A stretch of 64,000 bases of DNA from Thermodesulfovibrio sp. 3907-1M. Its GTDB lineage: Bacteria > Nitrospirota > Thermodesulfovibrionia > Thermodesulfovibrionales > Thermodesulfovibrionaceae. Shown here piece by piece: positions 1 to 64,000 of the stretch (positions are counted from its first letter, which is position 1; each line of letters starts with the position of its first letter). The notes beneath the pieces are model-generated. The model searched no databases, had not been told where the DNA came from, and was given only the letters and a program-made list of their open reading frames with translations. Location: assembly GCF_040450955.1 (NCBI RefSeq), contig NZ_CP144373.1:1530486-1594485 (forward strand), given 5' to 3'. The position numbers and the translations under genes were made by a program.

Positions 1-1487
1 ACTCAGGCATAAAAATTTTTATCAATGGAGATTATGATGCTGATGGATTAACAGGGACTGCAATTCTTTATGACATTTTGAAAAAGATGAAAGCTCAAGT
101 TTTTTATCACATTCCCCATAGAATTCATCACGGATACGGTTTAACTAAAACAAGCATTGAAGAGGCAAAAAAAGCAGGAGCAAAGCTCATCATAACTGTT
201 GACTGCGGAATAAGAGACTTTGAGATGGTTCAATACGCAAAAAAAGAGGGAATTGAGACAATCATCACAGATCATCATGAACCATTGAGAATAGATGGAG
301 AATTGGTGCTTCCTGAGGCTTTAACCATAATCAATCCTAAAGTTGATGAAAACTCTCCATATACATCTCTGGCAGGTGTAGGAGTTGCTTTCATGCTTGC
401 GATGGCTTTAAATTCTGAAGAAGCCATGCAGTATCTTGACCTTGTAACACTCGGAACCTATGCTGATATGGTACCTCTTAATACCACAAATAGAGCACTA
501 ATAAAACAGGGATGGGGACTTCTTGAAAATCCATGTAGAGCTTCAATTAAGATATTAAAAGAAATAGCAGGAGTAAATTCAAACATTATCAAAAATTTTC
601 ATTTAAGTTATTGCCTTATACCGAGAATAAATGCACCTGGAAGAATTGACCATGCTCAAGATGTAGTAAAGTTTTTTACTTCCGAGGATATTGGAGAAAT
701 TGAAAACATTGGACAGTGGATAAATCAGATAAACTCTTTAAGACAAAAAACAGAAGAAAAAATTATGGAGGAGGTTGAAAAGAAGCTGGATAATGAATTT
801 AACGACGAAGCCGTTGTTGTACTATGGGGGGACTGGCATCTTGGAGTTGTTGGCACAGTGGCAAGCAAACTTCTTGATAGATTTAACAGACCTGTATTCA
901 TCATGGCAATAGACGAAAACAAAGCAAAGGGTTCTGCAAGAGCTCCCAGTGGTGTTGATTTACAGAAAATGCTTTGCAGTTGCAAAGACCTTCTTATACG
1001 CTTTGGAGGTCACAAGCAGGCAGCAGGAGTAATGCTTTACAAAGAAAAGCTTAATGAATTCAAAGAAAGGCTTTGCAAATTAGCAGAAAGCATGGATATG
1101 GAGCCAAAAAATGTGCTTCAGCTGGATGCTCAGGTCAGTTTATCAGAGGTCAATGAAAAACTCACAGAAGAAATAAAGCTTCTTGAACCTTTTGGAGAAG
1201 GAAATCGTGAGCCCATTTTTGGAGCAAAAGAGCTTACTGTGGTAAATTTAAGAAAGGTGGGCAGTAATCATCTTAAAATGTCTTTAAGGCAAAATGGAAA
1301 ATATATTCCGGCAATAGGTTTTGATATGGCAGGAGAACCAATACTTGAGGGATGCCTTGTTGATGCAGCATTTACTCCAGTGATAAATGAGTGGGAGGGA
1401 GTAAGAAGTCTTCAACTTCAACTTAAGGCAATTAGAAGGACACAGAACCGCCTCATGGGCGTTCAAAATTCAAAGGCTAAATTTTAA
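1..1487 (+). CDS. recJ: Single-stranded-DNA-specific exonuclease RecJ, 5' end outside window
   Basis: The reading frame is open from the first base, so the gene starts upstream of the window. RecJ degrades single-stranded DNA 5' to 3' in recombination and repair, using two metal ions held by a DHH phosphoesterase domain. The DHH motifs are visible: DYDADG near nt 30-47, VDCGI near 200, TDHHEP near 267, and the DHHA1 motif GGHKQAAG near 1008-1031. The C-terminal OB-fold part follows to the stop at 1485-1487. panB starts one base after the stop, so the two are probably co-transcribed. An internal ATG at 78 is not the true start, because the DYDADG motif precedes it. Family assignment is secure. 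Confidence 0.95.
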   Translation, partial: SGIKIFINGDYDADGLTGTAILYDILKKMKAQVFYHIPHRIHHGYGLTKTSIEEAKKAGAKLIITVDCGIRDFEMVQYAKKEGIETIITDHHEPLRIDGELVLPEALTIINPKVDENSPYTSLAGVGVAFMLAMALNSEEAMQYLDLVTLGTYADMVPLNTTNRALIKQGWGLLENPCRASIKILKEIAGVNSNIIKNFHLSYCLIPRINAPGRIDHAQDVVKFFTSEDIGEIENIGQWINQINSLRQKTEEKIMEEVEKKLDNEFNDEAVVVLWGDWHLGVVGTVASKLLDRFNRPVFIMAIDENKAKGSARAPSGVDLQKMLCSCKDLLIRFGGHKQAAGVMLYKEKLNEFKERLCKLAESMDMEPKNVLQLDAQVSLSEVNEKLTEEIKLLEPFGEGNREPIFGAKELTVVNLRKVGSNHLKMSLRQNGKYIPAIGFDMAGEPILEGCLVDAAFTPVINEWEGVRSLQLQLKAIRRTQNRLMGVQNSKAKF

Positions 1488-1488
1488 A

Positions 1489-2283
1489 ATGAGGTTCACT
1501 GTTACTGATTTACTGGATAAAAAAAAGCAAAAACAGAAAATCACAATGCTTACCGCTTATGACTATCCCTTGGCCCATCTTATTGATGAAGCGGGAATAG
1601 ATATGATTCTTGTAGGAGACTCTCTTTCAATGGTAGTTCAGGGAAATGAAACAACACTTCCTGTAACAATGGAAGAGATGTTATATCATACAAAAATTGT
1701 TGTAAAATCAACAAAAAGAGCAATGATTGTGGCTGACATGCCATTTATGTCCTATCAGGTAAGTGTTGAGGAGGCTGTAAGAAATGCGGGTAAACTTATA
1801 AAAGAGGCAGGTGCACAGGCTGTCAAACTTGAAGGTGGAAGAGAAATTCTCTCTCAAGTAAAAGCTATTACAGAAGCAGAGATTCCTGTTATTGGGCATC
1901 TTGGACTTACTCCTCAGGCAGTGCTCAGAATGGGAGGATACAGGCTTCAGGGTAAAACAGAACAGCAGGCAAAAAGAATAAAGGAGGATGCATTAAGACT
2001 TCAGGAAAAGGGTGCTGTGGCAATAGTGCTTGAAGTAATTCCTTCAGAGCTTGCCCAGGAGATAACTGAATCTCTTGAAATTCCAACAATAGGTATTGGA
2101 GCAGGTCCTCACTGTGATGGACAGGTTTTGGTAATACATGATTTGCTCGGACTTTTTGAGAGATTTACGCCAAAATTTGTTAAAAAATACGCAAGTTTAA
2201 AAGATGAAATTCTGAAAGCAGTAAAACAATATAAAGAAGAAGTTGAAAAAGGCGAGTTCCCTGACAAACAACATTCTTTCTAA
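1489..2283 (+). CDS. panB: 3-methyl-2-oxobutanoate hydroxymethyltransferase (ketopantoate hydroxymethyltransferase)
   Basis: PanB transfers a hydroxymethyl group from 5,10-methylene-tetrahydrofolate to 3-methyl-2-oxobutanoate, the first committed step of pantothenate and CoA synthesis in the cytoplasm. The 264-residue length is normal. Family signatures are present: LTAYDYP near residue 19, VGDSLSMV near residue 42, VKLEGG near residue 115, and IGIGAGP HCDGQVLV near residue 202. The Asp and Glu residues of these motifs bind Mg2+ and the substrate. The ATG lies one base after the recJ stop and 15 bases separate its end from tyrS, so the three genes look like an operon. No other pan genes are in the window. 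Confidence 0.96.
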   Translation: MRFTVTDLLDKKKQKQKITMLTAYDYPLAHLIDEAGIDMILVGDSLSMVVQGNETTLPVTMEEMLYHTKIVVKSTKRAMIVADMPFMSYQVSVEEAVRNAGKLIKEAGAQAVKLEGGREILSQVKAITEAEIPVIGHLGLTPQAVLRMGGYRLQGKTEQQAKRIKEDALRLQEKGAVAIVLEVIPSELAQEITESLEIPTIGIGAGPHCDGQVLVIHDLLGLFERFTPKFVKKYASLKDEILKAVKQYKEEVEKGEFPDKQHSF

Positions 2284-2298
2284 GGCAAAGGAGGACAG

Positions 2299-3510
2299 AT
2301 GGTTACACCTGAAAAACAGCTTGAAATAATTAAAAGAGGCACTGTTGAGATAATTCTTGAAGAAGACCTCAAAAAAAAGCTTGAACGCTCCTGCAAAGAA
2401 GGAAAACCATTAAGAATAAAAGTTGGTTTTGATCCAACTGCACCAGACATACATCTCGGACATACTGTGCTACTTGAAAAGATGAGGCAGTTTCAGGAAC
2501 TTGGTCATGAAGTTATATTTCTTATTGGCGATTTCACTGGAATGATAGGAGACCCTTCAGGTAAAACAGAGACAAGAAAGCCTCTTACAAGAGAGGAAGT
2601 CCTGAAAAATGCCGAAACATACAAAGAGCAGGTCTTCAAAATTCTTGATCCAGAAAAAACGGTGATAATGTTTAACAGTGAATGGTTTAACAGAATGACA
2701 GCACTTGATATGTGCAGACTTGCAGGAGCAGAGACTGTAGCAAGAATGCTTGAAAGAGAGGACTTTAAAAAACGCTTTACAGAAGGTCGTCCCATATCAA
2801 TTCTTGAGTTTCTCTATCCTCTGCTTCAGGCTTATGACTCCGTTTACTTAAAAGCAGATGTAGAACTCGGTGGCACTGATCAGAAGTTCAATCTTCTTAT
2901 GGGAAGACAGTTAATGAAGATGTACGGAATGCAACAGCAGGTAATAATCACAATGCCTCTTCTTGAGGGGCTTGATGGTGTGCAAAAGATGTCTAAAAGT
3001 CTTGGTAACTACATTGGAATAAACGAACCACCTGATGAGATGTTTGGGAAAATAATGTCCATCAACGATGAATTAATGCTCAAGTATTACGAACTTCTGA
3101 GTCATATATCAATTGAAGATCTCAATGAGCTTAAAAATGGTATAAAAGAAGGAAGAATTAATCCAAGAGATGCAAAGGAAGCTCTTGCAGTGGAAATTGT
3201 TACAAGATATCACAGTAAAGAGCTTGCAGAGAAAGCAAGAGAAAACTTTGTTAAACTTTTCAGAAAAAAAGGGATTCCTGAAGACATTGAGACTGTAGAG
3301 GTAAAGGATGAAGGAGAAGGAATCTGGCTTCCAAAAATAATGAAAGAACATGCTCTTACAACAAGCACCTCAGAGGCAATAAGGCTTATCAAACAGGGTG
3401 CTGTCAAGATTAACAATGAGCTCACGATAAATCCTGATATAAAACTTAAAGCTGGGGAGTATATTTTAAAGGTGGGCAAAAGAAGATTTATTAGAATAAA
3501 AGTGAGTTAA
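2299..3510 (+). CDS. tyrS: Tyrosyl-tRNA synthetase
   Basis: Charges tRNA-Tyr with tyrosine using ATP. This class I synthetase shows an HLGH form of the HIGH motif at residues 52-55 and KMSKS at about residues 230-234. A C-terminal S4 RNA-binding domain follows ([17 protein letters not shown] region, from about residue 345). The 403-residue length is typical of the bacterial TyrRS subtype with this loop spacing. An AAAGGAGG ribosome binding site (2286-2293) precedes the ATG by five bases. It is the last gene of the recJ-panB-tyrS run, and a non-coding repeat region follows it. Confidence 0.97.
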
Positions 3511-3526
3511 CTCATCCTGAACCTCT

Positions 3527-3725
3527 TTTTCTGTCATTCCCCTCTGCCTTGTCATTCCCATATTTTTTGTCATTCCGAGCCTGCCAGAGACAGGCGAGTA
3601 ATCTCCTCCTTACTGAAAAAGAAGAGATTGCCACGCCCCACTCCGTCGGGCTCGCAATGACAGAAGGACAGGAGATTCCTCGGGCGGGATGCCACCCTCG
3701 GAAGGCGAAGAATCTCCTCCGCAGT
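3527..3725. repeat. Dispersed GTCATTCC / GGAATCTCC intergenic repeat, several half-copies
   Basis: The gap between tyrS and the lipoprotein gene carries repeated GTCATTCC words (about 3532, 3551, 3570), a GTCATTCCGAGCCTGCC unit, and further on an inverted counterpart ending in GGGCTCGCAATGACA (about 3648-3662). AATCTCCTCC words end two sub-units (about 3600 and 3711). The base composition is far more GC-rich than the neighbours. Related shorter copies lie near 12871 and 33944. It is non-coding on any reasonable reading; a 64-codon minus-strand frame here is made of repeat sequence. It may be a palindromic extragenic element or a transcript-end structure. Confidence 0.7.
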
Positions 3726-3741
3726 TAATGTGAAAATTACC

Positions 3742-3770
3742 TTGAAATCATTTCGATAAAGCATTATAAT
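3742..3770 (+). promoter_or_regulatory. Sigma-70-type promoter for the lipoprotein gene
   Basis: TTGAAA at 3742-3747, a 17-base spacer, and a perfect TATAAT at 3765-3770. The downstream ATG at 3797 has an AGGAG ribosome binding site at 3785-3789, so this gene has a normal short leader. Confidence 0.75.
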
Positions 3771-3796
3771 TTGAAAAAAGCCTTAGGAGTGCGTTA

Positions 3797-6073
3797 ATGA
3801 AAAAAACTTTGTTTGTCTTCTTTATTGTTTTGTTTATCGCTTCCTGTGCTACCATGCCTGAGGTAAAAAAGGAAACCCCTCAAGGAGAAATATCAGAGGA
3901 AGAGCTTCCAAAAACAGTTGCCATTCTTCCTTTTGAAAATAAAACAGAAGAGCTTGGAATAGCAAATCAAGTAAGAAAAGCCTTTTACAATCACTTTAGC
4001 TCTAAGCCTTACAGGGATATTGAACTGAACATTGTTGATGAAAAAATAGTTCAGCTTGAAAAATCAAAGGGCAAAAACATCCTTGACATCCAACCAAAGG
4101 AGATATGTGAGGCTCTTGGATGCGATGGATTGATTTACGGTAGAGTTACGGACTATAAAAAAATTTATGCAGTTGCCTATTCACAGCTTGGCATAGAAGC
4201 TGAAGTCTGGATGATAAATACAAGGACAGCAAAAGAGATTCTTAGACTGAAAGACTCTGTCAGATACCATGAGGGTGGAGTTCCACTCTCTCCATTAAGT
4301 GCGGTCATAACAGCAATCTCAACAGCAATGAACATAAGGGATATTCAACAGGTAAGAATGCTCAATGAACTTTGCTATAAATTCAATGCAAAAATTCCTT
4401 CACCATCTGGTATAGTTGAGGAAAGACCTGTAATTAAAGAGGTTCTTACAAATGCTAAGGATTCTCCCTTTGGCAAAGGAAAACTCATACAGGTTGGTTT
4501 AGAAGGAGACAGAGGAATGGTTGCTACCTTTGATATTGGTAACTTTAAAAGAGGCATAGCCATGAAAGAAACTCAGCCTGGAATTTACATTGGTGAGTAT
4601 GTTGTTATGCCCGGTGATAATGTAAAAGAAGCTCCCATAGTTGTATCATTAAGAAAACCAGGCGGGTATGAAACTCAATGGATTGATGTAAGTGGATTTA
4701 TTACAATTGACACAACACCACCTCCTCAGGTAACAGGATTAAGAGCTAAAGGCTTTCATGACAGAATTGAAGTTTCATGGCAGGCTCTGAAAAATGTTTC
4801 TGATTTAAAGGGCTATAAGATTTTAAGAAGTGAACAGCCACTTACAGGATTTAAAGAAATTGGAAAGGTTGAACTCTCTTTCTTTGAAGACAGAGCATTG
4901 GAGCATGGAAAAGTTTATTACTACAGAGTCATTGCATATGATACTGCGGGAAATGAATCGGAAATACAGGATTCTGTAAAAGCTTCTCTCACAACCATTG
5001 AGTCTCAGATAATCTCAGGAACAATTGAAAGAGACACCGTGCTTTCAGGGATTTACATTGTTAAGGATAGCCTCAGAATACCAAAAGGTTTAACGCTGAC
5101 AGTTGAGCCTGAGACAAGAATAATGTTTCATGAAAATTCTGAGCTTACTGTTGAAGGTAAGATCGTCATAGATGCAAAGGACGCTTCTGTTGAGTTTGTT
5201 TCAGCTACTGATAAAAAATGGAAAGGAATAACTGTTAAAGAAGGAGATTTAAACATAAACGGATTCAGGCTAAAGAATGCACACACGGGATTGATTTTAA
5301 ATTCAGCTCGTGGTTTTGTTGAAAACGGAGTAATAACCTACTGTGATACAGGGATTTTAATATCAGGAATTCCCTCTGCTTCAATTAAAAACTTAACAAT
5401 TTCAGGAAATAAAACAGGAATTGAGCTTTTAAAAACAGATTCTACAATTTCCATGAACAACATATTCCAGAATGAGACAGGCATTAAGATTAACGGATTT
5501 TCAGGCGAGATAAAGGATAACAACATTTATGATAATACTCTGAATATTTCTTCAGAAACAATTGTAAAGATTGCTCCAAATTACTTTGGTTCAATAAACA
5601 TTGATGAGATGAAGCTTAAAAATATTCATGTAAGCAGTGTTTATAATCTTAAACTTCCAGAAGGGAAAGTTGTAAATGCCATTGCCAATCCCTATTCAGG
5701 TCTCTCTCAGGAAGAAAGGCAGAGAAAGGCAACAGAACTTGTTATTGAAGGTGGAAACTACTTCAGACAGAGAAACTATGGAAAAGCTGTAACACTTTTT
5801 GAAAAAGCACTTAAAGCTCAGCCAACTGCAGAGGTTTACTACTATCTTGCTGTCTGCTATCAGGAGATGAGAGAAGATGAAAAAGCATTGAATTATCTCG
5901 TAGAGGGGGTGGAAAAGTTTCCAAAAGACTCAACACTAAAAAGATCCCTTGGTTTAATGTATTACCAAGCTGGAAAGGAAGATGAGGCGAAAAAGATTTT
6001 TGAAGAAGTTTTGAGACTTAACCCAGAGGACAGACAGGTAAGATTTTTAATGGAACGATTAACAATTAAATAA
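3797..6073 (+). CDS. Multidomain outer-membrane or periplasmic lipoprotein (DUF799-like, FnIII, beta-helix, TPR)
   Basis: Residues 1-17 form a lipoprotein signal with lipobox IASC (Cys17). Residues about 38-200 resemble the GNA1162/DUF799 family of lipoproteins (VAILPFENKTEE, LGCDGLIYGRVTDY, SAVITAISTAMNI). A fibronectin type III domain follows at about 310-400 (PPQVTGLRAKG, VYYYRVIAYDTAGNES). Next comes a parallel beta-helix region of short repeats at about 415-630 (GIYIVKDSLRIPKGLTL, SGNKTGIELL), as in NosD-like proteins. Residues about 650-758 are tetratricopeptide repeats (AEVYYYLAVCYQEMREDEKAL). Its role is unknown. The combination suggests a surface or periplasmic scaffold that binds protein partners. 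The next gene, 15 bases on, encodes a secreted Cys-rich protein and may be its partner. Confidence 0.8.
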   Translation: MKKTLFVFFIVLFIASCATMPEVKKETPQGEISEEELPKTVAILPFENKTEELGIANQVRKAFYNHFSSKPYRDIELNIVDEKIVQLEKSKGKNILDIQPKEICEALGCDGLIYGRVTDYKKIYAVAYSQLGIEAEVWMINTRTAKEILRLKDSVRYHEGGVPLSPLSAVITAISTAMNIRDIQQVRMLNELCYKFNAKIPSPSGIVEERPVIKEVLTNAKDSPFGKGKLIQVGLEGDRGMVATFDIGNFKRGIAMKETQPGIYIGEYVVMPGDNVKEAPIVVSLRKPGGYETQWIDVSGFITIDTTPPPQVTGLRAKGFHDRIEVSWQALKNVSDLKGYKILRSEQPLTGFKEIGKVELSFFEDRALEHGKVYYYRVIAYDTAGNESEIQDSVKASLTTIESQIISGTIERDTVLSGIYIVKDSLRIPKGLTLTVEPETRIMFHENSELTVEGKIVIDAKDASVEFVSATDKKWKGITVKEGDLNINGFRLKNAHTGLILNSARGFVENGVITYCDTGILISGIPSASIKNLTISGNKTGIELLKTDSTISMNNIFQNETGIKINGFSGEIKDNNIYDNTLNISSETIVKIAPNYFGSINIDEMKLKNIHVSSVYNLKLPEGKVVNAIANPYSGLSQEERQRKATELVIEGGNYFRQRNYGKAVTLFEKALKAQPTAEVYYYLAVCYQEMREDEKALNYLVEGVEKFPKDSTLKRSLGLMYYQAGKEDEAKKIFEEVLRLNPEDRQVRFLMERLTIK

Positions 6074-6088
6074 TTCAGGAGGTTAAAA

Positions 6089-6367
6089 ATGAAAAGATTA
6101 GTTTTAGCAATTTTTTTGATCGGACTGATGTTTACCTTTGCTTCATCAGGGTTATCAACAACAAAATCCGTTGAGCAGTTTAATTCATGTAATATTAACT
6201 CAGAAAATACTCTTCTTGCAGAATCGGCAAACTGCTCCCAATGGAGTCTTCAGTTAAATGGTTGCTATGAGAGAGTATGTTGCTGTGATAAAAACGGGCA
6301 ACACTGGTGCGAAAGATGCTGTCCTGATAAAAATGGCAAATGCACTCCGTATAAGGTAAAGTGTTAA
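6089..6367 (+). CDS. Small exported cysteine-rich protein, unknown function
   Basis: This 92-residue protein starts with a signal peptide (KR, then a hydrophobic stretch to about residue 20, likely cleavage after the ASSG region). The rest holds 11 cysteines, most in the last 36 residues, with the pattern C, CCC, C, CC, C, C. The segments CCCDKNG and CCPDKNGKC look like an internal duplication. A strong AGGAGG sits at 6077-6082 before the ATG, and the gene follows the lipoprotein gene closely, so the two are likely co-transcribed. I do not recognise the family. Metal binding or a disulfide-stabilised knot are possible from the composition; neither is shown. Confidence 0.7.
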   Translation: MKRLVLAIFLIGLMFTFASSGLSTTKSVEQFNSCNINSENTLLAESANCSQWSLQLNGCYERVCCCDKNGQHWCERCCPDKNGKCTPYKVKC

Positions 6368-6484
6368 TTGTTGAATAAAAAACGCTAAGTGTCTACTCCT
6401 TATTGTGCAGGTAATTGAAGATTAAGTCAGTCTTGAAAATTTTCTATCGGCAATCTTAAAGTAGCTAAAAAAATTTTTAAAAGA

Positions 6485-6490
6485 TATAAT
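6485..6490 (+). promoter_or_regulatory. Probable -10 box of the sensor kinase gene
   Basis: A perfect TATAAT lies nine bases before the ATG at 6500, and no Shine-Dalgarno sequence lies between them. Transcription would start about three bases before the ATG, giving an almost leaderless message. No good -35 box is seen. Confidence 0.5.
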
Positions 6491-6499
6491 TTAATCTGG

Positions 6500-8380
6500 A
6501 TGGCAAAATTTACTTTAAGTATTAAGTGGCTTACTGTACTGGTAATGATAGCTCTGGCTACAGGTATTGCCATAACCAATTATTTAGTCTCTTTCCATCT
6601 TTGTGAGCAATATCTTAGTCATCACATTGAAACAGTTTCATCATTTTTTAAAGGAGAGGTTGATAAATTGGTGAGTCCTGTTGAAACTTTCCTGTATAAC
6701 ATTCAGTCTCTTGTTTGCTGTAAAATTTTAAACTTCAATGACATTGAAAAAACCAATAAATTTCTTATGGATTTTATGAAAAAATATCCCTATGTAACAT
6801 CAATAAATTACGGAGATGGGAAGGGAAATGGCTATCTTATTTTAAATGATAGAGGCAGATGGCTTAACAGAATTAAAAAGGCAAAGAACCGAGGATATGT
6901 AGTATGGAATACTCTCAACAATAATGGAGAAATAATAAATAAAAGACAACTTAAGGATAATTACGATCCAAGAAACACACTCTGGTATAAACAGGCTCTT
7001 GAGAGCAATGATATTCAATGGAGTCAACAGTACCTTTTCAGGACCACAAAGGACCCTGGTTTTACAGCTTCTTTAGTTTTGTGTGGTGATTCAAAAGAAG
7101 TTGTCGGCATTGATTTAATGATAAAGGATGTATCATCGTTCTTATATAAAGCCAAAGAAAGGCTTTATCCAGAAGTAAAGCTTTATCTTATTTCAGACAG
7201 TAATGAGCTTATAGCTTTTGTTGATGAAATCACTCCTGAGCCAGAAAAAATTTATAGAGTTAATAAGGAGCAATTCCCTCTACTGTACAAAGCCCTGTAT
7301 TCAGGAAAAGATAAGATCAGTTTTCACAATCAAAAATGGTTTGTAAAAATAGAAAACTGGAGCATAAAAAATAGAAAACTTTCTCTTGTAATAATGATAC
7401 CAGAGAAAGTCATTACAAAAAGCCTATACCTTCATCTTTTTTATCAGATTTTTGCTTCCCTGGCTCTTGTTTTTATAGTGCTCCTTTACATTACAAAAAA
7501 ATACATGAATCCCTTAATTGAAATCTCAGAGCAGACATCTTATCTTGGCTTCAAAGAGATATACCTTAAAAAATATTCTCAAAGAACAGATGAAATAGGA
7601 TACTTAAGCAGAGCAATTTCCAGTGCTTCATTAAGAATCCTTGAAGCAAGAGAAATGGAAAGAAAAATGGAGGAATTTAGCTATTTTGAATGTGTAAGGC
7701 ATTCTCTTGGTGAAGCAGTACATAGATTTAAGGATTTAATCAACATAATTCAGGGATTTGCAACTCTTGCTCAGCCAAAGGCATCAGAGGAGTTTGTAAG
7801 AAACGCTCTTGACCAGATAATTAATGCATCAAAAAGGGCAATATATCTTTCAAAGGAAATCTTAAATGTTACAGGTGAAAGAAGGTATGAGATGAAGGTT
7901 TTTGATCTAAACTTCCTGATTCAGTCAATGAAAACAAAGATAGATGTGACTGTTGAACACTACATTAAAGTAGTTTACGAATTATCAAGCATTCCTCTCA
8001 TGGTAAAGCTTGATATTGAAGCCTTTAATGAAGTTTTAACTAATTTAATACAGAATGCCCTTGATGCCATGCCAGAAGGAGGAACAATAAAGATAAAAAC
8101 AGATGTTGCCTCTCTGTTAAATAAAGAGTTTGCGGTTTTATCTGTAACAGATACAGGAACTGGCATGGATGAGGAAACTCAGAAAAGAATATTTGAACCC
8201 TTTTTTACTACAAAAGGTGCTAAGGGAACAGGACTGGGGCTTTCAATTGTTTACCGAATTGTGAGAGACCATGAGGGATCTATTGAAGTAGAAAGCGAGG
8301 TAGGCAAAGGAACAACCTTTAAGATTTATTTACCCTTAATTAAGGATGTGGCAAGCCTTACAGCCTCTTCTGCTGAGTGA
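6500..8380 (+). CDS. Membrane sensor histidine kinase with periplasmic Cache-type domain
   Basis: An N-terminal membrane segment (about residues 8-30), a periplasmic region (about 31-305) resembling Cache/PDC sensor domains (TSINYGDGKGNGY, DPRNTLWYKQAL, SLVLCGDSKEVVGIDL), a second membrane segment (about 309-332), a HAMP-like linker, an H-box helix pair, and a C-terminal HATPase. The ATPase has its N box at about 513 (NLIQNALDAMPEGG), G1 DTGTGM, F box FEPFFTTK and G2 GTGLGLSI. The H box reads AVHRFKDL around His408, where the family norm is H followed by Asp or Glu, so phosphotransfer may be altered. No response regulator is adjacent. The last 55 bases overlap the convergent downstream gene. 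Confidence 0.9.
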   Translation: MAKFTLSIKWLTVLVMIALATGIAITNYLVSFHLCEQYLSHHIETVSSFFKGEVDKLVSPVETFLYNIQSLVCCKILNFNDIEKTNKFLMDFMKKYPYVTSINYGDGKGNGYLILNDRGRWLNRIKKAKNRGYVVWNTLNNNGEIINKRQLKDNYDPRNTLWYKQALESNDIQWSQQYLFRTTKDPGFTASLVLCGDSKEVVGIDLMIKDVSSFLYKAKERLYPEVKLYLISDSNELIAFVDEITPEPEKIYRVNKEQFPLLYKALYSGKDKISFHNQKWFVKIENWSIKNRKLSLVIMIPEKVITKSLYLHLFYQIFASLALVFIVLLYITKKYMNPLIEISEQTSYLGFKEIYLKKYSQRTDEIGYLSRAISSASLRILEAREMERKMEEFSYFECVRHSLGEAVHRFKDLINIIQGFATLAQPKASEEFVRNALDQIINASKRAIYLSKEILNVTGERRYEMKVFDLNFLIQSMKTKIDVTVEHYIKVVYELSSIPLMVKLDIEAFNEVLTNLIQNALDAMPEGGTIKIKTDVASLLNKEFAVLSVTDTGTGMDEETQKRIFEPFFTTKGAKGTGLGLSIVYRIVRDHEGSIEVESEVGKGTTFKIYLPLIKDVASLTASSAE

Positions 8381-8778
8381 CACTCTATTATTCCGGGTAT
8401 ATTCCATGTTTTAAGTCCTATGACTTTTTTACCGGTTTTTAATGCCAGGGCTATCTCACTGAGGGTGCCATACTCACCACCAATAGCAATCAATAAATCA
8501 GAGGCTCTTACAATAAGAGCATTTCTCATCTCCCCCATTCCTGTAGGAATAGGAATTTTCACATAGGGATTGGCATCTTCTTTTTTAAGTGTTGGCAAGA
8601 TTCCCACTGTAATGCCTCCTTCAAGAAATGCTCCCCTGCTTGCTGCCTCCATTACTCCTCCTAAACCACCTGTGATAACAGTAATTCCTTCCTTTGCAAG
8701 GAGTCTTCCAACTTCTTCTGCCAGCTCTAAAAGCTCTTTATCAGCTTTACCTGCTCCAATAATGCCAGCGGTTTTCAT
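8326..8778 (-). CDS. SLOG-fold protein of the TIGR00725 type
   Basis: A 150-residue Rossmann-like protein related to the LOG/DprA superfamily. It shows GIIGAGKA at the N terminus, VITGGLGGVMEAASRGA at about residues 35-51, and IAIGGEYGTLSEIALAL at about 97-113, matching the nucleotide-binding GGxxGxM and GGxGTxxE motifs. Members are annotated as possible nucleotide-binding or nucleotide-processing proteins; the substrate is unproven. It shares an ATGA overlap with mutS2 upstream on the same strand, so the two are translationally coupled. Its 3' end overlaps the kinase gene on the other strand by 55 bases. Confidence 0.85.
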   Translation of the reverse strand: MKTAGIIGAGKADKELLELAEEVGRLLAKEGITVITGGLGGVMEAASRGAFLEGGITVGILPTLKKEDANPYVKIPIPTGMGEMRNALIVRASDLLIAIGGEYGTLSEIALALKTGKKVIGLKTWNIPGIIECHSAEEAVRLATSLIKGK

Positions 8779-11096
8779 TTTATTTCAACCACTGTTACAG
8801 CATCTCCGCCTTCATCAGCATTACCCTTTCTGAGGCTTTTTACCAGAGGATGTTCCTTTAAGTAGTCTCTCACGAAATTTCTTAAAATACCTTTACCGAC
8901 TCCGTGAATAATGACTCCTGAGGAAGCCTCGCTTAAAGAGAGTTTATTTAAAAATTTTTCTATTAGCGGGACTGATTCATCAACTCTTAAACCCCGAATG
9001 TCAAGCTTTGTAGTAATCTCCTCAACCTGAATAAAAGAAATATTTGATTTTTCCTCTGTCTGCTCTGGTTCAATCTTCTCAAGCTCTTCAATTTTTGCTT
9101 CTACAAACATTTTATCTGTTTTAATCTTTACTTTTTTATCTTCAATAAAAGCCACCTTTCCTGTAAGCTCAAGAGTTTTTACCTTTACAGCATCACCAAT
9201 CTGAATGTTTTCAGGAACTCTAATCTCCTGAGGCAATAGCTGTTTTGAGAGTTCTGAAATTTTAAGAGATATTTCTTTAAGTTTTTTCCTGTCTGCTTTT
9301 TTAGCTTCCTCATGAAGAATGTTAATCTCTTTTTTTAATTTCATGATCATATTATGAGCCTCTATTTTTGCTTCTTCAATGATTCTTTTCTTTTTTTCAG
9401 AAGCAAAGGAAATTTCTTTTTCCAGTCTTTCCTTTTCGGTAATGACACTGTTTTTGATTTTTTCAATCTCATCAAGTCTCTTATTGTATTCAGCTTTAGC
9501 CTCTTCAAGCTCTTTCATAAGTTTATAGATTTCTTTATCCTGAGAGCCTTTTAACTCGTAAGCTCTTTTAATAAGCTTTTCAGGAAAACCATATTTTTGA
9601 GCAATCTGAAGGGCATATGAAGGAGTTAAACTGCCGATGCTTAATTTATAAAGAGGAGACATTGTTTTTTCGTCAAAAAGCATAGAGGCTATCTCTATGT
9701 CTTCATTGGTTGTTGCAAAAATTTTAACTTTACTTAAATGGGTTGTTGCGAAGGTGAAAACTCCTCTGTCTTTTAACTCTTCAAGTATTGCACATGCTAA
9801 TGCAGAGCCTTCCTCAGGATCAGTATTTGTGCCTATTTCATCAAGAAGAACAAGGCTATCAGAATTAGCATTTTCAACTATTTTTTTGAGAGTTACTATG
9901 TGGGCGGCAAAGCTGGAAAGATGCTCTTCAATAGAGTCTTCATGATAAAAGTCAACATATATACTTTTTACAAAGGGAACTGTAGAAGAAGGACTTGCTG
10001 GTATGGGAAGTCCAGAAATAGCCATTGCAGTTAGAAGTCCTACTGTCTTCAGTGTTACAGTTTTGCCCCCTGCATTAGGACCTGTAATTACAAGAACTTT
10101 TTTATTTCTCAGTTCTATCTGAAGGGGCACAACATCTCTTGAAAGCATCAGTATAGGATGTCTGGCATCAATCAGATTTATCGTGATTTCTTTAGTGAGT
10201 TGAGGAGCATGAGCATTAAATTTTCTGGAAAATTTATATATTGAAAGCATTTTATCAAGATAAATGAGTAATTTAAACTCTCTTTCAAGGGCATCACTGA
10301 TTTGATGAATCTCAAAGGAGACTTCTTTAAGTATTCTTATTTCTTCAACTCTCTGTTCAATTAAAAGCTCTTCCAGTTTTTTGGATAAGGCTGTTATTTC
10401 AGCTGGTTCTATAAAAGCTGTCTCCCCTGAACGAGAAACATCATGAACAATTCCTGCAACCTGTCCCTTTGAATCCATCCGAACAGGTATAACCCATCTG
10501 TTGTTTCTTTTTGTAATAAATCTGTCCTGAAGAAAAACCTGTATATTTGGTCTGTTAATTATTTCTTCAAGCTTTTGTTTTATTCTTTCCTCTGTTATTT
10601 TTATCTGTTTTCTTATGTAATTCAGAAACGGAGAGGCTGTGTCAAGAATATTTCCCTCTTCATCAATGGTATTTTCAAGTATTTCAAGAAGATATGGCTG
10701 ACCCAATGATAAACTGGTTTTAAGAATGCTTTTTATTTTCTCTCTGAAAAAAGGGTAGTTTAAAAGCTCATCAACAAAAGGAGCTACTTTATCCAGAACT
10801 CTCAGAACCTTTAAAAATTGAGTTAATTCAGAGGGTTCAAAAATAGCTCCTTCTTTCTTTGCTTTATCAAGCAATTCAGAAATATCAGGGAAAAAAGATA
10901 TAGGAAGCTCAGCTCCCTGATCAAGATATTCTTTTATTTCCTCAAACTCTTTAAGAGACCTGTCTGCTTGTTCAAAATCATCAAAAGGAAAAATCGCTTC
11001 AATAGCTTTTTTTGTAGCTGAGGAACTGGCAAACTCTTCTATTAAACTCAGAATTTTATAAAAATCTAAGTCCAGAAGAGCTTTTTTTTCAATCAA
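8775..11096 (-). CDS. mutS2: Endonuclease MutS2
   Basis: A 773-residue MutS-family ATPase. The Walker A motif TGPNAGGKT sits at about residues 337-346, Walker B LVLLDEIGTNTDPEEG at about 416-430, then a long charged coiled coil at about 510-620. A C-terminal Smr nuclease domain spans about 695-773 (LDIRGLRVDE and HGVGKGILR). MutS2 suppresses homologous recombination and, in some bacteria, rescues collided ribosomes; it lacks the mismatch-recognition domain of MutS. It overlaps the downstream SLOG gene and the upstream YtxH gene by four bases each, so the three form one operon. Confidence 0.96.
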   Translation of the reverse strand: MIEKKALLDLDFYKILSLIEEFASSSATKKAIEAIFPFDDFEQADRSLKEFEEIKEYLDQGAELPISFFPDISELLDKAKKEGAIFEPSELTQFLKVLRVLDKVAPFVDELLNYPFFREKIKSILKTSLSLGQPYLLEILENTIDEEGNILDTASPFLNYIRKQIKITEERIKQKLEEIINRPNIQVFLQDRFITKRNNRWVIPVRMDSKGQVAGIVHDVSRSGETAFIEPAEITALSKKLEELLIEQRVEEIRILKEVSFEIHQISDALEREFKLLIYLDKMLSIYKFSRKFNAHAPQLTKEITINLIDARHPILMLSRDVVPLQIELRNKKVLVITGPNAGGKTVTLKTVGLLTAMAISGLPIPASPSSTVPFVKSIYVDFYHEDSIEEHLSSFAAHIVTLKKIVENANSDSLVLLDEIGTNTDPEEGSALACAILEELKDRGVFTFATTHLSKVKIFATTNEDIEIASMLFDEKTMSPLYKLSIGSLTPSYALQIAQKYGFPEKLIKRAYELKGSQDKEIYKLMKELEEAKAEYNKRLDEIEKIKNSVITEKERLEKEISFASEKKKRIIEEAKIEAHNMIMKLKKEINILHEEAKKADRKKLKEISLKISELSKQLLPQEIRVPENIQIGDAVKVKTLELTGKVAFIEDKKVKIKTDKMFVEAKIEELEKIEPEQTEEKSNISFIQVEEITTKLDIRGLRVDESVPLIEKFLNKLSLSEASSGVIIHGVGKGILRNFVRDYLKEHPLVKSLRKGNADEGGDAVTVVEIK

Positions 11097-11434
11097 TCAA
11101 GCTTCTCCAGAAGCTTCTTCTTTTTGTCGTCAATTATTTTTGTAAGCTTTTCAATCTGATTTAAAACTTCTTTTTTAGCATCTGAGCTTAATTCCTGACC
11201 ACGCTCTTTAATATCTTTAAGTTTCTCTTTAAGCATTTCTGAAAGTTCCTCAATCTCTTCATAAAGCTCTTCCGCTGCTCTGACAGTTTTTTTCTTAAGC
11301 TCTTTAGCTTTCTTTTTAATTTCTTTTCTTGTTTCTTGCCCTGACTTTGGTGCATAAAGAAGTGCCACAGCTGCTCCAATTACTCCTCCTAAAAGAAAAG
11401 CTGCCAAAATCTTACCTTCCTCTCTCATTTTCAT
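11093..11434 (-). CDS. YtxH domain protein
   Basis: A 113-residue small membrane-associated protein. A hydrophobic Gly/Ala-rich segment (AAFLLGGVIGAAVALLYAP, about residues 9-28) is followed by PKSGQETRKEI, the classic YtxH signature, then a highly charged Lys/Glu coiled coil to the end. YtxH proteins are widespread and of unclear, possibly stress- or envelope-related, function. An AGGAGG ribosome binding site precedes the ATG. It is first in the operon with mutS2, with which it shares an ATGA overlap. A second ATG two codons on could also serve as the start. Confidence 0.85.
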   Translation of the reverse strand: MKMREEGKILAAFLLGGVIGAAVALLYAPKSGQETRKEIKKKAKELKKKTVRAAEELYEEIEELSEMLKEKLKDIKERGQELSSDAKKEVLNQIEKLTKIIDDKKKKLLEKLD

Positions 11435-11446
11435 CCTCCTTAAACT

Positions 11447-11481
11447 ATTTGTTTAATTTTAACAAATTTTTATTGTATAAT
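11447..11481 (+). promoter_or_regulatory. Divergent promoter region with inverted repeat, ferritin-like gene
   Basis: TATAAT at 11476-11481 serves the plus-strand ferritin-like gene. A perfect inverted repeat, ATTTGTT (11447-11453) and AACAAAT (11461-11467) with a 7-base spacer, covers the -35 area, where a repressor could bind. The same region must hold the promoter of the minus-strand YtxH-mutS2 operon. Confidence 0.45.
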
Positions 11482-11503
11482 TGAAAGAAAACGGAGGTGT
11501 TTT

Positions 11504-11797
11504 ATGCTTTCCAAAATACCTTTTTCAATGGAAAATTTAGAACAGGGCGATATTAACAGACAAATTTTAAGAATAGGGCTTATTGCGGAGCTTGATGCTA
11601 TCAATCTCTATGAACAGCTTGCTTCATTAACAGATGATGAAAAGATTAAAGCTGTTTTTCTTGACATTGCAAGAGAAGAAAAAACCCATGTTGGTGAATT
11701 TCTCACCCTTCTTCTTATGAATGATGAGGAACAGGAAGATGAGCTTGAAGAAGGGAAAGAGGAAGTTGAAGAATTGTTTGAGGAAGAGGAAGAATAG
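11504..11797 (+). CDS. Ferritin-like protein of the encapsulin-associated type, with acidic tail
   Basis: A 97-residue two-helix protein. The core AELDAINLYEQLASL (about residues 29-43) and REEKTHVGEFLTLLL (about 56-70) carry the ExxH-type iron ligands of the short ferritin-like family found as encapsulin cargo or fused to archaeal encapsulins. Such proteins assemble as oligomers whose ferroxidase sites form between subunits. The last 25 residues are almost all Glu and Asp, and no encapsulin-targeting peptide is visible. No encapsulin gene is in the window. A GGAGGT ribosome binding site precedes the ATG. The family link comes from motif memory; iron oxidation is inferred. Confidence 0.8.
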   Translation: MLSKIPFSMENLEQGDINRQILRIGLIAELDAINLYEQLASLTDDEKIKAVFLDIAREEKTHVGEFLTLLLMNDEEQEDELEEGKEEVEELFEEEEE

Positions 11798-12805
11798 CTA
11801 AAAGGGCTTTATAATAAGCAACGCATATATCAGATAAAAGGAGCCTGATAAAATTAAAATAAAGGGGGAAATCCTTTTTTTTATGAGGATTCCCCCTAAA
11901 ATTATTGCTACTGCTAAAATTGCAAGACAGGCACTCAAAAGAGCATAACCTGTAATATCCCAGTCCGTAAAAATAATTCCTACTGAAACAGGAAAGGTTG
12001 ACTGAAAAACCATTGCGCCTGTTACATTTCCCATCGCTAAGGTATCCCTTCCTTTGAAGGTCCATGTTACAGAATTAAACTTTTCAGGAAGCTCTGTTGC
12101 AATAGGAGCAATCAAAAGAGCAAACAAAAGAGGGTCAAATCCTATCTTCAGAGAAAAATGCTGCAGCGCAGAAACAAATCCATGTGCACCTTCAATCATT
12201 ATAAAAAGAGCAATCAAAACCTGGGCGAGTGAAAAAAAAGTTTCAAATCTCTTTACTGGCAGAACTTTTCCAAAGATTTTATCAAAATAGAGTTTTTCCT
12301 CATGTAAAATTCCTTCACTTTCACTCTTGACAGTAACATATAAATAGGCAATGTATCCAAACAGAAGTAAAAGGGCAACTACTATGTGTTTTTTTAAAAA
12401 CATGGGTAAAAAGATTCCTGAAGAATACATAATTAGAAAAAAAACTAAATCCCTTCTCACTGTTGGAATTTCAGCTTCAAAGACAAAGGTTCTCCTTTTT
12501 GAAACATATCCAGCAACAACAGTTAATCCTATCATTAAAAAAGCCAGTGTGGCAAGCATAAAAGGAGCACCGAGAATTGCGCCGATACCAATACTATGTC
12601 CTGCCTCTCCTTTATGCAGTAAAATAGCAACTAGAGGAAGAATCGTTTCAGGAAGAGCTGTGCCTACTGCAGCCAGTATACTTCCTGTAACTGCCTGACT
12701 AAGGGCGAGTCTTTTCCCGAACACTTCAATGCCGTTGGTGAAAATCTCCGCGCTCAATAATATCAAGAAAAGATTAAAAAGTAGTAGAAAAATATCTGTT
12801 GTCAT
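11798..12805 (-). CDS. Sodium/calcium exchanger family membrane protein
   Basis: A 335-residue integral membrane protein with about ten hydrophobic segments. It has the two alpha-repeat signatures of the CaCA superfamily: VGTALPETILPLVAIL at about residue 46 and IAPIATELPEKFNSV at about 231. The conserved Glu residues of these repeats coordinate the transported cation. It probably exchanges Ca2+ or another cation for Na+ or H+ across the inner membrane. It is convergent with the ferritin-like gene; the two stop codons abut. The substrate cannot be read from the sequence. Confidence 0.87.
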   Translation of the reverse strand: MTTDIFLLLFNLFLILLSAEIFTNGIEVFGKRLALSQAVTGSILAAVGTALPETILPLVAILLHKGEAGHSIGIGAILGAPFMLATLAFLMIGLTVVAGYVSKRRTFVFEAEIPTVRRDLVFFLIMYSSGIFLPMFLKKHIVVALLLLFGYIAYLYVTVKSESEGILHEEKLYFDKIFGKVLPVKRFETFFSLAQVLIALFIMIEGAHGFVSALQHFSLKIGFDPLLFALLIAPIATELPEKFNSVTWTFKGRDTLAMGNVTGAMVFQSTFPVSVGIIFTDWDITGYALLSACLAILAVAIILGGILIKKRISPFILILSGSFYLIYALLIIKPF

Positions 12806-12989
12806 GCTTAAAATTATAATCTAAAGTTTTATTTCTTAACAACTTTATTTTGTCCTTTTGAGGCATTTTTTATGTCATCCCGAGCTTAAGCAAGGGATCT
12901 CCTCCTTATTGGAGGTTATTGAAAATTAAAGAGGCTTGCAAGTTCTTGATTTTCAGGAGCTTGCAAGTTTTTGAACAGTCTACTAAAAG
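12806..12989. repeat. Intergenic region with dispersed-repeat fragment and short direct repeat
   Basis: Around 12871-12910 lies a GTCATCCCGAGC ... GGATCTCCTCC unit, a short copy of the repeat at 3527-3725. Two copies of TTGCAAGTTnTTGA follow at about 12937-12950 and 12961-12974, between the divergent exchanger and nrdJ genes. No clear promoter motif or B12 riboswitch is seen before nrdJ. Confidence 0.5.
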
Positions 12990-13001
12990 ATGGGAGGGCA
13001 C

Positions 13002-15272
13002 ATGGAAACAATGGTAAAAGTGGAGCTAACAGACAATGCAATAGAAGTTTTAAAAAGGAGATACCTTAAAAAAGATGAAGAGGGTAAAATCATAGAAACA
13101 CCAGAAGAGTTATTTCGTCGGGTAGCCATAGCAATTGCTCAAATAGACGCAATGTACGGTAAATCTGAAAAGGAGGTCAATAAAACAAAAGAGGAATTCT
13201 ACGAGCTTATGACTACACTTAAATTCTTACCAAACTCTCCCACTTTAATGAATGCCGGAACTCCTCTTGGACAACTCAGCGCCTGCTTTGTCTTGCCTGT
13301 GGAAGACTCTATGGAAGGAATTTTTGATGCTGTCAAGTATGCAGCAATCATACATAAATCAGGAGGTGGCACAGGTTTTAGCTTTTCTCGTCTCAGGCCC
13401 AAAGGAGATGTGGTGGGCTCAACAAAGGGAATAAGTTCAGGACCTGTATCCTTCATGAGTGTTTTTGATTCGGCAACAGAGGCTGTAAAACAGGGAGGAA
13501 GGCGCAGAGGTGCTAACATGGGGCTTCTGAGAGTTGACCATCCGGATATTTTAGAGTTTATAAAATGCAAAGATGACCTTACAAAATTTACAAACTTTAA
13601 TATTTCTGTTGGACTTACAGAAGAGTTTATGAGAGCAGTTATAAATGATGAAGAATACGATCTAATAAATCCAAGAACAGGTAAGGCTGTAAAAAGGCTT
13701 AAAGCTAAGGAAGTTTTTGATCTGATAGTGCATCAGGCATGGAAAAATGGTGAACCAGGAATTGTTTTCCTTGATAGAATTAATGCCGCCAATCCAACAC
13801 CTCTACTTGGAGAAATTGAAGCAACAAATCCCTGTGGAGAACAACCTCTTTTACCATATGAGTCCTGTAATCTTGGCTCAATAAATCTTGCAAAAATGGT
13901 AAGAGGAGACTCTGTTGACTGGGAGCTTCTGAGAAGCACTGTATGGAAGGCTGTTCATTTTCTTGATAATGTAATTGATGCAAATAAATATCCATTGACT
14001 ATCATAGAAAAAAATACAAAGGCAAACAGAAAAATAGGGCTTGGTGTGATGGGCTGGGCTGACATGCTTGTTCAGTTAAGAATTCCTTATAATTCAAAAG
14101 AAGCTCTAAGTCTGGCAGAAGAATTGATGAAGTTTATACTTCAGGAAGGAAGGTTGGCTTCTCAGGAACTGGCAAAGGAAAGAGGAACATTTCCTAATTA
14201 TGAAAAAAGCATTTATTACGGAAAAATGCCTTTAAGAAATGCGACTATAACCACAATTGCACCAACAGGGACACTGAGCATAATTGCAGGATGTTCATCT
14301 GGAATTGAACCACTTTTTGCCATATGTTTTGCAAGAAATGTGATGGATGGAACACGCCTTGTAGAAGTTAACCCTTATTTCAGAAAAGAAATGGAAAAAT
14401 TAGGACTCTGGTCTGATGCTTTAGCTGAAAAGATAGCTGAAACAGGTTCAATTCAGGAAATTAAAGAAATCCCTGAGGAGATTAAGAAAATATTTGTTAC
14501 AGCTCACGAAATTTCTCCATCTGAACATGTGCGCATGCAGGCAGCTTTTCAACAATATGTTGACAATGCAGTAAGTAAAACAGTAAATCTTCCAAATCAT
14601 GCAACAGAGGATGATGTAAGAGAGGTTTATCTTCTTGCCTATCGTCTTGGATGCAAAGGCGTTACTGTTTATAGAGACGGCTCAAGACAGGGACAGGTCA
14701 TACAGAAGACTAAAACAGAAGCTCAAAGCACTCCTTTAACTCTTAAACCAAGAAAAAGACCTGAGGTTCTGAAAGGAGTTACAAGATTGATGAAAACAGG
14801 CTGTGGAAATCTTTATGTAACAATAAATCAAGATCATGAAGGAAAACCCTTTGAAGTCTTTACAAATATAGGCAAAGCAGGTGGATGCGCAGCTTCTCAG
14901 GCAGAAGCAATTGGAAGGCTTATATCTCTTGCCCTAAGAAGCGGAATTGAACCAGAAGAAATAGTAAAACAACTTAAAGGAATATCCTGTCATGCTCCTG
15001 TGTGGTCAGGTAATGGAAAGATCACAAGCTGTTCAGATGCCATTGCAAAGGCAATTGAGGCTGAAATAAGAGAAAGTTACCATAGCAAGACAGGTGATTC
15101 AAAAGCCTCAGACGGCTCACCAACTCAAAAGCTTCAAAATTCAAAATTAACAGTTCAAAGTTCAGATGATGAAGCAGCTCATTACGGTGCATGTCCTGAA
15201 TGTGGAAGTGCACTTTCTTATGAAGAAGGATGCGTTATCTGTCACAGTTGTGGATTTACCAGATGTAGCTGA
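13002..15272 (+). CDS. nrdJ: Adenosylcobalamin-dependent (class II) ribonucleoside-diphosphate reductase
   Basis: Makes deoxyribonucleotides without oxygen, using a radical from coenzyme B12. The active-site region NPCGEQPLLPYESCNLGSINL at about residue 275, the substrate-site SPTLMNAGTPLGQLSACFV near residue 72, and the loop SGGGTGFSFSRLRP near 119 identify it. A TSCPD-type domain follows at about 590-685, and a C-terminal zinc ribbon with CPECG and CHSCG at about 730-755. I place the start at 13002, because GGGAGGG (12992-12998) sits just before that ATG; an ATG at 12990 would include the ribosome binding site in the coding region. The gene suits an anaerobe that makes or imports B12. Confidence 0.95.
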   Translation: METMVKVELTDNAIEVLKRRYLKKDEEGKIIETPEELFRRVAIAIAQIDAMYGKSEKEVNKTKEEFYELMTTLKFLPNSPTLMNAGTPLGQLSACFVLPVEDSMEGIFDAVKYAAIIHKSGGGTGFSFSRLRPKGDVVGSTKGISSGPVSFMSVFDSATEAVKQGGRRRGANMGLLRVDHPDILEFIKCKDDLTKFTNFNISVGLTEEFMRAVINDEEYDLINPRTGKAVKRLKAKEVFDLIVHQAWKNGEPGIVFLDRINAANPTPLLGEIEATNPCGEQPLLPYESCNLGSINLAKMVRGDSVDWELLRSTVWKAVHFLDNVIDANKYPLTIIEKNTKANRKIGLGVMGWADMLVQLRIPYNSKEALSLAEELMKFILQEGRLASQELAKERGTFPNYEKSIYYGKMPLRNATITTIAPTGTLSIIAGCSSGIEPLFAICFARNVMDGTRLVEVNPYFRKEMEKLGLWSDALAEKIAETGSIQEIKEIPEEIKKIFVTAHEISPSEHVRMQAAFQQYVDNAVSKTVNLPNHATEDDVREVYLLAYRLGCKGVTVYRDGSRQGQVIQKTKTEAQSTPLTLKPRKRPEVLKGVTRLMKTGCGNLYVTINQDHEGKPFEVFTNIGKAGGCAASQAEAIGRLISLALRSGIEPEEIVKQLKGISCHAPVWSGNGKITSCSDAIAKAIEAEIRESYHSKTGDSKASDGSPTQKLQNSKLTVQSSDDEAAHYGACPECGSALSYEEGCVICHSCGFTRCS

Positions 15273-15327
15273 GATAAAATAAAATTAAAGATTCAAGCAC
15301 CTGCGAGTGATTTAAAGTTTAAAATTT

Positions 15328-15717
15328 ATGAAAACACAGAGAAAGTTAATAATAGTGGGAGACAGGGTTCTCATTGAACCGGATGAGAGAATGGAAACAC
15401 GGGCAGGACTCTTTTTACCTCCCACTGTAAAAGAAAAAGACAAAGTTCTTGGTGGAAGAGTTATAAAAGTGGGACCCGGTTATCCTGTTAACGACATCTC
15501 AGTTGTTCTTGAAGAACCTTGGAAACAGACAAACGCTGAACCCATAAGATATATACCTCTTCAGGCTCAGGAAGGTGATTATGCACTTTTTCTTAAAGAT
15601 GCAGGAATTGAAATAGAATTTGAGGAAAAAAAGTATCTAATTGTGCCTCATTCTGCAATTCTTGCACTTATAAGAACGACAATTGTAGAGGATGATGAAG
15701 ATGATAGAGGATTTTAA
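15328..15717 (+). CDS. GroES-like co-chaperonin, extended form
   Basis: A 129-residue protein of the Cpn10 fold: GDRVLIEPDE (about residues 11-20), a mobile-loop equivalent GLFLPPT (about 27-33), VLGGRVIKVGPG (about 39-50) and a C-terminal YLIVPHSAILALI. Classical GroES has about 95 residues; here an insertion of about 30 residues lies in the middle (about 55-85). No groEL is adjacent. It could be an accessory co-chaperonin with specialised clients, or the protein may have a different role. It overlaps the next gene by 26 bases. Confidence 0.8.
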   Translation: MKTQRKLIIVGDRVLIEPDERMETRAGLFLPPTVKEKDKVLGGRVIKVGPGYPVNDISVVLEEPWKQTNAEPIRYIPLQAQEGDYALFLKDAGIEIEFEEKKYLIVPHSAILALIRTTIVEDDEDDRGF

Positions 15718-16369
15718 GTCTTCTGATACATGGCGAGTATTCAGGATTCAATCAGAGCTTGTTGAGGGCTTTGAAACACTGCATGGGATTGGTCCTGCAG
15801 TTTCAATATTTGGAAGTTCCAGATTAACAGAAGAAAATTTTTATTATCAGGAAGCATTCAAAGTGGGAAAACTGCTGAGTGAGGCTGGTTTTTCAATAAT
15901 TACAGGCGGTGGTCCCGGGATAATGGAAGCTGCTAATAAAGGCGCTAAACTGGGTAAAGGAAAATCTATTGGATTGAATATTGAGCTTCCTCATGAGCAG
16001 CATCCCAATAAATATCTTGATATTTCTTTAAACTTCAGATATTTTTTCGTAAGAAAGCTGATGTTTATAAAATACTCAATTGGATTTGTTATTTTCCCAG
16101 GTGGTTTCGGAACCCTTGATGAGCTTTTTGAAGCTCTCACCCTTGTTCAAACAGGTAAAATTCTTTCATTTCCCATAATTCTTTATAGTTCTACTTACTG
16201 GAAAGGACTTCTTGAATGGTTTAAAAACTCCCCTAAAAATCTTGGTGCCATAAGCCTTGATGACTTTAAATACTTTGAAGTAATTGACAATCCTGAGGCA
16301 GTCTGCAGTTATCTTAAAAATTATCTTACAAAGCTTGAAGTTCCTATACCACCTCTTCATCACGAATGA
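15692..16369 (+). CDS. LOG family protein (TIGR00730-type Rossmann-fold nucleotide hydrolase)
   Basis: A 225-residue protein with SIFGSSRLTEEN, then TGGGPGIMEAANKGA (about residues 70-84), and FPGGFGTLDELFEAL (about 135-150). The PGGxGTxxE motif is the catalytic and nucleotide-binding signature of LOG proteins, which release the base from cytokinin-type or other nucleoside monophosphates. Physiological roles in bacteria are mostly unknown. Its start overlaps the GroES-like gene, and its stop overlaps the rlmN start by four bases. Several ATGs (15692, 15695, 15701) could be used. Confidence 0.87.
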   Translation: MMKMIEDFKSSDTWRVFRIQSELVEGFETLHGIGPAVSIFGSSRLTEENFYYQEAFKVGKLLSEAGFSIITGGGPGIMEAANKGAKLGKGKSIGLNIELPHEQHPNKYLDISLNFRYFFVRKLMFIKYSIGFVIFPGGFGTLDELFEALTLVQTGKILSFPIILYSSTYWKGLLEWFKNSPKNLGAISLDDFKYFEVIDNPEAVCSYLKNYLTKLEVPIPPLHHE

Positions 16370-17418
16370 TACTAAAAAATCTCAAGAATTACAATGCACA
16401 GGAAATTGAAGAAATTATAAAAAACGAGCATCTTCCTTTATACAGAGCAAAGCAGATCATTCACTGGATTTACAAAAAGTTTGCCACCTCAATTGATGAA
16501 ATTACAGAATTGCCTAAATCACTTAGAGAAAGTTTATCTAAAGAATACTATATTGGCAACATTAAACTGGTTGAAAGAAAAATCAGCAAGGACAGCACTG
16601 AAAAATTTCTTTGGGAGCTGGAAGATAAAGAAAAAATTGAAAGTGTATTAATTACAGATAAAAGTAGATTAACACTTTGCATATCAAGTCAGGTTGGCTG
16701 TCCTGTCAAATGCAGATTTTGTCTTACAGGCAGAATTGGATTTAAAAGAAATCTCCATACATGGGAGATAGTTGACCAGTTTATTCAGGTAAGCAGGCTA
16801 ATAAAAGATGAAAACAAAAGGATTACAAACATTGTTTTTATGGGAATGGGTGAGCCTCTGCTGAATTTTGAAAATGTTGTTGAAGCATTGTGGAGATTCA
16901 AAAATTTGATTGAATTTTCACCGCGAAGAATCACTGTTTCAACTGCTGGTATTATTCCAGCAATTAAGGAATTACCACACAAAGCTCCTTCAGTAAAACT
17001 CGCAATATCCCTTAATGCATCGGATGAAAAAACAAGAACCTTTATTATGCCAGTGAACAAAAAATATCCACTTCATGAGCTTCTAAAAACGCTGAGAGAG
17101 TATCCTCTGAAGTCAAGAGAAAGAATAACCTTTGAGTATGTAATGCTTAAAGGAATTAACTCCTCTGAAAAAGATGCTTTAAGGCTCGGACAGATTCTCA
17201 AAGGAATACCATCAAAAATAAATCTCATTCCCTTCAATCCATGGAAAGGATGTGAGCTTGAAAAACCTGATGAATGGGAGATACTTAAATTTCAGCAAAC
17301 ATTGATATCCCAGGGCTATTCTGTGTTTATCAGAAAAAGCAAAGGACAGGACATCCTCGCCGCCTGTGGACAGTTAAAAGCCCTTTATCTTTGCAGCACA
17401 GCTTCAACTATGCTTTAA
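16366..17418 (+). CDS. rlmN: Dual-specificity 23S rRNA/tRNA adenine-C2 methyltransferase RlmN
   Basis: A radical SAM enzyme that methylates A2503 of 23S rRNA and A37 of some tRNAs. The cluster motif CPVKCRFC is at about residues 111-118, the SAM motif GMGEPLLN at about 161-168, and the C-terminal conserved Cys (AACGQL) at about 339. The other catalytic Cys lies in the radical SAM domain region. The 350-residue length is normal. It overlaps the upstream LOG gene (ATGA) and ends with a 15-base convergent overlap with the YkgJ-type gene. Confidence 0.96.
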   Translation: MILKNLKNYNAQEIEEIIKNEHLPLYRAKQIIHWIYKKFATSIDEITELPKSLRESLSKEYYIGNIKLVERKISKDSTEKFLWELEDKEKIESVLITDKSRLTLCISSQVGCPVKCRFCLTGRIGFKRNLHTWEIVDQFIQVSRLIKDENKRITNIVFMGMGEPLLNFENVVEALWRFKNLIEFSPRRITVSTAGIIPAIKELPHKAPSVKLAISLNASDEKTRTFIMPVNKKYPLHELLKTLREYPLKSRERITFEYVMLKGINSSEKDALRLGQILKGIPSKINLIPFNPWKGCELEKPDEWEILKFQQTLISQGYSVFIRKSKGQDILAACGQLKALYLCSTASTML

Positions 17419-18168
17419 TTTCAGCGTCTCTTTAATCATCAAAAGAAATTTTACGTAGTCAAATCCAAAATTCATCAACTCTGTTTCGTCTTTCTTCATC
17501 TTTTCCACTCTATCCTCAGGAACATCAAAAATCTGAAGAAATCTGCTTTCAAAAACAAATCTTCTGAAAGCATCAATGTCATAGCAAGCCATATAAAATG
17601 CCTTAGCCTTTCTTTCATCAAGCTTTTCAGGCTTCAGATTTCTCTTAAAGAAAAGCTCTTTCCATCCTCTGTTCATATCATCATAAAGGTCAACTCCCTC
17701 AGCCTTTCTCCATTCAGCCACTGTCCATTCTCTGTCTTCATTAAAGCCTTTGCAGTGAGGCTCTTTAACAAAAAAATAATGCTCCTCTGTTATTCCATCT
17801 GTCATATCAAACTTTTTAAGAGAAGCCTGTCCAACTGGATAATATCTGCATGTAGCAGGTCTATCCTCATAAACAGAGCATCCCGCTTCATATAAAAATG
17901 GGCATGTTTTCTCTTCATCATTATTTTTATTTAAAAAAACAAAGGGGTAACCACTTCTTGGCTCAATGAATACATAGGTATACTGCATTAAAAATTCACC
18001 AGATGACATGCCAAATCTATTTTTTAATCTCATGATGCAATAGGGAGTTAGCATTATATCAATGTTCTTGCAGCAACTCCTGTAGCAGGAAATGCCGGGA
18101 TAGCAACGAAACTTAAACTTTGACTCCTCTGTTAGCTCCTCTGGAGCTATGGCATTAATGTTTAACAT
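17404..18168 (-). CDS. YkgJ-type cysteine cluster protein
   Basis: A 254-residue protein with an N-terminal Cys cluster (CYPGISCYRSCC, about residues 22-33) and later CPFLYEAGCSVYEDRPATCRYYPVG (about 90-114). This spacing marks the YkgJ (CxxxCxxCC) family, thought to bind zinc or an iron-sulfur cluster. The second half is longer than usual and contains the conserved-looking EEHYFFVKEPHCKGF. The function is unknown. It follows yjbQ on the same strand with a one-base overlap, in a dapL-yjbQ-ykgJ set. Confidence 0.85.
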   Translation of the reverse strand: MLNINAIAPEELTEESKFKFRCYPGISCYRSCCKNIDIMLTPYCIMRLKNRFGMSSGEFLMQYTYVFIEPRSGYPFVFLNKNNDEEKTCPFLYEAGCSVYEDRPATCRYYPVGQASLKKFDMTDGITEEHYFFVKEPHCKGFNEDREWTVAEWRKAEGVDLYDDMNRGWKELFFKRNLKPEKLDERKAKAFYMACYDIDAFRRFVFESRFLQIFDVPEDRVEKMKKDETELMNFGFDYVKFLLMIKETLKLKHS

Positions 18169-18572
18169 TATTCCTCCTGTTTAATTATTTTTAAATAAAC
18201 TTTTCTTGTTCTTGGCCCATCAAACTCACAGAAAAATATACTCTGCCATTGTCCTAAAATGAGATTACCATCTTCAATAAAAACAGTCACTGATGAACCC
18301 ACAATTGTTGTTTTAATATGGCTGTCTGCATTGCCCTCCATGTGAAGGTATCCTGCACCATAGGGCGCAATCTTTTTTAATGCATTTAGGATGTCCTTTT
18401 TTACTGAAGGGTCAGCACCTTCGTTAATGGTTATGCCTGCTGTGGTGTGAGGAACATATAGGTAACACACTCCGTTTTTAATTCCGCTATCTCTAACAAC
18501 CATTTCAACTTCATCTGTGATATCAACAAATTCTTCTCTTGAAGAAGTTTTTACTGTTAATGTCTTCATCAC
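18168..18572 (-). CDS. yjbQ: YjbQ family protein (UPF0047)
   Basis: A 134-residue one-domain protein with HTTAGITINEGADP (about residues 43-56), HMEGNADSHIK and the C-terminal ILGQWQSIFFCEFDGPRTRKV. The conserved His and Asp residues form a metal-binding site. Members complement thiamine-phosphate synthase mutants weakly, but the native reaction is not settled. It lies between dapL (four-base overlap) and the YkgJ-type gene, so it is translationally coupled to dapL. Confidence 0.92.
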   Translation of the reverse strand: MMKTLTVKTSSREEFVDITDEVEMVVRDSGIKNGVCYLYVPHTTAGITINEGADPSVKKDILNALKKIAPYGAGYLHMEGNADSHIKTTIVGSSVTVFIEDGNLILGQWQSIFFCEFDGPRTRKVYLKIIKQEE

Positions 18573-19732
18573 AGCTTAAGCCTCCTTATTCTTTCTACTG
18601 CTTCTTTTATTCTTTCCTTAGACTGTGTAAGAGCAAATCTTATGTATCCTTCGCCATATTCACCAAATCCAACCCCTGGTGTACATAAAACCTCAGCTTC
18701 CTTTAAAAGCCTTGCAACAAAATCTATTGAATTTGTTCCACGTGGAACTTTTGCCCAAAGATAAAATGTTGCCATAGGTTTTCTAACATCAAATCCTGCT
18801 GACTTAAGTCCTTCGTACAACACATCTCTTCTTTCCCTGTAAATCTCTCTTATTTCTCTTAAGATACTATCATCTGTTTCAAGAGCCACTATGCTCGCTT
18901 CCTGAATTGCCTGAAAAACACCAGAGTCAAGATTTGTTTTAACCTTTCCAAGTCCTGAAAGAATTTCTTTATTTCCTACAGCAAATCCTATTCTCCATCC
19001 TGTCATATTATAGGTTTTTGAGAGGGAATGAAACTCTATACCAACTTCCTTAGCTCCATCTATCTGCATAAAACTGACAGGCTTTTCCTCGTAATAAACT
19101 TCTGAATAGGCTGCATCATGACATACAATAATATTATATTTTCTGGCAAATTCAACAACTTTTTTATAAAACTCCTCATCAGCAACAGCACTGGTTGGGT
19201 TGTTAGGATAGTTTATGAACATAAGCTTTGCTTTTTTACAAACATCCTTAGGAATTGAGTCCAAATCGGGCAGAAACCTGTTTTCATCTTTAAGGGGCAT
19301 AAAATAGGGAATGCCACCGGCAAACTTTGTTCCCACAGGATAAACTGGATATCCGGGAGAAGGAACAAGAACAATCTCACCAGGATCAACAAAGGCAAGA
19401 GGGATATGACCAATTCCTTCTTTTGAACCAATAAGACTTAAAACCTCATGTTCAGGGTCAAGGTTAACATTAAATCTTCTCTTATACCAGTCTGATACTG
19501 CTTTTCTGAATGAGAGCATTCCTTCATAACTTGGATATCTATGATGTTCTGGCTTTTCTACAGCCTTTTTCATTGCCTCCACAATATGAGAAGGTGTTGG
19601 AATATCAGGGTCTCCAATGCTTAAATCAATTAAGTCTGCACCCTTTGAAAGAGCCTCTTTTTTCATTTGATCAATGGTTGCAAAAAGATAAGGCGGAAGC
19701 GTCCTGATTCTTTCTGCATAATGAATCTCCAT
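18569..19732 (-). CDS. dapL: LL-diaminopimelate aminotransferase
   Basis: A 387-residue class I/II PLP aminotransferase. DLSIGDPDIPTP near residue 38, NYPNNPTSAVAD near 171, and the PLP-lysine motif SLSKTYNMTGWRIGF (Lys near residue 237) fit DapL, which converts tetrahydrodipicolinate to LL-diaminopimelate in one step for lysine and peptidoglycan synthesis. Close aminotransferases share these motifs, so the substrate is inferred from overall similarity to the short DapL type. A GAGGAGG ribosome binding site precedes the ATG. The coding sequence contains a parS-like palindrome (18734-18749). Confidence 0.88.
   Translation of the reverse strand: MEIHYAERIRTLPPYLFATIDQMKKEALSKGADLIDLSIGDPDIPTPSHIVEAMKKAVEKPEHHRYPSYEGMLSFRKAVSDWYKRRFNVNLDPEHEVLSLIGSKEGIGHIPLAFVDPGEIVLVPSPGYPVYPVGTKFAGGIPYFMPLKDENRFLPDLDSIPKDVCKKAKLMFINYPNNPTSAVADEEFYKKVVEFARKYNIIVCHDAAYSEVYYEEKPVSFMQIDGAKEVGIEFHSLSKTYNMTGWRIGFAVGNKEILSGLGKVKTNLDSGVFQAIQEASIVALETDDSILREIREIYRERRDVLYEGLKSAGFDVRKPMATFYLWAKVPRGTNSIDFVARLLKEAEVLCTPGVGFGEYGEGYIRFALTQSKERIKEAVERIRRLKL
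18734..18749. promoter_or_regulatory. parS-like centromere site inside dapL
   Basis: TGTTCCACGTGGAACT contains a perfect 14-base palindrome (18735-18748) and matches the ParB-binding parS sequence TGTTCCACGTGGAACA in 15 of 16 positions. parS sites inside genes near oriC are common. The dnaA gene ends about 15 kb away. Confidence 0.65.
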
Positions 19733-19810
19733 AATACCTCCTCAATCATTGATTGTTTATTTAGTTTACAAAAAAAAATGCAATATTTCAAAATAATCCT
19801 GAAATAAACT

Positions 19811-20464
19811 CTACTTTAAAACAAACCTTACAGGAAGAATTGCCCGGCAGGCTACTGGTTTACCATTTTTAATTGCAGGGGAAAATTTTGATTTTTTTAC
19901 TGCCTCAACAGCAGACTCTGTAAATCCATAGGGAGCTCCTTCTATGACTTCTACATTTAAAAGTTCTCCTTTTTCATTAATAGTAAGCCTTAAAACAACT
20001 TTACCTTCTTTACCAAGCCTTCTTGCAATCTGGGGATATACAGGAATTTCTCTGTAAAGAAACTTCGGACCATAAGTGGTTCCAAATTCTGCATCAACTA
20101 TTCCTGTTTTTTCTGTATTTGAAGTTGAGATAGATCCAGCTGATGATTTTTTTTCTAAGGATTCAGAATGTGAGGAGGGAAAACTTAAAATAGTATGTTG
20201 TGTTTTTTCTTCTACAATTTTTGTATCCTCAGCAGATTTAGCAGTAGACTGTGTTTTTTCAATATGATTCTTTTTTGCTGAAACCTGAGTTGTTGAATCC
20301 TTAATGGACCTAACAACATCGTTTATTATAAAAATATCAATCTCCTGATGCTCTTTGCTTACCTTTGCAAAACTTGAGAATGCCACAAAAAGTAAGAGAT
20401 GTAAAAACATTGAAAGCACAATAAAATGTTGAATTTTATTTATATAAACTGTCTTCATCTTCAC
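19811..20464 (-). CDS. TonB-family energy transducer
   Basis: A 217-residue protein with an N-terminal cytoplasmic tail and one membrane segment (about residues 13-33), a Ser/Thr/Lys-rich periplasmic linker, and a C-terminal TonB domain (VYPQIARRLGKEGKVVLRLTI, about residues 140-160, and AVEAVKKSKFSPAIKNGKPV). TonB couples the proton-motive force, through ExbBD, to outer-membrane receptors. No exbB or exbD is adjacent. The start is GTG at 20464, or ATG two codons on. No Shine-Dalgarno sequence is seen, and a terminator-like hairpin lies directly upstream. Confidence 0.88.
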   Translation of the reverse strand: MKMKTVYINKIQHFIVLSMFLHLLLFVAFSSFAKVSKEHQEIDIFIINDVVRSIKDSTTQVSAKKNHIEKTQSTAKSAEDTKIVEEKTQHTILSFPSSHSESLEKKSSAGSISTSNTEKTGIVDAEFGTTYGPKFLYREIPVYPQIARRLGKEGKVVLRLTINEKGELLNVEVIEGAPYGFTESAVEAVKKSKFSPAIKNGKPVACRAILPVRFVLK

Positions 20465-20470
20465 ATAAAA

Positions 20471-20503
20471 AAGCCATGAAAGCTCATTGAGCCTTCATGG
20501 CTT
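20471..20503 (-). terminator. Terminator-like hairpin just upstream of tonB
   Basis: Arms AAGCCATGAA (20471-20480) and TTCATGGCTT (20494-20503) pair perfectly and extend by GCTC/GAGC across one mismatch. Read on the minus strand, the hairpin is followed by a run of T and then the tonB start. It has the form of an intrinsic terminator or attenuator within the tonB leader. Confidence 0.65.
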
Positions 20504-20530
20504 AACTCATCCTTCAGGACAAGTTGAAAA

Positions 20531-20560
20531 ATTTTAAAACATTCTCATATTTCTGGTCAA
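20531..20560 (-). promoter_or_regulatory. Probable tonB promoter
   Basis: On the minus strand, TTGACC (20555-20560), an 18-base spacer and TAAAAT (20531-20536). Transcription would start near 20524 and produce a leader of about 60 bases that contains the hairpin at 20471-20503. Confidence 0.45.
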
Positions 20561-20655
20561 CTTTAAAATATTGTTTCAAAATTTTGAATTTTAAACCTGA
20601 ATCACCGCCAAAAATAAAAAGTTTTTGTTTCCATTAAATCAAAATAAATATAATC

Positions 20656-20684
20656 TTGACAGGTTTTATGTAATAATATAAAAT
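20656..20684 (+). promoter_or_regulatory. Promoter for a leaderless permease message
   Basis: A consensus TTGACA (20656-20661), a 17-base spacer and TAAAAT (20679-20684). The ATG at 20692 is eight bases after the -10 box, and only a T run lies between, with no Shine-Dalgarno sequence. Transcription probably starts at or within two bases of the ATG. Confidence 0.65.
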
Positions 20685-20691
20685 TTTTTTT

Positions 20692-21281
20692 ATGAAAGAA
20701 AGCATCATAATCGTTGCAGGTATCTGTATTCTATCCTTTATTTCAGGAATGCTTGGGCTTGGAGTTGCCTTTGCTGCCATTCCCTTTTTAGGAGTTTTCA
20801 TGGAAGATTTAGTTCATCAGGTTCAACCTTTAAGTCTTTTACTGAACGGTGTTACTGCTCTGCTTTCCACCTTAGGATTTGCAAAAAGTGGATTTGTGGA
20901 CTGGAGGAAAGCCATTCCCTTATCCATTATAACAACAGTCTCTGCTCCCATTGGTGCATATATTGTTCAATTTGTTAACCAGAAATATGTCTGGATTATA
21001 TATTTTGTTGCTATATTTTGTTGCAGTATTTTATCTTGTCTATAGACTCTTTAATCCAGTAAAAAGCACTCAGGAAAGCGAAAACTTTGTTACTTCCGCA
21101 TTTAAGCACCGCTCACTGGAATTTCTCTTTAACAGTTGCTTTGATAGCTGCTGGAGCTTTATTTTCCTTTCTCGGTGCGAGAGTAACAAGCATATTTGTA
21201 CCAGGTGTAAGAGTAAAACAGATATTCGCAGTTTTGATTTTAATTGTCACTGGATATAAGATTTATACTTTGATTTTTTAA
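20692..21281 (+). pseudogene. TauE/SafE-type anion permease, broken
   Basis: The first frame gives the N-terminal half of a TauE/SafE permease (SGMLGLGVAFAAIPFLGV, DWRKAIPLSIITTVSAPIGAYI) and stops at 21045. A perfect 13-base tandem duplication of TATATTTTGTTGC (20999-21011 and 21012-21024) causes a +1 shift; removing one copy restores WIIYFVAVFYLVYRLFNP. A second frame change at about 21085-21110 leads to the C-terminal segment (ALIAAGALFSFLGARVTS, VKQIFAVLILIVTGYKI). The repaired product would have about 195 residues against a usual 250-270, and the second half lacks its GxGGG-type motif, so an internal deletion is likely. These permeases export sulfite or other small anions. Confidence 0.8.
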
Positions 21282-21368
21282 GTTATCCACTTGCAGGATA
21301 AAGCATGAAAAAGCTTATCGTTTAATGGCAAAGACTGGTTGTGAAAATAATAGTTATAGGAGGGTTCA

Positions 21369-22417
21369 ATGAGAAGATTTCTTGAAAAGCTGCACAATTT
21401 TAAACTGCTTCCTTTTTTCGTTATTATCAGCATGATTATTGGAATTGCCATAGGAAAGTGGTATGGTATATCAAATTTTGAACTTACACCACCAATTGAT
21501 GCCATAAAGGCAATTTTTAAGGGCACCTATGAATTCAGTTTGCCAAATACGCTTGCTCTTGGAGTAGTGGTAGGTCTTTTTATGATGATGTATCCTGCCA
21601 TGGCAAATATAAAATTTGAAGATCTTGGAAAAGCTGCTAAGTCACCAAGACAACTTGCAATTGTTGCCTTTTTTAATTATGCAGTAGCTCCGTTTTTTAT
21701 GCTTCTGCTAGCAAAGCTTTTCTTGAGCGGAGAGCAAGATTTATATACAGGATTGGTTCTTTACGGACTTGCACCATGCATTGCAATGGTAATTGTTTTT
21801 ACCTATCTTGCAGGAGGAAATGGTCCCCTTGCAATAATTCTTGTTGCTTTTAACTCCATTGTTCAGATGCTTTTAATTCCTGTTTATGCAAAATTGCTTC
21901 TTGGAGATGTTAAGTTTGATGTTTGGGTGGTGGGTGAAAGCGTTGTTTTATATCTTGGAGTGCCTCTGTTGGCTGGAATGCTTACAAGATTTTTAGGAGT
22001 CAAAAGATTTGGTGAAGAGTGGTTTAAAAAACTGAAATTTTATCTAATACCATGTCAATTTTGGGACTTCTATTTACTCTGATTGTCATGTTTGCCCTTA
22101 AGGGAGATTTAATTGTTGAAAAGCCAATTTTTATTGTTCAGATGGCAATGCCAATGACAATTTTCTTCTGGACAATGTATGTGATTGTTTATCTTGTAAG
22201 CTGGAAATTGAAATTAAATTATGAGGATTCAGTAGCAGTAGCCTTCAACTCAACAGGAAGAGATTTTGAAATTGCCATAGCAATTGCAATCTCGGCTTTT
22301 AATCCCACTGTTGCTCTTGCCACGGTAATTGGTCCACTGATTGAAGTGCCCGTGATGCTTGTTCTCGTATGGTTTGCAAAAAATACGGAATATAAACTCT
22401 TCAAAATAAAAAAATAG
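21369..22417 (+). pseudogene. ACR3-type arsenite/anion permease (bile acid:sodium symporter fold), single-base frameshift
   Basis: Two overlapping frames (21369-22082 and 22052-22417) join to an intact sequence if one base is added in the codon at 22050-22052, giving FYLIPMSILGLLFTLIVMF. The joined protein has about 349 residues, normal for ACR3. Family residues are retained: the metal-binding Cys in GLAPCIAMVIVF and the conserved Glu in GPLIEVPVMLVLVW. The usual ASNNFE motif reads TGRDFE, so the substrate may not be arsenite. The single-base loss could be a recent mutation or a sequencing error. A GGAGG ribosome binding site precedes the ATG. Confidence 0.8.
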
Positions 22418-22427
22418 GAGGCTTAAT

Positions 22428-23324
22428 ATGTATGAAAAAATAGTTTATCCAATTAAGTTTGAAGAATTTTCAATGGATATTTTGAAATGCCTTTTAAATT
22501 TTAAAAAAGTCGGCACAAAAGAGATAATTCTCATTCATATTATTGATGTATCAAAAATTCCAATGGAAAAATACGCTGGATATGACCTTGATTTTGTGAA
22601 AACCCTTTCTGAAATAGCTGAAAAGAAAATGGAAGAAGCCCTTGAACTGATATCAGAATCAGGTCTTTCATCAAAAAAATTTATAACTGTTGGAGTTCCC
22701 TACAGAGAGATTCTAAAGGTTGCTGAGCAGGAAAAGGTTTCATTGATTGTTTCAGGGAGACAGAGAAAAGGGATTCTTGGCGAGATATTTATTGGCTCAA
22801 ATACAGATAAAATAATTCGTTATGGAAATGTACCAGTTTATGTTCCTAAATATCCTGCCTGCTTCAGTGGCAATACTGCAGCCTGTAAACGCTATTGTGA
22901 AAATCCTTTTAGAAAAATTCTTTATCCTACAGATTGGTCAGACTGCGCTGAAAGTGCGATTGAATACATTTCTGGATTAAAAAATCTGATTGAAGAAGTT
23001 GTGGTAGCACATATTATGGATGAAAAATCCATGAAACTTCAGTCTGTGGAGAAAATTAAGGAATTTGAAAGAATGGATAGAGAAAAGCTTGAAAATGTAA
23101 AATTAAAACTGGAAAGGGAAGGCTTTAGAGTAAAAACCCATCTTTACATTGGAAAACCATCAGCAGAGATTATAAAGTTGGCAAAACAAGAGGATGTAAC
23201 CTGTATTGTAATGGGAGCTCACGGAAAAGGATTTATTGAAGGAATTTTATGGGGTTCTGTTTCAAGAAATATTGTAGAATACAGTGACAGGTCTGTTCTT
23301 GTAGTAAAAGGAGGAGTCTGTTAA
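22428..23324 (+). CDS. Tandem universal stress protein
   Basis: A 298-residue protein of two UspA domains (about residues 1-145 and 160-298). Each ends in an ATP-binding loop: SGRQRKGILGEIFIGSNTDKI in the first and GAHGKGFIEGILWGSVSRNI in the second, the latter fitting the G-x2-G-x9-G-S/T motif. A Cys-containing linker (CFSGNTAACKRYC) joins the domains. UspA proteins bind ATP and protect cells under stress, but the specific role is unknown. The ATG is 11 bases after the end of the ACR3-type gene, with an AGGAGG site, suggesting an operon with the permease. Confidence 0.92.
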   Translation: MYEKIVYPIKFEEFSMDILKCLLNFKKVGTKEIILIHIIDVSKIPMEKYAGYDLDFVKTLSEIAEKKMEEALELISESGLSSKKFITVGVPYREILKVAEQEKVSLIVSGRQRKGILGEIFIGSNTDKIIRYGNVPVYVPKYPACFSGNTAACKRYCENPFRKILYPTDWSDCAESAIEYISGLKNLIEEVVVAHIMDEKSMKLQSVEKIKEFERMDREKLENVKLKLEREGFRVKTHLYIGKPSAEIIKLAKQEDVTCIVMGAHGKGFIEGILWGSVSRNIVEYSDRSVLVVKGGVC

Positions 23325-23353
23325 GAACGTTCCACGTGGAACATTCTTAACAG
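23318..23353. promoter_or_regulatory. parS-like site within a 36-base near-perfect palindrome
   Basis: The core CGTTCCACGTGGAACA (23328-23343) matches the parS form TGTTCCACGTGGAACA in 15 of 16 bases. The flanks CTGTTAAGAA and TTCTTAACAG extend the dyad to 36 bases with one mismatch. It sits between two convergent gene ends and has no T run, so it does not look like an ordinary terminator. It is about 12 kb from the dnaA upstream region. Confidence 0.7.
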
Positions 23354-23357
23354 TATT

Positions 23358-24635
23358 TTAAATTTTCTTTCTTTTGTCCACAATTCTTACTGCCTTGCCG
23401 GGGACTCTCTGAATTGTTCCTTCTGGCACAACCTGAATTTTGCTGTGAAATCCTAAAAAGTCATAAAGTTCAAGATCAAGATGCTCAAGCTCTTTTTGAG
23501 TAATTCCATTGTCAGCCTTTTCTACGATAATTGTCATCTCATCTTTGCCTTTAACTGTTTCTATTACAAGCTGATAATAAGGAGAGAGCCCTTTATATTT
23601 AAGCAAAATCTGCTCAACCTGTGAAGGATAAAAATTAACTCCCTTAACTTTCAGCATATCATCAGTTCTTCCACGAATTCTGCTTACACGAAGATGAGTT
23701 CTACCACAATCACATTTTTCATAGGATAAAATGCTTGATATATCTCTTGTCCTATACCTGAGAAGTGGTAACCCTTCACGGGTAAGAGTTGTTATGACCA
23801 TCTCTCCTTCCTGTCCTGCTGATACGGGTTCACCTGTTTCAGGATCTATTATCTCAACTATGTAATGGTCTTCCCATACATGAATGCCTGCTCTTGCAGG
23901 ACAGTCTATTCCAAGCCCGACTCCACCTGTTTCTGTAAGTCCGATTATATCAAAAGTCTTTATATTCATTTCTTCTTCAATTCTTCGTCTGTATTCATCT
24001 GACCATGTTTCAGCGCCAAGTATGGCAACTCTCAATTTGGTTTCTTTAAAATCAAACCCACTCTCACGGGCAACCTCAATTAACCTTGCAGGATAGGATG
24101 CAATTGCTCCTATTGCCGTTACTTCAAGCTCTTTAATAAGTTTAAGTTGCATAAGTGACCTTCCTGCACCTGCTGGAACTATAAAGCAGCCAAGACGCTC
24201 GGCACCATAGTGAAAACCAAATCCGCCATTAAAAAGTCCGAATGAAGGCATTATCTGAAGTCTGTCTTTTTCTGTAAGTCCTGCACAGGCAAGGCATCTT
24301 GCCATTATCTCACCCCATTGAGCAATGTCTCCTTTTGTCATTGCATTAATAACAGGAACTCCAGTTGTGCCCGAACTCATGTGCATCCTTGCACAATCTA
24401 CCAGCTGGGCAGCAATATGTTCAAAGGGATAGCAATCTCTGAGCTCATCCTTTGTTGTAAAGGGCAGAAGTTTTAAATCGTCAAGACTGCGGATGTCTTC
24501 CGGCTCAATGTGTTTATATTTTTCTTTAAGTTTTGATTTTGAATTTTTAAGATATTTTAATGTTTTTCTTAATCCTGCAAGCTGAATTTTTTCAATCTCC
24601 TGTCTTGGAAGAGTTTCCTGCTGAGGATTGAACAT
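23358..24635 (-). CDS. paaK: Phenylacetate-CoA ligase-type arylacetate CoA ligase
   Basis: Activates phenylacetate or a similar aryl acid to its CoA thioester via an adenylate. The P-loop-like MSSGTTGVPVINAMT (about residues 88-102) and DIIGLTETGGVGLG (about 235-248) are AMP-forming ligase signatures, and the C-terminal domain carries KVKGVNFYPSQVEQ and GKAVRIVDKR. I set the start at the ATG at 24635, because AGGGG lies seven bases upstream; a GTG two codons earlier is less likely. It overlaps iorB by 44 bases. With iorAB it can interconvert aryl acids and arylpyruvates. Confidence 0.9.
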   Translation of the reverse strand: MFNPQQETLPRQEIEKIQLAGLRKTLKYLKNSKSKLKEKYKHIEPEDIRSLDDLKLLPFTTKDELRDCYPFEHIAAQLVDCARMHMSSGTTGVPVINAMTKGDIAQWGEIMARCLACAGLTEKDRLQIMPSFGLFNGGFGFHYGAERLGCFIVPAGAGRSLMQLKLIKELEVTAIGAIASYPARLIEVARESGFDFKETKLRVAILGAETWSDEYRRRIEEEMNIKTFDIIGLTETGGVGLGIDCPARAGIHVWEDHYIVEIIDPETGEPVSAGQEGEMVITTLTREGLPLLRYRTRDISSILSYEKCDCGRTHLRVSRIRGRTDDMLKVKGVNFYPSQVEQILLKYKGLSPYYQLVIETVKGKDEMTIIVEKADNGITQKELEHLDLELYDFLGFHSKIQVVPEGTIQRVPGKAVRIVDKRKKI

Positions 24636-25065
24636 ATTCACACCCCTTTATGAAAGATTTTTTATTTTCCTCATCAAGGATATTGATAAAATCTTCACAT
24701 TTAAAAAAATCTGTCTTCTTAACAAATACTCCAAGCAAAAAAGTATTTACATAACGCGCCGATACAGAATTCAATGCATTATCAATTTCTTCTCTGGTAA
24801 ATGTAAAAACTCTGTCACCAAAGGTTTTTGCATAATACAACAAATCCTCACTTAAAAGAACAACCATCTGAGCAGTGCCTCTGCGAACAACTCCGCTCAT
24901 TCCTTCATTAATTTTCATCTGAATCTCAACAGTGCCACCTTTTTTAGCCATTCCTTTGATTTCTGTTGAGCGAACAGAAAATCCCTTTTTGATTGCAGCA
25001 TGGGCAATCATCCTTGAAAAAAATATTACGCCCTGTCCACCTTTACCAACTATGACCAGTTTCAT
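24592..25065 (-). CDS. iorB: Indolepyruvate ferredoxin oxidoreductase, beta subunit
   Basis: A 157-residue protein of the 2-oxoacid:acceptor oxidoreductase gamma/beta family. It opens with VGKGGQGVIFFSRMIAHAA, the family signature, and contains RSTEIKGMAKKGGTVE. It pairs with IorA to oxidise indolepyruvate and other arylpyruvates to the acyl-CoA with ferredoxin as electron acceptor. Most IorB proteins are about 190 residues long, so this one is somewhat short. It lies 67 bases downstream of iorA and overlaps paaK. Confidence 0.87.
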   Translation of the reverse strand: MKLVIVGKGGQGVIFFSRMIAHAAIKKGFSVRSTEIKGMAKKGGTVEIQMKINEGMSGVVRRGTAQMVVLLSEDLLYYAKTFGDRVFTFTREEIDNALNSVSARYVNTFLLGVFVKKTDFFKCEDFINILDEENKKSFIKGCEYVQSSAGNSSKTGD

Positions 25066-25132
25066 TCTCTATTAATTTAAATTTTTTCTTCATTCTTCGT
25101 ATTAATATCTTATACCTCAAGCAGCTTAAATA

Positions 25133-26929
25133 TTATATCAGAGCAATTGCCTTTGTAGGGCATACATGAATACAGCATCCACAACCTATACAAAAGGCAC
25201 TATCAATCTCTGCTTTACCTTCATCTTCATTAAAAATTATTGCAGGACATTCAAATTCTACGGTGCAAACTCTACATCCTTTACAGAGTTCCTTTGAAAT
25301 CTGAACATTATACTTTGGATTAGCACTAAGTCCTTCCTTTGTATTAATACATGGATGTCTGAATACAATAACTGCAGGCTCTTTTTTCTTAAGAAAATTT
25401 TTTGCCTCCTTAAGAGTTCTTACTGAAAGATCAAAATCATAGGGATCCACAACGTGAACAAAGTTAACTCCTATACCTTTTACAAGATTTTCAATAACAA
25501 TTGGTGTTACAGGCTGCCCTGAAGAGCTGAATTCATCAGAGAGGGTTTTCTGATTTCCTGTCATTGCAACGCTTTTGTTATCAAGAATCACAACTAAAAA
25601 AGGCACTCTATAATGAACAGCATCAATCAAAGGAGGAATTCCTGAGTGAAAAAATGTTGAATCTCCAATTATTGCAACAACTTCCTGCTCTTTCTGCCCC
25701 AGCGCAAAAGTTTTACTGAAGGCAAAACCAAAAGAAACACTCGCACCCATATTGAGAACCGTGTCAGTAACATTAAAATTGAGGGCAAGAGTATAGCAAC
25801 CTATATCACCAGCGTATATTGTCTTTTTACCAAATACCTTCTTAACTGCAAAAAGAGCTATTCTGTGAGCACATCCAGGACAAAGGGAAGGTCTCTTAAG
25901 CGGAAGGACATTGAATGTTTTTGTCCTTTTAATCAAATCAATTTTTTCAAGAATTTCCTCACAAACCTCTGGTGTAAGCTCTCCTTCTCTGGGAACTAAA
26001 CCATTTCTTCTTCCCTCTGTATCAAGCTGTAGCTCTATAACAGGATAGGTTTCTTCAACAGAGATTACCCGGCTGAACTTCTCTTTAAAATTAATTATGT
26101 TCTTTGATAAAGGATAGGGCATGTCAAATTTAGAAAGAGTAACTTTGTCATGTAAACCGTATTCTTCAATGAGCTCATAAAGATATGCAAATACAACACC
26201 ACTTGAAAGAATGAGAATGTCTCCACTAAAAAAGAATTTCGGCTTATTCTGTTCAGCAATTTTTTCAATCTTTTTGTTTAAAATCCTATGTAGTTCAAGG
26301 CGTTGTTTTGGAGTTGCTGCAAACCTGCTTAATTGTTTAGCCCAATCTTTTGAAGACTTAAAATGAGGCTTTATGATATCTTCAGGTGCTACATCATCAA
26401 CTTCAACAACTGCTCTTCCATGAGAAACCCTTGTGGTGCTCCGGAGCATGACTGGTATGCTGTATTTTTCGCTTAACTCAATGGCTTTCTTTGCAAAATC
26501 ATAAGCTTCTTCTACAGTTGAAGGATCTAAAGCTGGAATCTTTGCAGCCATTGCCATAAAGCGACTATCCTGCTCTGTTTGCGATGAATGAGGACCGGGA
26601 TCGTCAACACTTATTACTACAAATCCTGCTACTGTTCCTACATAGGCAGAATTCATAAAAGGATCCATTGCCACATTCAACCCAACCTGCTTCATTGTCA
26701 CAGCGCTCTTTATATTGGCAAGGCAGGCTCCGTAGGCTACCTCATAGGCTACCTTTTCATTAATAGCCCAGTCAACATAGGCTTTAAGTGCGCTGGATTT
26801 GACAATATCCTGAGCTGCAGGAATAATCTCGCTTGAAGGAGTTCCAGGATATCCGGTAATAAACCTTACTCCAGCATGAATTAATCCATAAGCAATTGCC
26901 TGATTACCAGAAAGATACAGCTTTGACAT
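25133..26929 (-). CDS. iorA: Indolepyruvate ferredoxin oxidoreductase, alpha subunit
   Basis: A 598-residue thiamine diphosphate enzyme. The N-terminal pyrimidine-binding domain has LSGNQAIAYGLIHAGVRFITGYPGTPSSE. The TPP domain at about 360-500 shows PSLCPGCAHRIALFAVKK and IIGDSTFFHSGIPPLIDAV. The C terminus has two 4Fe-4S motifs (CKGCRVCTVEFECP and CIGCGCCIHVCP). It catalyses CoA- and ferredoxin-dependent decarboxylation of arylpyruvates, or the reverse reaction in aromatic amino acid assimilation. It abuts the trpC stop with no gap and heads the iorA-iorB-paaK set. Confidence 0.95.
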   Translation of the reverse strand: MSKLYLSGNQAIAYGLIHAGVRFITGYPGTPSSEIIPAAQDIVKSSALKAYVDWAINEKVAYEVAYGACLANIKSAVTMKQVGLNVAMDPFMNSAYVGTVAGFVVISVDDPGPHSSQTEQDSRFMAMAAKIPALDPSTVEEAYDFAKKAIELSEKYSIPVMLRSTTRVSHGRAVVEVDDVAPEDIIKPHFKSSKDWAKQLSRFAATPKQRLELHRILNKKIEKIAEQNKPKFFFSGDILILSSGVVFAYLYELIEEYGLHDKVTLSKFDMPYPLSKNIINFKEKFSRVISVEETYPVIELQLDTEGRRNGLVPREGELTPEVCEEILEKIDLIKRTKTFNVLPLKRPSLCPGCAHRIALFAVKKVFGKKTIYAGDIGCYTLALNFNVTDTVLNMGASVSFGFAFSKTFALGQKEQEVVAIIGDSTFFHSGIPPLIDAVHYRVPFLVVILDNKSVAMTGNQKTLSDEFSSSGQPVTPIVIENLVKGIGVNFVHVVDPYDFDLSVRTLKEAKNFLKKKEPAVIVFRHPCINTKEGLSANPKYNVQISKELCKGCRVCTVEFECPAIIFNEDEGKAEIDSAFCIGCGCCIHVCPTKAIALI

Positions 26930-27742
26930 TTATATATAATAAGAAAAATTAACTTTATTATTCAATAAAAGCTCTTTTATCTTTTCTACAGGATTATCGC
27001 TCAAAACTATTGATGTTCCCACCAGTATGGCATCTATTCCATTTTTAATTTTGTCAACATGAGCTCTTTCAGAAATTCCAGACTCACTGACTATAACTTT
27101 ATCCTCGGCAATTAAATTTTTAAGCCTTAAAGTTGTATTAAGGTCAATCTCCATTGTTTTAAGATTTCTGTTGTTTATTCCTATTATATTAACTCCTGCA
27201 AAAAAAGCTTTTTCTAAATCTTCTTCATTATGAACCTCAAATAAAACATCCATTTGAAGAGACTTTGCCAGTTCATAGAGATTTTTACACTGCTGTTTAC
27301 TCAAAATGCAGGCAATTAAGAGAATAGCATCTGCTTTGAGCAACTTTGATTCATATATTTGGTATTCATCAAAAATAAAGTCCTTTCTCAACACCGGAAC
27401 ATGAGGATAGTTTTCTTTTATCTTTATTAAAAATTCTGGACTCCCAAGGAAAAAATCTTCTTCTGTTATCACTGAAATAGCATCAGCACCAGCAGATACA
27501 TATAAATCAGCCATTTTTAAGACATCATACTCTTTAAGGGGTCCTTTAATAGGAGAGGCTTTTTTTATCTCTGCAATAAGCTTGATTGGCTCATTGGGTA
27601 GTCTTTTTATGGCACTATAAAATCGGGATAGAGTTTTAATGCTCTGTGCCTGCTTTTTTATTTCTTCAATGGATTTAATTTTCTTTAGCTCACTTACTCT
27701 TATTTTTTTAGCTTCAACTATTTTATTTAAAATATCAATCAT
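26930..27742 (-). CDS. trpC: Indole-3-glycerol phosphate synthase
   Basis: A 270-residue TIM-barrel enzyme of tryptophan synthesis that closes the indole ring of carboxyphenylamino-deoxyribulose phosphate. Signatures are LIAEIKKASPIKGPL (about residues 56-70, catalytic Lys), VLRKDFIFDEYQIYES (about 117-132), GINNRNLKTMEIDLNTT and VSESGI (about 215-220). It overlaps the FlhB-like gene upstream by four bases and abuts iorA, so it lies in one long minus-strand operon. No other trp gene is present in the window. Confidence 0.95.
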   Translation of the reverse strand: MIDILNKIVEAKKIRVSELKKIKSIEEIKKQAQSIKTLSRFYSAIKRLPNEPIKLIAEIKKASPIKGPLKEYDVLKMADLYVSAGADAISVITEEDFFLGSPEFLIKIKENYPHVPVLRKDFIFDEYQIYESKLLKADAILLIACILSKQQCKNLYELAKSLQMDVLFEVHNEEDLEKAFFAGVNIIGINNRNLKTMEIDLNTTLRLKNLIAEDKVIVSESGISERAHVDKIKNGIDAILVGTSIVLSDNPVEKIKELLLNNKVNFSYYI

Positions 27743-28001
27743 TTAATCTTTCCCTTAATCTGATAAACAAAAACCAGAATCTCAGCTACCGCTTTGTATA
27801 ATTCCACAGGAATCTCCTCGTAAAGGTCAAGCTTTGAAAGAACCTCTACAAGAGTTTCATCTTCCTTAAGTGGTACTCCATGATATCTTGCAAGCTCTAT
27901 AATTTTTTCAGCAATCCAGCCTCTTCCCTTTGCTACAACCCTTGGTGCAGAATCCCTTTCTTTTTCATATTTTAACGCAACTGCCTTTCTGTTTTCTTCT
28001 T

Positions 28002-28005
<4 letters not shown>
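27739..28005 (-). CDS. FlhB-like export switch protein, stand-alone cytoplasmic domain
   Basis: An 88-residue homologue of the C-terminal cytoplasmic domain of FlhB: AVALKYEKERDSAPRVVAKGRG, then IIELARYHGVPLKEDETLVEVL and IPVELYKAVAEILVFVYQ. The FlhB membrane domain is absent, and the self-cleaving NPTH motif expected at the N terminus is replaced by EENR. This matches the YlqH/FlhX type, which often pairs with a FliK-like gene as here. Its role is uncertain; FlhX can partly replace the FlhB C-terminal domain in some bacteria. It overlaps both neighbours by four bases. Confidence 0.88.
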
Positions 28006-32715
<4,710 letters not shown>

Positions 32716-32772
32716 TCAACATCTTTGCTGTTCACATTATGGCGATTCATAAGCTTTTGGGTTATTCAAAGC

Positions 32773-33867
32773 TTAAAGTCTTAAAGGCATAACAACGCAT
32801 TCATAAACAAAGGAAGTATCGTGAGCATCTGTTATATACACAGCTTTTTCTGGCTCGGTCATCATAATCTTTGCTTTATCTGATGTTATGCGCTCAAGAG
32901 CGTCCATTAAATACTTTGCATTAAAGCCAACACACACGGGTTCTCCCTGATAATCAATGCTAAGCTCATCCTGAGCCTCTCCAATTTCAGGGTCTGATGC
33001 AGAAATAACAACTAAATCCTCACTCCATTCTGTTTTTACAGCATTCTGTCTTTCTCTGCTTAGAACAGAAACTCTTTTTAATGATGCTATCAACAATTCT
33101 CTGTCAACAATTGCCTGTTTATCAAAGGCTTTTGGAATAACTGCTTCATAGTTTGGATAATTACCTTCTATCATACGGGTAAGAAAACTTATTCCATCCA
33201 TTTCTATCATCACATGGGTCTTGCCAATTTGAAGTGAAACATTTTCAGTACCGGATAAGAATTTTTTTAATTCATTTAAAGATTTTTTTGATAAGATAAC
33301 TTTTCTTTCTTCTGATGCTAAATTAAGTGGTGCCTTAAAATGAGCAAGTCTATGTCCATCTGTACCAACTACATGAAGTTGTCCATCTTTTATTTCAAAA
33401 AGAAGAGCATTTAAAACATATCTTGCATCAGCTTCTCCAGAAGCATAAAGGGTCTTATCTATTGCCGTAAGAAGAAGATCTCTTGATAAATTAATCTGCA
33501 AAGCTTGTCCAATCTGAGGCCAAACAGGAAACTCAGAAGCATCTAAAGCGGCAAGTCTCACATTTGTTCTTCCAGACCGAATTTTAAGCCATCCCTCTGA
33601 AAGTTTAATCTCAAAGTTATCATCAAGTTCTTTTACAATTTCATAAAATTTTCTTGCAGGTATACAGGTCTTACCAGATTCAAAGATCTCTGCTTCCAGT
33701 GGTAGTTTTACAGCGGTTTCAAGATCAGTAGCTAAAATAGATACAGAACTTTCTGTAACATCCATAAGAAAATGATTCAGTACAGGCATAATGCTCTTTT
33801 TTTCAACAATGCTTTGAATTTTTGAAAGACTATCCTGTATCTTTTGTTTTTTCAGTTTTACATGCAT
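32773..33867 (-). CDS. dnaN: DNA polymerase III beta subunit (sliding clamp)
   Basis: A 364-residue clamp of three similar domains that tethers polymerase III to DNA. Recognisable segments are SIMPVLNHFLMDV, CIPARKFYEIVKEL, RYVLNALLFEIKDGQLHVVGTDGHRLAH (about 151-178) and the C-terminal FVYECVVMPLRL that lines the partner-binding pocket. An AGGAGG site precedes the ATG. It is flanked by dnaA upstream and gyrB downstream, the usual origin gene order. The gap to dnaA holds a dispersed-repeat fragment. Confidence 0.97.
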   Translation of the reverse strand: MHVKLKKQKIQDSLSKIQSIVEKKSIMPVLNHFLMDVTESSVSILATDLETAVKLPLEAEIFESGKTCIPARKFYEIVKELDDNFEIKLSEGWLKIRSGRTNVRLAALDASEFPVWPQIGQALQINLSRDLLLTAIDKTLYASGEADARYVLNALLFEIKDGQLHVVGTDGHRLAHFKAPLNLASEERKVILSKKSLNELKKFLSGTENVSLQIGKTHVMIEMDGISFLTRMIEGNYPNYEAVIPKAFDKQAIVDRELLIASLKRVSVLSRERQNAVKTEWSEDLVVISASDPEIGEAQDELSIDYQGEPVCVGFNAKYLMDALERITSDKAKIMMTEPEKAVYITDAHDTSFVYECVVMPLRL

Positions 33868-34060
33868 GGCTTTCCTCCTTTTTCTATTATATGATTAAAC
33901 TTAATCAAAAACTTTTAGCCTCCCTAATTTTCAACTACCTATATCTCATTGCCACCCTGCGAAGCAGGCGAGGCATCTCCTCAGCTACCCATATCTGTCA
34001 TTGCGAAGGGCTCAATGCCATGAGGAATCTCTTACACTGTCCACATTCGGCAATTCAAAG
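33868..34060. repeat. dnaA-dnaN intergenic region with dispersed repeat
   Basis: About 33944-34038 holds GCCACCCTGCGAAGCAGGCGAGGCATCTCCTC-type sequence and GTCATTGCGAAGGGCTC ... GAGGAATCTC, related to the repeat at 3527-3725. It is more GC-rich than its surroundings and appears non-coding. Confidence 0.55.
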
Positions 34061-35380
34061 TTATTTATTTTCCTGTAATTTTCTTATAATGCTGTCTATC
34101 AATTTTGCAAGCGCTTCATCTTTTTCTTTATCCTTTTCTATCTGCTTACAGGCATATATAACAGTTGCATGATCCTTACCTCCAAAAGCATTACCTATTT
34201 CTGCTAACGAAAGATTTGTTAGTTTTTTTGTTATATACATAGCTATTTTTCTCGCATTTGCAATCTCTTTAGTTCTTTTTTTTGACTTTACATCATGAAC
34301 CCTGATTCCCAATGCTTCACATACAGCTTTTTGAATTAAATCTATTGTAATTGGCTTATTTTCATCGGGAAGTAAATCCTTTAGAACATGTTTTGCCAGA
34401 TCCATTGTTATTGGGGTCTTTGTAATAGAAATATATGCACATAGCTTGATTAAAGAGCCTTCAAGTTCTCTCACATTTGATTTAACTCTGGATGCTATAA
34501 AATATGCCACATCTTCGGGTAGTTGAACTCCTTCAAGCTCAGCTTTTTTATATAAAATGGCAAGCCTGGTCTCTATTTCTGGTGGTTGAATGTCTGCAAT
34601 AAGACCCATTCCAAATCTTGAACGAAGTCTGTCTGTAATATCAGAAATCTCCATCGGAGGTCTATCGCTTGAAATAACGATCTGCTTTTGTTTACTGTAG
34701 AGTTCATTAAAAGTATGAAAGAACTCTTCCTGGGTTGAGTCCTTCCCTGCAATAAACTGAATGTCATCTACAAGAAATACATCAAGGGTTCTGTACTTTT
34801 GTCTGAACTCAGGCATCTTTTCATGTCTTATTGCGGAAACAAACTCTCCTGTAAATTGTTCTGAGGACATGTAGCATACATTAAGTTCTGGCTTTTTATC
34901 CAGAATATAATTTCCAATAGCTGTTATTAAATGAGTTTTACCAAGCCCGACACCCCCATATATAAAAAGAGGATTATAGGCAAATCCTGGATTTTCAGCA
35001 ACTCTTAGTGCTGCTGCATGGGCAAACTGATTTGACGGACCCACAACAAAGGTATTAAAGGTATATTTAGGATTCAGATTACCTCTTTTTAATCCCTGCT
35101 TTTTTTCTCCAGTTGAAACTGTCTCATGCTCTTTACCTGTAATAATGTAACGAACCGAGATTTGATTTCCTGTAATTTGATAGAAAGTATCACTTATTAT
35201 TGAAGGAAAATTATCTTCTATCCAGTCCTTAAAAAATCTGTTTGGAACTTCAATAAAAGCCTCTGAATTCTTAATATCTAAAAGTTTTACAGGAGAAAAC
35301 CACAATTCAAAAGTTGATTCTCCCACTTTCTGAGCAACAATCTCTAAAATTTTTTGCCAGATTTTATTTATATCATTCAT
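34061..35380 (-). CDS. dnaA: Chromosomal replication initiator DnaA
   Basis: A 439-residue AAA+ initiator that opens oriC and loads the helicase. Domain I (about residues 1-80) is followed by a short linker, the AAA+ domain with Walker A GGVGLGKTH (about 142-150) and Walker B VFLVDDIQF, sensor 1 ISSDRPP, and the C-terminal DNA-binding domain with the signature GGKDHATVIYACKQIE (about 400-415). No Shine-Dalgarno sequence precedes the ATG at 35380. An AT-rich region with clustered TGTTAA motifs lies directly upstream. Confidence 0.98.
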   Translation of the reverse strand: MNDINKIWQKILEIVAQKVGESTFELWFSPVKLLDIKNSEAFIEVPNRFFKDWIEDNFPSIISDTFYQITGNQISVRYIITGKEHETVSTGEKKQGLKRGNLNPKYTFNTFVVGPSNQFAHAAALRVAENPGFAYNPLFIYGGVGLGKTHLITAIGNYILDKKPELNVCYMSSEQFTGEFVSAIRHEKMPEFRQKYRTLDVFLVDDIQFIAGKDSTQEEFFHTFNELYSKQKQIVISSDRPPMEISDITDRLRSRFGMGLIADIQPPEIETRLAILYKKAELEGVQLPEDVAYFIASRVKSNVRELEGSLIKLCAYISITKTPITMDLAKHVLKDLLPDENKPITIDLIQKAVCEALGIRVHDVKSKKRTKEIANARKIAMYITKKLTNLSLAEIGNAFGGKDHATVIYACKQIEKDKEKDEALAKLIDSIIRKLQENK

Positions 35381-35714
35381 TTTTCAACAACTTTTTAACA
35401 TTTGTTAAAAACTTTACTGTTAAAAGCCCGTTAAATTAAAAACTTTTTAAATTCAAAGAGTTTTATCCTTAGTACCAATTTTAAACCTTTTCATTATATC
35501 CTATAATTAACAAACTGAGCAATAAATTGTTAAAAACTCAAAAATTATTAACATAATCTTCATATTTAAAATCATTTTAATTACAAATTGTTAAATTTGT
35601 TAAAAAAACATCCTAAATTTTAAACAAGCAAACATCTTCAAAAAAAAAGCAAAAAATCAATTTTAAACATAAAAAGCGCCTCTATAGCTACTTCCAAAAA
35701 ATAAAAACAAAAAA
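35381..35714. other. Candidate replication origin upstream of dnaA
   Basis: A 334-base, very AT-rich gap between prfB and dnaA with no open frame worth calling. The hexamer TGTTAA or its complement TTAACA occurs eight times between 35395 and 35603 (TTAACA at 35395, 35507, 35548; TGTTAA at 35403, 35418, 35528, 35589, 35598). Classical TTATCCACA DnaA boxes are absent. The location and composition fit an origin or a dnaA autoregulatory region; no boundary can be set by eye. Confidence 0.5.
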
Positions 35715-36828
35715 TTAAGAAACTGAAGCAAACTTTTTAAGATATGCCTCTATAAAAATATCTATATCTCCATCCAAAACTTCTTCAACATTATAAACTT
35801 CAACATCAGTTCTGTGGTCCTTTATTAACCTGTAAGGATGAAGAATATAAGACCTTATCTGATTGCCCCATCCTATCTCTTTTTTATCACCTGCAATGGA
35901 TTTAATTTTATTTTCCTGTTCTTTCTGTAAAAGAACATAAAGCTTTGATTTTAAAATCTTCATTGCGATCTCTCTATTTCTATGTTGAGACCTTTCTGTC
36001 TGAGATGTAACAATAATACCAGTGGGAATATGAACAATTCTTACAGCAGAAGAAACTTTGTTTACATGTTGTCCACCTGCTCCTGAAGCTCTAAAAGTAT
36101 CAATTCTTAAATCCTCATCTCTTATTTCAACTTTAATATCATTCTCTATTTCTGGTAAAACAGAAACAGCTGCAAAGGAAGTATGCCTTCTTTTATTAGC
36201 ATCAAATGGTGAAATTCTTACAAGCCTGTGAACTCCTGACTCTGATTTTAAATATCCATAAGCATACTGTCCTTCAACAGTAAAAGTAACATCTTTAATT
36301 CCAGCTTCTTCACCTGCCTGTAAATCAATAATCTCAACTTTAAAACCCTTCTTTTCAGCCCATCTTAAATACATACGCAAAAGGATTTCAGCCCAATCCT
36401 GACTCTCTGTTCCACCAGCTCCAGGATGAATGGATACTATGGCATTATTTTTATCATGCTCTCCATTAAGTAAAAGCTGGATTTCAAGACTATCAATTTG
36501 GGATTTTATATTCTCTATCTCACTTTCTAAATCTTTTAAAAGAAGATATCCTTCTTCTTCAGATTCAGCAATACTAAAAGCTTCTTCAATATACAAAAAT
36601 CGGTCAGTAATATTTTCAATTGGTTCAATTACTTCTGAAAGTCTATTTTTTTCCTTCTGAATTTCTTTTATTTTTTCTATATTTTGCCAAGTTTCTTTTT
36701 TCTGAAGCTCTTTATCCAGATCCTCAAGTCTCTTTTTAAGCTTATCTATCTCAAAGACAGCCTCTTAATGAAAAAATTCTCTCTTTAGTCTCTTTTAAAA
36801 CAACTTTTAAATCTTCATATGTAACCAT
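35715..36828 (-). CDS. prfB: Peptide chain release factor 2, with programmed +1 frameshift
   Basis: RF2 ends translation at UGA and UAA. The gene starts at ATG 36828 with a GGAGG site at 36834-36838. Its first frame is 25 codons long and ends CTT TGA (36756-36751). Skipping the T at 36753 continues in the +1 frame (36752 to 35715) and gives a 370-residue protein with the tripeptide SPF and the catalytic GGQ (RASGAGGQHVNKV, about residue 251). The slippery CTT TGA G and an upstream AAGAGG (Shine-Dalgarno-like) match the autoregulatory prfB frameshift of other bacteria: low RF2 stalls at UGA and promotes shifting. The 5' end overlaps lnt by 22 bases. Confidence 0.95.
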
Positions 36829-38396
36829 TTTTTACCTCCGAATCTCATATTCCCTATAACAAAAATTAAAGAAAATACAATACAGAAATAAGAAAATATA
36901 TCCCCGTATTTTGTATAAAAACTTAATTTTTCATCTCCCTGAATATCTCCAACTAAATAAGTTCTTTCAAATAAAGCTGTTGTATTTATAATTCTTCCTT
37001 TACTGTCTATAAAACCTGAAATACCGGAATTAGCTGCTCTTATTAAAGGCTTTCTATTCTCAATTGCCCTGAATACTGCCATTGAAAAATGCTGGTATGG
37101 TCCTGATGTAGTTCCAAACCATCCATCATTCGTAATATTTACAATAAATTGTCCACCTTTTTGATAAAATTTTCTTACCTGTCCAGGGAAAATACTTTCA
37201 TAGCAGATTAAAGTTGCAAATCTTCCGAACGGTGTAATTGCTACATTATAACTGTCTCCAGGCTTATAATCTCCTATTCCAACTGTTAGTTTGTTAATGA
37301 AAAATAAAATTTTTCTTAAAGGAACATATTCTCCAAAGGGTACTAAATGTATTTTATCATAATAATAAGCAATTGTTCCATTTGGATCAATTAAAACAGC
37401 ACTGTTTGTATAACTATCCTTTTGTCTTTCCATTATACTTCCAAAAAGCAAATATATATTTTGTTCTTTAACAAAATTTATTAAATCTGAAGTAAAGTAT
37501 TTATTTTTTTCAAACACGAAAGGAACTGCTGTTTCAGGCCATACAACAAACTGTGGATTATATAGTTTAGCTTTTATTGTAAGGTCTTTATAGATATCTA
37601 AAATCTCTTTAACTTTATTAAAATCCCATTTTTCATTTTGAGGTATGCTTCCTTGAATTACCGCTACCCTGAATTCTCTACCTGTAACTGGTTCATGAAG
37701 CTTCTTTACTCCGTATATAATACAGAAAATAAAAATTAATAAAACCGCAACTACAGCTATAATATTCGGAGTATATGGCAAAAGAGGATAACGAGTTTTT
37801 TTATCTTTAAAGCTCCATAAGTCAAAAATAAAACAGTTAAAAAGTAAAACAAGATAGGAAACTCCATAAATTCCTGTAATATCAGCAATTTGCGCGATTA
37901 TTAAAAATTTATACTGGCTATACCCTATCAGTGCCCATGGAAAGCCTGTTAAAAGATAGTTTCTTAAAACTTCAAGACTAACCCATATAAAGGGAGCATA
38001 AAATGAAGTAGGAAGGGTATGTTTTGATAAATTTCTGTATAACAGAGAAAAAAAAGCAGGATACAGCGCAAGATACAAACTGAGCAATCCAACAATACTA
38101 TAGCTTAATAAAAGAGGAACCGAACCATAGTAATAAAGAGAATGATATATCCAGTAAACATTTCCTAAAAAATAAAAAAAGCCGAAAATCATACCACCTT
38201 TAAATACTGTTTTATAATCCTGAGCTCTGTTTAAAAAGAAAAAAAATGGTAAAAAAGAAAACCATGCAAGAAAAAATAGATTAAAAGGTGGAAAACTCAA
38301 TACCAGTGCAAAGGCTGATAAAGCTGGCAGAAAATATTTTTTAATTGTTCTAAGGCAATAATTTTTCGTTTCTCCTATAAAATCTGGCCACAGCAT
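36807..38396 (-). CDS. lnt: Apolipoprotein N-acyltransferase
   Basis: A 529-residue inner-membrane enzyme that adds the third acyl chain to lipoproteins. The N-terminal half has about six to eight membrane segments (residues 22-215). The periplasmic nitrilase-like domain carries the catalytic triad Glu (VVWPETAVPF), Lys (YYDKIHLVPFGEYVP) and Cys (LICYESIFPG). A final membrane helix lies near residue 505. It suits the several predicted lipoproteins of the window. The ATG codon choice is uncertain within the first few codons. It is divergent from kdsB and overlaps prfB. Confidence 0.94.
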   Translation of the reverse strand: MLWPDFIGETKNYCLRTIKKYFLPALSAFALVLSFPPFNLFFLAWFSFLPFFFFLNRAQDYKTVFKGGMIFGFFYFLGNVYWIYHSLYYYGSVPLLLSYSIVGLLSLYLALYPAFFSLLYRNLSKHTLPTSFYAPFIWVSLEVLRNYLLTGFPWALIGYSQYKFLIIAQIADITGIYGVSYLVLLFNCFIFDLWSFKDKKTRYPLLPYTPNIIAVVAVLLIFIFCIIYGVKKLHEPVTGREFRVAVIQGSIPQNEKWDFNKVKEILDIYKDLTIKAKLYNPQFVVWPETAVPFVFEKNKYFTSDLINFVKEQNIYLLFGSIMERQKDSYTNSAVLIDPNGTIAYYYDKIHLVPFGEYVPLRKILFFINKLTVGIGDYKPGDSYNVAITPFGRFATLICYESIFPGQVRKFYQKGGQFIVNITNDGWFGTTSGPYQHFSMAVFRAIENRKPLIRAANSGISGFIDSKGRIINTTALFERTYLVGDIQGDEKLSFYTKYGDIFSYFCIVFSLIFVIGNMRFGGKKWLHMKI

Positions 38397-38409
38397 CAGA
38401 TATTTATGT

Positions 38410-38415
38410 TATCAT
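38410..38415 (+). promoter_or_regulatory. Probable -10 box for leaderless kdsB
   Basis: TATCAT lies 13 bases before the kdsB ATG (38429), and the interval has no Shine-Dalgarno sequence. Transcription would begin only a few bases before the start codon. No clear -35 box. Confidence 0.35.
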
Positions 38416-38428
38416 AAAAATTGAATTT

Positions 38429-39202
38429 ATGGTTACAATTATTATACCAGCAAGATTTGCTTCTACAAGATTTCCTGGAAAACCTCTTGCTCCTTTAAAG
38501 AATAAACCCATTATTCAGCATGTATATGAAAAAGCAAAAGCATCTCGTTTAGTTGATGATGTTTTTGTAGCAACAGATGATGAAAGAATATTTCAATGCG
38601 TTACTGCCTTTGGTGGAAAAGTTATAATGACATCAAAAATGCATCCATCAGGAACTGATAGAATTGCTGAAGCAGTTGATATACTAATAAAAGATGGATA
38701 TAATTTAAAAAATGAATCAATTGTCATTAATCTTCAAGGAGATGAACCTTTGATAAAACCACAGATGATTGACCAGCTTGTAAATCTTATGAAAGAGTCT
38801 TCCTGTGCAAATCAATTCATTGGAACTCTTGCAAAGAAAATTGAAAATGAAAGAGAGTTTCAGAATCCCAATACTGTAAAAGTCGTTTTTGATGAGACAG
38901 GCTATGCTCTTTATTTTTCCCGCTGTCCGATACCATTTAATAGAGAAAAATATTTAAAGGGTATTTCAGGCAATGATTTTATGTATAAACATATAGGAGT
39001 GTATGGATATACATTGGAACTTCTTAAAAATTTTGTAAAACTTCCTCAATCAAGGCTTGAAAAAATAGAGGCTTTAGAACAGTTGCGAGCTCTTGAAAAT
39101 GGTATAAAAATTAAGATAGCCATAACAGAATATGATTCCTTTGGAATAGATACACCAGAAGACCTGGAGGTAGCTGAGAAATGCCTAAATACATATTTAT
39201 AA
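38429..39202 (+). CDS. kdsB: 3-deoxy-manno-octulosonate cytidylyltransferase (CMP-KDO synthetase)
   Basis: Activates KDO with CTP for the inner core of lipopolysaccharide. The 257-residue protein has [24 protein letters not shown] (about residues 4-27), VATDDERI (about 46-53), the [11 protein letters not shown] loop (about 72-82) and NLQGDEPLI (about 101-109). It overlaps pyrG, which supplies CTP, by 22 bases; this fits a joint LPS-precursor role. The gene starts divergently from lnt and lacks a ribosome binding site. Confidence 0.95.
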
Positions 39203-40836
39203 CTGGTGGAGTAGTATCAGCCTTAGGAAAAGGAATAGCAGCAGCTTCAATTGGTGCTTTACTTGAATCAAAGGGATTTAAAGTTACAATTCAAAAGCTT
39301 GACCCCTATATAAATGTGGACCCTGGCACACTGAGTCCCTTTGAACATGGAGAGGTTTATGTTACTGATGACGGCTGCGAGACTGATTTAGATCTTGGGC
39401 ATTATGAAAGATTTACTCATTTAACAACCTCCCATGTGAATAACTATACTTCAGGCAAAATTTATTTTAATGTTATATCAAAAGAAAGAAGGGGCGATTA
39501 TCTTGGGCATACTGTTCAGGTTGTTCCCCATGTTACAGATGAAATAAAAGATGCCATAAAAAGTGCAGCAGGAGAAAATGATTTTGATGTGGTTATTGTA
39601 GAAGTGGGTGGAACAGTGGGAGATATTGAAGGACTTCCTTTTCTTGAAGCTATAAGGCAATTCAGATATGATGTGGGCAGAGAAAATGTGCTTTATATTC
39701 ACCTTACTCTTGTTCCGTATGTAAAAAGTGCTGGAGAGCTCAAAACAAAACCAACCCAGCACAGTGTTAACAGTTTAAGAGCAATAGGAATTCAGCCAGA
39801 TATTCTTCTGTGCAGGGCAGATCGCCCATTGCCCCATGCACTTAAGAAAAAAATAGCTCTTCACTGCAACCTTGATTTTGACTCTGTTATCTCTGCTCAT
39901 GATGTGGAAACAGTTTATGAAGTTCCTTTGAACTTTAAACAGGAAGGGCTTGACTTGCTGATTGAAAAAAAGCTTGGTTTACCTCATAGATTGGGCGATT
40001 TAACCGAATGGGAGGATGTGGTTCAGAGAATTAAAAATCCTAAAACAGAGGTTAATATAGCTGTTGTTGGTAAGTATGTGGGATTAAAAGACTCATATAA
40101 AAGTCTTAATGAAGCATTGATTCATGGTGCAATAGCCAATGAAGCAAGGGTTAACATCCTATGGGTAAACTCAGAAGATATAGAAAAAGATGGAGCAAAA
40201 ACACATCTTTCAGAGGCTCATGGTATTTTAATTCCAGGAGGATTTGGTAGCCGCGGTATTGAAGGTAAAATTGAAGCTATAAGATATGCCAGGGAGAACA
40301 AAATTCCTTTCTTCGGAATATGTCTTGGAATGCAGTGTGCTGTTATAGAATTAAGCAGAAATCTGGCAGGGCTTCATGGTGCCCATTCTACTGAATTTGA
40401 TCCTGATACGGAACATCCTGTTATTTATTTAATGGAGAAATGGTTTAATCCAAGAACTGGAAGGTATGAGTTGAGGACAGTTGATTCGCAAAAAGGTGGA
40501 ACAATGAGACTCGGAGCATATCCATGTGTGATAAAAGAAGGAACTAAAGCCTATGAAGCCTATAAAACGAGGGAAATCTCAGAAAGACACAGACACAGGT
40601 ATGAGTTTAATAATAAATATATTCAGGTTCTTGAGGAAAAGGGTGTCGTATTTAGCGGAACCTCACCTGATGGACAGCTTGTTGAGATAATTGAATTAAA
40701 AGGGCATCCATGGTTTTTGGGATGTCAGTTTCATCCAGAGTTTAAGTCAAAACCTTTCAGACCTCATCCTTTATTTAGAGAGTTTATAAAGGCTTCATTA
40801 AAGGAAAAACATTCTTTATTCAGTTCTGTTGAATAA
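39181..40836 (+). CDS. pyrG: CTP synthase
   Basis: Makes CTP from UTP, ATP and glutamine. The 551-residue enzyme has the amidoligase domain ([26 protein letters not shown] and [25 protein letters not shown]) and a C-terminal class I glutaminase with GFGSRG, nucleophile motif [12 protein letters not shown] (Cys at about residue 381) and [10 protein letters not shown]. The ATG lies ten bases after a GGAGG inside kdsB. The gene is convergent with the dsr operon; a hairpin separates them. Confidence 0.97.
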
Positions 40837-40839
40837 AAA

Positions 40840-40862
40840 AAGGGCGGTTAAATCCCGCCCTT
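40840..40862 (-). terminator. Terminator at the end of the dsrMKJOP operon
   Basis: AAGGGCGG (40840-40847) pairs with CCGCCCTT (40855-40862) around a seven-base loop. On the minus strand it is followed by a run of seven T, so it fits the end of transcription from dsrP. It may act weakly on pyrG messages from the other side. Confidence 0.8.
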
Positions 40863-40885
40863 AACAAGTTTTGATAAATTAAATT

Positions 40886-42076
40886 CTACTCTACAACCTG
40901 TTTCTGTCCGTATTTGTCAAATACTGCCTTTTCTTTAACCGTGATTGCTATTTTATAAAGCACTGTTATTACCAGTGCACCTACTGACCATACGCCAGCA
41001 GCCACAAGAAACTCATTCAGAGCTATCCATGCCTCTGTGACTCTGTCAAAGGGATTTGGAATAAAACCACTAACTACAAAGGCAAATCCTTTGTCCATCC
41101 ATATGGAGAAAAATACACATGCAGCAGCAATTACTTTGGTAACATTCCACTTTCTTAAAGGTGGGAATATAAATATGATTAATCCAATAAAGGCAAGCAG
41201 TGTGGATACAGCCATCCATGGAACAAGTCTGTTATGTCCCTCGAGTCCTTGATAGAGATATATTAATGATTTCATATGATCTGGAATCTGGCTATAGAAA
41301 GCAGTGAAAAATTCAAGTCCTATGAAGAATAAATGAATTATTAAGGCATAAGTAGCTATCTCTGCAAGTTTGTTAATAGCCTGTTGACCAGGATCAAATT
41401 TTGAAACCTTTCTGATTATCATGCTAAGAATTATAAGAAGACTTGGACCTGCTGCAAAGGCTGTTGCAAGAAAGTGGGCTGCCTGAAGCGCTGTCATCCA
41501 GTGGGGCCTTCCAGGTAAGCCTGCATAAAGGAATGCAGTTACTGTATGAATTGAGGGTGCCCACAGAATTGCCCAGTAGATAAATGGTTTAATCCACTTA
41601 GGGGGAGGAGCGCTTTTTTTCTCAGCATGAAGAACTGTCCATCCACAAAGTAGATTAAGAGATAGATAGGTTATAAGAACTACCATATCCCAGAATATAA
41701 TTGAATGCGGCGTGGCATGAAGCAAAACATTCCAAACGCGGGAAGGCTGTCCCATGATAACAAAAACAGAAAGCATTGCTATTAAAACGCATCCAACGGC
41801 AAGGAATTCTCCAATAACAGCTATTCTTCCGAATACTCTATAATTGTGAAAGTAATAGGGAAGAACAACAAGCACCGCAGATGCTGCAACACCAACAAAG
41901 AATGTTAACTGACCAACATGGAATCCCCACGTTACATCTCTGCTCAGTCCTGTTGTAAAAGCTGCACCAATGTGATGTTCTCTCATCCAGCATATAAAAC
42001 CAATAAGTATCATGGTTATTAAAAAGGATACCCAAATCCAGTATCTTGGCCTGCCTTTTAATGCTAAATCAAGCAT
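40886..42076 (-). CDS. dsrP: DsrP, integral membrane subunit of the DsrMKJOP complex
   Basis: A 396-residue protein of the NrfD/PsrC family with about ten membrane helices; it binds quinone and passes electrons to DsrO. Family segments such as VLLHATPHSIIFWDMVVLITYLSLNLLCGW and KVSKFDPGQQAINKLAEIATYALIIHLFFIGLEFFTAFY are present. DsrP with DsrO and DsrJ forms the periplasm-facing module of the complex in sulfate reducers. It is 13 bases after dsrO and last in the operon, before the terminator at 40840-40862. Confidence 0.95.
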   Translation of the reverse strand: MLDLALKGRPRYWIWVSFLITMILIGFICWMREHHIGAAFTTGLSRDVTWGFHVGQLTFFVGVAASAVLVVLPYYFHNYRVFGRIAVIGEFLAVGCVLIAMLSVFVIMGQPSRVWNVLLHATPHSIIFWDMVVLITYLSLNLLCGWTVLHAEKKSAPPPKWIKPFIYWAILWAPSIHTVTAFLYAGLPGRPHWMTALQAAHFLATAFAAGPSLLIILSMIIRKVSKFDPGQQAINKLAEIATYALIIHLFFIGLEFFTAFYSQIPDHMKSLIYLYQGLEGHNRLVPWMAVSTLLAFIGLIIFIFPPLRKWNVTKVIAAACVFFSIWMDKGFAFVVSGFIPNPFDRVTEAWIALNEFLVAAGVWSVGALVITVLYKIAITVKEKAVFDKYGQKQVVE

Positions 42077-42089
42077 CTTTTACCTCCCA

Positions 42090-42860
42090 TTAAATTATGT
42101 AGAAAACCATAGGCTGTGTGCCGAGTTCAACTTTTCTGCGAATAACAATGTTTTCAGAAAGCACTTTTCTTATCTCAGAGTTAGGATCATAGAGATCGCC
42201 GAAGATTATTTTACCCTCTGAAGCTTCAACACAGTATGGAAGAAGTCCTCTGTCTATTCTTTCATTACAGAATGTGCATTTTTCAACAACTCCAATAGTT
42301 CTTGTTGGATATTCAGGATTTAATTCTTTAATGTAGTCTCTTGGTGGAAGGAAGTTGTAGTTTCTTGCACCGTAGGGACAGCCAGCCATGCAGAATTTAC
42401 ATCCAATACAGCGGTGCATGTCCTGCATTGTTATGCCATCAGGTCTTTTAAATGTTGCCTTAACAGGACATACTCTGACACATGGTGCATTGTCACAGTG
42501 ATTGCAGAGCAGAAGGAATTTTCTTTCTTTCACTTCCGTTGATATATATTCTTCAGCAGTGCCTGCGAAGCTGTGTTCATAGTCATCTGTCCAAATCCAT
42601 TTTACTTCATGAAGAGGATTGGCAATTTCAGGAACATTATGGGCTTTATGACATGCTCTTATAACCTTTTCAAAATCTTCCTGCGTTTTAAACTTTCTTG
42701 TATCAATCACCATTGCCCATCTTTTTCCTTTTAAAGCCTTGATGTCTTTTAATACCTTCTGCCCTGGCTCTTTTTCCAGTGCATTAATTGTAAAAGCACC
42801 ACCTAAACCAAGCAATGATGAAAAAGCAGCTATTTTCAGAAAATCTCTTCTCGTAATCAT
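42090..42860 (-). CDS. dsrO: DsrO, periplasmic iron-sulfur subunit
   Basis: A 256-residue ferredoxin-like protein with a twin-arginine signal (TRRDFLKIAAFSSLLGLGG, about residues 3-21). Four Cys motifs for 4Fe-4S clusters are seen: CNHCDNAPCVRVCP, CIGCKFCMAGCPYG, CTFCNERIDRGLLPYC and the pairing Cys residues. It carries electrons between DsrJ or DsrP and the membrane in the periplasm. The start ATG overlaps the dsrJ stop by four bases. Assignment follows from the operon and the Tat signal. Confidence 0.95.
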   Translation of the reverse strand: MITRRDFLKIAAFSSLLGLGGAFTINALEKEPGQKVLKDIKALKGKRWAMVIDTRKFKTQEDFEKVIRACHKAHNVPEIANPLHEVKWIWTDDYEHSFAGTAEEYISTEVKERKFLLLCNHCDNAPCVRVCPVKATFKRPDGITMQDMHRCIGCKFCMAGCPYGARNYNFLPPRDYIKELNPEYPTRTIGVVEKCTFCNERIDRGLLPYCVEASEGKIIFGDLYDPNSEIRKVLSENIVIRRKVELGTQPMVFYII

Positions 42861-43258
42861 TTTAACCCTCCCACCTTAGGCTCAATATGACAATCCCAGC
42901 AATAGGGTTTCACATTCACATAATTATGACATTCATCACAGAATTTTTCTTTGTTGGAATGACATTTCAAGCAGGTATTCTGAAGGCTTATTGTGTACGT
43001 TTTGCCATCACTGGCTACATAGAGTCTTTTACCTTCTCTTGTGGCATAATCTTTCCATGAATAAAGAAGTTTAATATGCATCTCTCTCATGTATTGCTTT
43101 GGTTCAATACATTGTTTTTTTTCCATTTTCTGTATTTCAGGAGTATCAATGCTTGGTTTAGGCTCTACATAAGTCTTTCCAACGCTCATTGTAAAAGGAA
43201 GAGTCACTATCACTACAAAAACTACTAATCCAAGAATTATTTTCCATCCATCATACAT
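42857..43258 (-). CDS. dsrJ: DsrJ, triheme cytochrome c
   Basis: A 133-residue periplasmic cytochrome anchored by one N-terminal membrane helix (about residues 7-24). It has three heme-binding motifs, CLKCH, CDECH and CWDCH, in the last 45 residues. The upstream conserved KQCIEPKQYMREMH segment (about residues 49-62) carries the Cys known as an unusual distal heme ligand in DsrJ. It overlaps dsrO by four bases and lies one base after dsrK. Confidence 0.96.
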   Translation of the reverse strand: MYDGWKIILGLVVFVVIVTLPFTMSVGKTYVEPKPSIDTPEIQKMEKKQCIEPKQYMREMHIKLLYSWKDYATREGKRLYVASDGKTYTISLQNTCLKCHSNKEKFCDECHNYVNVKPYCWDCHIEPKVGGLK

Positions 43259-43259
43259 T

Positions 43260-44873
43260 TTACTGTTCCTCCTTTCCTGGTAGTGGCTCCATCCTTAAAT
43301 TCATGGTTCTTTCCTTTTCACCTTTCATTATCATTGCATTGGCAACAAGCTCAGTAACTCCTGTAACTCTCACACCAGGAACCCAGTAATCCATAAGTGG
43401 TGGCAGAGTTGCTCTGTCTATTGCACATATACATGCAAGCATATTAACGCCAAATTTTTCATGGACATACCGGACAGCGTTAGCTCTTGGGAATCCTCCT
43501 CTCATTCTAAGTTCCATAATTTCTCCTGCATTTAATCCAGCTCCACCACCGCAGCAGAATGTCTGTTCACGGATTGTTTCGTCTGGCATATCATAGAAAT
43601 GGTTACACACATTTTTAATTATGTATCTTGGTTCTTCAAGAATTCCCATTGCTCTTGATGGATTACAGGAGTCATGGAAAGTAACTATTAGGTTGTCATT
43701 TCTTGATTTATCAAATTTAAGAACTCCATGTCTGATAAGGTCTGCAGTGAATTCACTTATGTGAACAATTTTATTTGATTTAGCATTTTCAAACTTTGTG
43801 CCTGTAATTGGTGAGACAGGCTCTTCAAGGAAATCAATAGGTCCATACCATGTATTATGATATTGATGCCAGACTCTCCACATGTGTCCACACTCTCCAC
43901 CAATTATCCATTTAACTTTAAGACGCTTAGCCTCTTCATAAATTTTTGTATGAAGTCTTTTAGCCATTTCATGGGATGTAAAGAATCCGAAGTTTCCACC
44001 TTCTGATGCAAAGGTGCTCCACGTATAGTCAAGTCCAATTTCGTGGAAAAGCATCATATATCCCATGCAGGTGTATATTCCGGGATCTGCAAAGAGGTCC
44101 CCTGATGGAGTTACAAAAAGGATTTCAGCACCCTTTCTGTTTATTGGTGGTTCAATTCTGATTCCGGTTATCTCTTCTATGTCATTACACATGAACTCAA
44201 GGGTTGATTTCATTGTATGCGGCTCAATTCCAAGATGGTTTCCAGTTCTGTAACAGTTTGCAACAGGACCAGATATCCAGTCAGTATTCAAGCCAAGGAG
44301 ATTTAAAAGCTCCCTTGCAATTATTGTTATCTCTGCTGTATCAATTCCATAAGGGCAGAAAAGAGAACATCTTCTACATTCTGTACACTGATAGAAGTAA
44401 TACCAGAGCTCCTTCAGCACATCAAGGTCAAGGTCTCTTGCTCCTCCATTCCTTCCAAAGAGTTTTCCACCAGTGGTAAAGTATTTTCTATAAACAGACC
44501 TTAATAGTTCTGCCCTCAGCACTGGCATGTTTTTGGGATCTCCAGAGCCTATGAAGAAGTGACACTTATCAGCACAGGCACCGCATCTCACACATATGTC
44601 CATGAATACGTGGAATGTTCTGAATCTCTCAAGCCTCTGTTTGATACCTTCAATAACGATTTTTTTCCAGTCTTCTGGAAGCTTCCAGTCAGGGTCTGTT
44701 ACATGAAAGTCTCTTGCATTAGGGAAGTCAACATATTCAAGATTTTTCCCCTTTGCACCGTAACAGTAAAAACCTGGCTTAAATTCTACAGGTAAAGTAT
44801 CCATCCACCATCTGGATGGCATCTTTTTTAAATTAACTGTTGAGATTAATTCTTCTGGTTTTGGCAGTCCCAT
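43260..44873 (-). CDS. dsrK: DsrK, HdrD-like catalytic subunit
   Basis: A 537-residue cytoplasmic protein that reduces the DsrC trisulfide. It has two ferredoxin motifs (CVRCGACADKCHF at about residue 98 and CTECRRCSLFCPYG at about 165). It also has CCG-domain elements: GECGHMWRVWHQYH, SCNPSRAM and FCCGGGAGLNAGE, which bind a non-cubane 4Fe-4S cluster as in heterodisulfide reductase. It follows dsrM by four bases. The role with DsrM is known for sulfate reducers. Confidence 0.96.
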   Translation of the reverse strand: MGLPKPEELISTVNLKKMPSRWWMDTLPVEFKPGFYCYGAKGKNLEYVDFPNARDFHVTDPDWKLPEDWKKIVIEGIKQRLERFRTFHVFMDICVRCGACADKCHFFIGSGDPKNMPVLRAELLRSVYRKYFTTGGKLFGRNGGARDLDLDVLKELWYYFYQCTECRRCSLFCPYGIDTAEITIIARELLNLLGLNTDWISGPVANCYRTGNHLGIEPHTMKSTLEFMCNDIEEITGIRIEPPINRKGAEILFVTPSGDLFADPGIYTCMGYMMLFHEIGLDYTWSTFASEGGNFGFFTSHEMAKRLHTKIYEEAKRLKVKWIIGGECGHMWRVWHQYHNTWYGPIDFLEEPVSPITGTKFENAKSNKIVHISEFTADLIRHGVLKFDKSRNDNLIVTFHDSCNPSRAMGILEEPRYIIKNVCNHFYDMPDETIREQTFCCGGGAGLNAGEIMELRMRGGFPRANAVRYVHEKFGVNMLACICAIDRATLPPLMDYWVPGVRVTGVTELVANAMIMKGEKERTMNLRMEPLPGKEEQ

Positions 44874-44877
44874 AGTC

Positions 44878-45867
44878 TCACTCCTTTTCTACTGGTATTC
44901 CAGCTTTTTTCATTTTTTCTCTAAATTCATCTTCATATTCTTCATAATGACGATGCTTAACTGGATAATCCCAGGGATTCACATGTCTTTTCATCCTGTT
45001 GTTATTAGCGAGATTCCTTGTGGGGCTTAAAAATACTCCACCCATGTGCATAAGTTTGCTGAATGGGAAGTAAGCAAAAAGTACACTCACGAGAAACAGA
45101 TGAATGTAAAAGAGACTTCCTATCCCCTTAGGCACAGTAGGCTTAAGATAAGCTAGTCCCAGAGCAAGCTCTTTTATGCTTGTAATATCCACTCTTGCAA
45201 AGTATCTCATTAGAATACCAGTGGCAACTATGCCAATTATAAGGAAAAGTGGAAAGTAGTCAGAGGGCAGAGAAATATATTTTACCTGAGGATTAAATAT
45301 TCTTCTACCTAAAAGATAAAGAAGGGCAGCAGCAATTACAATATCTGTCATATAAAGCATTGGAAGACCAATCTGCCAGAAAGAGTCAACAGAGTCAATT
45401 ATAGAGACACACCATGGAGTTTGAGCAGCAAAGAATCTCAGGTGCCTGATTAGGATAATTAGAAATGAATAATGAAATGCCAGAGCACCGAGCCAAAGCC
45501 ATTTGTTTGAACCAATATAAAGCCTTCCATTGAGTATTTCAGCCTTTGTGTTCCTGAAAAGGGACCTGAAAAGGGCTATTTCAAAAAACATTCTTAGTGC
45601 TACACCCCAGCCAGTTGCAGGATTGTCAATTTTGCTGTACTTAATCCAAGGAAGAGAGAATTGCTGTCCAGCAGTTGTTGGGATTCTGAAAGGAACAGGT
45701 GATTTTCCCCATTTGACCACCCTGTAGATAAATCCAATTACGAAGATTAAAAGCGCAGCATAGGGAAAAACCACCGCAAACAGACTGTCCAGCCCTAAAA
45801 TATCAGTGCCAATATAGGCAAAAATTATTAATCCTAAAACTACTATAAAAGCTAATCCTATACCCAT
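44878..45867 (-). CDS. dsrM: DsrM, diheme cytochrome b subunit
   Basis: A 329-residue NarI-like membrane protein with about six hydrophobic helices. Conserved His residues in helices (LAFHYSFLIILIRHLRFF and the FYIHLFLVSVLFAYFPFSKLMHMGG segment) bind the b hemes. It passes electrons from menaquinol to DsrK. It heads the core dsrMKJOP set and lies 16 bases after the RsbRD-like gene. The GAGGTAGG ribosome binding site is seen before the ATG. Confidence 0.95.
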   Translation of the reverse strand: MGIGLAFIVVLGLIIFAYIGTDILGLDSLFAVVFPYAALLIFVIGFIYRVVKWGKSPVPFRIPTTAGQQFSLPWIKYSKIDNPATGWGVALRMFFEIALFRSLFRNTKAEILNGRLYIGSNKWLWLGALAFHYSFLIILIRHLRFFAAQTPWCVSIIDSVDSFWQIGLPMLYMTDIVIAAALLYLLGRRIFNPQVKYISLPSDYFPLFLIIGIVATGILMRYFARVDITSIKELALGLAYLKPTVPKGIGSLFYIHLFLVSVLFAYFPFSKLMHMGGVFLSPTRNLANNNRMKRHVNPWDYPVKHRHYEEYEDEFREKMKKAGIPVEKE

Positions 45868-45883
45868 ATCACCCTACCTCTCT

Positions 45884-46411
45884 TTATAAGTTTTTTGTTT
45901 TTCCTACAGTTTCATCTTCAATTTCTGAGACAATATTCCATTTCTTAAGAATCCACCAGGTTCTGTCAATCAGTTCCTTAGCTTTTATGTCGTAGATTTT
46001 TTCCCGATACTTCATAAAAATATCAAAGGCAACCAAAGCAAGAGAGTCAATTTGTGAAAGAAACTCTGCAAGCTTTTCAGGCTCTGTCTCTTTACGGAGT
46101 TCATCGTATATTGCTTTTTTTATAAAAAATATAAATCCTACTGCCTGAGAAGGGCTAAAATCCTGTACAGCTCTTATTTTGATAATCTCTTCCAGGGGAG
46201 GGATAAAACTATCAAGAGATTCGTCGTTGATTAATCTGTCAATAATATCCTGAATTCCTTGATAAATGGTATAACCAACAGGATTGGTAAACTGTTTTTT
46301 CTTTTCTTTGAAAAAAGCCTGAGTATTTTCAGGATAAGTTGAGATAGTTAAATTAAAAGATTTTTCAACTATGCTCTCCTTTTTCTTTGAAAGGAGGTCG
46401 TTAATGGTCAT
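45884..46411 (-). CDS. RsbRD N-terminal domain protein of the dsr operon
   Basis: A 175-residue all-helical soluble protein (NDLLSKKKESIVEKSFNLTISTYP, then FSPSQAVGFIFFIKKAIYDEL at about residues 95-115). It resembles the RsbRD_N/globin-like sensor domain that precedes STAS domains in stressosome proteins, but here the domain stands alone. Such a gene often precedes dsrM in sulfate reducers. The role is unproven; it may sense a signal or assist complex assembly. It is 16 bases upstream of dsrM and downstream of the dsrC terminator, with a GGAG site before the ATG. Confidence 0.7.
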   Translation of the reverse strand: MTINDLLSKKKESIVEKSFNLTISTYPENTQAFFKEKKKQFTNPVGYTIYQGIQDIIDRLINDESLDSFIPPLEEIIKIRAVQDFSPSQAVGFIFFIKKAIYDELRKETEPEKLAEFLSQIDSLALVAFDIFMKYREKIYDIKAKELIDRTWWILKKWNIVSEIEDETVGKTKNL

Positions 46412-46469
46412 TTTTTTCTCCTATAAATTTTTAATCTTTTAGGTTAATATCTCCCCCTTTCAAAAAACA

Positions 46470-46493
46470 AAAGGGGCAGTTGACTGCCCCTTT
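46470..46493 (-). terminator. Terminator or attenuator between dsrC and the dsrMKJOP operon
   Basis: AAAGGGGCAGT (46470-46480) and ACTGCCCCTTT (46483-46493) form a perfect stem with a tiny loop. On the minus strand a T-rich stretch follows. The CCCCTTT arm can alternatively pair with a downstream GAAAGGGG (about 46453-46460), which would disrupt the terminator. This allows differential expression of dsrC and the downstream genes. Confidence 0.75.
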
Positions 46494-46503
46494 ATATTGG
46501 AAA

Positions 46504-46839
46504 TTATACGCATCCTGTTGGTTTTGGAAGTCCTGCATATCTACAGGCTTGCTTTGCTGGTCCATCTGGGAAGAGACCGTAAAGATACTTTGTGTTTCCT
46601 TTGTCAGGTCCAAACATCTTAGCCATTTCTTTAACAAGAATCTTGATCATAGGAGCAATCTGATATTTCTGATAATAATCTCTTAAGAAGTTAATAACTT
46701 CCCAGTGATGCTCAGTAAGTGTAATTCCATCCTGTTGAGCCATGTACTCTGCAAGTTCTGGTGACCAGTCATCAAGATTCTGAATGTAACCATCCTCATC
46801 AATCTCAATCTGCTTTCCCTTAAATTCAATGTAAGGCAT
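46504..46839 (-). CDS. dsrC: DsrC sulfur-carrier protein
   Basis: A 111-residue protein that receives sulfur from DsrAB as a trisulfide and delivers it to DsrK. The family segments DWSPELAEYMAQQDGI and LTEHHWEVINFLRDYYQKY are followed by the flexible C-terminal arm with the two conserved Cys: KQACRYAGLPKPTGCV, where the Cys are 11 apart and the last is penultimate. Both being present marks a true DsrC rather than a TusE-like protein. A GGAGG site precedes the ATG. A terminator follows, so dsrC is probably made in excess of the complex. dsrAB are not in the window. Confidence 0.97.
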   Translation of the reverse strand: MPYIEFKGKQIEIDEDGYIQNLDDWSPELAEYMAQQDGITLTEHHWEVINFLRDYYQKYQIAPMIKILVKEMAKMFGPDKGNTKYLYGLFPDGPAKQACRYAGLPKPTGCV

Positions 46840-46864
46840 TTTCTAACCTCCTTTTAGTTTTTTT

Positions 46865-46911
46865 GCAAATATTCTAACTTCTTTAAAAAAAGAATTTCAA
46901 GCCATATTTGC
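46865..46911 (-). promoter_or_regulatory. Nested inverted repeats in the dsrC upstream region
   Basis: GCAAATAT (46865-46872) and ATATTTGC (46904-46911) are perfect arms, enclosing TTCTTT (46879-46884) and AAAGAA (46889-46894) around a four-base A loop. They lie 26 to 72 bases upstream of the dsrC ATG. They could fold in a 5' leader or form an operator. No clear promoter boxes were found. Confidence 0.4.
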
Positions 46912-46978
46912 ATTTAATAAGGTAAAACAACTTTAAAGTATAATGAGTTTTGAAGTCAAATAAATTTAGTTTATAATT

Positions 46979-47956
46979 TTATAAAAATTTTTCAGCCTTA
47001 AAGGTTTTAAGTTTAATTATATTGCCCCTGGTGTAAACTGATAACATTAATTCTTTAATATCTTCTGGAACAGGGACAGGACTTTTAATTTTGTTAATTA
47101 AAATTGCTGTAAGGGCTCTTATTTCATCTTTTTCATGATGTAGAAGCTCTTTCAATTCATCATCATCATTTATTGGAATGTATTTATTTAAATCAACCTT
47201 TTTTGAAAGCTTAATCAAGCTTCTTAAGACACTTTCAAGAAAGCTTTCTTCTTGTCTTTGTGACCAGAGTATTGGAATTATATCATCAAAGAGTGAAGGC
47301 TCCGCATATATTATCTCTCCAATTAATTCAGCTGCGCGCCAGCCAATTCCACCTGATTCATCAGTCATTGACCATAAAAGTTTTCTTATAGTGTTCCTCA
47401 GGGGTTCTATGTCCTGAGCTTCAATATATGCCCTTGCCACATGTCCCATTGCTTCAATTGCTTTCCATGAAATAGGATTTTCCTTATCATAGGATAGAGA
47501 AATAAGCCATCCAAATATGTTTTTATTACCTAAGGAGGCTTTCTCAATTGTTTCAAATTCTAAATTTTCAAGGAGACAGACAAAATCTTTTTTATTGATA
47601 TTAATTTTTTCATGTCTGTCTAATTTTGTGCCTCCAGTTAATGCTTTAATAAAAAAAAGTCTTCCATTAAAATGAGAGGTTTTCATATAAATATACTGGT
47701 GAGTTCTGTAATCATAGTCTCTTTCTCTTAATTCAAAGTTAACACCCAGTTCAACATTATCAATTCCTTGAGGTGATGCAAGTAGCATTGCATCAACAAG
47801 AGCATCACCCTGATTGTGCCCTGTTGGTTCACATACATAAATTGCACCACACTCACATTTTCCATAGATTACTTCTCCTATTTCTGTAAAGGTTTCCTGC
47901 GGAGGCGATATTACTCTTCCACAGAAAAGACATGTTGGTAGTTCTCTTTTAGGCAT
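46979..47956 (-). CDS. DVU0298-like HEAT-repeat protein with N-terminal zinc-ribbon-like region
   Basis: A 325-residue protein. The N terminus has CLFCG and CECGAIYVCE, a zinc-ribbon pattern (residues about 9-44). The remainder has helical HEAT-type repeats: WLISLSYDKENPISWKAIEAMGHVARAYI, GGIGWRAAELIGEII, ILWSQRQEESFLESVLRSLIKL, and HHEKDEIRALTAILINKI. This fits the DVU0298 family, conserved among sulfate-reducing bacteria and of unknown function. It is next to the dsr genes; it overlaps the CbiA/DsrN-like gene by eight bases and lies 139 bases upstream of dsrC. Confidence 0.65.
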   Translation of the reverse strand: MPKRELPTCLFCGRVISPPQETFTEIGEVIYGKCECGAIYVCEPTGHNQGDALVDAMLLASPQGIDNVELGVNFELRERDYDYRTHQYIYMKTSHFNGRLFFIKALTGGTKLDRHEKININKKDFVCLLENLEFETIEKASLGNKNIFGWLISLSYDKENPISWKAIEAMGHVARAYIEAQDIEPLRNTIRKLLWSMTDESGGIGWRAAELIGEIIYAEPSLFDDIIPILWSQRQEESFLESVLRSLIKLSKKVDLNKYIPINDDDELKELLHHEKDEIRALTAILINKIKSPVPVPEDIKELMLSVYTRGNIIKLKTFKAEKFL

Positions 47957-49322
47957 TTTTTGACTCCTTATAGATTTTTGCTCTTTTTAAAATACCACTG
48001 ATCCATTCTTTACAGCCAAGAGCATGAATATGAACATATGTGCCTATGGCATTCTTATATATAACTCCATCCTTGCTGTTAATAATACCCTGTCCTCTTT
48101 CCATTGTAAAGCACATCTGGGGCAGTTTATCATACTCAATAACTTTTGAATAGTGAAATTCATGTCCCTTTATTTGTAATCCTTTTTCATAAAAGGGATT
48201 GTCTTCCTCTACTTTGGCAACAACATATCCATGCGCTTGAGGTTTTTTAAACATATTAAGAGTTAAAGGGAAGATGCCAATCATGGGAAAGCTTCCTTCC
48301 TGAGTGATCAGAGTTTTACAGAGATACATTAAGCCACCACATTCAGCATATATGGGAAGCCCTTCTTCTGCCTTTTGCTTAATGTCATTCATAAAAGAGA
48401 AATTTTTAACAAGATACTTCACATTGGTTTCTGGAAAACCTCCTCCAATATAAAGAGCATCAACATCTGGTAAGGCTCTGTCTTCTAAGGAGTTAATTAA
48501 AACAATAGAGGCTCCGGTTTTTTTTAACTCTTCAAGATTTTCTTCGTAATAAAACTGAAAAACTCTGTCTCTTATAACACCTATTTTTAAGCCCCTTCCA
48601 TCTAAAGATTCTGAGCTTTCCATCGGATCATAGTGTAATGCCTCAGCATCTTTGGCAATTTCGATGATTTTTTCTATATCAATATGTTGAGATACTTTAT
48701 CTATGAACTTCCTGGCTTCCTCTTTTTCTTCATGCTCCTGATATGGTAAAAGCCCCATATGTCTTTCAGGCATTTTTAAATCTTTAAATCTCGGCAGTAA
48801 ACCAACAATTTTCACATCGCAGTATTTTTTTATAGATTCTTTAATTATCTTTTCATGTCTTGCATTGGCAAGCTGATTTAATACAACTGCTTTAATGCTT
48901 AATTGTCTGTCAAACTGAGTAAATCCATTAATCAAAGCAGCCACTGAGCGGGTCATTTTTGTGCAGTCTATTACAAGAATTACAGGACATTTTAAAAGTT
49001 TTGCCAGTTCTGCTGAACAGACCGTGCCTTCAGCATCCAGACCATCATAAAGTCCTCTATTGCCTTCTATTACAGAAATATCTCCTCTTGCTCTTTCAAT
49101 AAAAGATTGAACTACTCTTTCTGGTGGAATCATAAATGTATCAAGGTTGTAACAGGGATTTTTTGAAAAAAGACTTAACCAGCCACTGTCTATGTAATCA
49201 GGTCCCTTCTTAAAGGCAATTACATTCAATCCTTTTTTTACAAGAAGAGAGATTATTGAAAGGGCTACAGTTGTTTTTCCAGCACCACCGCGTACACCTG
49301 CTATGAGAACTCTTGGATACAT
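47949..49322 (-). CDS. dsrN: CbiA-family amidase, probably DsrN (siroheme amidation)
   Basis: A 457-residue ATP-dependent glutamine amidotransferase. The N-terminal dethiobiotin-synthetase-like domain has GVRGGAGKTTVALSI (P-loop) and FKKGPDYIDSGWLS. The C-terminal class I glutaminase has IYAECGGLMYLC (nucleophile Cys) and GHEFHYSKV. CbiA amidates cobyrinate; DsrN, a close homologue, amidates siroheme for dissimilatory sulfite reductase. Placement in the dsr block upstream of dsrC favours DsrN, but the enzyme could serve B12 synthesis, and nrdJ implies a B12 need. Sequence alone does not decide. The gene is divergent from glyQ. Confidence 0.75.
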   Translation of the reverse strand: MYPRVLIAGVRGGAGKTTVALSIISLLVKKGLNVIAFKKGPDYIDSGWLSLFSKNPCYNLDTFMIPPERVVQSFIERARGDISVIEGNRGLYDGLDAEGTVCSAELAKLLKCPVILVIDCTKMTRSVAALINGFTQFDRQLSIKAVVLNQLANARHEKIIKESIKKYCDVKIVGLLPRFKDLKMPERHMGLLPYQEHEEKEEARKFIDKVSQHIDIEKIIEIAKDAEALHYDPMESSESLDGRGLKIGVIRDRVFQFYYEENLEELKKTGASIVLINSLEDRALPDVDALYIGGGFPETNVKYLVKNFSFMNDIKQKAEEGLPIYAECGGLMYLCKTLITQEGSFPMIGIFPLTLNMFKKPQAHGYVVAKVEEDNPFYEKGLQIKGHEFHYSKVIEYDKLPQMCFTMERGQGIINSKDGVIYKNAIGTYVHIHALGCKEWISGILKRAKIYKESKNA

Positions 49323-49352
49323 TTGACATAAACCTCTATGCTAAAGTATCAT
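49323..49352 (+). promoter_or_regulatory. Promoter of a leaderless glyQS message
   Basis: TTGACA at 49323-49328, an 18-base spacer and TATCAT at 49347-49352. The glyQ ATG at 49361 follows after eight bases with no Shine-Dalgarno sequence. The -35 box sits directly against the dsrN start on the other strand. Confidence 0.65.
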
Positions 49353-49360
49353 GAAAATCT

Positions 49361-50221
49361 ATGTATTTTCAAGATATAATTTTTACACTCAACAAATACT
49401 GGGCTCAAAAAGGATGCGTTATACTTCAACCCTATGACATGGAGGTTGGAGCAGGAACTTTTCATACTGCCACTTTTTTTAGGGTTTTAGGTCCCGAGCA
49501 CTGGAGTGCAGGATATGTTCAGCCCTGTCGCAGACCAACTGATGGAAGATATGGAGAGAATCCAAACAGGCTCGGGCAGTATTATCAGTATCAGGTTATT
49601 TTAAAGCCATCACCTGAGAATTCTCAGGAGATTTACCTTGAAAGCCTCAAAGCTCTTGGTATAGAGCTTAAAAGACATGATATAAGATTTGTAGAAGATG
49701 ACTGGGAATCTCCTACACTTGGCGCATGGGGACTTGGCTGGGAAGTATGGCTTGATGGCATGGAGATAACGCAGTTTACTTATTTTCAGCAGGTGGGAGG
49801 AATTGATTTAAACCCTGTTTCTGTTGAAATAACCTATGGTCTTGAGAGAATTGCCATGTATCTGCAGGAAGTAGACAATGTTTTTGATATAAAGTGGAAT
49901 GAAAAATTTAACTATGGTCAGATTCATCGGGAGAGTGAGATAGAGTTTTCTTACTTTAATTTTGATTATTCTCAGCCAGAGTTAATAAAAAAACATTTTG
50001 ACGATTTTGAAAGGGAATCAAAAAGAATGCTTGAAGTTGGTCTTATTTTACCTGCCTATGAGTTCTGCCTTAAGTGTTCTCATATGTTTAACCTTCTGGA
50101 TGCAAGAGGAGTTCTTTCAGTGACAGAGAGAACAAATTATATAGCAAGAGTAAGAGCTATTGCAAAAGCTTGTGCAGAAGCATACTTAAAAAAGAGGTAT
50201 GGACATGAATCTGCTTTTTGA
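49361..50221 (+). CDS. glyQ: Glycyl-tRNA synthetase alpha subunit
   Basis: The 286-residue catalytic alpha chain of the heterotetrameric glycyl-tRNA synthetase. It opens with [37 protein letters not shown] and holds [32 protein letters not shown] (motif 2 region) and [14 protein letters not shown] (motif 3). Its end overlaps glyS by 23 bases, so the two subunits are translationally coupled. The predicted promoter gives an mRNA without a leader. Confidence 0.97.
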
Positions 50222-52241
50222 AATAGGAGTTGAGGAAATTCCTGCAAGATTTATTCCTCAGGCGCTTAATCAATTGGAGGAAAACGCTAAGAAAATTTTT
50301 TCTCACTTCAGAATAAATATTGAAGAGTTAAAGATTTATGCAACACCGAGAAGAATGGTTTTCAAGGCAAAGATTTCACAGGAGCAGGCATCAGAGGAAA
50401 AACTCCTATGGGGACCACCTACCCATGTTGCCTTTGATGAAGAAGGGAAACCAAAGGAGCCTGCATATGCTTTTGCAAAAGCCCATGGATTAGATGTTTA
50501 TAGCTTAGAAGTTAAGCAAAAGGGCAAGGGAAGTTATGTTTGTGCTGTAATCAGGGAAAAAGGTAAGAAAACAGAAGAAGTTTTACCAGAAATTTTAAAG
50601 GAGTTATTTTTTTCTCTCAGTTTCCCAAAGATGATGAGATGGGGAAGTGGAACTATAAAATTTGTAAGACCTGTAAGATGGCTTATGTGTTTGTATAATG
50701 ATAAAGCAGTTTCATTTGAGATAGACGGCATAAAAGTAGAGGGAAAAACATGGGGACACAGATTCCTTACTGAAAATCCCATATTTTTATTAAAAATACA
50801 GGATTATGAAAAAGCTCTTAATGAAGCCTTTGTGATCGTTGATCAGGAAAAAAGAAAACAGATAATAATTAATCAGGCTACAGAGCTTGCAAATAAAGTA
50901 AATGGAAGGGTTTTACTGGATGAAGAGCTTTTTACAGAAGTAAATTATCTTGTTGAGTTTCCAAACTCGGTTTTATGTGAGTTTCCTGAAGAATACCTGA
51001 GCCTTCCAGATGAGTTGCTCATTACAGTTATGAAAGATCATCAAAGATACTTCGCGATTACTGATCTCAAAGGAAAACTGAAAAATTATTTTATCGTAGT
51101 AAGTAACACTTTAAGAGAGAATGAAGAAAATGTCAGAAAAGGTGCTCAAAGAGTCATAAAAGCAAGATTTGAAGATGCAAAGTTTTATTATGAAGAAGAC
51201 CTTAAAAAGGGATTAGACAGTCTTGTTAATGCAACAAAGGGAATAGTTTATCACGAAAAACTTGGAAGTCTCTATGATAAAAGTTTAAGAATTTTGAATA
51301 TAGCTCAGCAGCTTGCAGAGAAAGTCTTTCCAGAGAAAATTGAATCAGTGAGAACTGCTGCCAAGTACTGTAAAGCTGATCTTGCCAGTGGAGTTGTTGG
51401 AGAGTTTCCAGAACTTCAGGGAATAATAGGTGGATATTATGCCAGAGCGTTAGATTTACCTCGGGAAGTGGAACTGGCAATTAAAGAGCATTATCTTCCA
51501 AAGGGTTTTACAGATGCTCTGCCATCTACACAAGAGGGTTGTCTTTTAAGCATAGCTGACAAACTTGACCACATTGCCTCCTTTTTTTATCTTGGAGAGA
51601 TTCCATCAGGAACAGAAGATCCATTTGGCTTGAGAAGAGCAGCAAATGGAATTTTAGCTATACTTTTGAAAAAGAGATATCCTTTAAGCATTAAAGATTG
51701 TGTTAATACTCTAAAAGAGTTTGCCGATGAAAAAATAAAGCAACAGATTTCAAACTTTATTGGACAGAGATTGGAAAGCTATTTTGAGAGCTGTGGTTAT
51801 GAAGTAAAATTAATAAAAACAGTGAGTGATTTCATCTTAAATACTCCTGTTTATGAGATTGAGGAGAGACTTGGGGCAGTAAAGGTATTTTACAAAAAAG
51901 AAAATTTTGAGTCCTTTTTCCTTGCAGCAAAGAGAGTTTCAAATATTATTAAAAATTACGAAAAATTTGAGCTTAACCCTTCTGTTTTAATTGCAGAGGA
52001 AGAAAAAAATCTTTACAATGCCATGATAGAAAAAAAACAAAGGCTTGATGAATACTTAATAAATTCCCGCTTTCTTGATGCTTTAAACTATCTTGAAACT
52101 CTTACACCTGTGATAAATAATTTTTTTGATAGAGTGCTTGTTATGGATAAGGACGAAAACATAAGAAAAAATAGAGTTGCCCTTTTACAGGAACTGGCTC
52201 AATTATTGAAATCTGTTGCTGACCTTTCAAAGCTTTATTAA
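50199..52241 (+). CDS. glyS: Glycyl-tRNA synthetase beta subunit
   Basis: The 680-residue beta chain that holds tRNA recognition and assists the alpha chain. It contains the [20 protein letters not shown] opening, [57 protein letters not shown] and [16 protein letters not shown]. The last 130 residues form an anticodon-binding-like domain. It begins inside the end of glyQ and ends one base before the upstream region of pal. Length is normal. Confidence 0.97.
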
Positions 52242-52310
52242 TTGTTGTATTATATAAGTATGAAAAAACATTACAAGCCTGTCATAAAAAACCCCTCCTG
52301 GAGGCGTAAA

Positions 52311-52850
52311 ATGGGCATAAAAAATCTTTTTATAGTTATTTTTTGTCTTTTCTTTATCTTTGCCTGTGCTGAAAGAAAAATCTACATGCCAGAAGGAAAA
52401 GTAGAAGGAGAGATGCCCAAAAAAGAGGAAAAAACAGAGGCTGAAAAACCAACTGGGCAAGAGGAACTCTCCGCTACAGAGATGTCAGAAGTTTTAAAAA
52501 AACTTCAGGAAGAAATAAAGGACATACATTTTGATTTTGATAGGTATGATATAAGACAGGAAGATATTCCCACATTGAAAAAAGTTGCTTCATTGCTTCA
52601 GAAGTATTCAAATTTGAGAGTTATAATTGAAGGTCATTGTGATGAGAGAGGAACAAATGAATACAACTTTGCACTTGGACAAAAAAGAGCAAATGCAGTG
52701 AAACAGTACTTGATAACTCTGGGAGTTCTACCATCTAAAATGGAAATAATAAGTTATGGTGAAGAAAAACCTTTATGCACAGAGCACAATGAATCTTGCT
52801 GGCAGAAAAACAGAAGAGCACACTTTGTATTTATAGAGGAGGGCAAATGA
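52311..52850 (+). CDS. pal: Peptidoglycan-associated lipoprotein Pal
   Basis: A 179-residue outer-membrane lipoprotein. I start it at ATG 52311, six bases after a GGAGG site (52300-52304); the earlier frame to 52242 lacks such a site. A lipobox (FIFAC) puts the lipid on Cys17. The OmpA-type domain (about residues 60-179) has IHFDFDRYDIR, VIIEGHCDERGTNEYNFALGQKRANAVKQYL and ISYGEEKPLC, with the peptidoglycan-binding residues. Pal links the outer membrane to the wall with Tol proteins. The stop overlaps the cpoB start by ATGA. Confidence 0.92.
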   Translation: MGIKNLFIVIFCLFFIFACAERKIYMPEGKVEGEMPKKEEKTEAEKPTGQEELSATEMSEVLKKLQEEIKDIHFDFDRYDIRQEDIPTLKKVASLLQKYSNLRVIIEGHCDERGTNEYNFALGQKRANAVKQYLITLGVLPSKMEIISYGEEKPLCTEHNESCWQKNRRAHFVFIEEGK

Positions 52851-53704
52851 AAAAACTTAAAACAGCAATTACAGGCATTATAGCTTCTGTAATTTTGTCT
52901 GGATGTGTTACAACATCGGAGTTTGAACAGATGAAGGCTGATATTGCAAGGCTCTATGTGGAAAGCTCTCAATTAAAGCAGGATGTTTCAGAGCTTAAAA
53001 CAAGGATTGATAAAATGTCATCAGACTTAACCTCAGCAGTGGCATTAAAGGAAGGGCAACTTACCCTTCTTGCTCAAACACAGGATTATGTAAAGGAACT
53101 TCAGCTTCTTAAGGGAAGATTTGAAGAAAACTCCTTTCAGAATGAAAAAAAATTTAAGGAACTGAATGATAAAATAGCAGAATTACAGGCAAAATTGAAT
53201 CAACCAGCTGCATCACCAGAAAAAAACGAGCTTACAAAACCTGCACAGGAAACATTAAAAGATCCAAAGGCAATTTACGATTCGGCGCATATTGATATGA
53301 AAAACAAAAATTTTGCCTCTGCAAGAGAAAAATTTCAGGAAATTATAAAAAATTATCCTGATTTTGAACTTCTTCCTAACTCATATTTCTGGGTAGGTGA
53401 GACTTACTATAATGAAAAAAAATATGAGGATGCCATTCTTGCATATGAAGAGTTCTTAAAAAGATATCCAAAACATGATAAGGCACCCGGCGCACTTCTC
53501 AAAGAAGGAATGGCATTCCTTGAGCTAAAGGATAAAAAAACAGCAAAAGTGGTTTTTGAAAGAGTTATTGAAAGATATCCTCAGTCCAAGGAAGCAGAGA
53601 TTGCTCAGCAGAAAATAGCAGAGATACTTAACAGTGGAAATTCCGGTAAAAAGACGCCAACCAAAAAAACAAAAAGCAAAACAAAAAGCAAAACAAAAAG
53701 ATGA
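52847..53704 (+). CDS. cpoB: Tol-Pal coordinating lipoprotein CpoB (YbgF)
   Basis: A 285-residue protein. The start is ATG 52847, with GGAGGG just upstream; a longer upstream frame reads through pal. A signal with lipobox LSGC (Cys18) makes a lipoprotein. A coiled coil (about residues 24-115) is followed by tetratricopeptide repeats in the last half (IYDSAHIDMKNKNFASAREKF, YFWVGETYYNEKKYEDAILAYEEFLKRYPKH, GMAFLELKDKKTAKVVFERVI). The order pal-cpoB matches the Tol-Pal operon, but tolQRAB are absent from the window. The extreme C terminus is a Lys/Thr-rich tail (KKTKSKTKSKTK). Confidence 0.87.
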   Translation: MKKLKTAITGIIASVILSGCVTTSEFEQMKADIARLYVESSQLKQDVSELKTRIDKMSSDLTSAVALKEGQLTLLAQTQDYVKELQLLKGRFEENSFQNEKKFKELNDKIAELQAKLNQPAASPEKNELTKPAQETLKDPKAIYDSAHIDMKNKNFASAREKFQEIIKNYPDFELLPNSYFWVGETYYNEKKYEDAILAYEEFLKRYPKHDKAPGALLKEGMAFLELKDKKTAKVVFERVIERYPQSKEAEIAQQKIAEILNSGNSGKKTPTKKTKSKTKSKTKR

Positions 53705-54669
53705 ATGATAACTTTAATAGAAACATTGATTATCTGAGAATTTCAGTTATTGATAGATGTAATCTCCGTTGCATTTACTGCATGCCTGAAGAAGGAATTA
53801 AGAACTTGCTTCCCCATGAAGAAATACTTAGTTATGAAGAAATACTTAAGATAATCAGGATTGCTACAACAACAGGGATATCTAAAATAAGAGTAACAGG
53901 TGGAGAACCATTGTTAAGAAAGAATATTGTAAGCTTTATTGAAAGAGCTTCCAGAATAGAAGGTATAAAGGACATAGGAATGACAACAAATGGAATACTT
54001 TTAAAAAAGTATGCCAGATCTTTATTTGAAGCGGGGCTTAAAAGAGTAAATGTGAGTCTTGATTCTCTGAATGAAGATAAATTTAGAGCTATAACAAGAT
54101 TGGGTTCATTGAAAGAAGTTCTTGAAGGAATTGAAGAAGCTCAAATGGTTGGGCTAAATCCTGTAAAGATAAATATGGTTGTAATGAAGGGAGTTAATGA
54201 TGATGAAATAGAAAGATTTGCCAGATGGAGCATTGAGGTGCCCTATCAAATAAGGTTTATAGAGTTTATGCCAGTTGGACAGAATAACTGGAAAAAAGAA
54301 CTTTTTATCTCCCGAGAAGAAATAAAACAAAAGATAGAAAATACCGTTGGCAGTCTTATACCTGTTCAGATAAAAAAATCAGGACCTGCAGAGTATTTTA
54401 TGCTTGAAGGTGCAAAGGGATTGCTCGGGTTTATAAGCCCTCTTTCTACCCATATATGCACAAGATGTAACAGACTCAGGCTAACTGCTGAGGGAAAGCT
54501 GAGACCCTGTCTTTTCTCAGACAGGGAAATTGATTTAAAAAGAGTTTTAAGAAGCGGTGCATCAGAGGATGAAATAAGGCAGATTATTATAAAAGCAATT
54601 CAGCTTAAGCCTCAGGGAATCTCATCTCAGACAAAGCCTTTAAGGGCTATGTCAACAATAGGAGGCTGA
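53701..54669 (+). CDS. moaA: GTP 3',8-cyclase MoaA
   Basis: A 322-residue radical SAM enzyme that starts molybdenum-cofactor synthesis. The first cluster motif is CNLRCIYC (about residues 17-24), and the second, substrate-binding cluster uses CTRC and CLFS in the CTRCNRLRLTAEGKLRPCLF segment (about residues 259-277). GTP-binding RVTGGEPLLRK and the C-terminal GG are present; the Gly-Gly ending is needed with MoaC. It overlaps cpoB (ATGA). No other moa gene is in the window. Confidence 0.96.
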   Translation: MNDNFNRNIDYLRISVIDRCNLRCIYCMPEEGIKNLLPHEEILSYEEILKIIRIATTTGISKIRVTGGEPLLRKNIVSFIERASRIEGIKDIGMTTNGILLKKYARSLFEAGLKRVNVSLDSLNEDKFRAITRLGSLKEVLEGIEEAQMVGLNPVKINMVVMKGVNDDEIERFARWSIEVPYQIRFIEFMPVGQNNWKKELFISREEIKQKIENTVGSLIPVQIKKSGPAEYFMLEGAKGLLGFISPLSTHICTRCNRLRLTAEGKLRPCLFSDREIDLKRVLRSGASEDEIRQIIIKAIQLKPQGISSQTKPLRAMSTIGG

Positions 54670-54675
54670 AGTTTT

Positions 54676-55425
54676 TTGAAAATTCCTGTATCAGTAGCAA
54701 TCATAACGAAAAACGAAGAAAAAAACATTAGAGATGCTTTGGAATCAGTTAAAGATTTTGAAGAGATTGTTGTTGTTGACTCCTTCAGTGAAGACAGAAC
54801 AGTGCAGATATGTAGAGAATATACAGAAAAGATTTTTCAGCGGGAATGGATGGGTTTTTCAAATCAAAAACAGCTTGCTATAGATAAAACAACACTTGCA
54901 TGGGTTCTGGTTCTGGATGCTGACGAGAGAGTAACAGAATCTTTAAAAAAAGAGATAATGGAGAAAATAAAGGAAGACAATGATGGATATTTTATTCCAA
55001 GAAAGAATTTTTTTCTTGGGAAGTGGATTAGACACAGTGGATGGTGGCCTGACTATACGCTTAGACTTTTTAAAAAAGACAAAGGGAAAATTCAAAAAAG
55101 AGAGGTTCACGAAAAAATCCTTGTTGGAGGTAAAACGGGATATTTAAAAGAGCCTTTGCTTCATTACACCTATTACAGTATTGATGATTTCGTCAGAAAG
55201 ATGAAGAGTTATGCCTGCCTGGCAGCAGAGGAGATTGTTAAAAGTAATCCCTCTCAATATAAAATAATTTTTAGGATGATCTTTTCTCCTCTTTTTACTT
55301 TTTTTAAAATGTATATTTTACGAGCAGGATTTTTGGATGGTTTGAGAGGACTTATTCTTGCAGTTCTTTACAGTTTTTATTCATTTTTGAAATATGCCAG
55401 AGCATGGGAAAAATTATGGAAATAG
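54676..55425 (+). CDS. Family 2 glycosyltransferase (WaaE/KdtX-like)
   Basis: A 249-residue GT-A fold enzyme that probably adds a sugar to the lipopolysaccharide core or a related glycan. PVSVAIITKNEEKNIRDALESV (about residues 3-24), VVDSFSEDRTV (about 33-43), VLDADERVTE (about 77-86, the DxD-type metal site) and the C-terminal membrane-associated helix (about 195-245) fit. The start is TTG at 54676; a GGAGG site at 54661-54665 lies ten bases before it. It overlaps msbA by 22 bases, in line with an envelope role. The donor sugar is not predictable. Confidence 0.85.
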   Translation: MKIPVSVAIITKNEEKNIRDALESVKDFEEIVVVDSFSEDRTVQICREYTEKIFQREWMGFSNQKQLAIDKTTLAWVLVLDADERVTESLKKEIMEKIKEDNDGYFIPRKNFFLGKWIRHSGWWPDYTLRLFKKDKGKIQKREVHEKILVGGKTGYLKEPLLHYTYYSIDDFVRKMKSYACLAAEEIVKSNPSQYKIIFRMIFSPLFTFFKMYILRAGFLDGLRGLILAVLYSFYSFLKYARAWEKLWK

Positions 55426-57182
55426 AGAAGCAGTTTAAAATTAAGTTTAAAAAACAATGGATTGACGACCTTGCAGTTTTCTGGAGACTTATAAAGGAAT
55501 ATCGTCTAAGACTCCTTTTAGCACTTCTCTGTGGACTTGCAATATCAGGCATAAATGGAGCTATTGCGTGGAGTGTTAAACCTGCAATGGATCAGATTTT
55601 TATTAAAAAGTCTTCAGAGTATCTTTATCTAATTACCTTTGGAGTCATTATACTTTTTGCTTTAAGAGGTGTTTTTACATTTTTAAATAACTATCTTATG
55701 AACTCAATTGGTGCAAAAATAGTGAAAAATGTAAGAGATATGATTTATGAAAAGCTTCTTAAACTCCCTTTTTCATTTTTTTGTAAGGATTCTTCAGGCA
55801 ATGTCATTTCCAGGGTTTTAAATGATATAGATTTGCTAAAAAGCACTGTTTCAAATACGATTAAAGACTTCATTGTTGAGGGATTGACCGTTGTTGCTTT
55901 AGCTGCAGTTGCTTTTTATCGCAGATGGGATCTTGCGATTCTCTCATTCTTGGTTATACCTTTTATGATTTATGCTATGACAGAACTCGGTAAAAAAATG
56001 AAAAAAATAGGCATGAAAACAAGAATAAGAATTGCAAAAGTGACCACTCTTCTTCATGAGACACTTCATGGCATAAAGATTATTAAGGCTTTTACAATGG
56101 AAAAAGACATGAAAGAACGATATAAAAAGGCTCTTACAGAGCATTATCACAATATAATGCGTGAAGTGAGGACAGAAGAGTTTACTAATCTTCTTACAGA
56201 GGTGATTGCTGGAGTTGGCGTGGCAATGATACTTTTTTATGGTGGATGGCTTGTGGTAAATGATAAGATTTCATCCGGAGACTTCTTTTCCTTTGCTACA
56301 GCCGTTATTCTTATGTACACTCCTCTTAAGAGACTGAGCAGAGTAAATGCCTCTTTTCAGAAGGGAAGAAATGTTATTGAAAGATTGAGAGAAATAATAT
56401 TTGTTGAACATGAGCCTGAAAAGGGAGTTGAAAAGGAGTTGAAAGGGCATATTGTGTTCAGAAATGTCTCTTTCCAATATCCACTTGCAAAGGATTATGC
56501 TTTAAAAAATGTTTCCTTTGAAATAAAACCAGGTGAAACTGCTGCAATTGTTGGTCCATCAGGTGCAGGGAAAAGCACAATAGCAGATTTGCTTGCTGGA
56601 TTCTGGTATCCCACAGAAGGAGAGATATTGATTGATGGTGTAAGTATTCGGGAGCTTTCTCTTTACAGTTTGCGTTCACAGATTGCCCTTGTAACTCAGG
56701 ACATTGTTTTATTTAACGATTCAGTGATTAACAATATTAAATTTGGCAATATATCGTCAAGTTTTGAAGAAGCCCTGGCTGCAGCAAAACTGGCAGATGC
56801 ACATGATTTTATTATGAAATTGCCTCAGGGTTATGACTCCCTTGTAGGTGAAAAAGGAGTTTTGCTTTCAGGAGGACAGAAGCAAAGAATAACTATAGCA
56901 AGAGCAATTCTAAGAGAACCAAAAATTTTGATTTTTGATGAAGCAACTGCTTCTCTTGATACAGAATCAGAAGAGAAAATTCAAAGAGCTCTTGAACAAA
57001 TGAGAAAGGGAAGAACAACTATAGTAATTGCTCACAGGCTTTCAACAATCAGAAGAGCAGACAAAATCATAGTCATGGATAAAGGACAGATTATTGAACA
57101 GGGAACACATGAAGAGTTACTTTCCCTGGGAGGACTTTACAGTGAACTCTGGCATCTTCAGTTCAGTGAAGCATCTTCTTAA
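55404..57182 (+). CDS. msbA: Lipid A/phospholipid flippase ABC transporter MsbA
   Basis: A 592-residue half-transporter that flips lipid A precursors across the inner membrane. Six membrane helices (about residues 30-320) are followed by the ATPase domain with Walker A VGPSGAGKSTIADLLAG (about 382-398), Q-loop TQDIVLF, signature LSGGQKQRI, Walker B ILIFDEATASLD and H-loop AHRLSTI. It overlaps the glycosyltransferase gene and is convergent with the acyltransferase gene by 20 bases. General lipid or peptide exporters share these motifs, so the substrate is inferred from the LPS context. Confidence 0.9.
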   Translation: MGKIMEIEKQFKIKFKKQWIDDLAVFWRLIKEYRLRLLLALLCGLAISGINGAIAWSVKPAMDQIFIKKSSEYLYLITFGVIILFALRGVFTFLNNYLMNSIGAKIVKNVRDMIYEKLLKLPFSFFCKDSSGNVISRVLNDIDLLKSTVSNTIKDFIVEGLTVVALAAVAFYRRWDLAILSFLVIPFMIYAMTELGKKMKKIGMKTRIRIAKVTTLLHETLHGIKIIKAFTMEKDMKERYKKALTEHYHNIMREVRTEEFTNLLTEVIAGVGVAMILFYGGWLVVNDKISSGDFFSFATAVILMYTPLKRLSRVNASFQKGRNVIERLREIIFVEHEPEKGVEKELKGHIVFRNVSFQYPLAKDYALKNVSFEIKPGETAAIVGPSGAGKSTIADLLAGFWYPTEGEILIDGVSIRELSLYSLRSQIALVTQDIVLFNDSVINNIKFGNISSSFEEALAAAKLADAHDFIMKLPQGYDSLVGEKGVLLSGGQKQRITIARAILREPKILIFDEATASLDTESEEKIQRALEQMRKGRTTIVIAHRLSTIRRADKIIVMDKGQIIEQGTHEELLSLGGLYSELWHLQFSEASS

Positions 57183-58077
57183 ATCTTCTATGAAACCAAT
57201 AATACTGCTCAGGATGCTTTCTTATCAGGCTTTCAAGAATGAAGTTGTAATTTTCAATCAGTTTTACTAAATATTCATCGGAGAATAAAAAACTTTTATT
57301 CTGAGGTTGAAGCAATTGAAATTCTTCCCTGTAAAATTTTATGGTATGTCCTTCTTTTTCTCTCACGATGAAAACAGGAATTATTGGAGAATTTTTCCTT
57401 AAAGCAATAACAAAAGCACCTTTCTGACATTGAACATACTTACCAAAAAATTTTGCATAGACTCCAGGTCTTGCCTGATCAGCAAGAATAAAAACTATCA
57501 TGTTTTTGTTTAATGCTTTGATAATCTCCTTTGGCACTTCTCTGTCAGAATGCATGGGGATTGGATAAATTTTGTAGGAACTTATCAGGTTATAAAGAAA
57601 TCCCTCTGGTAGATACTTTCCTTCTTTAAAAAGCACTGCAACGGGATAACCTTTTTCCGCAAGCCATGCAAGCATTACAGGAATATTTCCAATGTGCCCG
57701 CTCAATGCAATAACTCCTTTATTTTGTTTTAATGCTTCATCAAGCAGTTCAACTCCCTCTGCCTTTGCCCACGGAGCGAGTTTTTCATTTTTTTTGACAA
57801 TAAAGGCAACTTCAAGGGCAGTTAATATAACTTCCTGAATAAATTTTTTCAGAATTTTTTTTAGTTCTTTTTCGCTGTATTGCTCACCGAAGGCAATTTT
57901 TAAATTTTCAAAGGCAATATTTTTTCTTGTCCAGGGAAAAAGGCAAAGCAGGCTTCCTAACATGATTGAAAATTTTTTAAGGTGCTTTTTTTTTAAAATT
58001 TTTCCAAGCCAGAAAAATAGTTTAAGCCCACCCCGGAAAATAATATGTTTCATAAATGCTTTCATATAAAAAGCCAT
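57163..58077 (-). CDS. LpxL/LpxM-like lipid A acyltransferase
   Basis: A 304-residue membrane-bound acyltransferase (HtrB/LABL family) that transfers acyl chains to lipid A. An N-terminal membrane helix is followed by GVIALSGHIGNIPVMLAWLA (catalytic His at about residue 125) and FILADQARPGVYAKFFGKYVQCQKGAFVIALRKNSPIIPVFIV. The canonical H-x4-Asp/Glu motif reads H-IGNI-Pro here, so the usual acidic partner is absent. Related annotated proteins may share this variant. It is four genes from kdsB-type LPS genes but next to msbA. The family is clear; activity is not. Confidence 0.85.
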   Translation of the reverse strand: MAFYMKAFMKHIIFRGGLKLFFWLGKILKKKHLKKFSIMLGSLLCLFPWTRKNIAFENLKIAFGEQYSEKELKKILKKFIQEVILTALEVAFIVKKNEKLAPWAKAEGVELLDEALKQNKGVIALSGHIGNIPVMLAWLAEKGYPVAVLFKEGKYLPEGFLYNLISSYKIYPIPMHSDREVPKEIIKALNKNMIVFILADQARPGVYAKFFGKYVQCQKGAFVIALRKNSPIIPVFIVREKEGHTIKFYREEFQLLQPQNKSFLFSDEYLVKLIENYNFILESLIRKHPEQYYWFHRRFKKMLH

Positions 58078-58089
58078 TTCATCAATTTT

Positions 58090-59274
58090 TTAGTGTAACA
58101 TTTTTCTTACTCTCATAAGAAAGGGTATAGAGGAAAGCTGAAGAAGCACTGAGAAAATTACTAAAGCAGAGACTGAAAAATCATACAAAAGACCTAAAAC
58201 AGTGCTACCTAAAAACCAGAATAAACCATAGCCTGTATTGAATACTCCATATCCTGTACCTCTTTTCTGCTTTGGAACTAAAACCGCTACTGTAGCCCTC
58301 ATAATAGACTCCTGCGCTCCCATTCCTACTCCCCACAGTAGCATTCCAAAGAGGGCAGAATAAAATCCACCAAGAAAACACAGGGGAGCAAAACCTGCTG
58401 AGATAATAACTGAAAAAATAAGTATTGACAGCCCCTTTTTATCAAAAAAATATCCAAAGATTAAGGCTGCCAGAGCATCAATACCCATTGCCATAGCATA
58501 AAAAACAGGTATCCACTGCTCAGAAACCATTGACACTTTTTTAAAATGGTATGCAATTAAAGGGAAATCAGCATATCCTGCACCATTTAAAGCAACTGAT
58601 ATGAGATAAATCCAGTAGACTTTGCTAAGACCCTTTGTTTGTATCTGAAGATTTGATATTTCTAACTCTCTTGGTGATGGATAGAGAAATCTTGCAAAGA
58701 TCAGTATGCCAATAGCAAGGGTAGCTGGAATAAGCAATACTGCAAAAGCTTCTCTGTATCCACCATGAAAATAAAATACAACTGCCACTATCAATGGACC
58801 AAGCATTGCTCCAATCTGATCCATTGCCTCATGAAGTCCAAATCCCCATCCACGACCAATCTGGCTTGTAGCATGACTTAACATGGCATCCCTTGAGGGT
58901 GTCCTCACTGCCTTGCCAGCTCTTTCAGCCATAATCAACATTGCTGCCAGCTGCCATCCTCCAACCAGAGCCAGTGCTGGAACACTTAAAAGATTTATTA
59001 AATATCCTGCGATTGTAATACTCCAGTATTTACCTGTCCTGTCAGCAAGCCAGCCTGAGAAAAGTCTTAAAGCATATCCGATAAACTCACCAAGACCTGC
59101 AATAAACCCAACCAAAGTTGCAGAGGCACCTAAAAAAGCAAGAAAAGGACCTGTGATACTTCTTGCAGCCTCATAGGTCATATCAGAAAATAGACTTACA
59201 ACTCCGAGTAAAACAATAAATACTGTTGCAGGTTTCATGCTTGTTTCCTTGACAATTATGTTATAATTTTTCAT
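58090..59274 (-). CDS. Major facilitator superfamily transporter
   Basis: A 394-residue protein with 12 predicted membrane segments. The MFS loop motif appears as GWLADRTGKYW (about residues 74-84), and a second loop has GYFFDKKGLS (about 262-271). VSLFSDMTYEAARSITGPFLAFLGAS near the N terminus matches a group of uncharacterised permeases. The start may be 12 codons later (59238), where AAGGAAA lies about eight bases upstream. No substrate can be inferred. It is divergent from the MNT gene, and their ATG codons overlap across the strands. Confidence 0.85.
   Translation of the reverse strand: MKNYNIIVKETSMKPATVFIVLLGVVSLFSDMTYEAARSITGPFLAFLGASATLVGFIAGLGEFIGYALRLFSGWLADRTGKYWSITIAGYLINLLSVPALALVGGWQLAAMLIMAERAGKAVRTPSRDAMLSHATSQIGRGWGFGLHEAMDQIGAMLGPLIVAVVFYFHGGYREAFAVLLIPATLAIGILIFARFLYPSPRELEISNLQIQTKGLSKVYWIYLISVALNGAGYADFPLIAYHFKKVSMVSEQWIPVFYAMAMGIDALAALIFGYFFDKKGLSILIFSVIISAGFAPLCFLGGFYSALFGMLLWGVGMGAQESIMRATVAVLVPKQKRGTGYGVFNTGYGLFWFLGSTVLGLLYDFSVSALVIFSVLLQLSSIPFLMRVRKMLH
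59262..59267 (+). promoter_or_regulatory. -10 box of the MNT gene, probable leaderless start
   Basis: A perfect TATAAT lies five bases before the MNT start ATG (59273). No Shine-Dalgarno sequence is between them, and the only nearby -35 candidate (CTTGTT or TTGTTT near 59240) is weak. Start of transcription would be at about the ATG. Confidence 0.45.
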
Positions 59275-59635
59275 GAAGAAAGCTCAAAAAATCAAGAAAA
59301 TTCCTTACTTAAACTACTATGAAGATAGATTTATAAACGAGCTCATTGAAAAAATTAAAAATCTTTATCCGAATATCAAAAAAATTATTCTTTATGGTTC
59401 AAAGGCAAGAGGTGACTTTCTTGAAGACTCTGATATAGATCTGCTTTTTGTTGTAGAAAAAGCCATTGATAAAAAGACAAAATTTTTAATTTATGACTTA
59501 ATCTCTGAACTTGAAATAAAATATACCGTTTTGGTCTCTGTTGTTTTTGCTTGTGAGGAAGATTTTAAAACAAAAAAAATCAATTTTCTGAGCAATATTA
59601 AGAAAGAAGGTATTTTATTATGGTTGAGAGAATAA
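59273..59635 (+). CDS. MNT-type minimal nucleotidyltransferase (antitoxin-like)
   Basis: A 120-residue protein with the polymerase-beta-fold signature YGSKARGDFLEDSDIDLLFVV (GSxARG ... DxD at about residues 41-59). Paired with the following HEPN gene, it matches HEPN/MNT modules, in which the MNT protein adds AMP to the HEPN toxin or acts as antitoxin. It overlaps the HEPN gene by 16 bases. The pair may be a toxin-antitoxin system, but a housekeeping function cannot be excluded. Confidence 0.88.
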   Translation: MKKAQKIKKIPYLNYYEDRFINELIEKIKNLYPNIKKIILYGSKARGDFLEDSDIDLLFVVEKAIDKKTKFLIYDLISELEIKYTVLVSVVFACEEDFKTKKINFLSNIKKEGILLWLRE

Positions 59636-60024
59636 ATAAAAAAGAAGCATTAATAAGAGCAAAGGATGAACTTAAAAGGGCTGATGAGGAATTAAAGGCA
59701 TCTCAGATATTACAGGAAAAAGAGTTTTACTACAAAAGCATTGTATCTGCATATTATACAGTTTATCATGCTGCAAAGGCTCTTCTACTTTTAAAATGTG
59801 TTGACCCGAAAACCCATGAAGGTGTTGAAAGAATGTTCGGGCTATATTACATAAAAACTGGTGAGTTTGATTCAAGAATAGGTAAGGTAATTGGAAGACT
59901 TCGTAAAATGAGAGAGGAAGCTGATTACTATCCAGAAATTCCATTTGATTATGAGGATTCAAAAGAAGCAATAGTCCTGGCTAAGGAATTTTTAAAAAGA
60001 GCAAAACAAAAAATCAAAATTTAA
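59620..60024 (+). CDS. HEPN domain protein (MNT partner)
   Basis: A 134-residue all-helical protein with IVSAYYTVYHAAKALLLLKCVDP (about residues 43-65) and a C-terminal RKMREEADYYPEIPFDYEDSKEAI. It belongs to the PF05168-like HEPN group. The RNase motif R-x4-6-H of toxic HEPN proteins is not seen at the expected place: the RKMREEADYY helix has no His. It may therefore bind nucleic acid or a nucleotide without cleaving. It overlaps the MNT gene. Confidence 0.85.
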   Translation: MVERINKKEALIRAKDELKRADEELKASQILQEKEFYYKSIVSAYYTVYHAAKALLLLKCVDPKTHEGVERMFGLYYIKTGEFDSRIGKVIGRLRKMREEADYYPEIPFDYEDSKEAIVLAKEFLKRAKQKIKI

Positions 60025-60207
60025 AATTTTAAGAGAGTTAAACTTTCCACTGCATAAAATGTTGAATCCAAGAATGCTGCTGAATTGGGGGTTCTTGCAA
60101 ATCCTCCTGATTTTGTATAGCAATACAGGATAAATTCAATCAATGTGAAAAAAGCTTCTGAGAAAAAATTCTTGAGGCTTACAAAAAGGTTAACGACTTT
60201 TAATTTC

Positions 60208-60237
60208 TACAATTTTGCAGGAAATTACAAAATTGTA
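60208..60237. promoter_or_regulatory. Inverted repeat, candidate enhancer for a sigma-54 activator
   Basis: TACAATTTTG (60208-60217) and CAAAATTGTA (60228-60237) are perfect 10-base arms separated by 10 bases. The centre is about 88 bases upstream of the predicted transcription start, a usual distance for NtrC- or NifA-type sites. It does not match the canonical NifA TGT-N10-ACA exactly. Confidence 0.55.
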
Positions 60238-60283
60238 ATGTTTTTAGCCTGAAAAAGTTCTTAATTCTCAAACAGTTATATTC

Positions 60284-60299
60284 TGGCACAATTTTAGCT
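60284..60299 (+). promoter_or_regulatory. Sigma-54-type promoter of porin-amtB-PII
   Basis: TGGCACAATTTTAGCT has the -24 GG and -12 GC with the correct ten bases between (TGGCAC-N5-TTGCT with one mismatch, TAGCT). Transcription would start near 60310, and the porin ATG is at 60334. Confidence 0.7.
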
Positions 60300-60333
60300 C
60301 TATTCATAGGCAAATAAAAATGGAGGTGCTGTT

Positions 60334-61167
60334 ATGAGAAGTTTTAAGTATCTGGTAGTGGTTTTAGCTTTTTTGATGTCTGTCTCTTTTGTTAAAGCAG
60401 AAGATGTAAAAAAGGAAGAACCGAAGCAAGAAGACAGGGTTACTGGGAGTATTTCCGTGGGTGCTTACAACAGGTATATTTTTCGTGGTTATGAGTTGAG
60501 TTCTAAAAGCTTTGTTATTCAGCCTTCTGTTACTCTATCTTACAAAGGGTTTTCTCTCAATTACTGGGGTAACATTGACAGTGATGAACACGCTACTCAA
60601 TCATTTATTCCTGACAGACCTGGCAGAAAAAGTTTTAATGAATCTGACATAACCTTGAGCTACACTTACACAATTGACAAACTCTCTCTCACAGGTGGTT
60701 ACATTTACTACGGAACAAAGTATGCTGATGAAACAGAGGAAGTTTTTCTCACTGCAAGCTATGATATTATATCAAAGCCAGCTTTTACTATTTACCGTGA
60801 CATTTCAACTTATCCTGGCACCTACCTTAATCTGAGCTTCTCCCACTCCTTTGATGTTTACAAAGACATCACCCTTGACCTTGCAGCATCCTTTGGTTAT
60901 TTCAAAGGTGATGACTCTTACTGGAGAACCTATGAAAGCAGCATAGGTGAATACTCGGGCAAAAAATACAGTGCCTTTCATGATGGAAAACTTCAGGCAG
61001 GGCTTACAATTCCAGTTATGAAAAATTTAACAATTCAACCTGCGGTTCAGTACTGGTTTCCACTTTCAAGCAAGGCAAAAAGAGTTGTGGACGGAAATCC
61101 ATACAATCCCAATGGGCATCTTGATGATACCTGGGTAACAGGAATCAACATTACATTTAGCTTTTAA
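60334..61167 (+). CDS. TorF/Gcw_chp-type outer-membrane porin
   Basis: A 277-residue protein with a signal peptide (about residues 1-22). The mature part is rich in alternating aromatic beta strands: GSISVGAYNRYIFRGYELSSKSFVIQPSVTLSYKGFSLNYWGNID, ending in a C-terminal FSF, typical of an outer-membrane beta barrel. The pattern NRYIFRGYELSS matches the TorF family. It lies directly before amtB (11-base gap) under the same sigma-54-type promoter, so it may let ammonium or related solutes across the outer membrane; that is an inference. Confidence 0.85.
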   Translation: MRSFKYLVVVLAFLMSVSFVKAEDVKKEEPKQEDRVTGSISVGAYNRYIFRGYELSSKSFVIQPSVTLSYKGFSLNYWGNIDSDEHATQSFIPDRPGRKSFNESDITLSYTYTIDKLSLTGGYIYYGTKYADETEEVFLTASYDIISKPAFTIYRDISTYPGTYLNLSFSHSFDVYKDITLDLAASFGYFKGDDSYWRTYESSIGEYSGKKYSAFHDGKLQAGLTIPVMKNLTIQPAVQYWFPLSSKAKRVVDGNPYNPNGHLDDTWVTGINITFSF

Positions 61168-61178
61168 GGAGGAATAAG

Positions 61179-62833
<1,655 letters not shown>

Positions 62834-62841
62834 TAATTGAG

Positions 62842-62869
62842 AAATCGGCAGGAGCTTTCCTGCCGATTT
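62842..62869 (+). terminator. Terminator of the porin-amtB-PII operon
   Basis: AAATCGGCAGGA (62842-62853), loop GCTT, TCCTGCCGATTT (62858-62869), then a short T-rich tract. It lies 9 bases after the PII stop codon. Confidence 0.85.
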
Positions 62870-62936
62870 TATTTGAAAGTATTTAAAAAATTCAGCAATC
62901 CCATGAGAGTTTCCTATTATGCTATGATTTTATTAT

Positions 62937-63104
62937 ATGAAAAAATTTGAAAAGTTCTCAGAAATTTGTCGCAAATTTAACATAGCACTTATCTATGCCT
63001 TTGGTTCACAGAGGGACAATTATGAAATGCAAATTCTAAGAAAATATTCTGACGTTAAACAAACAATTCATCCTTCAAAAATAAGTACTAATCCTATTTC
63101 TTGA
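62937..63104 (+). pseudogene. Truncated nucleotidyltransferase remnant
   Basis: A 55-codon frame begins KKFEKFSEICRKFNIALIYAFGSQRDNYEM, which resembles the N-terminal part of a GSxR-type nucleotidyltransferase, but the Asp-x-Asp motif and the remainder are absent. The rest is not recognisable, and the stop falls inside the promoter of the next gene. It is probably the decayed remnant of a gene related to the MNT family, but a short functional protein cannot be excluded. Confidence 0.45.
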
Positions 63105-63129
63105 CCACAGGTGATTCAAATGTTATAAT
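63101..63129 (+). promoter_or_regulatory. Sigma-70-type promoter of the NifA-like activator
   Basis: TTGACC (63101-63106), a 17-base spacer and TATAAT (63124-63129). Transcription would start near 63136, at the left edge of the palindrome at 63137-63152. Confidence 0.7.
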
Positions 63130-63136
63130 AGTTTAT

Positions 63137-63152
63137 CGGCAATAATTTGCCG
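63137..63152. promoter_or_regulatory. Palindrome at the start of the NifA-like transcript
   Basis: CGGCAA (63137-63142), loop TAAT, TTGCCG (63147-63152) is a perfect 6-base stem between the predicted start of transcription and the ATG at 63161. It could be an operator or a leader hairpin. No Shine-Dalgarno sequence is clear after it. Confidence 0.45.
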
Positions 63153-63160
63153 TTTAGAGT

Positions 63161-64000
63161 ATGAATAAAAGTGAAAACATAGAATTAAAAGCACTATTTG
63201 AAGTTAGCAGGGTTTTGACCTCATCCTTTGACCTTGAGAAAAATCTTTACTCTGTTCTTGAGATTTTATCAAAACAGCTTGATATGCGAAGAGGAAGTAT
63301 TTTTATCTTTGATAAAAAAACAGAAGAGATAAGCATTGTTGCTGCCTATGGACTGACTCAGGAGGAGATTAGCAGAGGCAAATACAGAGCCGGTGAAGGA
63401 ATTGTCGGTAAAGTGATAGAGACAGGATTGCCCATGTTTATTCCAGATATTGAAAAGGAGCCTCAGTTTCTCAATAAAACAGGAAGCAGACCAGATAAAA
63501 GAGGCATATCCTTTCTTTGTGTTCCAATAAAGATTGAGGATGAAATTCTTGGCGTTGTCTCTGCTGACAGAATCTATTCAGACGAAAAAGGAGAAGTGGA
63601 TGATGACCTCAGAGTTCTTTCAATAGTTGCATCCCTTATTGCTCAGTTTCTGAAGCTGTGGGAGAGTTATAAAGTCATGGAAGATGAGAATATGCTGCTA
63701 AGAGCACAGCTTAAGGATAGATACAACTTTCCCAATCTTGTAGGACAATCACCTTCTTTTCAGTCAGTGCTTAAAACAGTTATGAAAGTTGCAGGAACAG
63801 ACGCCACAGTGCTACTTTTTGGAGAGTCCGGAACAGGTAAAGAGCTTATTGCAAAGACAATCCATTTTCAGAGCAAAAGGGCAAAAGGACCTTTTGTGGC
63901 AATAAACTGTGCTGCAATCCCTGAAAACCTTCTTGAAGCAGAGCTTTTTGGTTCTGAAAAAGGAGCATTTACAGGTGCTGTAAAGAGAATTGGCAAGTTT
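63161..64000 (+). CDS. nifA: NifA-type sigma-54-dependent activator, 3' end outside window
   Basis: Reads off the window end. The N-terminal GAF domain spans about residues 5-170 ([59 protein letters not shown]). The AAA+ domain follows from about residue 195 with Walker [14 protein letters not shown] and the sigma-54-contact motif GAFTGA ([15 protein letters not shown]). GAF-AAA order without a receiver is the NifA/AnfA layout. Whether the NifA Cys linker is present cannot be seen. The neighbouring sigma-54-type promoter and PII gene support a nitrogen role. The name is inferred. Confidence 0.85.

Follow-up and report, generated by a model that had tools for sequence, protein, structure and literature searches.

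Probable variant DnaA boxes upstream of dnaA in the order Thermodesulfovibrionales: a likely replication origin and dnaA control region

The genome of Thermodesulfovibrio sp. 3907-1M (G000, the source genome) consists of one contig of 1,935,540 bp, and the window, that is, the whole stretch of 64,000 nucleotides that was analysed, corresponds to its positions 1530486-1594485. The genes dnaA, dnaN, gyrB, prfB, and lnt were identified via family models. Between prfB and dnaA there is a gap of 334 bp (35381-35714) with a GC content of 0.20, whose features are collected in Table 1. Some observations concern the neighbouring sequence. The dnaA-dnaN gap (33868-34060) is 193 bp long here, against 11-53 bp in the other congeners read (the misread row L010 excluded), and it contains a dispersed repeat that is matched in part at 35 other places of the source genome. 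In the 5′ part of prfB, a CTTTGA (36751-36756) is located at the reading-frame shift and resembles the usual programmed frameshift site of release factor 2.

Table 1: Features of the prfB-dnaA region. Positions are those of the window; promoter elements and the unwinding element are predictions.
Feature	Position	Strand	Remark
dnaA (TIGR00362)	34061..35380	-	family-model match; followed by dnaN, then gyrB
DnaA-box-like TTTTCAACA	35381..35389	+	reverse box 2 of the triplet; abuts the dnaA start codon
DnaA-box-like TTTTTAACA	35392..35400	+	reverse box 1 of the triplet; contains the hexamer at 35395
DnaA-box-like TTTTTAACA	35403..35411	-	forward box of the triplet
Box CTTTTAACA	35418..35426	-	kept in most of 13 aligned congeners
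Degenerate box AATTTAACG	35429..35437	-	TTTAACA at this site in most congeners
Predicted dnaA promoter, -10 TATAAT	35493..35498	-	invariant in 13 aligned congeners
Box TAATTAACA	35504..35512	+	within the -35/-10 spacer of the predicted dnaA promoter
Possible weak -35 TTGCTC	35517..35522	-	18 bp from the -10; missed by the consensus scan
Box TTTTTAACA	35528..35536	-	adjoins the predicted promoter
Box TTATTAACA	35545..35553	+	
Box AATTTAACA	35589..35597	-	
Box TTTTTAACA	35598..35606	-	
Box TTTTAAACA	35618..35626	+	
Box TTTTAAACA	35661..35669	+	trio-like block 12 bp away
GC cluster AGGCGC	35676..35681	-	between box and trio-like block
Degenerate DnaA-trio block GAAGTAGCTATAG	35682..35694	-	aligns with clearer TAG/TAA repeats of relatives
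AT-rich stretch, candidate unwinding element	35695..35714	-	adjoins the prfB stop
prfB, C-terminal frame	35715..36596	-	far border of the prfB-dnaA gap

On the forward strand of the gap, TGTTAA was found at 35403, 35418, 35528, 35589, and 35598 and TTAACA at 35395, 35507, and 35548. These are exactly the eight hexamers, five and three, that an earlier reading made from the letters of the window alone (hereafter the sequence-only reading) had reported. Eight is the maximum of the window per 209 bp, the runner-up elsewhere having three, and the window-wide total is unremarkable (75 observed versus 59.7 expected). When the 334-bp gap was subjected to 2000 dinucleotide shuffles, the mean was 0.90 hexamers and the largest number 5, and none of the shuffles reached 8; thus AT richness by itself cannot account for the cluster. 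Each hexamer forms the 3′ end of a 9-mer of the type TTWTNAACA, which is the form of the DnaA box with A instead of C at position 6 (C6). There are eight of these 9-mers in the gap, while the 2000 shuffles gave a mean of 0.40 and a largest number of 3. At nine bases the sites are spelled TTTTTAACA, TTATTAACA, TTTTCAACA, and TTTTAAACA, together with near variants. None of them is a DnaA box in the strict sense (TTWTNCACA, with C6). TTWTNCACA itself is absent from the 334 bp, and so is TTATCCACA even with up to one mismatch allowed, which agrees with the statement of the sequence-only reading that the gap lacks classical DnaA boxes. In the alignment of 13 congeners, conservation was 0.890 in the box columns and 0.718 in the rest of the gap, and 1 of the 334 rotations of the box mask reached the box-column value, a total in which the unrotated mask is counted. 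The boxes at 35392-35400 and 35403-35411 together form a palindrome that occurs a single time in the source genome, at dnaA.

Just upstream of dnaA there is a conserved unit of 31 bp, in which spacers of 2 bp separate a forward box and two reverse boxes. The score for this triplet, drawn up after the sequences had been inspected, looked for a forward box and two reverse boxes whose starts are spaced by 11 bp, left positions 5 and 6 unscored, and had a threshold of at least 19 of 21. The threshold was reached by 44 of the 58 rows of the order, distributed over 12 of 13 families; the 14 rows below it include all 5 rows of family f4. At position 6 the boxes of the triplet carried A in 127 cases out of 132 and C in the other 5. 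The spacing is also present in L021, whose 600 upstream bases are 47% GC. These counts are to be read with the composition of the sample in mind: G006 is counted twice in the 58 rows, and likewise in the 59 rows used below for the dnaA-dnaN gap (L014 and L031 are the same contig), G003 and G011 were left out for having no dnaA match, G008 (L010), with 15 upstream bases only, is absent from all upstream counts, and the upstream piece of G029 (L219) is not included in the tables. The comparison of the same gap in relatives, which the sequence-only reading had proposed as a check, shows that the motif spacing is kept. It was also observed that dnaA has no visible Shine-Dalgarno sequence, the triplet occupying the 31 bases ahead of the start codon (35381-35411), unlike dnaN of the congeners, which has AGGAGG-type sites.

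The triplet was then searched in 61 whole genomes, allowing A or C at position 6 and using the reversed pattern as control. Matches were obtained in 36 of the 61 genomes, at 37 places, and the reversed pattern gave none in the 61. All places but one (36/37) are located at most about 150 bp upstream of dnaA. The 37th, in G020, precedes a truncated dnaA start beside a run of N. A second origin at this place was considered and discarded, as it corresponds to a truncated copy of prfB plus a dnaA start that ends in the N run; this copy (L217, G020:C1:250000-261000) lies about 154 kb from dnaA and is probably a scaffolding artefact.

The canonical box is quoted as TTWTNCACA, with variants in E. coli, H. 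pylori (TCATTCACA), and M. tuberculosis (YWRTCCACA). With these the boxes of the order share the 9-mer length, the T-rich 5′ half, the ACA end, and the clustering beside dnaA; all of them as quoted, that of H. pylori included, keep CACA (C6), whereas the boxes of the order have A6. A closer spelling is described in mycoplasmas, where TTATTAACA is a putative DnaA box of Mycoplasma hominis, M. mobile, and M. arthritidis (PMC2751442). The identical 9-mer is located there upstream of dnaA, and M. hominis has none between dnaA and dnaN (PMC2751442); the mycoplasmas differ in having one or two boxes only and in belonging to an unrelated lineage, and the passage in question describes no phased triplet (PMC2751442). 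AACA 9-mers are also common in AT-rich Firmicutes, the loci with Thr435 holding 75 AACA versus 147 CACA, so raw AACA counts are weak evidence. In the open-licence literature no match was found for TTTTTAACA paired with DnaA, nor, under Thermodesulfovibrio, Nitrospira, Nitrospirota, and Nitrospirae, a description of the boxes or origins of this order.

The strongest evidence comes from other Nitrospirota, of which 20 genomes outside the order were picked by hand across families. The triplet score was reached by 18 of the 20, with the same forward-reverse-reverse layout and steps of 11 or 12 bp, and C6 was present in 7 forward, 12 middle, and 6 last boxes, out of 18 each. In position and layout, the boxes of the gap are thus homologous to canonical boxes of related genomes. 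It is chiefly because the same layout appears there with a mostly canonical middle box that we take the sites of the order for DnaA sites, and the clustered motifs are very probably, as judged by these comparisons, unusually spelled DnaA binding sites common to the whole order. The proposal of the sequence-only reading that they could be variant DnaA boxes is supported by this conserved phased layout and by its canonical-type counterparts. Considering that AACA boxes also occur at the flanking positions in other Nitrospirota, the change is the loss of a canonical box and not the invention of a new one: at the flanks, boxes of the AACA type are old, and it is the middle box of canonical type that the order has lost, which sets a limit to any claim that the code is entirely new. 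The "divergent origin code in this lineage" suggested by the sequence-only reading holds for the order as a whole but not as a trait of the species.

The array overlaps a dnaA promoter which is itself a prediction. A sigma-70 consensus scan did not call this conserved promoter; in the 13 aligned congeners there is a TTGC-type -35, and most of them have a TGTTAA box in the spacer. With DnaA-box-like sites placed over the predicted promoter, the gap has what is expected of an autoregulatory operator, which favours the other suggestion of the sequence-only reading, a dnaA autoregulation array. The situation is comparable to that of E. coli and other bacteria, in which dnaA is autoregulated through DnaA boxes at its promoter (PMC8203912): in both cases the boxes overlap or adjoin the dnaA promoter, the differences being that here they are of the AACA type and that repression is what we infer from their position. 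Bound at the spacer box, DnaA would obstruct RNA polymerase, as happens in established cases of dnaA autoregulation (PMC8203912).

Where the gap adjoins prfB, runs such as TAGTAGTAGTAGTAATAG are present in many relatives, followed by a short spacer and then by reverse AACA-type boxes. Of 58 gaps, 13 carry a run of at least four TAG/TAA trios on the dnaA-sense strand, when 0.29 were expected and at most 3 appeared in 200 shuffles; on the antisense strand such runs were found in 0 of 58. Taking at least three trios beside a box as the definition of the element, the gap of the window, whose longest TAG/TAA run is 2, has a homologous degenerate block, GAAGTAGCTATAG, recognised by alignment. The block is degenerate in the genus as well, with a run of 3 in only 3 of 14 rows, two of which are copies of one contig. 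In the relatives with clear runs, the elements come in the order of the basal unwinding system of Bacillus subtilis (PMC8287927), with reverse boxes first, then a short spacer, TAG-type trios, and AT-rich DNA. The present case differs from that system by its location upstream of dnaA, after prfB, and by the degenerate trio block of the genus. It was also observed at the prfB end of L015, L017, L018, L022, and others that an inverted CTACTACTA stands ahead of the AT-rich stretch, mirroring the TAG trios beyond that stretch; it might form a hairpin or act as another arm of trios.

A cluster of boxes beside dnaA with adjacent AT-rich DNA, as expected of an oriC, is present in the gap. No DnaA boxes were found in the dnaA-dnaN gap in 59 rows, which include one misread (L010) and the second copy of the contig of L014 (L031). 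A bipartite origin, with boxes in the dnaA-dnaN gap, was ruled out on this basis, and dnaA-dnaN gaps without boxes make a monopartite origin upstream of dnaA most likely. The plain GC skew of the source genome, in 40 sampled stretches of 12 kb, showed no clear arms. We also calculated a strand-corrected skew, in which third-codon GC skew is compared between presumed leading and lagging genes, with a resolution of tens of kb. The origin placed at dnaA obtained the top score among 97, 91, and 101 candidate positions in the source genome and the two congeners G010 and G002, respectively, and out of 1000 permutations 15, 1, and 3 reached this score. When the origin was left free in the source genome, the best position found was non-significant (63 of 300 permutations reached it). 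A switch of strand composition at the site, as belongs to an oriC, is thus found in three genomes to within tens of kb, the plain skew of the source genome being uninformative. In answer to the GC-skew check that the sequence-only reading had proposed, the strand-corrected skew gives no better origin elsewhere in these three genomes.

The prfB-dnaA gap most likely contains the replication origin of the chromosome. We hold with good confidence that it is the chromosomal oriC together with the control region of dnaA, built on variant boxes TTWTNAACA, and its operation, as regards binding, repression, and unwinding, is inferred as follows. DnaA would bind cooperatively to the phased triplet at the dnaA start, whose forward box and two reverse boxes begin at steps of 11 bp, and would also occupy further boxes upstream, one of them in the promoter spacer, and in this way repress the transcription of its own gene. 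On the side of prfB, DnaA would load from the boxes, over the short spacer, onto the DnaA-trio block, and DnaA on this block would open the adjacent AT-rich DNA.

It is improbable, in our judgement, that the array serves DnaA solely as an autoregulatory operator and that the origin proper lies elsewhere. Such an operator would account for a triplet that hugs the start codon, for the box in the promoter spacer, and for the degenerate state of the trio block in the source genome, and boxes alone cannot separate the two possibilities, since origins and dnaA operators often overlap; what argues for an origin in the gap is the trio runs that relatives have there beside AACA boxes, the skew score, which in three genomes is highest for an origin at dnaA, and the dnaA-dnaN gaps without boxes. 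Less probable still is that another transcription factor binds TTTTTAACA and that the likeness to a DnaA box is accidental. The 9-mer does have two or three differences from TTATCCACA, and there are 283 TTWTNCACA sites elsewhere in the source genome, but the same layout occupies the same place in other Nitrospirota, with C6 in most middle boxes (12/18), the array flanks DnaA-trio runs, and the triplet is a marker of dnaA in 36 of the 61 genomes. Finally, the idea that the cluster is nothing else than the AT richness of an intergenic gap with 20% GC is refuted by the shuffles, 0 of 2000 reaching eight hexamers, and by the conserved spacing of the triplet, which recurs in 12 of 13 families, L021 and its 47% GC upstream sequence included.

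A further aspect is the sequence of the DnaA protein. In E. coli DnaA, the published positions that contact bases include 399, 423, 432-435, and 438-439 (PMC5043019). In the 56 proteins of the order that were read (L131 and L136, unreadable by the residue pattern, are outside the counts), residue 423 is never Pro (56/56), 51 have Ala and 5 have Ser at residue 435, and residue 439 is Tyr in all 56. Among the 20 Nitrospirota outside the order, Pro423 was found in 19, Ser/Thr435 in 20, and His439 in 18. Ala435 was found in none of the 51 readable DnaAs from 79 loci of other phyla (a first pattern read 44 of the 79). G081, the sole member of the same class outside the order that was examined, has Ala423, Ser435, and mixed boxes. 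A change of residue 435 specific to the genus was ruled out, the change being order-wide. As far as sequence comparison goes, the residue differences fit a joint change of box and protein, which would be a single event on the tree. We propose only tentatively that the ancestor of the order may have switched its DnaA code, with loss of Pro at 423, Ser/Thr to Ala at 435, and His to Tyr at 439 accompanying the change of C6 to A in the box, in such a way that AACA would now be preferred and CACA bound worse.

Origin finders that seek CACA boxes may miss or misplace the origins of this order, and the triplet offers a simple marker of dnaA and oriC for its metagenome bins. The order would also be a natural case in which the box and the residues that read it seem to have changed jointly, in a protein-DNA pair that is essential to nearly all bacteria.
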